A DNA stretch of 35,167 nt, from contig JAEEZC010000242.1 in NCBI GenBank assembly GCA_016288465.1, positions 1 through 35,167 of the forward strand. Direction: 5' to 3'. Source of the DNA: Verrucomicrobiota bacterium. Lineage in GTDB: Bacteria; Verrucomicrobiota; Kiritimatiellia; RFP12; UBA1067. The translations under genes and the position numbers were made by a program. Positions 1-35,167 of the stretch are shown here, piece after piece (position 1 is the first letter of the stretch; every line of letters begins with the position of its first letter). The notes below the pieces were generated by a model. It made no database searches. It was given only the letters and a program-made list of their open reading frames with translations, and was not told the DNA's origin.

Positions 1-34
1 AAAGTATGTCAAATTCCGGACTTGCTTTAACGTT

Positions 35-64
35 CCCCTATGCCGGAAAATCCGGGATAAGGGG
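35..64. other. Imperfect hairpin left of the IS
   Basis: Two arms around a short A-rich loop, CCCCTATGCCGG and CCGGGATAAGGGG, can pair with one bulge and one mismatch. It lies just outside the left inverted repeat of the insertion sequence. No clear T-run follows on either strand, so calling it a terminator of an upstream gene is only a possibility. Confidence 0.25.
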
Positions 65-76
65 GTAGGGTTTGAC

Positions 77-90
77 TCTGGAATATCCCC
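77..90 (+). repeat. IS left inverted repeat
   Basis: TCTGGAATATCCCC, an exact inverted match to 1633-1646. It marks the left end of the insertion sequence. Confidence 0.85.
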
Positions 91-189
91 AGTTTTTGAC
101 CCCTGAAATGGGCCGGATGCCTGATTTTATTGGGCTAGATGAGTTTCTGGAAGTGAAATAAGCGAAAAATCGGTTCCGCTTGCTGGGTG

Positions 190-198
190 TGGTATAAT
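190..198 (+). promoter_or_regulatory. Extended -10 promoter of the transposase
   Basis: TGGTATAAT is a full extended -10 element. Transcription would start near 205, inside the long reading frame that opens at 197. This supports the ATG at 233 as the translation start. No good -35 hexamer is visible. Confidence 0.6.
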
Positions 199-232
199 GC
201 CACGTGCAAACAAACCACCAAGAGGAACCGAC

Positions 233-1534
233 ATGGGGAATGATAGCATAATTGCGTTCAGAACGCGAGAACAACTTAGGAAATACCTGGGGATATTTTC
301 TCCCCAGTTCAAGAACAGCCGATGGAAGATGGAGTTCCTTGGGCAGATGCTCTTCGGCATACAGGCCTCGCGGGACACGCTGATGAGCGAGATAGCCCGC
401 TCGCTCCAGGAGGACATCCTCGCCAAGAAGACACAGGAGCGGCTTGAGCGGCACCTTGCGACGGACGGCATGGACGCGAAGATCCACGGGAGCATCCTCT
501 GCGACGCCGCGCCAGGCATAGGGGAGAGCACGCTGGTGATAGTGGATCCGTCGGACGTGCAGAAGGAATACGCGGAGAAGATGCCGTACCTTGCCAAGGT
601 CTGGGACGGCAGCAAGGGCAGGGTTGGGGACAACCTCGGCTACACGCTCTGCATGGCGATAGCCTGCGAGAACGGATGCCGGAAGATAGTTCCGCTCATG
701 CTGCGGCTGTGGTCGTCCGTCCATCCCGAGTACGTCAGCGAGAACGACGAGGTGGAGCAGGTGATAGGGCAGATTGCCTCGACGACCAACGGTCGCGGCA
801 TATTCGTCTTCGACAGAGGCGGCGACGGCGACAGCATGTTCCGCTTCTACATAAGGCACGGCCTTGACTTCGTCATGAGGCTCGTGGGAGACAGATATCT
901 GCTCAATTGGGGCGGGAAGACGGAGAAATCGAAGGTTCTCGCGGTCGATCTTGCGCGGCAGTGTACGCTTAGGTACGAGGACAGCGTCCTGTTCAAGTCG
1001 CACAACAAGGTCCACAACGTCCGCGTGAAGTACGGCTCGATGCCCGTGCGCCTACCGGACTGGCCCGACACCGACCTGCATCTCGTCGTCGTGAAGTGGC
1101 CTGGAGGCGAGAAGCCGATGATGCTGCTGACGACGCTGAACGCGGTACGCACGAGAAAGGCGCTCTGGGAGGGGGTGCAGGGCTATATGACCCGCTGGAG
1201 GGTCGAGGACACGATACGGTTCATAAAGCAGTCCTACAGGCTCGAGCACATGAGGCTCCTCGACTACCAGCGGCTGAAGAACATGGCCGCGCTCGTGGTG
1301 GCTGTGGCGTATTTCGCGGCGGCGTGGCTCGGCAAGAAGGTCAAGCTGGATGCGCTCGCCAAGCACGTCGCCAAGGTGTCGCGCAAGATGTTCGAGGTTC
1401 CGGAGTTCTTCTACTACGCAATAGCGGACGGCCTCAGGTGGCTCTTCGTGCGGCACGGCAGGTGGCGCGGCTGGAACTGTCCGCGCGAGGAATGCGGTGA
1501 CTTGCAGATGGAGTTCGAGCTCCTGACGGGGTGA
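233..1534 (+). CDS. IS4-family DDE transposase
   Basis: A 433-residue transposase that catalyses cut-and-paste movement of the surrounding element. The RNase H-like fold carries a first catalytic Asp in VIVDPSD (about residue 104) and a second in FVFDRGGD (about residue 195). The catalytic Glu lies in YMTRWRVEDTIRFIK (about 318-332), which fits the IS4 signature Y-(2)-R-(3)-E-(6)-K exactly. The ATG at 233 is chosen because AGAGGA lies just upstream and because the -10 box at 193-198 places the transcript start downstream of the alternative start at 197. The frame is uninterrupted and all catalytic residues are present, so the enzyme is probably functional. A subfamily assignment (for example IS1634-like) would need a database comparison. 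Confidence 0.9.
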   Translation: MGNDSIIAFRTREQLRKYLGIFSPQFKNSRWKMEFLGQMLFGIQASRDTLMSEIARSLQEDILAKKTQERLERHLATDGMDAKIHGSILCDAAPGIGESTLVIVDPSDVQKEYAEKMPYLAKVWDGSKGRVGDNLGYTLCMAIACENGCRKIVPLMLRLWSSVHPEYVSENDEVEQVIGQIASTTNGRGIFVFDRGGDGDSMFRFYIRHGLDFVMRLVGDRYLLNWGGKTEKSKVLAVDLARQCTLRYEDSVLFKSHNKVHNVRVKYGSMPVRLPDWPDTDLHLVVVKWPGGEKPMMLLTTLNAVRTRKALWEGVQGYMTRWRVEDTIRFIKQSYRLEHMRLLDYQRLKNMAALVVAVAYFAAAWLGKKVKLDALAKHVAKVSRKMFEVPEFFYYAIADGLRWLFVRHGRWRGWNCPREECGDLQMEFELLTG

Positions 1535-1632
1535 TCCCGCGTCGGCAACGGCGAGAATCTCGGCGGCAAGCCCTTCGAGGCCCGCGAAACCGCGCGTGGC
1601 TCTCCATGGGCTCGACAGCATTTTCCAAAGGT

Positions 1633-1646
1633 GGGGATATTCCAGA
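1633..1646 (-). repeat. IS right inverted repeat
   Basis: GGGGATATTCCAGA, the exact reverse complement of 77-90. It marks the right end of the insertion sequence. Confidence 0.85.
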
Positions 1647-1671
1647 TCTGCCGCGCGGCTGAGTTTGTTTA

Positions 1672-1680
1672 TGATATAAT
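1672..1680 (+). promoter_or_regulatory. Extended -10 promoter
   Basis: TGATATAAT lies 21 bases before the ATG at 1702. It sits outside the IS right end, so this is the native promoter of the downstream pair rather than an IS-borne one. No consensus -35 is seen at 17-18 bp spacing, as expected for an extended -10 promoter. Confidence 0.6.
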
Positions 1681-1701
1681 GTCTCGTACAGGGAGTTGTG
1701 T

Positions 1702-2370
1702 ATGACGGGAAACTACATGAGAGTTATAGCTTGTGCGTTGTTTTGCCTTCTTGGTATACAGCAATCGGCGTGGGCTGCCGGAGACGAGTTCCGCAGGCGG
1801 CAGGAGCACAACGAGAGTCAGTGGAATCTGAAGCTGCCGGAATTCTACGGCGTGAAGTTCGGCGTTCATTCGGGTGTTTCGACGAACGGCCTTCGAAAAG
1901 GCGAGGCCAAGGACGATTCGGGCTATGTTGTCGGAGTGTACTGGGAGGGCGTTGACGAGTCCTTGCGTCCGACGGACTTCTTTGACTTTGCGCGGATCAA
2001 GTATTCCTACGGAACCATTGCGCCCGAGGCTGCGCTGTTCTGCGGCCATTTCCCGGGAAACCTGACTCTGGCGGAATGCATGCGGAAGCTTGACGACCTG
2101 GCATCCGACATCAATGCCAAGTACGGCGTCGAGCTTGCCCCGAATGACGCGCGGCAGGATGTTGCGCCGTCCGACAGGCGCTTTACGGGCGAGGCGCCCG
2201 CAGACAAGGCCAAAGATGAAGAACGACATCTGTTCCTTGAAGGGGCCGCTGTATACTGTCGCCGCTTTCAGAATCGGCATGTGTCGATTCTCATGGAAGC
2301 CGGCGAGAACCGCTATGGCGAACTTTGCGCAAGGCTGTTCGTTGAAGACAGGCTGCATAGCAGATGGTGA
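1702..2370 (+). CDS. Exported protein of unknown function
   Basis: A 222-residue protein with a clear Sec signal peptide: a positively charged start, a hydrophobic stretch VIACALFCLLGI and a probable cleavage after SAWA, near residue 25. The mature part is soluble and mixed in composition, with three scattered Cys and no membrane segment. I recognise no family. The ATG at 1702 is preferred over the TTG at 1696 because AGGGAG sits about 6 bases upstream. The gene overlaps the start of the metallophosphoesterase by 7 bases, so the two are probably co-translated. It follows its own promoter directly downstream of the insertion sequence. Confidence 0.75.
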   Translation: MTGNYMRVIACALFCLLGIQQSAWAAGDEFRRRQEHNESQWNLKLPEFYGVKFGVHSGVSTNGLRKGEAKDDSGYVVGVYWEGVDESLRPTDFFDFARIKYSYGTIAPEAALFCGHFPGNLTLAECMRKLDDLASDINAKYGVELAPNDARQDVAPSDRRFTGEAPADKAKDEERHLFLEGAAVYCRRFQNRHVSILMEAGENRYGELCARLFVEDRLHSRW

Positions 2371-3494
2371 CTGAGAGACCGCGGCAATCCGCCATGAGAA
2401 GGGCGGTGCGCAGAATAGCATACTGTCTCTTCGGGTATGTTGCGGCGCTGGGAGTTCAGCTGGCGTTTCTGCCGCCGGACTGGAACGGGATGGGGACGAT
2501 CGTGCCTTATTTCGCGATGCCGATTCTCACGATTCTGTTCGGTCCGTTCCTCCTTGTGCCGCAGGACGCGTGGCTTGGCTCCGGCGACTGGAGCTGGCTT
2601 CTGCGGATGCTGCCGCTGTATTTCGTCCATCTGGCGTATGTCTGGCGTCTGCTGGCGAGACCGGGCCGCCGTGCTGTCCGCATCTTCGAGGTCTGTCTCG
2701 TCGCCTGCTGGTCGGCGCTGGGCGTCTGGTCGGCTCTGCCGGCGGTCGAGCGGCATGAGCTGCGAGTGGACGGCGCCAAGCTGCCGGGAGGCGCAGTGCG
2801 CCTGGCCGTCGTGAGCGATCTGCATTCGTGCCGATACGGCAAAGGACAGCGAGGGCTGGTGGAGATGATCGAGGCGCAGCGTCCGGACCTGGTGCTGATG
2901 GTGGGCGACATCTTCGACGACCGTCTGCCGGACGGCCCGGCCGTCGAATTCGCCGCGGAGATGGCCAGGCGGCGTCCGTGCGTGTACGTGACGGGGAACC
3001 ACGAGTTCTGGAGCAACCGGGTCTTCGGGATGATGGGGGCGATGAAGAAGGCCGGCGTCACGGTCCTTCGCGGCGGATGCAGGACGTACTCGGTCAACGG
3101 GAACGAAGTAGACGTCTGCGGAGTGGACGATCCGACCGAGATGACGGAAGAGGACTGGACGGAAATGCTCGAGGCGGCGTATGGCGGGAGCGATCCGTCG
3201 CATCTGCGCGTTCTTCTCACGCATCGTCCCGAGTTTCCGGAGCTCTACGCAAGGTTCGGCTACGACCTGGTGCTGGCGGGCCATGCGCACGGAGGGCAGT
3301 GGAGGTGTCCGTTCTCGAAGCGAGGGGTTTATTCCCCCGACCAGTATTTCCTGCCTGAGTACGTGGACGGCCCTTACCGGCTGTCGAACGGGTCGACGAT
3401 GCTGGTAAGCAGGGGACTTGCCCGCGAGAGCGCGCCTGTTCCGCGGTACTTCAACAATCCGGAAGTCCTTGTGGTCGACATATTGCGGCAGTGA
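2364..3494 (+). CDS. Membrane-anchored metallophosphoesterase (YkuE/YaeI-like)
   Basis: A 376-residue protein of the calcineurin-like phosphoesterase superfamily. The N-terminal third is hydrophobic with several probable membrane segments (about residues 18-125). The C-terminal domain carries the full dinuclear-metal motif set in order: SDLH (about 151), GDIFDD (about 181), GNHEFW (about 211), LTHRP (about 281) and GHAHGGQ (about 306). YkuE/YaeI relatives act on phosphodiester substrates at the envelope, but the substrate cannot be read from sequence. The ATG at 2364 overlaps the previous stop as ATGGTGA; the ATG at 2394 is a reasonable alternative start. Confidence 0.85.
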   Translation: MVTERPRQSAMRRAVRRIAYCLFGYVAALGVQLAFLPPDWNGMGTIVPYFAMPILTILFGPFLLVPQDAWLGSGDWSWLLRMLPLYFVHLAYVWRLLARPGRRAVRIFEVCLVACWSALGVWSALPAVERHELRVDGAKLPGGAVRLAVVSDLHSCRYGKGQRGLVEMIEAQRPDLVLMVGDIFDDRLPDGPAVEFAAEMARRRPCVYVTGNHEFWSNRVFGMMGAMKKAGVTVLRGGCRTYSVNGNEVDVCGVDDPTEMTEEDWTEMLEAAYGGSDPSHLRVLLTHRPEFPELYARFGYDLVLAGHAHGGQWRCPFSKRGVYSPDQYFLPEYVDGPYRLSNGSTMLVSRGLARESAPVPRYFNNPEVLVVDILRQ

Positions 3495-3533
3495 ATTGGC
3501 GGCGCGTGCCTAGTGTGCGCGGCGGCGGTTTTA

Positions 3534-3542
3534 TGGTATAAT
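3534..3542 (+). promoter_or_regulatory. Extended -10 promoter of the bamA operon
   Basis: TGGTATAAT ends only 10 bases before the bamA ATG at 3553. A start site 6-8 bases downstream of the -10 would leave a 5' leader of about 2-5 bases. No Shine-Dalgarno sequence is present in that gap. Confidence 0.6.
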
Positions 3543-3552
3543 ATCACTCCAT

Positions 3553-5958
3553 ATGAAGAAACTCATCGCACTTATCGTCCTTGCCGCGGCCGCAACGGCC
3601 TCAGCGGCGAAGGTGTCAAGCGTGAAAGTGAAGGCATTGGACCGCTTCGGCGGCGACACGGGAGCGGTCGTGAGCCGATGCCAGACGAAGGTCGGCGAGA
3701 CCTATGACCCGACCACCGTGTCGCGCGACGTCAACTCTCTCAAGGCGTCCAACGAATTCGAGGAGATATCGGCCGACGCCGACCATGGCGAGAACGGCGT
3801 CGATGTCGTCTTCTACGTGAGGCGCAAGGTCCGCTTCCTCAAGCCCCTGGTCATAGAGGGCAACGAGTTCTTTACAGCGTCGCGCGTCACCAAGGAGGCG
3901 GCTCTCACCGACGGCTCGCTTTACGGCGAGGGCGAGCTTGCGGACGCGGCGGCGAGGGTGCGCGCCGCGTACAGGAAGAAGGACTTCGCGGACGTGAAGG
4001 TCACTCCGCGCGTCGACGTGGTCTCCGGCAACGACGCGAGGATAACGCTTGTCATTGTCGAGGGCGAGCGCCGCAAGGTGCGTTCGGTGGTCTTCGAGGG
4101 CGCGGCGCACGCGGTCGAGACGTCGGTGATCAACAGAAACCTCAATCCCTTCCACAGCCTTGAGGACGGCGAGTTCGACGCGATCGTCCTGCACGAGGCG
4201 GTCCAGGACTATCCGTGGTGGAATCCGGTCGGCTGGTTCCTCGAAGGGCCCCTCGACCCCGAGCGTCGGCGTGCCGCCGTCGCTGCGGCGTATCGCGACA
4301 ACGGCTATCTTGACGTGCGCGTGACGGGGCCGAAGAGCGTGCCGACTGACGACGGCAGGGTCGACGTCGTGTACAAGGTGGATGAGGGCGTCCGCTATCT
4401 CGTGGGCAACGTGTCGATACGCGGGCTCAAGCACTACAGCGAGAAGGACGTGGCCTCTCGCAGCGAGATTCCCGAGAGGGGCTCCGTGGCGAGCCAGAAG
4501 GCTCTTGACGCGGCGGCCCAGAGCATCAGGATCGCGGTGTGCTCGGGCGACATCGGGCTTGCCGACGCGCATGTGCAGACGAAGCACATTCCGTCCGCGT
4601 CGGGCGGCGCGACGGCCGACATCGTCTTCAAGGTGACGGAGGGCGTGCCTGTCCGCATCAACGAGGTGAAGATCGTCGGCAACGACTACACCAAGGACAA
4701 GGTGATCCGCCGCGAAATCGCGCTCGGGCCTGGCGACCGCATGCTCGAGGACCGTGCGGAGCGCTCGCGCAAGCGTCTTGAGAACCTAGACTACTTCTCC
4801 CGCGTCCACTACTATCTCGCGGCGACGGACCTCGGCAAGGACGCCAACGGCGCGGAGTACCGCGACCTCGTCTACCAGGTCGAGGAGAAGAACACCGGTT
4901 CGTTCATGGTGGGCGTGGGCGCCTCGTCCGTGGACTCCGTCTATGTTTCCGCGGAGCTCAACCAGAACAACTTCGACCTGTTCGCGCCGTCTAAGCTCTT
5001 CCGTGGCGGCGGGCAGAAGGGCAGGGCGTACGTCGCCTGGGGCCCGCGCTACCAGAGCGCCGAGATCGGCGTCGTCGAGCCGTACTTCATGAACCGCATG
5101 CTGGAGCTTTCGGTCGACGCGTACCGCCGCATGCGCTGGTACGACCAGTACGACCTCATCCGCTCCGGCGGGATGGCGTCGCTCAGCTATCCCGTCAAGT
5201 TCTGGCCGACCTGGGAGCCGTTCGGCCGTCTTGGCGTGGGCATATCGGGCGAGTTCATCGAGTTCGACGACGTCGAGCGCGGCACCTACTACACGAAGTC
5301 GGGCCGGGAGGTCTCGTTCGTCGACGAGGAGCGCAAGTACGGAGACGCGTTCGAGCCGGTGCTGCATCTCTTCTGGGTCAAGGACGGACGCGACAGCTTC
5401 CGCATTCCGACGAAGGGCTTCCGCACGCGCGTGTCGGCGGACGTCGCGCCTGGCGGGGACAACAAGTACTGGAAGCTCGGCTTCAACCACAGGCACTACT
5501 GGACCGTCTGGAAGCGCTACGGGCACGTTCTCATGGCGGGCGTGCGGGCCGAGACGATCGACGGCATCAGCGACGACGTGCCGATCTACAACCGCATGTT
5601 CCTCGGCGGTCCGAAGTCGATACGCGGCATCGAGTACCGCCATGTCTCCCCGCACGTGAGGAAGGACGACTCTCGCCACTGGGAGCCCTGGGGCGGGCAG
5701 ACGCTCTTCTGCGCGAACTTCGAGTACACGATACCGATCGTCAAGATGTTCCGCTTCGCGGTTTTCTCGGACGTCGGCTCTGTTGGCGAGGACGAGTTCG
5801 ATCTCGACTTCTCCGACACGTTCGCGTGGACCGTCGGCCTCGGGCTGAGGCTTGACATACCGATGTTCCCGATACGCCTCGACTTCGCGACGCCCGTCGA
5901 GAAGCCCGACCACGCGGAGGACGAGGTGTTCTCGTTCACGATCGGCTACGATTTCTGA
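3553..5958 (+). CDS. bamA: Outer-membrane assembly factor BamA
   Basis: An 801-residue Omp85 protein that folds and inserts beta-barrel proteins into the outer membrane. A signal peptide (MKKLIALIVLAAAATASA) is followed by five POTRA-like domains at roughly residues 20-87, 88-165, 168-277, 279-363 and 364-440. The third has an insertion containing two Trp-rich turns. The remainder is the 16-strand barrel, with the conserved lid-loop motif as GPKSIRGIE and a terminal Phe (FTIGYDF) as expected of an outer-membrane barrel. It is followed by skp/ompH and lpxD, the classical bamA-skp-lpxD order. The ATG lies almost on top of the promoter, and no ribosome binding site is seen. Confidence 0.95.
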   Translation: MKKLIALIVLAAAATASAAKVSSVKVKALDRFGGDTGAVVSRCQTKVGETYDPTTVSRDVNSLKASNEFEEISADADHGENGVDVVFYVRRKVRFLKPLVIEGNEFFTASRVTKEAALTDGSLYGEGELADAAARVRAAYRKKDFADVKVTPRVDVVSGNDARITLVIVEGERRKVRSVVFEGAAHAVETSVINRNLNPFHSLEDGEFDAIVLHEAVQDYPWWNPVGWFLEGPLDPERRRAAVAAAYRDNGYLDVRVTGPKSVPTDDGRVDVVYKVDEGVRYLVGNVSIRGLKHYSEKDVASRSEIPERGSVASQKALDAAAQSIRIAVCSGDIGLADAHVQTKHIPSASGGATADIVFKVTEGVPVRINEVKIVGNDYTKDKVIRREIALGPGDRMLEDRAERSRKRLENLDYFSRVHYYLAATDLGKDANGAEYRDLVYQVEEKNTGSFMVGVGASSVDSVYVSAELNQNNFDLFAPSKLFRGGGQKGRAYVAWGPRYQSAEIGVVEPYFMNRMLELSVDAYRRMRWYDQYDLIRSGGMASLSYPVKFWPTWEPFGRLGVGISGEFIEFDDVERGTYYTKSGREVSFVDEERKYGDAFEPVLHLFWVKDGRDSFRIPTKGFRTRVSADVAPGGDNKYWKLGFNHRHYWTVWKRYGHVLMAGVRAETIDGISDDVPIYNRMFLGGPKSIRGIEYRHVSPHVRKDDSRHWEPWGGQTLFCANFEYTIPIVKMFRFAVFSDVGSVGEDEFDLDFSDTFAWTVGLGLRLDIPMFPIRLDFATPVEKPDHAEDEVFSFTIGYDF

Positions 5959-5985
5959 CAACAACAAGGCTGGACCGCACATACA

Positions 5986-6552
5986 ATGAAAAAGACCGCA
6001 CTCGCACTCGCACTCGTCCCCGCACTCGCCTTCGCGGAGGCAAAGATCGCCACGGTAGACCTGCTCGTACTGGTGAGGAACCATCCCGACTACGACCGCA
6101 ACGAGAAGTTCATCGAGTCGAAGAGCAAGGACCTGCAGAAGAAGGGCGACGAGATCAAGGCCGAGGGGGAGGCCCTTCAGGCCGACGGCAAGAAGATGAT
6201 GGAGCAGTTCCGCAATCCGATGCTGAACGACAAGGCCAAGGCCGACCTCGAAAAGAAGCTGCAGGACATCCAGCAGAAGCTTCTCCAGATCGAGCAGCGC
6301 TACCGCACCGAGATGATGCGCGGCGACCAGGACCTGCGGGACGACCGGGCCCGGCTCATGAAGGCGACGACCGACGATCTGCGCGCGCGCCTGAAGAAGT
6401 TCGCGGAGGCCGGCGGCTACGACTTCATTCTCGACTCCAACGTCGTGCCCTTTTCCAAGAAGGAGTACGACGTGACGGACGGTGTTCTTGCGGAGATGGG
6501 GGTCGATCCCCGCAAGGCCAAGGGCAGGGGTCCTGAAGATGAAGGCAAGTGA
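5986..6552 (+). CDS. skp: Periplasmic chaperone OmpH/Skp
   Basis: A 188-residue OmpH-family protein that holds unfolded outer-membrane proteins in the periplasm on their way to BamA. A signal peptide ([17 protein letters not shown]) precedes the typical N-terminal strand KIATVDL. A long Lys/Glu/Gln-rich coiled coil (about residues 45-130) forms the tentacles, and the C-terminal strand [20 protein letters not shown] closes the body domain. It follows bamA by 27 bases and overlaps lpxD by 14 bases. Length is close to the usual 160-190 residues. Confidence 0.92.
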
Positions 6553-7579
6553 ACTGGCAAAGATACTCGGCGGAACGCTTGAGGGCGACGACGTCGAGGT
6601 GTTCGCGTGCGGTGGGCTTGAGGAGGCGCGTCCAGGCGACGTGAGCTTCTGCAAGGACCCGAAGCACGTGCGGCTTGTGGAGTCCACGAAGGCGTCCGCC
6701 GTGCTTCTGCCGCCGGAGTGGGACAAGGGGGCGCCGTGCGCGGTGATACGCGTCGCCGACCCCAACCGCGCGTGCATGGCCGCGGCGCGTCTCTTCGCGC
6801 CGCCCGAGCCGCAGCGCGCCCCCGGCGTTCATCCGACGGCGATTGTCGACCCGACGGCGAGGCTCGGCGAGGGCGTGCATGTCGGGGCGTACACGATAAT
6901 CGAGAAGAACTGCGAAATCGGCGACGGCGCCGTCATCGAGGCCCAGGTGTTCATAGGCGAGGGCTGCAGGGTCGGCGCAAGGACGCACATCTATCCGCAG
7001 GTGACGCTGCGGGAGGGGACGGTCGTCGGGGCGGACTGCATCTTCCACTGCGGCGTGAGGCTTGGCGGCGACGGGTACGGCTTCAACAACGGGCGCCGCG
7101 AGGACGGCTCCGTGTACATCGAGAAGATTCCTCAGCTCGGCATCGTGGAGATAGGCGACGGGGTGGAGATCGGGTCCAACACGACTATCGACAGGGCCCG
7201 CATCGGCCGCACGTACATCGGTCCCATGACGAAGATCGACAACCTCGTGCAGATCGGCCACAACGTCAAGGTGAAGGGATACTCCGGGCTGATTGCGCAA
7301 AGCGGCGTCGCCGGCTCGACCGAGATCGGCTACGGCTGTCTCATATGGGCGCAGGCGGGGATATCGGGCCACATCAAGATCGCGGACGGCGTGCAGGTCG
7401 GGCCTCAGGCGGGCGTGCCGCAGACGCTGGACGGCTCGGTAAAGTACGTGATCGGCACGCCGGCCGAGACGATGAAGGACTTCGGCGGTCGGGTGCTTCT
7501 GCCGAAGATGGTCTCGAAGATCAAGGCGGAGATCAAGGGCATCAAGGAGAGGCTCGACAGTACACAGGAGGCAAAATGA
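6539..7579 (+). CDS. lpxD: UDP-3-O-acylglucosamine N-acyltransferase LpxD
   Basis: A 346-residue acyltransferase that adds the second, N-linked hydroxyacyl chain to UDP-3-O-acylglucosamine in lipid A synthesis. An N-terminal uridine-binding domain (about 1-95, [11 protein letters not shown]) is followed by hexapeptide repeats forming a left-handed beta helix (about 100-320). The catalytic His is His-241 in QIGHNVKV, matching His-239 of the E. coli enzyme. The ATG at 6539 is chosen because the product starts with the conserved [12 protein letters not shown] and an AGGGG lies upstream; an in-frame start at 6482 would be buried in skp. Its presence indicates an LPS-bearing outer membrane. Confidence 0.95.
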
Positions 7580-8964
7580 GGAAATCCTCGGTCTTTGTAG
7601 CGTCGGCGCTTGCGTGCGCCGCTCTGGCAGCAAGCGCTGGCATTGAATTCGACGCGGGCGCGGACCTGCGCATTCGGCAGGAGATGATGAAGAACGTGCC
7701 CGGGCTTCCCGGAGGCGGGCTCATCGGAAATGCGCCGCACGGACGCTACGTGAACAACGTGCGCTTCCGTCCGCGTGTTTGGGGCGAGATCAGGGGCGAG
7801 ACCGAGGACCACGCGAAGTTCCGCCTGTACACGAGGTTCACTGACGAGTTCAGGTGGTACATCAACCCATCCGCGCCCGGCGCGTACGTCTTTCCCGACG
7901 AGCTGATACTGGACAACCTCTTCTTCGAGGCCAAGGACCTTTTTGACGGATTCCTCGACTTCGCCGTCGGCAGGCAGGACCTCTACGGCCTCTACGAAGG
8001 GATGGAGCTGGTGATTACGGACGGCACGCCCGGCGACGGCTCGCGCACGACCTACGGCGACATGGTGCGCTTCGGCCTTAACTTCGAAGACGACCGGAGG
8101 CTGGACCTCTTCGCCCTGTACAACTTCGACGACGCCGACGACCTCAGGTGGGGCACGAGGCGCGGCAAGCACAGGTCGCTCACCGGACTCGGCCGCGCCG
8201 AGCCGGACATGGACGACTGGGGCTTCGGCGCGATCTGGAGCGCCAAGCTGGCTGAGGCTCTGCCGTACAAGTTCTTCGTGATGCAGAAGAACACCGCGAG
8301 CTACTATCGCATGGGCTCGAAGCGCCCGCGGACGCAGCGCGAGCTGGTCGGCCTGAGCGTCACGCCCCAGCTGGACGACGAGTGGTCTCTGCAGTTCGAC
8401 GGCATGGGCCAGGTAGGCGTCAACGGGGACGGCGACACGCTCCTTGGCAGCTGCGCGTACGTAGGCGTCAACTGGAAGAGCTCCAGGGAGGACGGCGCCA
8501 GACCCTATGCCAAGCTGGGCTATCTCTTCATGAGCGGCGACAAGGACACGGCCGAGGAGGACGGCGGTCATTCGGCGTGGGATCCGATGTGGTCGCGCGC
8601 AATCACGCACTCGGAGCTGATGCTCTACGGACCGCTCTACGGAGTGGCCTGGTGGAGCAACATGCACTTTGCGAAGCTGACGCTTGGCGTCGACATCGCC
8701 AAGGACCACAGCGCCGAGGCGAGCTGCGGGCCTATCTTCTGCGCCGCGCAGGACGGGCTTGGCGGCGGGGACGGTGACTTCAAGGGCTTCCTCGCCCGCG
8801 CCCGCTATTCGTTCCCGATATTCTCGGCTCCCTACAGCGAGGAGGGCGGTCGGGGCTTCAACGTGCTCGGGCACTTCTATGCGGAGGTTTTCAACCCCGG
8901 CGACTACTATTCGTCGGACAAGCTGGCGTGGTTCCTGCGCTGGAACGTCGAGTTCAGGTTCTGA
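7576..8964 (+). CDS. Exported outer-membrane beta-barrel protein
   Basis: A 462-residue protein with a signal peptide (hydrophobic stretch [16 protein letters not shown]) and alternating strand patterns rich in aromatic and acidic residues. It ends in WNVEFRF, the terminal Phe expected of BamA substrates. The overall pattern resembles alginate-export/porin-like barrels (ADLRIRQE near the start, [14 protein letters not shown] about residue 130), but I cannot name a substrate. A strong GGAGG lies 7 bases before the ATG, which overlaps the lpxD stop as ATGA, so it is translationally coupled to lpxD. In many proteobacteria fabZ and lpxA occupy this position. Confidence 0.8.
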
Positions 8965-8968
8965 TCGG

Positions 8969-8998
8969 TTGACTTCCACGCATCTAAAATGATAAAAT
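8969..8998 (+). promoter_or_regulatory. Promoter of infA
   Basis: TTGACT at 8969-8974 and TAAAAT at 8993-8998 are separated by 18 bases, with an extended TGA before the -10. The predicted start lies near 9005, about 30 bases before infA. Confidence 0.6.
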
Positions 8999-9035
8999 AC
9001 GCAGAACTTTTAGTCCAATAAGGCACGATCCATTC

Positions 9036-9263
9036 ATGGCGAAAGAAGAAGATCAGGCGATTGAGGTGACCGGCACGGTCACCAAGGTTCTGCCTGCCAC
9101 GATGTACAAGGTCCAGCTCGAGAACGGGCACGAAGTGCTTGCGCACATTTCCGGGAAGATGCGCAAGTTCTTCATCAAGATCGCGATCGGCGACAAGGTG
9201 ACGGTCGAGATATCCCCGTACGACCTCGGCAAGGGCCGCATCACGTTCCGCCACAAGGTGTGA
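9036..9263 (+). CDS. infA: Translation initiation factor IF-1
   Basis: A 75-residue S1/OB-fold protein that occupies the ribosomal A site during initiation. It shows the family signature: [33 protein letters not shown] and [18 protein letters not shown], over the normal length of about 72 residues plus a slightly longer acidic N-terminus. No strong Shine-Dalgarno is present before the ATG. It has its own promoter and is followed 51 bases later by the YebC-family gene. Confidence 0.95.
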
Positions 9264-9314
9264 GAGTTCCGAGGGCGTTCACAGTAGGTTTTCGGTAATC
9301 CAAGGAGAGTAACA

Positions 9315-10079
9315 ATGTCAGGTCACAGCCACTGGGCTACAATCAAGCGCGCGAAGGGCGCGGCGGATGCGAAGAAGGGAAAGATCTTCTCGAAACTCGG
9401 CAAGGAGATTACGATCGTCGTCAAGGCGAAGGGCGGGAATCCCGACAACAACCCGACCCTGCGCACGCTGATCGCGAAGGCGAAGGCGGCGCAGATGCCG
9501 AACGACAACATCGACCGTGCGATCAAGAAGGGAACGGGCGAGCTCGAGTCCGCCGAGATGGTGGACGCCCAGTACGAGGGCATCAAGGGCGGCACGGCCG
9601 TCGTCGTGCGCGTGCTGACCGACAACAAGAACCGCGCCGCGGCGGAGGTCTCGAACGTGTTCAAGAAGAACGGCCTCGAGCTTGCGAAGCCCGGCAGCGC
9701 TTCGCGCCTCTTCGACCGCATGGGCCAGATCATGATTCCCGCGGCGGACGGCGTGACCGAAGACAAGGTCATGGAGGTCGCTCTTGAGGCTGGCGCCGAG
9801 GACGTGCTTTCCGAGGACGGCGGCTTCACGGTCAAATGCCAGCCTAACGACTTCACGACGGTGCTTGAGGCCGTCAAGGCGGGCGGCATTGCGGTCGACG
9901 AGGAGAACTCGAACGTGGGTCTCGTGCCCAACATGACGAACCCCGTCTCTGACGTCGCGGTTGCCAAGGCGATCAACAAGTTCGTTGAGATGCTTGAGGA
10001 CCTCGAAGACGTTCAGGACGTCTACACGAACATGGAGACGACCGACGAGGTCGACGCAGCCCTCGAGGCCGAGGGCTGA
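9315..10079 (+). CDS. YebC/PmpR-family protein
   Basis: A 254-residue member of the YebC/TACO1 family, close to the usual 240-250 residues. Members act as DNA-binding regulators or as translation factors that relieve ribosome stalling. The N-terminus SGHSHWATIKRAKGAADAKKGKIF is the most conserved stretch of the family, split here as SGHSHWATIKRAKGAADAKK followed by GKIF. NPTLRTLIAKAKAAQMPNDNI-type sequence and GGTAVVVRVLTDNKNRAA follow. A strong AAGGAG is placed 8 bases before the ATG. It lies between infA and the activator gene. Confidence 0.92.
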   Translation: MSGHSHWATIKRAKGAADAKKGKIFSKLGKEITIVVKAKGGNPDNNPTLRTLIAKAKAAQMPNDNIDRAIKKGTGELESAEMVDAQYEGIKGGTAVVVRVLTDNKNRAAAEVSNVFKKNGLELAKPGSASRLFDRMGQIMIPAADGVTEDKVMEVALEAGAEDVLSEDGGFTVKCQPNDFTTVLEAVKAGGIAVDEENSNVGLVPNMTNPVSDVAVAKAINKFVEMLEDLEDVQDVYTNMETTDEVDAALEAEG

Positions 10080-10109
10080 GAGGTCTCGTCACGCCCCGGT
10101 CCACTGCCG

Positions 10110-11648
10110 ATGAATGACAGACTTGCGACCGAGATAGCCGTTCTGCGCGAGGTGGCTTCCGTCGTCGCGCGCGAACGCAATGTGCGCCGCCTCCTTGAGA
10201 CGGCGCTTGGCATACTCGAGCGGAGCATGGGAATGCTCCGCGGCACTTTCACGCTGCTTGAGGGCGACGAGCTTCGGATAGTCGCTTCGGCAAGAAAGCT
10301 TAATGCCGAGGAGAAGTCCCTGGGCCGGTACCGAATCGGCGAGGGCATCACCGGCCTTGTGGCGAAGACGGGACGGTCCGAGGTGGTATGCGACGTCCGC
10401 AAGGACCGTCGCTTCCTCAACAGGACGAAGTCCCGCGACGCGAACGAGGCCCTTTCGTTTGTGTGCGTTCCTCTGGTGCACAGAGGGCAGATAATCGGAA
10501 CGCTCTCCGCCGACCGCGCGATGACTGGCAACACCGGCGATCTCGTGCGCGACGTGGAGCTTCTTGAGATACTCGCCAATCTTGTTGCGGAGGCTGCGTT
10601 CGTGTGCCGTGAGGAGGTTGCCGAGCGCGAGGAGCTGATGAGCGAGTACAGGGTTCTGCGCGGCATGGTGTACGAGAACCCCGGGCGTCTCATAGGCAAC
10701 TGCCCTCAGATGCGAGACGTCTACGAGCAGATACGGCAGGTGGCTTCGAGCGGCGCGACTGTGCTGATACGAGGCGAGAGCGGCACGGGCAAGGAGCTTG
10801 TCGCGCAGGCGATCCAGAGCCTTTCCCAGCGCGCGGACAAGCCTTTCGTGGTGCTTAACTGCGCGGCGCTGCCGGAGTCTCTGGTCGAGTCCGAGCTCTT
10901 CGGCCACGAGAAAGGGGCGTTCACGGACGCGCGCGAACGGAGAATCGGGCGGGCGGAGGCGGCGGACGGAGGGACGCTCTTTCTCGATGAAATAGGCGAC
11001 CTTTCGATACCGGTGCAGGTCAAGCTGCTGCGGTTTCTCCAGGACCGGACGTTTTCGCGCGTCGGTTCCAACGAGCTGCTCAAGAGCGACGTAAGGTTCA
11101 TCGCTGCGACGAGCCGGAATCTGGAGGATCTCATGGAGCGGAAGCTGTTCCGCGAAGACCTGTACTACCGGCTTTCAGTGTTTCCGATCGCGCTGCCGCG
11201 CCTGGCGGACCGAGGCGACGACGTCGAGACTCTTGCGCAGCATTTCCTTGCGAAGATGCGCGTGAAGTACGAGAAGAAGGTCGTAAGGTTCTCCGTGCCG
11301 GCGCTCAATGCGCTCAAGGCGTATTGCTGGCCCGGGAACGTGCGCGAGCTGGAGAACTGCATTGAGAGGGCGGTCTTGACGACTAAGGACGACTGTGTCC
11401 ACAGCTACAACTTTCCGGCGGCGATTCAGACTGAGGAGTTCGCCGAGGATCCGTTTGGCGGCGGTGCGACGCTCACTCTCGACGAGCAGGTCACGGCCTT
11501 TGAGAGGCGGCTTCTGGAGGATGCCCTCAAGCGCAACAACGGCAATCACAGCGCCGCAGCGCGAGAACTTGGCATATCGCCGAGGATGATGAGCTACAGG
11601 CTGAGCAGAACGGGATCGGGCGCATTCAGGGGCGGCAGGGGAAAATGA
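10110..11648 (+). CDS. NifA-like sigma-54 type activator (GAF-AAA+-Fis)
   Basis: A 512-residue bacterial enhancer-binding protein. An N-terminal GAF sensor domain (about 20-165) is joined to an AAA+ domain (about 190-415) with Walker A GESGTGKE, Walker B GGTLFLDEIGDL, the arginine-finger region FREDLYYRLSVFPI and WPGNVRELENCIERA. A Fis-type helix-turn-helix closes it (NHSAAARELGISPRMMSYRL, about 475-495). The sigma-54 contact loop reads GAFTDA (residues 269-274) instead of GAFTGA. The order of domains is that of NifA, but nothing here points to nitrogen fixation. It overlaps hisH by 4 bases (ATGA), so it is coupled to histidine genes. Its target promoters are unknown. Confidence 0.88.
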   Translation: MNDRLATEIAVLREVASVVARERNVRRLLETALGILERSMGMLRGTFTLLEGDELRIVASARKLNAEEKSLGRYRIGEGITGLVAKTGRSEVVCDVRKDRRFLNRTKSRDANEALSFVCVPLVHRGQIIGTLSADRAMTGNTGDLVRDVELLEILANLVAEAAFVCREEVAEREELMSEYRVLRGMVYENPGRLIGNCPQMRDVYEQIRQVASSGATVLIRGESGTGKELVAQAIQSLSQRADKPFVVLNCAALPESLVESELFGHEKGAFTDARERRIGRAEAADGGTLFLDEIGDLSIPVQVKLLRFLQDRTFSRVGSNELLKSDVRFIAATSRNLEDLMERKLFREDLYYRLSVFPIALPRLADRGDDVETLAQHFLAKMRVKYEKKVVRFSVPALNALKAYCWPGNVRELENCIERAVLTTKDDCVHSYNFPAAIQTEEFAEDPFGGGATLTLDEQVTAFERRLLEDALKRNNGNHSAAARELGISPRMMSYRLSRTGSGAFRGGRGK

Positions 11649-12232
11649 CTGCGATAATCGACTATCGTGCAGGAAACCTTACGAGCGTCAGGAACGCGTT
11701 CGCTGCGCTAGGCGCTGAGGCTGTTGTGACGCGTGATCCCGCGGCGATCGCTAGTGCAGATCGTGTGGTCTTTCCCGGCGTCGGCGCGGCGAGGAGCGCG
11801 ATGGACAATCTGAGCGAACTGGGGCTGGTGAATGCCGTGAAGTCCGCCGCGATGTCTGGCAGGCCCTTTCTCGGCATCTGCCTTGGCATGCAGATTCTTT
11901 TCGACCACTCAGACGAAGACGGAGGCGTGGACACTCTGGGCGTGCTCAGGGGACGCGTAATGCGATTCCCGAGGGTCCCCGGCTTTAAGGTTCCGGCCAT
12001 AGGCTGGAACGATGTTGGCGGCAGGGAGTACTACTTTGTCCATTCATACTATGCGGAACTTGTCCCTGAGACGGCCGGTGTGGCGGAGTATGCGGGCGTC
12101 AGGTTCACGGCGATGGTGAAGAAGGGCCGTTTGTGGGCCTGCCAGTTCCATCCGGAGAAATCCGGTCGCGTCGGGCTAGAGTTGCTCGAGGAGTGGTTGA
12201 AGCTTGATAATGACGGGTGTGCCAAATGCTGA
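11645..12232 (+). CDS. hisH: Imidazole glycerol phosphate synthase glutaminase subunit
   Basis: A 195-residue class I glutamine amidotransferase that supplies ammonia to HisF in histidine synthesis. It has the opening IDYRAGNLTSV, the oxyanion region PGVGA, the nucleophile Cys-79 in GICLGMQ and the His/Glu of the triad in QFHPEKS. WNDV and YFVHSYY are typical of HisH rather than of other amidotransferases. The start overlaps the activator stop, and the stop overlaps hisF by 7 bases, as expected for partners of one heterodimer. Confidence 0.95.
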   Translation: MTAIIDYRAGNLTSVRNAFAALGAEAVVTRDPAAIASADRVVFPGVGAARSAMDNLSELGLVNAVKSAAMSGRPFLGICLGMQILFDHSDEDGGVDTLGVLRGRVMRFPRVPGFKVPAIGWNDVGGREYYFVHSYYAELVPETAGVAEYAGVRFTAMVKKGRLWACQFHPEKSGRVGLELLEEWLKLDNDGCAKC

Positions 12233-12996
12233 CGAAGCGAGTTATTCCATGCCTTGATGTCCGCAACGGACGCGTCACCAAAGGCGTCAAGTTCAAGAAC
12301 AACGTCGATTTGGGCGATCCGGTCGAGATGGCGGTCGGCTATTCGGAGGGGGGCGCGGACGAGCTTGTGTTCTACGACATCACCGCGAGCGCCGAAGGCC
12401 GTCCGATAGACATAGGAATGGTCGAGGCCGTTGCAAGGGCGGTTCGAATTCCCTTTGCCGTTGGAGGAGGCATTTCGTCCCTTGCCGACATGGAGCGCGT
12501 AATTCTGGCCGGTGCGGAGAAGATATCCGTCAATTCGCTTGCCGTCAGGAATCCGCAGATCATCGCAGAAGGCGCCAGGGCGTTTGGCCGTCAGTGCGTC
12601 GTTCTCGGCATGGACCCTGTGCGCAGCGGGAAGACCCCGAGCGGCTATGAGATAACGACAAGGGGATATCGGGACTTCACCGGCATGGATGCGGTCGAGT
12701 GGGCCAGGCGTGCCGCCGATCTCGGCACCGGGGAGATTGTGGTGAATTCGGTCGATGCGGACGGGACGCGGGAGGGCTTCGAGCTTGAAATAACGCGTCT
12801 TGTCGCCGAAGCGGTGGATGTGCCTGTCGTCGCCTCCGGTGGCGCGGGACGTCCCGAGCACTTCGTGACCGTGTTCCGAGAGGCGAGAGCCGACGCCGCG
12901 ATTGTAGCGGGCATGATACATTCCGGAGAATTCACCATAGCGAGCATAAAGGACGCAATGCGCGATGCAGGCGTTCCTGTTCGCATGAGCTGGTGA
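12226..12996 (+). CDS. hisF: Imidazole glycerol phosphate synthase cyclase subunit
   Basis: A 256-residue TIM barrel that uses ammonia from HisH to form imidazole glycerol phosphate and AICAR. The catalytic Asp-11 is in KRVIPCLDVRNGRVTKG and the second catalytic Asp is in GMDPVR (about residue 130). Phosphate-binding turns AVGGGI, VASGGAG and NSVDADGT are in place. The ATG at 12226 is preferred over a GTG at 12217 because it gives the standard MLTKRVIPCLDV start. No other his genes are in the window, so the pathway is dispersed. Confidence 0.95.
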   Translation: MLTKRVIPCLDVRNGRVTKGVKFKNNVDLGDPVEMAVGYSEGGADELVFYDITASAEGRPIDIGMVEAVARAVRIPFAVGGGISSLADMERVILAGAEKISVNSLAVRNPQIIAEGARAFGRQCVVLGMDPVRSGKTPSGYEITTRGYRDFTGMDAVEWARRAADLGTGEIVVNSVDADGTREGFELEITRLVAEAVDVPVVASGGAGRPEHFVTVFREARADAAIVAGMIHSGEFTIASIKDAMRDAGVPVRMSW

Positions 12997-13005
12997 ATCG
13001 CGCCA

Positions 13006-13034
13006 TTCACGCACGGACAATTTTTTGGTATAAT
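13006..13034 (+). promoter_or_regulatory. Promoter of the secreted repeat protein
   Basis: TTCACG at 13006-13011 and TATAAT at 13029-13034 are spaced by 17 bases, with an extended TGG before the -10. The predicted start is near 13041, leaving a leader of about 34 bases with an AAAGGA ribosome binding site. Confidence 0.6.
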
Positions 13035-13074
13035 CTACTCGATACGACATACGCTAAAAGTAAAGGATCCTGAC

Positions 13075-15423
13075 ATGATACGTAAATCGTCCTTTTTTGC
13101 CATTGCCTTGTCATTCGCGTTCGCCTCGTCTGCTGATCAAGCTCCAGTGACATACGTCGACTCAAACGGCGTCTCGCAGGTCTGCAACAGCTACACCGTC
13201 GTGGACGAGAACACGACGGTGTGGTCTAACAGTTGGTATCTTGTTGCTGGTGAAGTCAGCATTGACGGGGGCGTCTTGGTTTCCAACGATGTTCATGTGA
13301 TTCTTGCCGATGGTTCCAGTCTTGAAGTGGATGCCACTGGAAGTGAAATGGCGGGCATTGAGGTTGAGAGCGGATTCTCCCTTTCTGTCTATGGACAGGT
13401 CAATGGGAGTGGAGCGCTTTCCGCCTCTGGAGACAAATACTGTGCTGGAATCGGCAGTCACAACTCTAGTGCCACTAATAGAATCGGCGGGGCGACGAGT
13501 GGCACGATTGTCATAAACGGAGGTGTGATAGACGCAAATGGCGGCGCTAGCGCAGCAGGAATTGGCGGTGGTTTTGGATGTGACGGGGGTATTGTCACGG
13601 TGAATGGGGGTGAAGTTGTCGCTACTGGAGGAATTAAGGGTGCTGGCATCGGTGGTGGCTCAGACGGCTCAGGCGGCTATGTGACAATAAACGGTGGTTT
13701 GGTGATTGCGAGGGGGGGTGAAGACGCAGATCATTATGTGGGCTCTGGCATAGGTGCAGGCGTCAAGCTTGAAGAAGAGGTGGGTGGCGGTTGGATTCAG
13801 CTTCCTGTTAACAACAGAACTTTGTTCATAGGAGCTAATGTTGTTGTTAAGACCATGGATAGTTCTAGCCAGTCTTATATTGAGCTGGAGGCTAATGCGT
13901 ACGGATATGTAGATCTTGGCGAAAGCAATGATTATTCAGAGTTGCTGATAGGAGCGACTGTTTTCGAGGACGGTTATTATCTCGTTGGAGTTTTTGACGG
14001 TGTCGATTTGCGTAACAGCATAGATGCGACACGTCGCCTGAGAGAGAATCCGAACACAAATGGCCTATATCGCATAGTGTGGACGCTTGGCGAGGGAGAC
14101 TCCTTTGAAGTGGTGAAAATACAAAATTATAGGGTTGTCACACGCTATGGGACAAACGGCGTTGCAGGGGCTGCATACGTGGTTCCGGCCGAGGAGTCCG
14201 GGATCCGAGTCTTGAGCTTTGATCCTGAAGGCGGCTCTGGAGGACTCTGCGGATGTCTTGGCACGGCAGAGTTGCCGGTAGTGACGTATGTGGACGCCGA
14301 CGGATTGACACAGACTTGCTCTGATTACCAGTTTGTGTCAGCAGACATGCGGAACTTGACGACAGGATGGTATGTTCTGGACTCCTCAAACGTGTGCATT
14401 GATGTGGGCATAATCGTTTCGGGCTACGTGAATCTTATTTTGATGGATGGAAAGTCTTTAACGGTTGAAGGAGATTCTTTCGATTATGTGGACGATGAAG
14501 GATTTGAGTATAAATCTGGTGAGGCTGGGATTTGCGTGGAATATGGCGATTCTCTTGCGATATACGGACAGGCTGGCGGTACGGGAAAAATGACGGCTAA
14601 GGGGGGCGATTTCTCTGCTGGTATTGGCAGTCGCGATTCTATTCTCTCGGGATACTCACCATGCGGCTTTATTATGATTAATGGAGGAGTAGTCAAGGCT
14701 ACAGGTGGTGATGCTGGTGCTGGAATTGGCGGCGGGTTCGGATGCGACGGCGGTACTGTAGTCGTAAATCGCGGTACGGTTGACGCTGTTGGTGGCGTAT
14801 TTCCTGATTCTGAAGATAACGCCGCTGGAATTGGGGCTGGCTTACCAGATGGCGAAGAGCCTTGCAATCCTGGCGAATTGTTCGTGGCGGAGAATATGAT
14901 GGTCAAGGCTGGTGACGAGGAAGGACAGTTGTCCGAGCTGCAGAAAGACGCGTTCGGCTCTGTTACGCTAACCGAGGCGATGTACTATGTAATACAGGCC
15001 TCCGATGATGTTCCGCCGAGTGACTGGCCGGACGTTTCCGGTCTTTCCGCTTCCGACCTTGCCGGTGCCGTGATCTCCGACATCCCCCCGGCATTTCAGG
15101 GGGCGAACGCGATATCTCTTGTCTCCTGGGCAAATGGGGCAGGCGGCGTCGCGTACGAGGACAGAACGGGCATGATTCTCGACGCTTATCTGCTCAACTG
15201 CACTAATACTGCTGAGGCGGTTGCCGCAGAGAAGCCGTACTTCAGGATAACCAAATTCCAGGTGGGTGCGAATGGCGCTGTCCAGATCGAGACGACAACG
15301 ACCAATAGCTCTGGCCGAGCGTACAACGGAAGCGTCACGGTTGAAGGCTCTGCTGCGCCGATCGGGCCTTGGGCGACAACGAATGCAACGCACCGCTTCT
15401 TTAGGGCGTTGCTTGCACTCTGA
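13075..15423 (+). CDS. Secreted glycine-rich repeat protein, internally duplicated
   Basis: A 782-residue exported protein with a signal peptide (FFAIALSFAFASSADQ). Two similar halves each open with a TYVD-DG--Q-C module (from about residues 25 and 402). Each continues into glycine-rich repeats such as AAGIGGGFGCDGG and AGAGIGGGFGCDGG with INGG turns, as in parallel beta-helix adhesins. The C-terminal 100 residues form a separate domain ending in HRFFRALLAL. The protein is probably a surface or extracellular adhesin-like or glycan-contacting factor; this is inference, and no catalytic motif is seen. Parts of the gene are visibly more AT-rich than its neighbours, which may indicate transfer. 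It has its own promoter. Confidence 0.75.
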   Translation: MIRKSSFFAIALSFAFASSADQAPVTYVDSNGVSQVCNSYTVVDENTTVWSNSWYLVAGEVSIDGGVLVSNDVHVILADGSSLEVDATGSEMAGIEVESGFSLSVYGQVNGSGALSASGDKYCAGIGSHNSSATNRIGGATSGTIVINGGVIDANGGASAAGIGGGFGCDGGIVTVNGGEVVATGGIKGAGIGGGSDGSGGYVTINGGLVIARGGEDADHYVGSGIGAGVKLEEEVGGGWIQLPVNNRTLFIGANVVVKTMDSSSQSYIELEANAYGYVDLGESNDYSELLIGATVFEDGYYLVGVFDGVDLRNSIDATRRLRENPNTNGLYRIVWTLGEGDSFEVVKIQNYRVVTRYGTNGVAGAAYVVPAEESGIRVLSFDPEGGSGGLCGCLGTAELPVVTYVDADGLTQTCSDYQFVSADMRNLTTGWYVLDSSNVCIDVGIIVSGYVNLILMDGKSLTVEGDSFDYVDDEGFEYKSGEAGICVEYGDSLAIYGQAGGTGKMTAKGGDFSAGIGSRDSILSGYSPCGFIMINGGVVKATGGDAGAGIGGGFGCDGGTVVVNRGTVDAVGGVFPDSEDNAAGIGAGLPDGEEPCNPGELFVAENMMVKAGDEEGQLSELQKDAFGSVTLTEAMYYVIQASDDVPPSDWPDVSGLSASDLAGAVISDIPPAFQGANAISLVSWANGAGGVAYEDRTGMILDAYLLNCTNTAEAVAAEKPYFRITKFQVGANGAVQIETTTTNSSGRAYNGSVTVEGSAAPIGPWATTNATHRFFRALLAL

Positions 15424-15449
15424 TCCCGCAACGTTGCCAGCTGACATCT

Positions 15450-16985
15450 ATGGACAAGATTCTCATTCTTGACTACGGCTCGCAGTACACGCAGCTGATA
15501 GCGCGTCGCATCCGCGAGTTCCACGTGTATTCGGAAATCGTTCCGTTCAACATCTCTGCGGAAAAGCTCCGCTGCCTTGCGCCCAAGGGCATAATCCTGT
15601 CGGGCGGACCCAATAGCGTGTTCGAAGAAGGCGCACCTGGCATTGACCGTGGCATATTCGATCTCGGAGTTCCGGTTCTGGGCGTCTGTTACGGCATGCA
15701 GCTGATGAGCCAGGAGCTTGGCGGCAAGGTGAAACCCGGCGAGAGGAGGGAATACGGCAAGACTGAGATGTCGGTCGTGCCGGGCAACGAGCTGTTCAAG
15801 GGCATCCCGGACAGGTTCGTCGTCTGGATGAGCCATGGTGACAGGGTGGACGAAATCCCGCTTGGATTCAAGGTCAGCGCCACTTCGGCGAACTGCCCGT
15901 TTGCTGCCATTCGCAACGAGGAAAAGCGTTTCTTCGGCATCCAGTTCCATCCTGAGGTCGTGCACACGGAACACGGCAGGCAGATACTTTCAAACTTTGC
16001 ATTCAACATCTGCCGCGCGAACGCAGACTGGCAGCTGACTACGTGGATAGATGACACGGTTGAGAGCCTCAAGCGTCAGATTGGCGGCGACGAGGTTGTG
16101 CTCGGTTTGTCGGGGGGCGTGGATTCGTCGGTTGCGGCTGTCCTGCTGCACAGGGCGATAGGCCCGAGGCTGCATTGCATTTTTGTGGACAACGGGCTTC
16201 TTCGGTACAATGAGGCGGAGCAGGTGGAGGAGATGTTCAAGTCTCGTCTCGGACTCGATCTCACAATTGCCCGAGCTGCGCAGACGTTCTATTCCGCCTT
16301 GAAGGGCCTGAGCGATCCTGAGGCGAAGCGCAAGGCCATAGGAAAGACGTTCATCGACGTCTTTGCCGACGAGGCTCGAAAGTTTAAGCACTGTCGTTTC
16401 CTTGGTCAGGGCACGATATATCCAGACGTCATTGAGAGTTCCAGTGCGCTGAAGGGACCTTCGCAGACTATAAAGTCGCATCATAACGTCGGAGGACTTC
16501 CGCCTGACCTCAAGTTCGAGCTCGTAGAGCCGCTGCGCGACTTGTTCAAGGACGAGGTCCGTGCGGTCGGCCGCGTTCTCCGCATGGCTGACGAACTGCT
16601 TGACAGACAGCCGTTTCCCGGGCCTGGGCTTGGAGTTCGCATCCTTGGCGAGGTCACTGAGGAGAAGGTCAGACTTCTTCAGCAGGCGGATCTTCGAGTT
16701 CAGGAAGAGGTTCTCAAACTTCCAAACTACAGGGACATATGGCAGACGTTCGCGGTGCTGCTGCCCGTGAAGAGCGTCGGCGTCATGGGCGACCAGCGTA
16801 CTTACGAGTACACCTGCGCCGTCAGGAGCGTGAACTCGGTGGATGCGATGACCGCGGACTGGACGCGGCTTCCTTACGAGACTCTGGCTACGATATCCAA
16901 TCGTATCATCAACGAGGTGCGCGGCATAAACCGCGTTGTCTACGACATCTCGTCCAAGCCGCCCGCGACAATAGAATGGGAGTGA
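15450..16985 (+). CDS. guaA: GMP synthase (glutamine-hydrolysing)
   Basis: A 511-residue enzyme that aminates XMP to GMP using glutamine and ATP, near the usual length of 510-525. The N-terminal class I amidotransferase domain has Cys-80 in GVCYGMQ and the His/Glu pair in QFHPEVVHTEHG. The ATP pyrophosphatase domain carries the P-loop LSGGVDSSVAA (about residue 220). The C-terminal dimerisation domain has RQPFPGPGLGVR and ends in the conserved PPATIEWE. It starts 27 bases after the secreted-protein gene, with no visible promoter or ribosome binding site of its own. No purine riboswitch-like element fits in that gap. Confidence 0.96.
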   Translation: MDKILILDYGSQYTQLIARRIREFHVYSEIVPFNISAEKLRCLAPKGIILSGGPNSVFEEGAPGIDRGIFDLGVPVLGVCYGMQLMSQELGGKVKPGERREYGKTEMSVVPGNELFKGIPDRFVVWMSHGDRVDEIPLGFKVSATSANCPFAAIRNEEKRFFGIQFHPEVVHTEHGRQILSNFAFNICRANADWQLTTWIDDTVESLKRQIGGDEVVLGLSGGVDSSVAAVLLHRAIGPRLHCIFVDNGLLRYNEAEQVEEMFKSRLGLDLTIARAAQTFYSALKGLSDPEAKRKAIGKTFIDVFADEARKFKHCRFLGQGTIYPDVIESSSALKGPSQTIKSHHNVGGLPPDLKFELVEPLRDLFKDEVRAVGRVLRMADELLDRQPFPGPGLGVRILGEVTEEKVRLLQQADLRVQEEVLKLPNYRDIWQTFAVLLPVKSVGVMGDQRTYEYTCAVRSVNSVDAMTADWTRLPYETLATISNRIINEVRGINRVVYDISSKPPATIEWE

Positions 16986-17003
16986 ATTATCGTAAATACC
17001 CCC

Positions 17004-17033
17004 TTGCGCTGAGCACGGGTTTTATGATATACT
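17004..17033 (+). promoter_or_regulatory. Promoter of the tRNA cluster
   Basis: TTGCGC at 17004-17009 and TATACT at 17028-17033 are separated by 18 bases, with an extended TGA. The start would lie near 17040, about ten bases before the first tRNA. Confidence 0.6.
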
Positions 17034-17050
17034 ACACATCACTCGATCGT

Positions 17051-17125
17051 TCGGGCGTGGCGCAGTGGTAGCGCAGTTGACTGTTAATCAATTGGTCGCT
17101 GGTTCGAATCCAGCCGCCCGAGCCA
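17051..17125 (+). tRNA. tRNA-Asn (GTT)
   Basis: The acceptor stem TCGGGCG pairs with CGCCCGA. The anticodon loop is CTGTTAA (anticodon GTT), the T arm is GGTTCGAATCC, and CCA is encoded at the 3' end. It is the first of three tRNAs in tandem. Confidence 0.95.
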
Positions 17126-17149
17126 AGAGTGCAGGCGTGACAACCTGTT

Positions 17150-17234
17150 GCACCCGTGGTGAAATTGGCATACACGCCAGATTCAGGTTCTGGTGCCGCA
17201 AGGTGTGTGGGTTCAAATCCCACCGGGTGCACCA
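17150..17234 (+). tRNA. tRNA-Leu (CAG)
   Basis: The acceptor stem GCACCCG pairs with CGGGTGC. The anticodon loop is TTCAGGT (anticodon CAG). A long variable arm, as expected for a class II leucine tRNA, is followed by the T arm GGTTCAAATCC and an encoded CCA. Confidence 0.95.
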
Positions 17235-17243
17235 AAAGAAGCT

Positions 17244-17318
17244 GGCCCCTTCGTCTATCGGCTAGGACATCTGGTTCTCATCCAGGTAAGAGGAGTTCGA
17301 CTCTCCTAGGGGCTGCCA
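17244..17318 (+). tRNA. tRNA-Glu (CTC)
   Basis: The acceptor stem GGCCCCT pairs with AGGGGCT. The anticodon loop is TTCTCAT (anticodon CTC), decoding GAG. The D arm CGTCTATCGGCTAGGAC and T arm AGTTCGACT are typical of glutamate tRNAs, and CCA is encoded. Confidence 0.93.
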
Positions 17319-17360
17319 AAGTGGTTGAATGGTGAAGACGGGTTACAAGGAGGAGGTTTA

Positions 17361-18884
17361 GTGGGTTTTCTCCTCAAGTTTCTCCTAAGGACGGTGAAGT
17401 GGTTCTTCATCGTCTTTTGTATTTTCGTATTGTCGTTGTTTTTCCGCATGCAAAGGGTTCCTGGTCGGCTGGTCGCGGCCGCAATAGATGCTTTTGCGCC
17501 TACGAACATCATTGTGCATGTGGAGTCTGTGTCGTTCGGTTTCCTGGGAGGGCTGCATGTGCGCAACCTACGGCTGTATGATAGAGACGCCACGAAGTCT
17601 GTAGAGCCCGTCATGTCTGCATCGGCGCTGTCGGTGTTTGCCCTCCAAAGACGCGTCGTGGTTGATGACTTAACGTATATACGGCTTCCGCCTCGTTATT
17701 ACATGCCTGGGAACGAGGAGCGAAACTCCAGGGCTGAGCTGCCGTTGCCGAACATAGGGCGGTTGTCTCTGGTTCTTCGTCGCCCCAACGTGCTTTCGAT
17801 GAAGCCTGAGAAGGTGACTGCCGATGTAGAAGTATCCAGTCGTCGGATTGCGATCGCCCATTTGCGGCTTGACTGGCCTGATGCTGACGAGCAAATGTGG
17901 CTTGAGGGATCTTGCTCGGCGGACTTCGAGCGACAGGAGGTTGTTGGCGAGGTACGCGGATCTGCGAAGCAGCACCATGCAAGACCTTTTCTGGTCGCGC
18001 TAGACCTGCCCTCGGCGCTCCCGTATGTTGACGCATTTACCGACATTCTGGGCAAGGTGCCGGTTACGTGTCGGTGGAAAGTGAACCTCGTCAACAACGA
18101 TTTCAACCTCGATTTGTGGCTGTCTCCAGATTTGGGAAAGTACAATGGCGTACCGATGAGGCACGCCGAGGGAAACCTCCACTTCAGCGTTTACACACGG
18201 GGCCACACTCTGAACTATCGGCACGTCATTGGTCCGATTTCCGCCACTGGGGTAAAAGGCGAGCCGCTCAATGGAACCATAGTCGTCGACAGCCGCAACG
18301 GCACAAACACAGTCTCCATCTCGGCAAAGAGCGCGTTGCCGGCTGCGGACATCCTGAAAATCGGCGGTTTCGTTGGCGACTATGTCGGAGAGGACGTCAT
18401 TGGCAAGTCTGAGTGCGAGCTGGAGTTCAAGTTCCCTTGGGACATGGGAGACGACCGTTCCAAGCTAAACGGTAGAGGGTCGTTCTCGATACGAGATGGA
18501 CAGGTGATGCGGATGAAGGGCTTCAATGGACTTCTTTCGATACTCGCCGACAAGGTGCCAGGTGTCGCATGGTTCACCGATTCTACGCAGGCGTTCTGCG
18601 ACTACACGATCGAGGACGGCATTGTGAAGTCGGACAATGTTTACATAGAGGGATCGGTGTTCTCGATCAAGATGTACGGCTCGTATGATTCAGTGAGGGA
18701 TTCCCTGAACTTCACCGCCAGAGTGCAGTTTTCGAAGAAGGACTCACTGGTTGGTCGAGTACTTCATCCCCTTACGTGGCCGTTCACAAAGCTTCTTCTG
18801 GAGTTCAGGCTCTCCGGTACTACGGAGAACCCCAAGTGGACTTACATAAGCGTAATCGACAGGGTTTTGGAGAGCACACGATGA
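17361..18884 (+). CDS. AsmA-like envelope protein
   Basis: A 507-residue protein with one N-terminal membrane anchor (VKWFFIVFCIFVLSLFF, about residues 12-28) and a large periplasmic part of repeating short beta strands. The C-terminal region has the AsmA-like pattern: GRGSFSIRDGQVMRMKGFNG, GVAWF, a strand-rich middle and a LSGTTENPKW close. AsmA-family proteins are thought to move or organise phospholipids between membranes. The GTG at 17361 is chosen because AAGGAGG is 7 bases upstream; a TTG at 17325 has no such site and nearly touches the tRNA. The stop overlaps rsmA as ATGA. Confidence 0.75.
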   Translation: MGFLLKFLLRTVKWFFIVFCIFVLSLFFRMQRVPGRLVAAAIDAFAPTNIIVHVESVSFGFLGGLHVRNLRLYDRDATKSVEPVMSASALSVFALQRRVVVDDLTYIRLPPRYYMPGNEERNSRAELPLPNIGRLSLVLRRPNVLSMKPEKVTADVEVSSRRIAIAHLRLDWPDADEQMWLEGSCSADFERQEVVGEVRGSAKQHHARPFLVALDLPSALPYVDAFTDILGKVPVTCRWKVNLVNNDFNLDLWLSPDLGKYNGVPMRHAEGNLHFSVYTRGHTLNYRHVIGPISATGVKGEPLNGTIVVDSRNGTNTVSISAKSALPAADILKIGGFVGDYVGEDVIGKSECELEFKFPWDMGDDRSKLNGRGSFSIRDGQVMRMKGFNGLLSILADKVPGVAWFTDSTQAFCDYTIEDGIVKSDNVYIEGSVFSIKMYGSYDSVRDSLNFTARVQFSKKDSLVGRVLHPLTWPFTKLLLEFRLSGTTENPKWTYISVIDRVLESTR

Positions 18885-19723
18885 ATCTGACGAGTCCGAG
18901 CCAAGTCAAGGCATGGTGCATAGAGAACGGATTCCACCCCAACAAGGTTCTCGGGCAGAACTTTCTAATAGACCGCAATGCACTTCTGGCCATTGTAGAC
19001 GCAGGCCTTGAGTCGTTGCCCGCTGCGTCATCTCCGCGGGTGTTGGAGATCGGGCCTGGCCTAGGTGTCATGACAGAAGAGCTGCTTTTGCGCGGATGCC
19101 TTGTAACGGCAGTTGAGAAGGACGCAGTCCTTGCGAATCGCCTTAAAAGTGCGCTTGGCTGTCCGCTAGGGCTTTCAGTGGTCGCAGGGGACGCTCTTGA
19201 CATGACGAAGGAATGGCGAGGCGAGCGTTCGTGCGGGGGGGCGTTCCCGCCGTCCGATGGTTTCGATTGCATGGTTTCCAATCTTCCTTATCAGGCCGGC
19301 ACACGAATACTCATGGATCTGGTGATGACACGGGCACTACCCAGCATGACAGTGCTTGTGCAGGCCGAGGTTGCGGACAGGCTTGCCGCGAAAGAGGGGT
19401 CGAAAGCAAGGGGCCTTGCGGGTGTGTGGGCGCAACTCGACTATGACGTCAGTATAGTGCGAAAGGTGTCGGCGAGTTGCTTCTGGCCGCGCCCCGCAGT
19501 CGGCTCCACGGTAGTCAAACTAGTGCGTCATGACAGAAATGTTTGTCTTTCTGCTGGAGAGCGCAAGTTTTTCTTCAGTTTGACAAAACAGGCGTTTGTT
19601 CATCGACGCAAACAGCTTGGCAGTATCTTCAAGGATTTGATACAATCTACGGCAAGGGCAGAAGAGCTCTCGAACAATGATTGGATAGAACTATCGAAAG
19701 GACTTTACGATGCAGACACCTGA
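18881..19723 (+). CDS. rsmA: 16S rRNA dimethyladenosine transferase RsmA/KsgA
   Basis: A 280-residue methyltransferase that dimethylates the two adjacent adenines near the 3' end of 16S rRNA. It shows PNKVLGQNFLIDRNAL (about 20-35), the SAM-binding VLEIGPGLGVMTEELL (about 54-69), the acidic VEKDAVLANRL and the catalytic motif NLPYQAGT. FWPRPAVGSTVVKL and AFVHRRKQL mark the C-terminal rRNA-binding domain. The ATG at 18881 fits the start of the family and overlaps the previous stop, and the last 14 bases overlap the hexokinase gene. Confidence 0.94.
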   Translation: MNLTSPSQVKAWCIENGFHPNKVLGQNFLIDRNALLAIVDAGLESLPAASSPRVLEIGPGLGVMTEELLLRGCLVTAVEKDAVLANRLKSALGCPLGLSVVAGDALDMTKEWRGERSCGGAFPPSDGFDCMVSNLPYQAGTRILMDLVMTRALPSMTVLVQAEVADRLAAKEGSKARGLAGVWAQLDYDVSIVRKVSASCFWPRPAVGSTVVKLVRHDRNVCLSAGERKFFFSLTKQAFVHRRKQLGSIFKDLIQSTARAEELSNNDWIELSKGLYDADT

Positions 19724-20996
19724 GGAGTTTCTGAAGGCCAACGGTTTTGTGCCGGCGGCGGACATAGACAGGCAGGCGCTGATAGCGCTGTTTCTCTCTG
19801 AAATGGAGAAAGGCTTGAATGGAGAGCCTTCTTCACTTCGCATGATTCCCGCGTATGTCGGCGTTGGCGGCAAGATTCCATCCGGTGCCAGAGCTGCAGT
19901 TCTTGATGCCGGTGGCACTAATTTCAGGTCTGCGATTGTTTCGATTCCGCCGAAGATTGAAGACCGCAAGAACCAGCCGATGCCAGGCAGCAAGGGCGAG
20001 GTTGGCGAAGAAGAGTTCTATGCTCCGTTTGCTGAAGAGCTCAAGCGCGTAGCGCCCAAGGCGACGGCCAAGAAGTTTGGCTGGTGCTTCTCTTACAATG
20101 CCGACGTGACGCCTGACCTTGACGCGAGGCTTAATTGCTGGACGAAGGGCATTCGCGCGCCTTCGATTGTTGGCCAGTATGTTGGCAAGGAGCTTCTCAA
20201 GCGTTTGGGCGGCGGACAGATTGCCGTTGTCAACGACACGGTCGCGACTCTGCTGGCGGCCAAGGCGACTGAAGGCGACAAGACGTACTCGTCGTACATT
20301 GGTTTCATCCTCGGGACTGGCACCAATACTGCATATGTGGAGAAGAACCGCAACATAACCAAAGTTAAAGGCCTTGACCCAGACGGATCCATGATCATCA
20401 ATGCGGAGTCCGGCGCCATGGACAAGGTTCCTAGATCCAAGTTTGACGAGGCGATGGATGCGAAGCAGCCTGATCCGGGGCACGCTCCGTTCGAGAAGAT
20501 GATTGCGGGCGCATACCTTGGTCCGACGGGTCTTGAGATATTCAAGGCTGCGGCCAAGGCTGGGCTCTTTTCTCCGAAGGCCGCCCAGCAGCTTGCCGGC
20601 ATTGGTCAGCTCGAGTCGATCGATCTCAACAACTTCTGCGCTGCACACAAAGCGGAGGGACGCGATAACATCCTAGACACGGTGTTTGCCGACCCCAACG
20701 ATGCCAAGGTCGCCCGCAAGCTGGGCATCCCAGTCTTCGAGCGGGCGGCGGTTCTGACGGCTATACACCTTGCCGCGTTCTGCATCAAGTCCGGTGAAGG
20801 TGCCGATGCGGCAGAGCCGATAGCCATTAACGCTGACGGATCGACCTACTACAAGACAATTGCGATTCCTTTTGCGGAGACGGTGAAGCGGGAGCTTGAC
20901 GACATGCTCGTCAAGCGCCGCAACATCCACTATGTGATTACGCCGCAGGTGGATGATGCTCCGATGGTTGGTGCCGCGATTGCGGCTATGCTGTGA
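19710..20996 (+). CDS. Eukaryote-type hexokinase
   Basis: A 428-residue hexokinase of the eukaryotic hexokinase_1/hexokinase_2 type rather than the short bacterial glucokinase type. Key motifs are LDAGGTNFR (phosphate 1, about residue 69), CFSYNADVTPDLDARLNCWT (the sugar-binding small-domain region), VNDTVATLLA with the catalytic Asp, the phosphate 2 loop GFILGTGTNTAYVE, NAESGAM and EKMIAGAYLG. It would phosphorylate a hexose with ATP at the start of glycolysis; sugar specificity is not predictable. It overlaps rsmA by 14 bases. Bacteroides carries similar enzymes, so transfer or PVC-lineage inheritance are both possible. Confidence 0.85.
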   Translation: MQTPEEFLKANGFVPAADIDRQALIALFLSEMEKGLNGEPSSLRMIPAYVGVGGKIPSGARAAVLDAGGTNFRSAIVSIPPKIEDRKNQPMPGSKGEVGEEEFYAPFAEELKRVAPKATAKKFGWCFSYNADVTPDLDARLNCWTKGIRAPSIVGQYVGKELLKRLGGGQIAVVNDTVATLLAAKATEGDKTYSSYIGFILGTGTNTAYVEKNRNITKVKGLDPDGSMIINAESGAMDKVPRSKFDEAMDAKQPDPGHAPFEKMIAGAYLGPTGLEIFKAAAKAGLFSPKAAQQLAGIGQLESIDLNNFCAAHKAEGRDNILDTVFADPNDAKVARKLGIPVFERAAVLTAIHLAAFCIKSGEGADAAEPIAINADGSTYYKTIAIPFAETVKRELDDMLVKRRNIHYVITPQVDDAPMVGAAIAAML

Positions 20997-20998
20997 AA

Positions 20999-21913
20999 AT
21001 GGAACACTTACGCAACAAAAGGCTGCCGCCAGCAAGTCAGCTGGCGGCGTTGTTGGTCGCCGCGCTGTCGTTGGCCGTGTTTGGCGTCGAGGTCGATGGC
21101 GTGGCCGCTAAGGTTGGCTCCGAGACGGTTTTGCGAAGCGACGTTTATCTCGAAATGCGCCGTTTAAATGCGCCGGAGTCGGCGTTTGACGACGTCCGCA
21201 ACGAGATGATCGACCGCAAGCTTGTCTTGAGAGCTGCGAGTGACGCAAAGATGACCATGCAGGAGTGGGTGGTCGAGTCGCGCGTCAGAGACATCATCAA
21301 ACGCGCGTTTGAAGGTGACCGCAGCAAGCTGATGGAGATGCTGGCAAAGCAGAAGATATCGTATCCGGAATGGCGCGCACGCGTCAAGGAGGACATGATT
21401 GTTTCGGCGATGCGATGGAACATGATCGACAAGAACGTGTCCGCGCGTCCGGAGGATATGCGCCGCGAGTACGTCGCGCACCCGGCTCGCTATTCGTCCG
21501 GTGCCAAAACGACGGTGTCGGTGATACTTCTCAAACCTGAAGACGCTGACAAGCGAGACGAGGTCGTGGCGGCTCTCGCCACTAACAGTTTCGCCGCTGT
21601 CGCAAAGACATTCAGCGCCGACAGCCATGCTTCCGATGGCGGGGTGTGGAAGGACATTGACCCGAAGGACGTGTTCAAGCCTGCGGTCTGCGACGAGATC
21701 GCTAAGATGCCGCGCGGCACATTGAGCAACTGGATTGAAATAGACGGATGGAGCTTTCTCCTGCGCAAGGATGCCGAGACGCCAGGGAAGGCGCTTTCGT
21801 TCGAAGAGGCATACGACGACGTGGAGGCTGCCGTAAAAGATGCTGAGGCAAAGGCCGCATACAAGGCCTGGATAGATCGTCTCCGCTCTGAAACTTACAT
21901 CAAGGTCTACTGA
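20999..21913 (+). CDS. SurA-like periplasmic chaperone / parvulin
   Basis: A 304-residue exported protein. The N-terminal hydrophobic stretch LAALLVAALSLAVFG serves as signal peptide, after a basic start. The mature start VDGVAAKVGSETVLRSDVYL matches the SurA N-terminal chaperone domain (about 27-160). A parvulin-type domain follows (about 165-270: TVSVILLKPED, FAAVAKTFSADSHASDGG). SurA proteins escort barrel proteins to BamA, so this gene fits the bamA-skp set functionally. I use the ATG at 20999; a GTG at 20993 overlapping the hexokinase stop as GTGA is equally possible. The protein is shorter than E. coli SurA and has only one parvulin domain. Confidence 0.78.
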   Translation: MEHLRNKRLPPASQLAALLVAALSLAVFGVEVDGVAAKVGSETVLRSDVYLEMRRLNAPESAFDDVRNEMIDRKLVLRAASDAKMTMQEWVVESRVRDIIKRAFEGDRSKLMEMLAKQKISYPEWRARVKEDMIVSAMRWNMIDKNVSARPEDMRREYVAHPARYSSGAKTTVSVILLKPEDADKRDEVVAALATNSFAAVAKTFSADSHASDGGVWKDIDPKDVFKPAVCDEIAKMPRGTLSNWIEIDGWSFLLRKDAETPGKALSFEEAYDDVEAAVKDAEAKAAYKAWIDRLRSETYIKVY

Positions 21914-21914
21914 C

Positions 21915-22922
21915 ATGCTTAACTGGATGGATTCTTTGAAGGGGCGCTCTATGATGCGTCTTGCATCGTTCACCGACGAGGAGATGGTCAATCTCATAGA
22001 CCTTTCTGCGCAGCTTAAGGCTCGTCGAGCCGCGGGTGTCCGCGGCAATCTGCTCTACCGCAAGAACATTGCCCTGATTTTCGAGAAGAGCTCCACGAGG
22101 ACGCGCAATTCGACGCTTGTCGCGGTGCGTGACGAGGGTGGCAACGGAGAGTATCTGACGAGACCTGACATCCATTTCGGGAAGAAGGAGTCGGTCAAGG
22201 ACACTGCGCGAGTCCTTGGCCGCATATACGACGGGATACTTTTCCGAGGCTTCAAGCAGAGTGACTGCGAGGCGCTAGCGGAGTTCTCCGGCGTTCCCGT
22301 CTGGAATGGACTCACCGATGACTACCATCCCACCCAGATATTCGCGGATCTGCTGACCGTTAGGGAGAACTTCGGTGCGCTCGACGCCAACATAACCGTT
22401 GCATACGTCGGCGATGGTCGCAACAATGTGGCGAATTCGCTGATGATGGGGTGCGCCAAGTGTGGCGTTAGGTATGTTTGCTGCTGTCCGGACGGGCTGC
22501 GCCCCGATGAGAAGGTTCTGGCTGAAGCCGAGGAGGTCGCAAAGCGCAATGGCGTCGACATACGCGTTACGTCAGATGCGCAGAAGGGCGTCAGAGGTGT
22601 AAATGTGCTGTACACAGACGTCTGGGTCTCGATGGGGGAAGAGGCGAAGACCGCTGAGCGCATCAAGATGCTCCGTCCTTATCAGATCAATATGGATCTT
22701 ATGAGGGCGACAGGCAACATGGATGGTCGGCTCATCTTTCTGCACTGTCTGCCTGCGTTTCATGACTTTGACACTGAGGTTACCAAGGAGTGCGGCGCGC
22801 TCGAGGTCACGGATGAAGTTTTCGAGTCCAAGTACTCGAAGGTCTTCGACGAGTCTGAAAACAGAATGCATACGATCAAGGCGTTGCTTGTTTCGGCACT
22901 CTGCGATAGGTCTCAGGTCTGA
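21915..22922 (+). CDS. argF: Ornithine carbamoyltransferase
   Basis: A 335-residue enzyme making citrulline from ornithine and carbamoyl phosphate in arginine synthesis. The carbamoyl phosphate loop is FEKSSTRTRNS (about residue 56). WNGLTDDYHPTQIFADLLT (about 133) and the ornithine-binding HCLPAFHD (about 276) are diagnostic of ornithine rather than aspartate carbamoyltransferase. TDVWVSMGEE is also typical. It starts one base after the SurA-like stop, so it is part of the same transcript. No other arg genes are nearby. Confidence 0.94.
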   Translation: MLNWMDSLKGRSMMRLASFTDEEMVNLIDLSAQLKARRAAGVRGNLLYRKNIALIFEKSSTRTRNSTLVAVRDEGGNGEYLTRPDIHFGKKESVKDTARVLGRIYDGILFRGFKQSDCEALAEFSGVPVWNGLTDDYHPTQIFADLLTVRENFGALDANITVAYVGDGRNNVANSLMMGCAKCGVRYVCCCPDGLRPDEKVLAEAEEVAKRNGVDIRVTSDAQKGVRGVNVLYTDVWVSMGEEAKTAERIKMLRPYQINMDLMRATGNMDGRLIFLHCLPAFHDFDTEVTKECGALEVTDEVFESKYSKVFDESENRMHTIKALLVSALCDRSQV

Positions 22923-23013
22923 CGCTTGCTCTGCGAAAAGCTGTTTTGTGCCGTTTTCGGCATTGTTCGTTCTCAGTCTGATAGTTCCATCTGAATGGTG
23001 TAAACCGCCGCGG

Positions 23014-23048
23014 GAGTTGAGAGGGAATAATCAAGAGTTGAGAATTGG
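23014..23048. repeat. Degenerate heptanucleotide repeat
   Basis: Five consecutive 7-base units: GAGTTGA, GAGGGAA, TAATCAA, GAGTTGA, GAATTGG. Two are identical and the others are related. It resembles the short tandemly repeated repetitive heptamers known in some cyanobacteria. It lies between two converging transcription units. Confidence 0.45.
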
Positions 23049-23057
23049 ACCAAAAAG

Positions 23058-23090
23058 AAAGCCCTTTGCAAGATCGTTGCAGAGGGCTTT
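23058..23090 (-). terminator. Intrinsic terminator of the phage operon
   Basis: A 14-bp stem (AAAGCCCTTTGCAA with TTGCAGAGGGCTTT, one G-T pair) closes a 5-base loop. On the minus strand it is followed by TTTCTTTTT, a good uridine run. It lies about 160 bases beyond the last minus-strand gene. On the plus strand the following sequence is weaker, but it could also block readthrough from argF. Confidence 0.75.
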
Positions 23091-23249
23091 AAGTTTATAC
23101 ACAAAGGGCTTTAAGGCGGGGTGCAGGGGCGGTGAAATCACGGTCGGATGCCGGGCGACTGCATTTTGTAAAGAGCCCCAAGCGAGGGGAAACGGCCGCG
23201 CTGTGTTCGCGCTTTGAACTTGGGAAAGAATCAAGGGGGGTGGGAAACG

Positions 23250-23996
23250 TCAGGAGACAGTTCGGCCTGATAAATGGACTGAAGAGGAGTCGGCGACGGT
23301 CATTGACGCCGTCTGAGTGAGGTAGTTTCGGCCTCCGTAGCTGAAAAACGAACCGAGCGGCGGCAGAATGGACTCGTCTGACGAATCAACCGTGCATTCA
23401 AGATCGATGATCCAGTGTTCGTCTCTGACACCGTGAAAGCCGACGTCGCCCCGGCTGTTTGGCTCCATGACGACAACACCCCCGCGAGCAGGCGTCTTCC
23501 GCGTGACGATGCCGGCAACTTGATGCCCCTCGCCGTCAGTCCATGTCACGGCTACAGAACTGTCGAGCGCAAGCGGCACGACAAAGCGCACCGCCATGCG
23601 GAAGTCGGTGTTGTCCGCGTCCGTCCGCTCCATGTCGACATACAAGACCCTGTGGTTCAGAACGGTCAGCCCGTGCAGGGCGTCCTTGCACGTCTCGGCG
23701 GCCTTCGTGACGGTCATGCACGCCGATCTAGGCCGGCGGTTCAGTTTTGGATTTTCGAAGCAAGTGAGCTCCAGCGCCAGGTCTCCTGCCGTCGAAGCCC
23801 CTGAGCCTGGCTGTCTGACGTGCCCCGTAGCCGCCACAAGGACGGTCACTCCCGTCTTGGCGAGGGCTCGTGCCACTTCCGCCGCAGGATCCACATCGTC
23901 TTCCACAAGAACCGCCACAGGCCCTTCGGGAAGGGAGTTGAAAGCCTCTTCCAATGCTTTTGCAACAGCCTTGCACATCTCTATCTGCTCGCTCAT
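23250..23996 (-). CDS. Putative tail terminator with extra C-terminal domain
   Basis: A 248-residue protein, last in the phage operon. Residues 1-125 look like a tail-terminator-type alpha/beta domain (AVAKALEEAFN, then VAVLVEDD, VTVLVAATGH and TCFENPKLNRRP), a class of about 130-150 residues that caps the tail tube. The remaining part (LYVDMERTDADNTDFRMAVR, LPPLGSFFSYGGRNYLTQTA) is a beta-rich domain of unknown role. The start overlaps the previous stop (ATGA). The assignment rests on fold-like pattern and on following a tail-completion protein; it is not certain. Confidence 0.5.
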   Translation of the reverse strand: MSEQIEMCKAVAKALEEAFNSLPEGPVAVLVEDDVDPAAEVARALAKTGVTVLVAATGHVRQPGSGASTAGDLALELTCFENPKLNRRPRSACMTVTKAAETCKDALHGLTVLNHRVLYVDMERTDADNTDFRMAVRFVVPLALDSSVAVTWTDGEGHQVAGIVTRKTPARGGVVVMEPNSRGDVGFHGVRDEHWIIDLECTVDSSDESILPPLGSFFSYGGRNYLTQTASMTVADSSSVHLSGRTVS

Positions 23997-24601
23997 GATA
24001 CCTCCTTTGTAAGTGCTGCGCGAATGGCGGTGGCCATCGCGCCGTTGATTGCGTCCGCCATGCTGTCATCTGATGGCAGCAGATTGCGGTCCTTTTTCAC
24101 CACGACCTGTTTTTTGAGCGTGTACAGCATCTGCGCCTGGTCGTTTCCGAGCCGACCCATAAGCAAGTCCCTTCCCTTGACGCGCCAGACCGTCCACCCT
24201 AGCCGCTGCATTTCGCGCACGGTGTGGCCATATGAGGCGGAGGAAAGCGGAATTGTCAGGCATTTCGCCTTTTTGGCCTGAATCTTCAGGTCCCTGAATG
24301 CCCGGCTTATGCCAGCAATCGGCACGGACACGACGGCATGGTCGGGATAGGTGCGCGACGTGATTCTCGCTGCTCCCTTTTCAAGATGGCCGGTCGCAGT
24401 GGCGGTGAAGCCAGCCGTCCGCTTGTTGAGTCGCTCCACGGTCTTGTGGTGGAACCTCGACTGTCGCCTGATGTGCGTCGCAATCTCGATCCGCGCCGCA
24501 GTCGCGCCTGCGGAGAGCAGCTCGCGCCGCCATATCGGGCCGAGCCGCCCTAGGACAGCGCCAATGTCCGGCCGCACCTTGACGTGGACGTCCAGCTCCA
24601 T
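23993..24601 (-). CDS. Putative tail-completion / virion morphogenesis protein
   Basis: A 202-residue basic protein. The N-terminus ELDVHVKVRPDIGAVLGRLG, followed by helices rich in Arg and Lys and the FHHKTVERLNKRTAGF segment, resembles HK97 gp10-like or Mu gpG-like proteins that finish the head-tail joint. The ATG at 24601 shares one base with the stop of the previous gene (TGATG) and is preferred to the TTG just upstream. It lies between a putative minor head protein and a putative tail terminator, the usual neighbours of this class. Confidence 0.55.
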   Translation of the reverse strand: MELDVHVKVRPDIGAVLGRLGPIWRRELLSAGATAARIEIATHIRRQSRFHHKTVERLNKRTAGFTATATGHLEKGAARITSRTYPDHAVVSVPIAGISRAFRDLKIQAKKAKCLTIPLSSASYGHTVREMQRLGWTVWRVKGRDLLMGRLGNDQAQMLYTLKKQVVVKKDRNLLPSDDSMADAINGAMATAIRAALTKEVS

Positions 24602-25359
24602 CAAAGGCCCTCCGAGATGTCGAAGCCGCAGCTCTCCACCACGCGCCGAAGCTCTTCGGCGTCAGGCGCAAGGGATACGCCCGCCGGCCTTGGAGGCTCT
24701 TCGCCCGGTGCAAGCAGCCCAAGCCGTTCGCATTCCTCCCGTCCGACGTCCTCCCAGCCCATGCCGGACGAGAACGCAAACGGCGGATACGGATTGCCCA
24801 GCGTGTCTTTGAAGCCGCCCGCGCCGTCGCCAAGCGCCTGCCAGATCGGCGATGCCTTCAGCGCCACGAACCTCCCGCCGCGGGCAGCGCCGTCCCAGCC
24901 AACCGCCTCGCCGGCGGCGTTCCACCTCTGCGGCCAGTCCTCGCGCGGTGCTGACCGGCCCTCTAGCCGCGTAAGCTCCCACGCCGGCCATATTCCGACC
25001 GTCGCCGCTGTCTGCTCCTGCAGGACCGCCACGGACGCGGCCATCTGCGTCTGCGTCTCCAGAATGAGGTTCAGACGCCGTATGGAAGCGGGGTTCGAAA
25101 GCCCGCCCTCGTCCTGGGGCGAGTGTCCCATGCGCTCCAGGACTCCGCCAAGGACGTCCCGCGCGGCCGCTTCGCTGATCTCGCCGCTCATCATCCTGGC
25201 GCAGACGTCCCGCACGTCGGCAAGATACGACACAGACGCCATTCGGGCCGAGAAAATCGCCCTCTCAAGCAGCTCTCGCGGGAAGGCGTCACGAATCTCC
25301 ACGCTGCCGAGCGTTGTCGGAAGAAGCTCCTTTACCCTTATGATGTCTTCGGCGGTCAT
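24601..25359 (-). CDS. Putative minor head (head morphogenesis) protein
   Basis: A 252-residue protein. Residues 20-70 (DAFPRELLERAIFSARMASV and following helices) and the middle section (RRLNLILETQTQMAASVAVL, WPAWELTRLEGRSAPREDWP) resemble phage minor head proteins of Mu-like phages. The C-terminal part contains GRFVALKASPIWQALG and GNPYPPFAFSSGMGWEDV, which I recall as a pattern of that protein class. No enzyme motif is visible. The start overlaps the previous gene as ATGA. The assignment is from pattern memory, without a search. Confidence 0.5.
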   Translation of the reverse strand: MTAEDIIRVKELLPTTLGSVEIRDAFPRELLERAIFSARMASVSYLADVRDVCARMMSGEISEAAARDVLGGVLERMGHSPQDEGGLSNPASIRRLNLILETQTQMAASVAVLQEQTAATVGIWPAWELTRLEGRSAPREDWPQRWNAAGEAVGWDGAARGGRFVALKASPIWQALGDGAGGFKDTLGNPYPPFAFSSGMGWEDVGREECERLGLLAPGEEPPRPAGVSLAPDAEELRRVVESCGFDISEGL

Positions 25360-25586
25360 GTCTCGGACTCCTTCCCGGCTTTTTCCTCCTGGCTTTTCAG
25401 CCCGGCCAGCATCTCCGCGAGCTTCGGACGGACGTTGTATGCCATCGCCACGATCTCAGCGCCCCTGGAGCCCGCGCCGAAAGCGGGAGCGCACATGACG
25501 ACAACCTCGCAGAGCTGCGCGGCGATTTCGGCCAGGGCCGCGAACTTCTCGGGCCCGATTTCGGCTGTCTTCCCATTCTCTTCCAT
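25356..25586 (-). CDS. Small phage protein of unknown function
   Basis: A 76-residue, mostly helical, acidic protein. The ATG at 25586 is chosen because AGGAGG lies about 8 bases upstream; a longer frame would open at 25634, but the neighbouring small gene overlaps that stretch. No family is recognised. It is coupled by ATGA to the putative minor head gene. Confidence 0.6.
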   Translation of the reverse strand: MEENGKTAEIGPEKFAALAEIAAQLCEVVVMCAPAFGAGSRGAEIVAMAYNVRPKLAEMLAGLKSQEEKAGKESET

Positions 25587-25599
25587 CGTCTTTTCCTCC

Positions 25600-25710
25600 T
25601 TAGCTGCCCTGGTTGCTCGAAACAGCTGCTTCAAGCGTGTTGGTCGAGTAAGTCACGTTGTCGTTTGTGGTGCGCACGTCTGGCGTGAATGTCCGAATGT
25701 TCGATGCCAT
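25600..25710 (-). CDS. 36-residue phage microprotein
   Basis: A short reading frame beginning MASNIRTFTPDVRTTNDNVT and ending SSNQGS. A strong AGGAGGG ribosome binding site lies about 8 bases upstream and shares bases with the stop of the preceding fibre gene. Its own stop codon touches the AGGAGG of the next gene. Spacing and binding sites support translation, although the product matches nothing I know. Confidence 0.55.
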   Translation of the reverse strand: MASNIRTFTPDVRTTNDNVTYSTNTLEAAVSSNQGS

Positions 25711-25723
25711 TTCGAAGTCCCTC

Positions 25724-26740
25724 CTAGTTCCATGTGGCGACCAGCCGCAACTCGATGCGCGAAACCCAAAGCAAAATCACCGAGCGCGGTGGCTGTCCGT
25801 CGGTTGCATATGTGCTAGATGCGGATTGAGCGTCGGCAATATTGAAACCCAGGTGAGCGTAAACATGGCCGTCGCCGCCGCCGATAGTTGCATCGGTCAG
25901 AGCATTCTTCAGCGACGTCAGCCCGTCGCCCGTAATCTCAATGTCGGCATGGTAGTTGTTGCCGCTCGAATCTAGGTGCCGTTTGAATGCCGCATATCCG
26001 GCGGCTGGCCCGTCCCACGGGTTGTAGGAGGTTGTGTACGCATGATAGCCCGAATCGCCTTGATTCGCGACCGCCACAATGTTCGCCGTTCCGTAGCCTC
26101 CGCCAGTCGTGTCCTGATGGAACTTCGGCGGCATTGCGACCGACGCGAATTTGTATCGCATGACGCCCGCGCTGTTCAACAGCGAAAGGCGGTCTTCCGA
26201 GTAGGTAGTCCCGTTCCACGTCGAAATCATGCACGACGGGTGCCACACGCGCCAGTATGCCTTGAACGCCGTGCAATTCCCGATAGGGAAGGCGTGAAGG
26301 TTGAATTTCAGCAGTCGGAAGGTCGTCGCCAACTCGATGGTGTTAACCACAGCCGTTGAATTGATGGTTTCGTTCGTGTTCACCTTTAGGCGATACGGCG
26401 GAAGCCCTCGCGACCAGTAGGAGAACAGCGCACGCGACCCCGAATGCCAACTCGCATCAGTCATGCCGTTACGAACCCCTATCAGCGCGTTCTTCATCGC
26501 TGTGGCGTCGGCGTCGTTATACCCCATGTAACTTGATGCGGCGTAAGAGGTTTGTTCCCCAAAGACGCAAGCGTTCGCAAACATCTCGCCGGCAGGTGTA
26601 ACAACAAGCTCCTTGTTGTTCCACGCAGTGTTTCCGCTTCGTTGGATGATGAGCAAATGGTCGTCGTCGCATATCAGCGGGTATCGGGAAGCGCCGCTGC
26701 CCGATCCGAGGTCTGTCTTTCTGAGATGCGGAGTCGCCAT
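25724..26740 (-). CDS. Putative tail fibre / tip protein
   Basis: A 338-residue protein rich in Ser, Thr, Asn, Gly and aromatics, with no signal peptide, membrane segment or catalytic motif. Composition and position directly after a fibre gene suggest a fibre tip or receptor-contact protein. Stretches such as HQDTTGGGYGTANIVAVANQ and WNGTTYSEDRLSLL are beta-rich. The start (ATG at 26740) has a GGAG upstream. Function is inferred from context only. Confidence 0.5.
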   Translation of the reverse strand: MATPHLRKTDLGSGSGASRYPLICDDDHLLIIQRSGNTAWNNKELVVTPAGEMFANACVFGEQTSYAASSYMGYNDADATAMKNALIGVRNGMTDASWHSGSRALFSYWSRGLPPYRLKVNTNETINSTAVVNTIELATTFRLLKFNLHAFPIGNCTAFKAYWRVWHPSCMISTWNGTTYSEDRLSLLNSAGVMRYKFASVAMPPKFHQDTTGGGYGTANIVAVANQGDSGYHAYTTSYNPWDGPAAGYAAFKRHLDSSGNNYHADIEITGDGLTSLKNALTDATIGGGDGHVYAHLGFNIADAQSASSTYATDGQPPRSVILLWVSRIELRLVATWN

Positions 26741-26744
26741 TGCC

Positions 26745-28130
26745 TTAGCTCCAAGTCACCTTCACAGGCGTGTCGATCGTGAAGGGCGTCTCGCCGCTGG
26801 AGGTGTAGAGCCGCCCGTGCTTGTCGAAAGTCAGGTCGCGGTAGAAGCCGTAGAGGTTCGTGCCGTTCCACATCGTGCGGGTCTGGACGCGCACCACGAC
26901 GCCGTTCGAGCCGCCAGCCGTCCATGTGCCGCTGTTTGCGGTCGCAGTCCCGGGCGCGGCGTTGGCCAGGCTCGCCACGGCGTTGCCCGGATTCTGCGCC
27001 GACGAACCGCCGTCCTCCCACGACAGAATCGAAGCGTTCGCCTTGATGGTCAGAACCTTGTCGCTGGAAGGCGAAGTTGCAGGAAAAGGAATCAGCTCTG
27101 TCGCGTTATCCGAAGACGTCGGCAGATAGATGCCTATTATCTGGCCTTGCTGGTTAGTCCTCGTCTGCAAGTACGGAAGGCAGTCGCTGTTCCACGCGGT
27201 ATAGTCCGACGCAAGGCTGGTGACGGCGTTGTACGCGGCGTTGCCGGAATGTCCGAGGTTGCCGCTGTTGTCTATCGTCACGAGACAGTCGTGCTGGTGT
27301 CCGGCGATGTTGCCAGTCAGCATCGAAAGCGGGACTTTTCCCGTCGAGCTGAGTTGCGCGACCAGCAATTTCAAGTATCCTACAGTCGTCGCCGTTCCGA
27401 CGGCGCTCGTCTGCAAGTAGCCGGACAGATTGAGGTCGGTGATTGACGAAACCGTATGCGTGTGATTCCCTCGCGCAACTTGATTTTGGCCAGTGCCGAA
27501 TGCGATATGTGAAATCGTCCCTTGGGTGTTGTAGACAAAACCCGTCGAGCTTGTGGGCTTGCGCCAGAACTTGTCGTTCACCCAGCCCATCGTGGCAATG
27601 GCGTTCAGCGTCGTGCTGGTCGAATCGGTCGGAGCCTTCGCCAACAATACGCCATTTGACTGATACGACGATTGCCCAACATAACCGGCCAGCACAAGAT
27701 AGCCCTCACTGGTCCCGTAGATTGCGGCTCGATTTGATCTGTTCGAATTGCGAAAGCGCACGCAGTTGCTTCCGTCGTCGAGATACAATGCTCCTTTGTC
27801 GAGGTATCCTCGCTGGGTGTCCGATGTGTTGCGGATCACGAAATAGCTGTAGGCGTCGGAGACGATTGACAGGGACTGGCCGGAAATCGTCTTCGCGCCC
27901 GTAATCGTCTGGTCGGTGTCCAGCGTGACGTATTTGCCGTCGGCGTAGGACTTCAGCCAGTCGGTGTTTATGGACATGCACGGCGGGTTGTCGGGGCCCG
28001 GGTTGTCGGGCCGGTCGAAGACCAGGCTCTCGTTCGTGCAGAAGTTGGTCAGATACGCGGCCATCCTGTTGAAGGACTCCGCCGCGTCTTTCCCGAAAAA
28101 CCTCTTGTAGCTCTTGAATATCCCGAACAT
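26745..28130 (-). CDS. Putative tail fibre protein
   Basis: A 461-residue protein. A short N-terminal helical part (MFGIFKSYKRFFGKDAAESF) is followed by repeats typical of phage fibres, such as VTLDTDQTITGAKTISG (about residue 67) and GNHTHTVSSITDLNLSGYLQ (about residue 225). A second GHQHD segment lies further on, and the C-terminal region (about 350-461) is beta-rich. The ATG at 28130 is chosen because a purine-rich GGGGGA precedes it; upstream codons give an Arg/Pro-rich stretch unlike the rest. It probably attaches to the tail tip and contacts the host surface. Confidence 0.7.
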   Translation of the reverse strand: MFGIFKSYKRFFGKDAAESFNRMAAYLTNFCTNESLVFDRPDNPGPDNPPCMSINTDWLKSYADGKYVTLDTDQTITGAKTISGQSLSIVSDAYSYFVIRNTSDTQRGYLDKGALYLDDGSNCVRFRNSNRSNRAAIYGTSEGYLVLAGYVGQSSYQSNGVLLAKAPTDSTSTTLNAIATMGWVNDKFWRKPTSSTGFVYNTQGTISHIAFGTGQNQVARGNHTHTVSSITDLNLSGYLQTSAVGTATTVGYLKLLVAQLSSTGKVPLSMLTGNIAGHQHDCLVTIDNSGNLGHSGNAAYNAVTSLASDYTAWNSDCLPYLQTRTNQQGQIIGIYLPTSSDNATELIPFPATSPSSDKVLTIKANASILSWEDGGSSAQNPGNAVASLANAAPGTATANSGTWTAGGSNGVVVRVQTRTMWNGTNLYGFYRDLTFDKHGRLYTSSGETPFTIDTPVKVTWS

Positions 28131-28146
28131 GGCCGATTCCCCCCGC

Positions 28147-28563
28147 CTATGAAACGACCGTGTTTGGGCCGGACGACGCCCCCGGCACGGCAGGGTTCGC
28201 GTCGGTGAAATAGTGCGCGGCACAGCCGCTGAAAAGCGTGTCGTTCTGGTAACAGGCGACCCACTTCTCGGTGAACGTGACGGTCCAGCCGTCGGCGGCG
28301 TTGGTTCTGCGCTTCTGGCAGGTGCACGAATAGTGCTCGAAATAGGCCGTGCCGTAGCTGTTCGTGACCCGCGAAGAAGCCGCCGAGCCGGACTGCGAGA
28401 ACGCCAGTGCGGTCGCCCTCGAAAGGCCCCTAAGCTCGCTGACGCGGGTGCGTATGCGGTGCTTCCAGAAGGTGTCGCCCCATTCGCGCGTCTGGACCTG
28501 CCAGACCTCCGTGTCGTCTACAACCACCCTGTCCGCGAAACTCGCGCTCGTAAGCCATGCCAT
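28147..28563 (-). CDS. Phage protein of unknown function
   Basis: A 138-residue protein with beta-rich N-terminal half (ASFADRVVVDDTEVWQVQTR) and a Cys pair CTC in the middle. GGAGGA precedes the ATG, which lies just beyond the tape-measure stop. Its position after the tape measure is where distal tail or tip proteins are usually encoded, but no family is recognised. Confidence 0.55.
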   Translation of the reverse strand: MAWLTSASFADRVVVDDTEVWQVQTREWGDTFWKHRIRTRVSELRGLSRATALAFSQSGSAASSRVTNSYGTAYFEHYSCTCQKRRTNAADGWTVTFTEKWVACYQNDTLFSGCAAHYFTDANPAVPGASSGPNTVVS

Positions 28564-28565
28564 GG

Positions 28566-30116
28566 TCAGTCCTCCGTTAGCGCCGCCTCGATGTTTTCAA
28601 GCGAATCGGCCGCGCGGCGCGCCTGCTCGGCCGTCTCGAGAGCCGCCTGCTCCGCTTCATGCTCCTGCTCGCGGGCGAGCGCGACGCGCCTGACGGCCTC
28701 GTCGTCGACCGAGAGGTTCTTGGCCGTGCGCCAGTCGCGCCGGAAGCGCAGCTTCTCGAAGTCCTTCTCGAACTGGACTCTGGCGTCGGCCTCGGCGCGC
28801 TCCTCCTCGATCTGCGCCCTCATGGAGTCTTTGTTGCGATACCAGCCCCATGCCTTGGCGACCTCGCCCCTGGCGGCCGCAAGGCGCTTTTCGGCGTCGT
28901 TCCTCTCTTGCAGCGCCGACTGCCAGGCGGCCTTCTCCTCCGCGATCTGCCCGAGGCGCAGCCTGTGCGCTTCGGCCGCAGCGGCCTTCTCCGCCTCCGC
29001 CCGCGCTTGGGCCTCCTGGCGGGCCAGCTCGGCAGCCTCCTTGGCGTTGGCCTCCTCGATCTTCGCGGCCTCGGCGAGCTCGCGGTCGCGGTCCTCCAAG
29101 GTCCTCTTCATCGTGTCTGCGGACTCTTCGGCCTTCGCGGCCTCTTCCTCGAGGTCGGCCATGGCAAGCGCGTGACGGTTCTCCTTGATTCGCTTCTGGA
29201 TGTCCTCGATCTTGGACTCCTGCTCGTCGGCGAGGTTCCATGCGTCGGCAGCGGCGTTGTGGTAGCCGCCGACCTTCTCGTCGATTGAGGGGCCGCCGGT
29301 GAACATCGTCTTGAGACTGTCCCACATCGTGCCGGCGACGCCCATGCCGCCAGCCTCTCGCCGCATCGCTCTGCCCATCCTGATGCCCGTCGCCCTGGCG
29401 TCGTCGCGGGTCTTCTCGGCCTGGGCGAGCTCAGCTTCAAGCCGGCGCCCCTCCGCCTCGAGGTCGGAGCGACGCCTGTCGCGGAGGCGTCCTGCGGTGG
29501 CGTTGTCGAGCTCTGCTCCTTCGCGGTCGTAGCGGGCGTTGATTTCGTCGCGCTCGGCGTCGGTCGTGGCTGCGGCTAGTTCCTGGGCGCGAGCCATCTC
29601 GGCCTGGGCCTTGGCGAGCTTGTTCAGGGCGTTCTCCTGAGCCTCGAACTGCCTGGTCTGGCGCTCGGAGTTCTCCCGGGCCCGCGCCATCTCGTCGGCG
29701 AAGCCCGCGGCCGCGTTTTTGAGGTCGTATAGCTTCGTCTCGGCCTCGACGACGTCCTTGACCATCGCCGGGAAGATTGTGTTGACGAGCTCGCGTATCG
29801 CCTTGAAGAGGGTGATCATCGACGTGAGCGCGGCGCCCGCAGCGCCCCACGCCTTGGCGGACTTGTTGGCGGCGTCGGTAGACTTCGCTCCGAGCTTGCC
29901 CATCTCCTGGGCGGCGGCAGCGAAGTTGCCGCGAAGCGCCGCGCCCAGGGCCTTGAGCGGGGAAAACGCCGCTACAGCCTTCTTGCCGGCCTTTTCGGCG
30001 GCGTCGCCCACCTCGCCGGCGGCCTTCACGGCGGTCTTGGAGACGGCGGCGACGGTCTCGCCGGTCTTGTCGGTAGCCGTGATCTCGTAGTCTACGCCCT
30101 CTTTGATCGTCGCCAT
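28566..30116 (-). CDS. Tape measure protein
   Basis: A 516-residue protein that is almost all helix. It is rich in Ala, Glu, Lys and Arg, with long coiled coils (about residues 130-260 and 305-500). A hydrophobic segment (about 88-118, WGAAGAALTSMITLFKAIRE) is typical of tape measures. Such proteins fill the tail tube and set its length; at about 0.15 nm per residue the tail would be roughly 75 nm, a rough estimate. It is preceded by a protein in the chaperone position and a likely tube protein. Confidence 0.75.
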   Translation of the reverse strand: MATIKEGVDYEITATDKTGETVAAVSKTAVKAAGEVGDAAEKAGKKAVAAFSPLKALGAALRGNFAAAAQEMGKLGAKSTDAANKSAKAWGAAGAALTSMITLFKAIRELVNTIFPAMVKDVVEAETKLYDLKNAAAGFADEMARARENSERQTRQFEAQENALNKLAKAQAEMARAQELAAATTDAERDEINARYDREGAELDNATAGRLRDRRRSDLEAEGRRLEAELAQAEKTRDDARATGIRMGRAMRREAGGMGVAGTMWDSLKTMFTGGPSIDEKVGGYHNAAADAWNLADEQESKIEDIQKRIKENRHALAMADLEEEAAKAEESADTMKRTLEDRDRELAEAAKIEEANAKEAAELARQEAQARAEAEKAAAAEAHRLRLGQIAEEKAAWQSALQERNDAEKRLAAARGEVAKAWGWYRNKDSMRAQIEEERAEADARVQFEKDFEKLRFRRDWRTAKNLSVDDEAVRRVALAREQEHEAEQAALETAEQARRAADSLENIEAALTED

Positions 30117-30117
30117 G

Positions 30118-30157
30118 GGTTAGTTGGTTTTCTGGTTGGCTGGTTTGTTGGTTTTGG
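30118..30157. repeat. TTGG-rich low-complexity tract at a gene junction
   Basis: On the minus strand about five loosely repeated 8-base units built on ACCAA or AACCAG run through the last codons of one gene (KTNKPANQKTN) up to the next start. It may be a small slippage-prone repeat that has extended the end of the gene. Confidence 0.4.
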
Positions 30158-30881
30158 CGGCCTTGACCCTCTTGGCAATGGCCGCCTTGACGAGCTGAAG
30201 GGCCTCCAGCGCCTCGTCAAGCTCGTCCCTCATTGGCTCGGAGGAGCGCCCCATCGCCGCCGAGTACGCCCTGGCGAATGTGTGAAGGTCGTGATAGCAC
30301 CTCGTCATGTAGGCACCGCTCCTGCGCCACATCCACTCGTCGGCCGCGATGCCGGTCTGCGTCTCGAGCCTGGCCGCGAGCGCGGCCCAGTCGGAGGCCG
30401 CCTGCAGCGATTCGTCGCGATCCGCACGGCGAACGCGGCTGCGCAGCCTGAAGACCGTCTCGAGAGCGGCGTCAATCTCCTCCGCCGTCGCTGCAAGGCC
30501 CTTGCAGTAGGCCTTAACCGCCTTTTCAACGGAGCTGGGAGAGTCCAGCCCCTGGAATGCCGCAGGTTCGCGAGCGTTGCCGCAGGCGTAGACGATGGCG
30601 AGCCTGTAGCGAGGGTCGCGGGAGCCCTGCGGGAACATGCGCTCCACCTCGTCGAGCCAGACGCTCGCGCCCGCCGTGAGACGCCAGAACCACTTGCCCT
30701 CCGCAACCCGCACCGGCAGGCCGGCGAGCTCGGCGTTGGCCTCGCGGAAAGGGTCCGCGCACCTCTCCGAGGCGCGGACGAGCGCTACGATGTCATCGTC
30801 GGAAAGCTCGCCACGCTCCACGCCGAAGCGCCTGGAGAGGTCTACGAGAGCCCTGTTGAAGTATGCGGCTGCGCGATCCAT
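30120..30881 (-). CDS. Putative tail assembly chaperone
   Basis: A 253-residue soluble, mostly helical protein (LVDLSRRFGVERGELSDDDI; YRLAIVYACGNAREP). It lies between the likely tail tube gene and the tape measure, the standard place for tail assembly chaperones. No slippery frameshift site is obvious. The C-terminal tail KTNKPANQKTN is encoded by a low-complexity tract. The function is inferred from position. Confidence 0.45.
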   Translation of the reverse strand: MDRAAAYFNRALVDLSRRFGVERGELSDDDIVALVRASERCADPFREANAELAGLPVRVAEGKWFWRLTAGASVWLDEVERMFPQGSRDPRYRLAIVYACGNAREPAAFQGLDSPSSVEKAVKAYCKGLAATAEEIDAALETVFRLRSRVRRADRDESLQAASDWAALAARLETQTGIAADEWMWRRSGAYMTRCYHDLHTFARAYSAAMGRSSEPMRDELDEALEALQLVKAAIAKRVKAAKTNKPANQKTN

Positions 30882-30903
30882 GGCGGCGAATGGTGAGCGG
30901 CCC

Positions 30904-31617
30904 TTAGTTCGAGGAGCCGGTGTCGTGGGCTATGTGGTGCTCGAAGTCGAACGAGGTCGACGTCGCGGCGGAGTTGGAGGGCGTGACGCCCTTGGAGACC
31001 TCGTCCCATTCCGAAGCGTAGTCGTCGGACGTGGCCGCGCCGGTGAGCTCGACGTGCAGCGTCTCCGCGCCGTCGTGGTTCTCGCCGGCAAGCTCGTTGC
31101 CGGAGTGGTCGAGCTCATCGATGTGCTGGCACGAGCAGCTGTACTCGGCGGAGCGGAGGTCGACGACGGCCTCGTCGTCGAGCGCGAAGGCGTCGTCGAA
31201 GTCGACGGGGCAGCCGAAGGCGACGACGGCGATCTTGCCGTCCAGGGAGGGTGTGTAGGTGCGGCAGGAGTTTGCGGCGTGGGCCGTGCCGGCGTCGTGC
31301 CTGTGGCAGTTCACCGTCATCTTGGCGTCCTTCTGCTGACGGTCCCACACGACCCTGAAGGAGTCGATGTGCCAGCCGCCCGTCACTGTGCCGGGCTTCG
31401 GGAAGGCGTAATTGCCCGACGTGGCGGTCGAGCGGTATATGAAGGCCGTCGTCGACTTAGGGTCGTGCAAAGCGCTTGCGGACTCGTCGCCGTCAGAGCC
31501 GAGCTCAGCCGCGCGGGTCTTGTTGGACGAAATCGCTCCGCCGTCCTGGAACGTCCAGCCGGACGGTACGGAGATCGGACTTGTGGGTCCGAAGAACTCA
31601 ATTGTGCCATGTGCCAT
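30904..31617 (-). CDS. Probable major tail tube protein
   Basis: A 237-residue, beta-rich, acidic protein beginning AHGTIEFFGPTSPISVPSGW, with a clear AAGGA ribosome binding site. Two Cys-containing segments (YSCSCQHID, NSCRTYTP) and a His-rich patch (HHIAHD) are visible. Size, composition and position before the chaperone and tape measure suggest the tube protein. The alternative is another tail structural protein. Confidence 0.5.
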   Translation of the reverse strand: MAHGTIEFFGPTSPISVPSGWTFQDGGAISSNKTRAAELGSDGDESASALHDPKSTTAFIYRSTATSGNYAFPKPGTVTGGWHIDSFRVVWDRQQKDAKMTVNCHRHDAGTAHAANSCRTYTPSLDGKIAVVAFGCPVDFDDAFALDDEAVVDLRSAEYSCSCQHIDELDHSGNELAGENHDGAETLHVELTGAATSDDYASEWDEVSKGVTPSNSAATSTSFDFEHHIAHDTGSSN

Positions 31618-31657
31618 TTCGTGTTTCCTTTCGTTTTAGGTTAAGAGGGGGAGTTGG

Positions 31658-32101
31658 TTAGGGGGTTGGGGTGATGGTGACGGTGACTTCGTTGGTGACG
31701 GCGGGGGCGGCGTTCCGGACACGGGCGGCGGCGAGACGCGCCGGCACGCCATTGGTCATGACAGGCGGGGGGAGGTGTGCCGTCTTCGGCGTGGCGCGCT
31801 GGAAGTGGTCGACGAAGACCTTGCCGTCCGCGTAGGTGGTCGTTTTTGTGAGGGTGTTCGTGTCGACTGCCGTCGAGACGAGACGGCCGTGCCATGCCGC
31901 GCGGCCTGAAGGCGTGCCGGTGTCGGGATCTGTTTCGCGATGGTACTTGCGGTTAAGAAGCTGGAGGGCGGCGACTAGGTCGGCCTGCGTCCAGGTGTTG
32001 GTGGTGCCGTCGGAAAGGAGCGTTGTCAGAACGACGTCGTCGGCGACAAGCTGCGGCATACATGCCGCAGCACAGAACAGGGAGAAAAGCAGCTTTTTCA
32101 T
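31658..32101 (-). CDS. Small exported protein in the phage operon
   Basis: A 147-residue protein with a typical Sec signal peptide (KKLLFSLFCAAACMPQLVA, cleavage near residue 21). The mature part is Thr-rich (TTLLSDGTTNTWTQADLVAA), with no known motif. GGAGG lies just before the ATG at 32101, which overlaps the previous stop as ATGA. Exported proteins are unusual inside a tail operon. Function unknown. Confidence 0.65.
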   Translation of the reverse strand: MKKLLFSLFCAAACMPQLVADDVVLTTLLSDGTTNTWTQADLVAALQLLNRKYHRETDPDTGTPSGRAAWHGRLVSTAVDTNTLTKTTTYADGKVFVDHFQRATPKTAHLPPPVMTNGVPARLAAARVRNAAPAVTNEVTVTITPTP

Positions 32102-32793
32102 GGGACCTCCGTTTCGTTGGGGGTTTGAGAGGAGAGAAGCGAGCCGCGGGAGATCGGCGGGCCGTTTGTTATGGCGGCTGCAGGGGCGATGCGGCGGGAG
32201 TCGGCGTATATGCCCGTTCTGTAGGGCATTACAACGGCCTCGATGTTGTTTGTGGACTTGAAGCGCCACAAAACGAACGCGACGCCGTTTGTGTGGACTG
32301 TTGGCGATGGCGACCAGTCGGTGTAGGCGAACCAGTTGTAGTTCGAGGCGTTTGCGTAGGGCACGTCGAATGGCACCGAGATGTCGGCGAATTTATTGGA
32401 GTAGACGGTGAATGAGTTCGCCGACACCTCGGTTAAATTGGAAACGCTCAAGGGACACGCATCGAGATAGAACCACGCCGACGCCGGAACTATCGGATTT
32501 CGGGTGAAGGAGACGTGGACATAGTCGTTGGTGACGAAAGAGCCATCGTTGACAAGGTAGCGGGTAGAGATGTCGGTCCAGGGGAAAGTGATGGTTCCTA
32601 TGATGTGCTTTCCGCCTGCGTAGAAGGTGAAGCCGGCGAAGAAGACGGCGGCCATCGCCTTAGATGCAGGCTTGAGCCTTTTGAAACGCCGCCACATCTC
32701 CGCGAAACCGTAGGCGACGAGCCAGCCGAGCGTGCTGACTGCCGCGATCAGCAGCAGCCACACGAGCGCGACCTTTAGCGGATAGAGGCTCAT
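32098..32793 (-). CDS. Membrane-anchored protein in the phage operon
   Basis: A 231-residue protein with an N-terminal membrane segment (VALVWLLLIAAVSTLGWLVA, about residues 8-28) and a probable second one (about 45-62, AAVFFAGFTFYAGG). A beta-rich C-terminal domain follows (about 70-231), rich in Asn, Tyr and Val. No family is recognised. It overlaps both neighbours by ATGA. Its C-terminal domain would face the periplasm if the two segments form a hairpin and the N-terminus is outside; topology cannot be settled here. Confidence 0.6.
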   Translation of the reverse strand: MSLYPLKVALVWLLLIAAVSTLGWLVAYGFAEMWRRFKRLKPASKAMAAVFFAGFTFYAGGKHIIGTITFPWTDISTRYLVNDGSFVTNDYVHVSFTRNPIVPASAWFYLDACPLSVSNLTEVSANSFTVYSNKFADISVPFDVPYANASNYNWFAYTDWSPSPTVHTNGVAFVLWRFKSTNNIEAVVMPYRTGIYADSRRIAPAAAITNGPPISRGSLLSSQTPNETEVP

Positions 32794-34778
32794 TGGACGA
32801 CCTCCCAGGTGATGGAGCCGTTGTTGTAGACCGGGCGGACCTTGTGGACGCCGTCGGTGCAGAGGACGCCGCCATCGAACTTGACGGGCGCTATATTGCG
32901 GATGTAGGTCTCGCCGCCGGCCATGTAGGAGGCCTTGACGAAGAGCGACGGCCCGGGCGACTTGCGCTGCACCGTCGCGACATACGCGCCGGACGTGCCG
33001 GACCAGTCGACGGTCGCTATGCAGTCGTCGTCGGTCTCGGCCTTCCAGTTCGGCGTTTGGAGGTCGCCGGTAATCTCAAGTATCGGGTGAGAGTCTGCGA
33101 TGACGGAGTAGGTGATGGTGCATGTCGAGCCGCTCACGCTGATGCCGTCGGCGTCAGCCCCGATCACGCGCTTGTCGCCCTGGACTATCTCGAACTGCGT
33201 CTCGCCGTCGCCGTCAATGACGCGGAAGGCCCCGTTGGTGCTGCCGCCGATCGTCGCGACGCCGGAGTTGCACTGCAGCACCCAGACCGCACCGTCGCTT
33301 GTGACAGTGCGCTGATAGGCCATTCCGGAGGCGACGAGGATGTTGGAGGAGGAGAGCTGCGTATAGCCGTCGGGCGCATAGCCGCCGGTCTCGCTGTCGT
33401 ATGCGCCCCACGCTCGGTCGGCCTTGTGGGCAAGCTCGGCCGTCACGTTGGTCTTGAAGACGTGGTTTTCGGCCTCGAACTTGTCCCAGCGAGCGCCCTC
33501 GCGCCAGACTCGCAGCCATTCGTTGGAGACCTGAACCTCGACATAGGCCTCGGGCGTGTGGACGACCGAGTCGTAGTTGGTCACGACAAAGCGAGCGTCT
33601 TCGCCGTTAAGGACCGCGCCGATAGCCGCAACCTGAGTCGCCAGCGTCTCGCCCTGAGACTTGGGGTAGAGGGAAGAGGCCGTTGAGTCGGTGTAGTTGG
33701 TCGCGGACTGCGCCGCGACGGCGAGACTCTGGGAGAGGGCGGCGGATGCGGAGTCGGTGTAGTTTGTCGCGGACTGGGCCGCGACGGCGAGACTCGCATC
33801 GATCGCCGACTCGTACACGACTTTTTCGAAGACGACGAGTATGCTGCAGGTTGCGAATACGCATCGCATCATTTCGTCGGTGACGTCGCCTGGCATTGGC
33901 GCAACTTGCGGTTCCTGCATGTACATACTGCCGTAAAGATGGGACCACACAGCGACCTCGTCGTCGCTGCACGTCACGAACGACGCTGAATTTGTCGTTG
34001 TTGTCGGCGTATCCCCATAGACCTGGGCCCCGCCGAACATTGCGCCTTCGATCTTGTAGAGCTTGTTTGTGGTGCTGCCGCTGTTCGTCACCTTGTAGAC
34101 GCATTTTACTTGACGGAAGTCTGCCTTTTTGTCGGCTAGAGCGTCTATGTCGGCTCCCCAGAACAGCTTCGCGCGATAAGCGGGGTATTTCGTCGAATTC
34201 AGGCCAAAGCGAAAGACCAAATTCGTAGCATACTCACCCGCCACGGGGGAAGCCACTGTCGTAGTATGTGCAACCGTGCCGTTCGGCCTCATGTAGTCAT
34301 AATCGACGCTCCAGTTTTGGGCATAGCGATACGGCGACCCGATCGACACGACATCCGACGGCAACGAAGGGAAGACCCAGTCGGAGAAGCCCGCGAAAGC
34401 CTCGGCGCGCGTCAGCTTGTCTGCCACCGCCGCGTCTGTGTAGTTTGTCGCGGACTGTGCCGCGACGGCGAGACTCTCGGAGAGGGCAGCAGAGGCGGAG
34501 TCGACGTAGTTGCTGGCGGCGGTGGCTGCGGAGGAGATTTCGGCGGGCCAGGGGGCGTTGAGGACGGTGAGGGCCGAGAAGTCGAGAGCCACCACCGGCG
34601 GTGCGACCATGTTCGGGCAGAAGCCCGGCGAGGGGAGCATTCGGAGGGTGCCGTTTGCGCGGTAGATGGTTTGGGTAATGGGGAACGGGGAATGGGGAAT
34701 CGGGAATGGAGGCCTGGACGAAGAAGCGGTAGGAGCTTGCGCCGACGTCGTTGGAGGGCGCGAAGGTTGCGTTGTCAA
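32790..34778 (-). CDS. Fibre-like protein body (main frame of a split gene)
   Basis: A 662-codon frame forming the body of a long fibre-like protein. Real coding begins after about residue 30; the Pro/Ser/Thr-rich start is the wrong-frame reading of the upstream part. Repeats SLAVAAQSATNYTD (three copies) are heptad-like and typical of trimeric phage fibres. The C-terminal half is beta-rich, and GDGETQFEIVQGDKRVIGAD lies near residue 520. It ends in SITWEVVQ and overlaps the membrane-protein gene. The N-terminal domain and signal peptide lie in another frame (34297-35049), separated by a 7-base repeat at 34673-34707. The ATG at 34778 may not be used. Confidence 0.6.
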   Translation of the reverse strand: MTTQPSRPPTTSAQAPTASSSRPPFPIPHSPFPITQTIYRANGTLRMLPSPGFCPNMVAPPVVALDFSALTVLNAPWPAEISSAATAASNYVDSASAALSESLAVAAQSATNYTDAAVADKLTRAEAFAGFSDWVFPSLPSDVVSIGSPYRYAQNWSVDYDYMRPNGTVAHTTTVASPVAGEYATNLVFRFGLNSTKYPAYRAKLFWGADIDALADKKADFRQVKCVYKVTNSGSTTNKLYKIEGAMFGGAQVYGDTPTTTTNSASFVTCSDDEVAVWSHLYGSMYMQEPQVAPMPGDVTDEMMRCVFATCSILVVFEKVVYESAIDASLAVAAQSATNYTDSASAALSQSLAVAAQSATNYTDSTASSLYPKSQGETLATQVAAIGAVLNGEDARFVVTNYDSVVHTPEAYVEVQVSNEWLRVWREGARWDKFEAENHVFKTNVTAELAHKADRAWGAYDSETGGYAPDGYTQLSSSNILVASGMAYQRTVTSDGAVWVLQCNSGVATIGGSTNGAFRVIDGDGETQFEIVQGDKRVIGADADGISVSGSTCTITYSVIADSHPILEITGDLQTPNWKAETDDDCIATVDWSGTSGAYVATVQRKSPGPSLFVKASYMAGGETYIRNIAPVKFDGGVLCTDGVHKVRPVYNNGSITWEVVQ
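33692..33728 (-). repeat. 37-bp direct repeat, copy 1
   Basis: One of three near-identical 37-bp copies (with 33758-33794 and 34439-34475) sharing GCCGCGACGGCGAGACT on the plus strand. It encodes the fibre repeat SLAVAAQSATNYT. Confidence 0.6.
33758..33794 (-). repeat. 37-bp direct repeat, copy 2
   Basis: Second copy of the fibre-gene repeat, lying 66 bases from copy 1. The close spacing would favour deletion or gain by recombination. Confidence 0.6.
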
Positions 34779-35049
34779 GGCGCCACCAGGCGTTGCCCAT
34801 GCCGTTGGTCTGGTAGAAGACGGCCTCTATGGTCGCGTTGGTAAGGGGGATGCCGTAGGCGCGGAAGGTGGGCTGGAAGGTGGCTGTCTCGCCCTGGTAG
34901 AGCGAGAACGCCTGGGCCTTGGCGTCGGGCCAGTTGCAGACCCACTGCAAGGGCGCTGCAGAGAGAGTGAATAGCGAAGAGTGAATAGTGAATAGGTTAA
35001 GGAGGGAAAGGAAAATCCCACACCGGGTAGATGCGTTGTGCTGTTTCAT
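34297..35049 (-). CDS. N-terminal part of the split fibre-like gene
   Basis: A 250-residue frame. A signal peptide (GIFLSLLNLFTIHSSLFTLS) is followed by a natural-looking domain (about 30-115), AFSLYQGETATFQPTFRAYG to YRFFVQA, resembling the immunoglobulin-like N-terminal domain of phage baseplate or fibre proteins (BppU type). After the heptamer at 34673-34707 the sequence becomes Arg-rich and out of frame with the fibre body, so the last about 125 residues are probably not native. The ATG at 35049 is chosen because AAGGA lies 9 bases upstream; the ATG at 35058 touches it. Removing 7 bases would fuse this part to the 32790-34778 frame and give a protein of about 745 residues. Confidence 0.6.
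   Translation of the reverse strand: MKQHNASTRCGIFLSLLNLFTIHSSLFTLSAAPLQWVCNWPDAKAQAFSLYQGETATFQPTFRAYGIPLTNATIEAVFYQTNGMGNAWWRLDNATFAPSNDVGASSYRFFVQASIPDSPFPVPHYPNHLPRKRHPPNAPLAGLLPEHGRTAGGGSRLLGPHRPQRPLARRNLLRSHRRQQLRRLRLCCPLRESRRRGTVRDKLHRRGGGRQADARRGFRGLLRLGLPFVAVGCRVDRVAVSLCPKLERRL
34439..34475 (-). repeat. 37-bp direct repeat, copy 3
   Basis: Third copy of the fibre-gene repeat, about 650 bases from the other two. It encodes SLAVAAQSATNYTD near the start of the fibre body. Confidence 0.6.
34673..34707. repeat. Heptanucleotide tandem repeat at the frame break
   Basis: Five 7-base units on the plus strand: GGGTAAT, GGGGAAC, GGGGAAT, GGGGAAT, CGGGAAT. The tract sits exactly where the N-terminal frame and the fibre-body frame of the split gene should meet. 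Seven is one more than a multiple of three, so each unit gained or lost changes the reading frame. Confidence 0.85.
34967..34994. repeat. Heptanucleotide tandem repeat in signal-peptide codons
   Basis: Four 7-base units: GTGAATA, GCGAAGA, GTGAATA, GTGAATA. On the minus strand they encode most of the hydrophobic core of the signal peptide (LFTIHSSLFT). The unit differs from that at 34673-34707. Confidence 0.8.
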
Positions 35050-35076
35050 AGTTTTCATTCCTTTACCTATTCACTA
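34986..35076. repeat. 11-bp inverted repeat around the fibre gene start
   Basis: TAGTGAATAGG at 34986-34996 is the exact reverse complement of CCTATTCACTA at 35066-35076. The arms enclose the ribosome binding site and start codon of the split fibre gene. In mRNA they could pair across a loop of about 69 bases. Confidence 0.55.
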
Positions 35077-35085
35077 AAAATCGTT

Positions 35086-35167
35086 TCAGTCCAGAAGCCT
35101 TGCCGGACTTGCCGGGGCGAAGGCGGGGGCGCTTGCCGGGCGGGCTTCGTCGTCGAGCTCGCCGGCC
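35086..35167 (-). CDS. C-terminal end of a gene cut by the window edge
   Basis: The last 26 codons of a minus-strand frame ending in SPARLLD and stopping at 35086-35088. The fragment is rich in Ala, Pro and Asp/Glu, a common tail composition of phage structural proteins. It lies 36 bases before the fibre start, in the same direction, so it is probably the preceding gene of the operon. Nothing more can be said. Confidence 0.45.
   Translation of the reverse strand, partial: AGELDDEARPASAPAFAPASPARLLD

Follow-up and report, generated by a model that had tools for sequence, protein, structure and literature searches.

A fibre-like gene whose reading frame breaks at a tract of 7-base units raises the question of whether the number of repeat units sets the frame of this gene and, if so, whether the gene can be switched on and off. 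The locus lies in the window, i.e., the whole stretch of 35,167 nucleotides analysed here; this is C304 among the contigs of a metagenome-assembled genome (MAG) of 3.5 Mb and 83% completeness, hereafter G000. The original prediction held that the gene is a contingency locus caught in the OFF state with five units. The features of the locus are listed in Table 1.

Table 1. Features of the fibre gene and its neighbours, in window positions
Feature	Position	Strand	Evidence or remark
5' part of the fibre gene: signal peptide and start of the BppU-like beta-sandwich domain, ending YRFFVQAS	34708..35058	(-)	homologues continue in one frame
Second heptamer array, in frame	34966..34993	(-)	ATTCACT ATTCACT CTTCGCT ATTCACT; in the core of the fibre gene's signal peptide
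Degenerate heptamer array, 5 units	34672..34707	(-)	ATTCCCG ATTCCCC ATTCCCC GTTCCCC ATTACCC + A
Remaining domain (TIYRANGTLRMLPSPG...) and fibre body to the stop, in another frame than the 5' part	32790..34671	(-)	codon score, profile
Next gene, with N-terminal membrane segment	32098..32793	(-)	conserved fibre neighbour in relatives
Small gene, signal peptide (MKKLLFSLFCAAACMPQLVA)	31658..32101	(-)	conserved fibre neighbour in relatives

Frame break at the heptamer tract

The five units that had been placed between two frames are present as described, according to the sequence itself, TRF and shuffled controls. The tract has the top tandem-repeat score in the window (55, with 5.4 copies and 83% match by TRF), and TTCCCNNTTCCCNNTTCCC, with at most two mismatches, matches the window three times, always within the tract, at an expectation of 0.09 and with 0 of 100 shuffles reaching three. 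On the minus strand, the array (units at about 34673-34707) is flanked by TACCGCTTCTTCGTCCAGGCCTCC before and AAACCATCTACCGCGC after; it stands directly after the YRFFVQAS codons, with AAACCATCTACCGCG next on the 3' side. Four variants occur among the five units, and units 2 and 3 are the only identical neighbours. The upstream ORF is 34297..35058 (minus strand) and the downstream frame 32790..34778 (minus strand). The codon-usage score passes from frame 0 to frame 1 across the tract, the new frame being kept for 1.8 kb to the stop at 32790, and the profile of the homologous domain matches the gene in two pieces, model positions 2-95 and 96-140, which abut at the tract. The claimed frame break is thus borne out, as homology and coding signal change frame exactly there.

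A unit length of seven bases cannot be divided by three, and the number of units therefore sets the reading frame, so that 1, 4 or 7 units are in frame and 5 units are out of frame. The expectation that losing one unit or gaining 14 bases would restore the frame agrees with this arithmetic (4 and 7 units), and the joined frame, put at about 745 codons, comes close to the 754 codons, stop included, that the gene would have with 4 units. No second lesion was found elsewhere in the fibre gene by homology, codon score or ORF check. By arithmetic, a single lesion placed at random in the 2.3-kb gene would fall within the 36 bases of the tract with a chance of about 1.6%. A change in unit number of the array is, in our assessment, quite likely to have caused the frame break.

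Two translational routes around the break were considered and set aside: an internal restart of the body frame at the TTG at 34778 would give a product without signal peptide, and a programmed -1 frameshift at CCCAAAC, at the end of the tract, would enter the wrong frame. It is known that +1 slips occur at CCC-N. The tract has a 0-frame CCC followed by C (e.g., GTT CCC CAT), and a +1 ribosome shift on such C-runs would enter the body frame, so that some full-length protein could be made even with 5 units. However, a programmed shift should show up in relatives as a retained out-of-frame form, none of which has one, and the relative G154 (see below) is in frame; such leaky expression is therefore regarded as extremely improbable.

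A four-unit allele in a related genome

An in-frame allele one unit shorter, as the original prediction implied, does exist, between species. The homologue in G154, a Kiritimatiellae MAG from goat abomasum (contig JAFPUX010000442.1, G154:C373; loci L096/L120), carries four units, GTTCCCG GTTCCCC GTTCCCC GTTCCCC, at the same site, followed by AAACCATCTACCGCG as in G000, and its reading frame stays open through EASVPGSPFPVPQTIYRANG, a run of 255 codons that reaches the end of the contig. Comparing the tract in related genomes, as had been proposed, thus revealed that relatives do not all have five units. Upstream of the tract, the two proteins are 78% identical, indicating that G000 and G154 are different species. 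Just two unit-number alleles, one in frame and one out of frame, have been seen, each in its own species, and as such they demonstrate divergence, not switching. In both alleles, unit 1 ends in G, compared with 0 of 98 units in the other G000 arrays. This rare first unit, common to both, suggests that the arrays share ancestry, and they are probably homologous and differ by one unit. Independent insertion of an array in each genome is disfavoured by the same first unit and by the identical 3' flank. The fibre-gene array is nearly the sole array of its type in the G154 genome, so that either the gene may have been transferred from one lineage to another or this contig, a 3-kb piece of a MAG, could be mis-binned.

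Among 41 distinct homologous domains, heptamers in the hairpin loop occur only in G000 and G154, the loop being usually short, and the frame is broken within the domain only in G000. G130 was rejected as a second broken case, as its match is confined to the domain's second half, the contig ends there, and the remaining loop is without heptamers. In the G010 homologue (L010/L123), the loop holds another kind of dispersed repeat, which follows YRFFIQAA, looks palindromic and is in frame; partial copies of it lie elsewhere in G010 and at nine places in G000. This in-frame repeat supports the loop being permissive. Searches with the fibre, alignment A2 and the tract-flank DNA pattern found no relatives on viral contigs, and none were found in phage records; phylum-wide, the tract-flank pattern matched other sequence only.

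Domain fold and gene neighbourhood

Of the 162 genomes that represent the order, 42 have the N-terminal domain of the fibre, and the named relatives are Kiritimatiellae and Verrucomicrobia MAGs, several of which come from the guts of goats and sheep. The G154 domain, modelled with AlphaFold, is a beta-sandwich (mean pLDDT 90), in which the tract residues 83-92 lie between strands 74-82 and 93-104, supporting a placement of the tract in a hairpin loop of the predicted domain. The structures that match it best come from phage baseplates, that of TP901-1 among them. VIA-align gave Z 8.1 to 4v96 chain AL and Z 6.1 to 3uh8 (ORF48), and since a Z near 8 may mirror a common arrangement, the BppU-like fold is best read as resemblance rather than membership. 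Foldseek hits to the same model had E above 0.01 in PDB and about 1e-4 in BFVD, where the hits carry the name BppU domain protein. No convincing Pfam or PHROG family matched the domain, and for nine domain members, searched with E up to 1, neither database returned a BppU hit. In its modelled fold the domain thus resembles the N-terminal beta-sandwich of BppU of phage TP901-1 and relatives by structure comparison (Z 8.1, 4v96 AL), a likeness that is supported as resemblance and not as family membership; unlike BppU, the G000-type proteins have signal peptides, sit in bacterial MAGs and lack a Pfam or PHROGs sequence match. The BppU-like fibre originally proposed is supported in part, by the likeness of fold and by two neighbours with viral-contig relatives, but the BppU sequence profiles do not match.

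Relatives share the gene order of fibre, membrane protein, small secreted protein and one further gene. For a nearby gene that reads as tape-measure-like from its sequence (28566-30116), and for the gene next to it, relatives occur on viral contigs, and these relatives, together with the kept gene order, make the gene module look prophage-like or phage-derived. The prophage-like module covers 23250-35058 on the minus strand of the window and also holds a tail-repeat-like region at 26745-28223. The fibre and one neighbour have signal peptides, an uncommon feature among the structural proteins of phages. A DDE-type transposase gene (PF01609; 197-1534, plus strand) lies close to the left window end.

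The dispersed heptamer family

Beyond what the first reading had seen, the fibre gene holds a second array, in its signal-peptide region, and about 32 further arrays occur genome-wide. The G000 genome has about 33 similar heptamer arrays including the fibre tract, with 66 pattern matches compared with 0 for the reversed control, and nearly all of them are outside convincing genes. Many relatives also carry heptamers, in some genomes with as many as several hundred matches, for which the reversed control gave mostly few or none. The heptamer type of the second array, ATTCACT, is rare across the G000 genome. Heptamer-like DNA, CTTCCCTTTTCCCTTTTCGCC (peptide LPFSLFA), was also seen in signal peptides of relatives' neighbouring genes (L123 4590-4650 and 5800-5870 in G010; L011 in G015), hinting that heptamer-type repeats recur in signal-peptide coding regions. 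The one other clear intragenic copy in G000 is an in-frame array (ETGNRERGTAKH) inside an enzyme-like gene, read from its sequence as Tat-signal and metallophosphoesterase-like (L074 = G000:C165, 2083-2115), which suggests a tolerated insertion rather than a switch design.

Several G000 arrays lie at most about 350 bases from contig ends (C260, C206, C4, C327, C145), indicating that heptamer repeats may break assembly. One could therefore suppose that the true fibre gene has four units and that the assembler added one from the near-identical arrays at many loci, some 33 similar arrays, several of them at or near contig ends, suggesting that the repeat disturbs assembly. Yet the 36-base tract is far shorter than ordinary short reads, and its private first and last units, ATTCCCG and ATTACCC, tie it to unique flanks; a tract so short and so anchored makes an assembly error very unlikely.

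Comparison with known repeat systems

The closest known repeats are the heptameric G-quadruplex repeats GGGAATC / GGGGA(C/T)T of Xanthomonas and Nostoc described by Rehm and colleagues (PMC4692102), together with the cyanobacterial short tandemly repeated repetitive sequences. The Xanthomonas/Nostoc class is dispersed, 89-93% intergenic in Xanthomonas, and prefers four units, and phase variation was deemed unlikely for it (PMC4692102). The G000 arrays resemble this class in their units, which read GGGGAAY and GGGAATC on the G-rich strand, in the small number and degeneracy of these units and in the dispersed, mostly intergenic distribution (PMC4692102). The plus strand of the fibre tract reads GGGTAAT GGGGAAC GGGGAAT GGGGAAT CGGGAAT, which includes GGGAATC, at least two G-rich heptamers of the class patterns GGGANTN / GGGGAYT and at least four G-runs (GGGTAATGGGGAACGGGGAATGGGGAATCGGG; PMC4692102). 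Judged by its sequence, the tract is not gene-specific and belongs to a dispersed, G-quadruplex-type heptamer class. It is unlike the Xanthomonas/Nostoc repeats in that this copy, from ruminant-gut Kiritimatiellae, is intragenic and its unit number differs between in-frame and out-of-frame alleles. In the literature searched, no paper connected tandem repeats with Kiritimatiellae, and searches for repeat-switched tail fibres returned nothing relevant.

Alternatively, the array could have a role in the nucleic acid itself, as G-quadruplex or in transcription pausing, with the effect on the frame being incidental. The five plus-strand G-runs have short loops and form a predicted G-quadruplex pattern at 34673-34704, and the Xanthomonas/Nostoc class folds into quadruplexes in vitro (PMC4692102). 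Such a role, however, leaves the one-unit difference from the in-frame G154 unexplained, and the G-rich strand is the template, so that the mRNA has C-runs; we consider it unlikely.

The other known kind of system is the NeuO poly-psi switch of prophage CUS-3 in E. coli K1, with 2-93 copies of the heptamer AAGACTC just after the start codon and with established switching (PMC3046976). As in NeuO, the heptamers in G000 are in a coding region and unit number modulo 3 would set on or off (PMC3046976); NeuO is prophage-borne and the G000 fibre gene sits in a prophage-like module. In contrast to NeuO, G000 has five imperfect units, not AAGACTC, in a loop about 117 codons (about 350 bases) into the gene, and it is a candidate switch only. 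The fibre tract thereby belongs both with the dispersed G-rich heptamers and with the repeats that set a reading frame, each of them a known kind. What is new here is the predicted in-frame 4-unit allele at the same site in G154 versus 5 units in G000.

Discussion

Intragenic change in heptamer unit number, giving an OFF allele, is likely the best explanation of this locus as a whole. In the proposed mechanism, one of the dispersed G-rich heptamer copies would occupy the tip of a hairpin loop between beta strands in the BppU-like domain of a secreted, phage-tail-like fibre. With 1, 4 or 7 units, ribosomes that have read the signal peptide would continue into the fibre body, and with 5 units they would not, so that the window would hold a 5-unit OFF allele and G154 a 4-unit ON allele. 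The change in unit number most likely came about by strand slippage, which we infer, or by unequal exchange between units, and full-length protein would presumably be lost in the OFF state.

Decay offers a different account: the gene would have become a pseudogene recently, within a prophage-like module that is ageing, and the added unit would be a simple irreversible frameshift. It is consistent with the single allele in G000, with the imperfect tract, with a repeat class not known for switching (PMC4692102) and with the finding of no G000 paralogue carrying the domain that would show the gene to be needed. On the other hand, the 626 body codons from 34670 have no internal stop or other frameshift, and the neighbouring genes are open with their order conserved in relatives, both of which speak mildly against decay. 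We regard it as less likely than not, and it is not the reading that we favour.

Whether unit-number change at this tract is also actively reversible is doubtful, although such a phase switch has some plausibility. The locus has features of a contingency locus in that a coding-region tandem repeat, with a unit length not divisible by three, lies at the frame break. The degenerate tract, with one identical adjacent pair, makes fast reversible switching uncertain, and the copy in the fibre gene may be an accident, given that repeats of this class are scattered and lie mainly between genes, in G000 as elsewhere (PMC4692102). The contingency locus of the original prediction is therefore upheld in part: the gene is out of frame at 5 units and has an in-frame 4-unit relative, but the tract is imperfect, the repeat is dispersed, and its class is doubted for phase variation (PMC4692102). 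A broader scenario, speculative and on present evidence unlikely, is that dispersed heptamers act as portable frame switches in Kiritimatiellae, entering permissive loops and signal peptides and toggling phage-tail-like surface proteins, here with two arrays in one gene.

The fibre tract provides a concrete, testable candidate for a frame switch in an uncultured gut lineage, and it connects a class of heptamers thought to be regulatory or inert with a surface gene whose alleles are in frame in one case and out of frame in the other.
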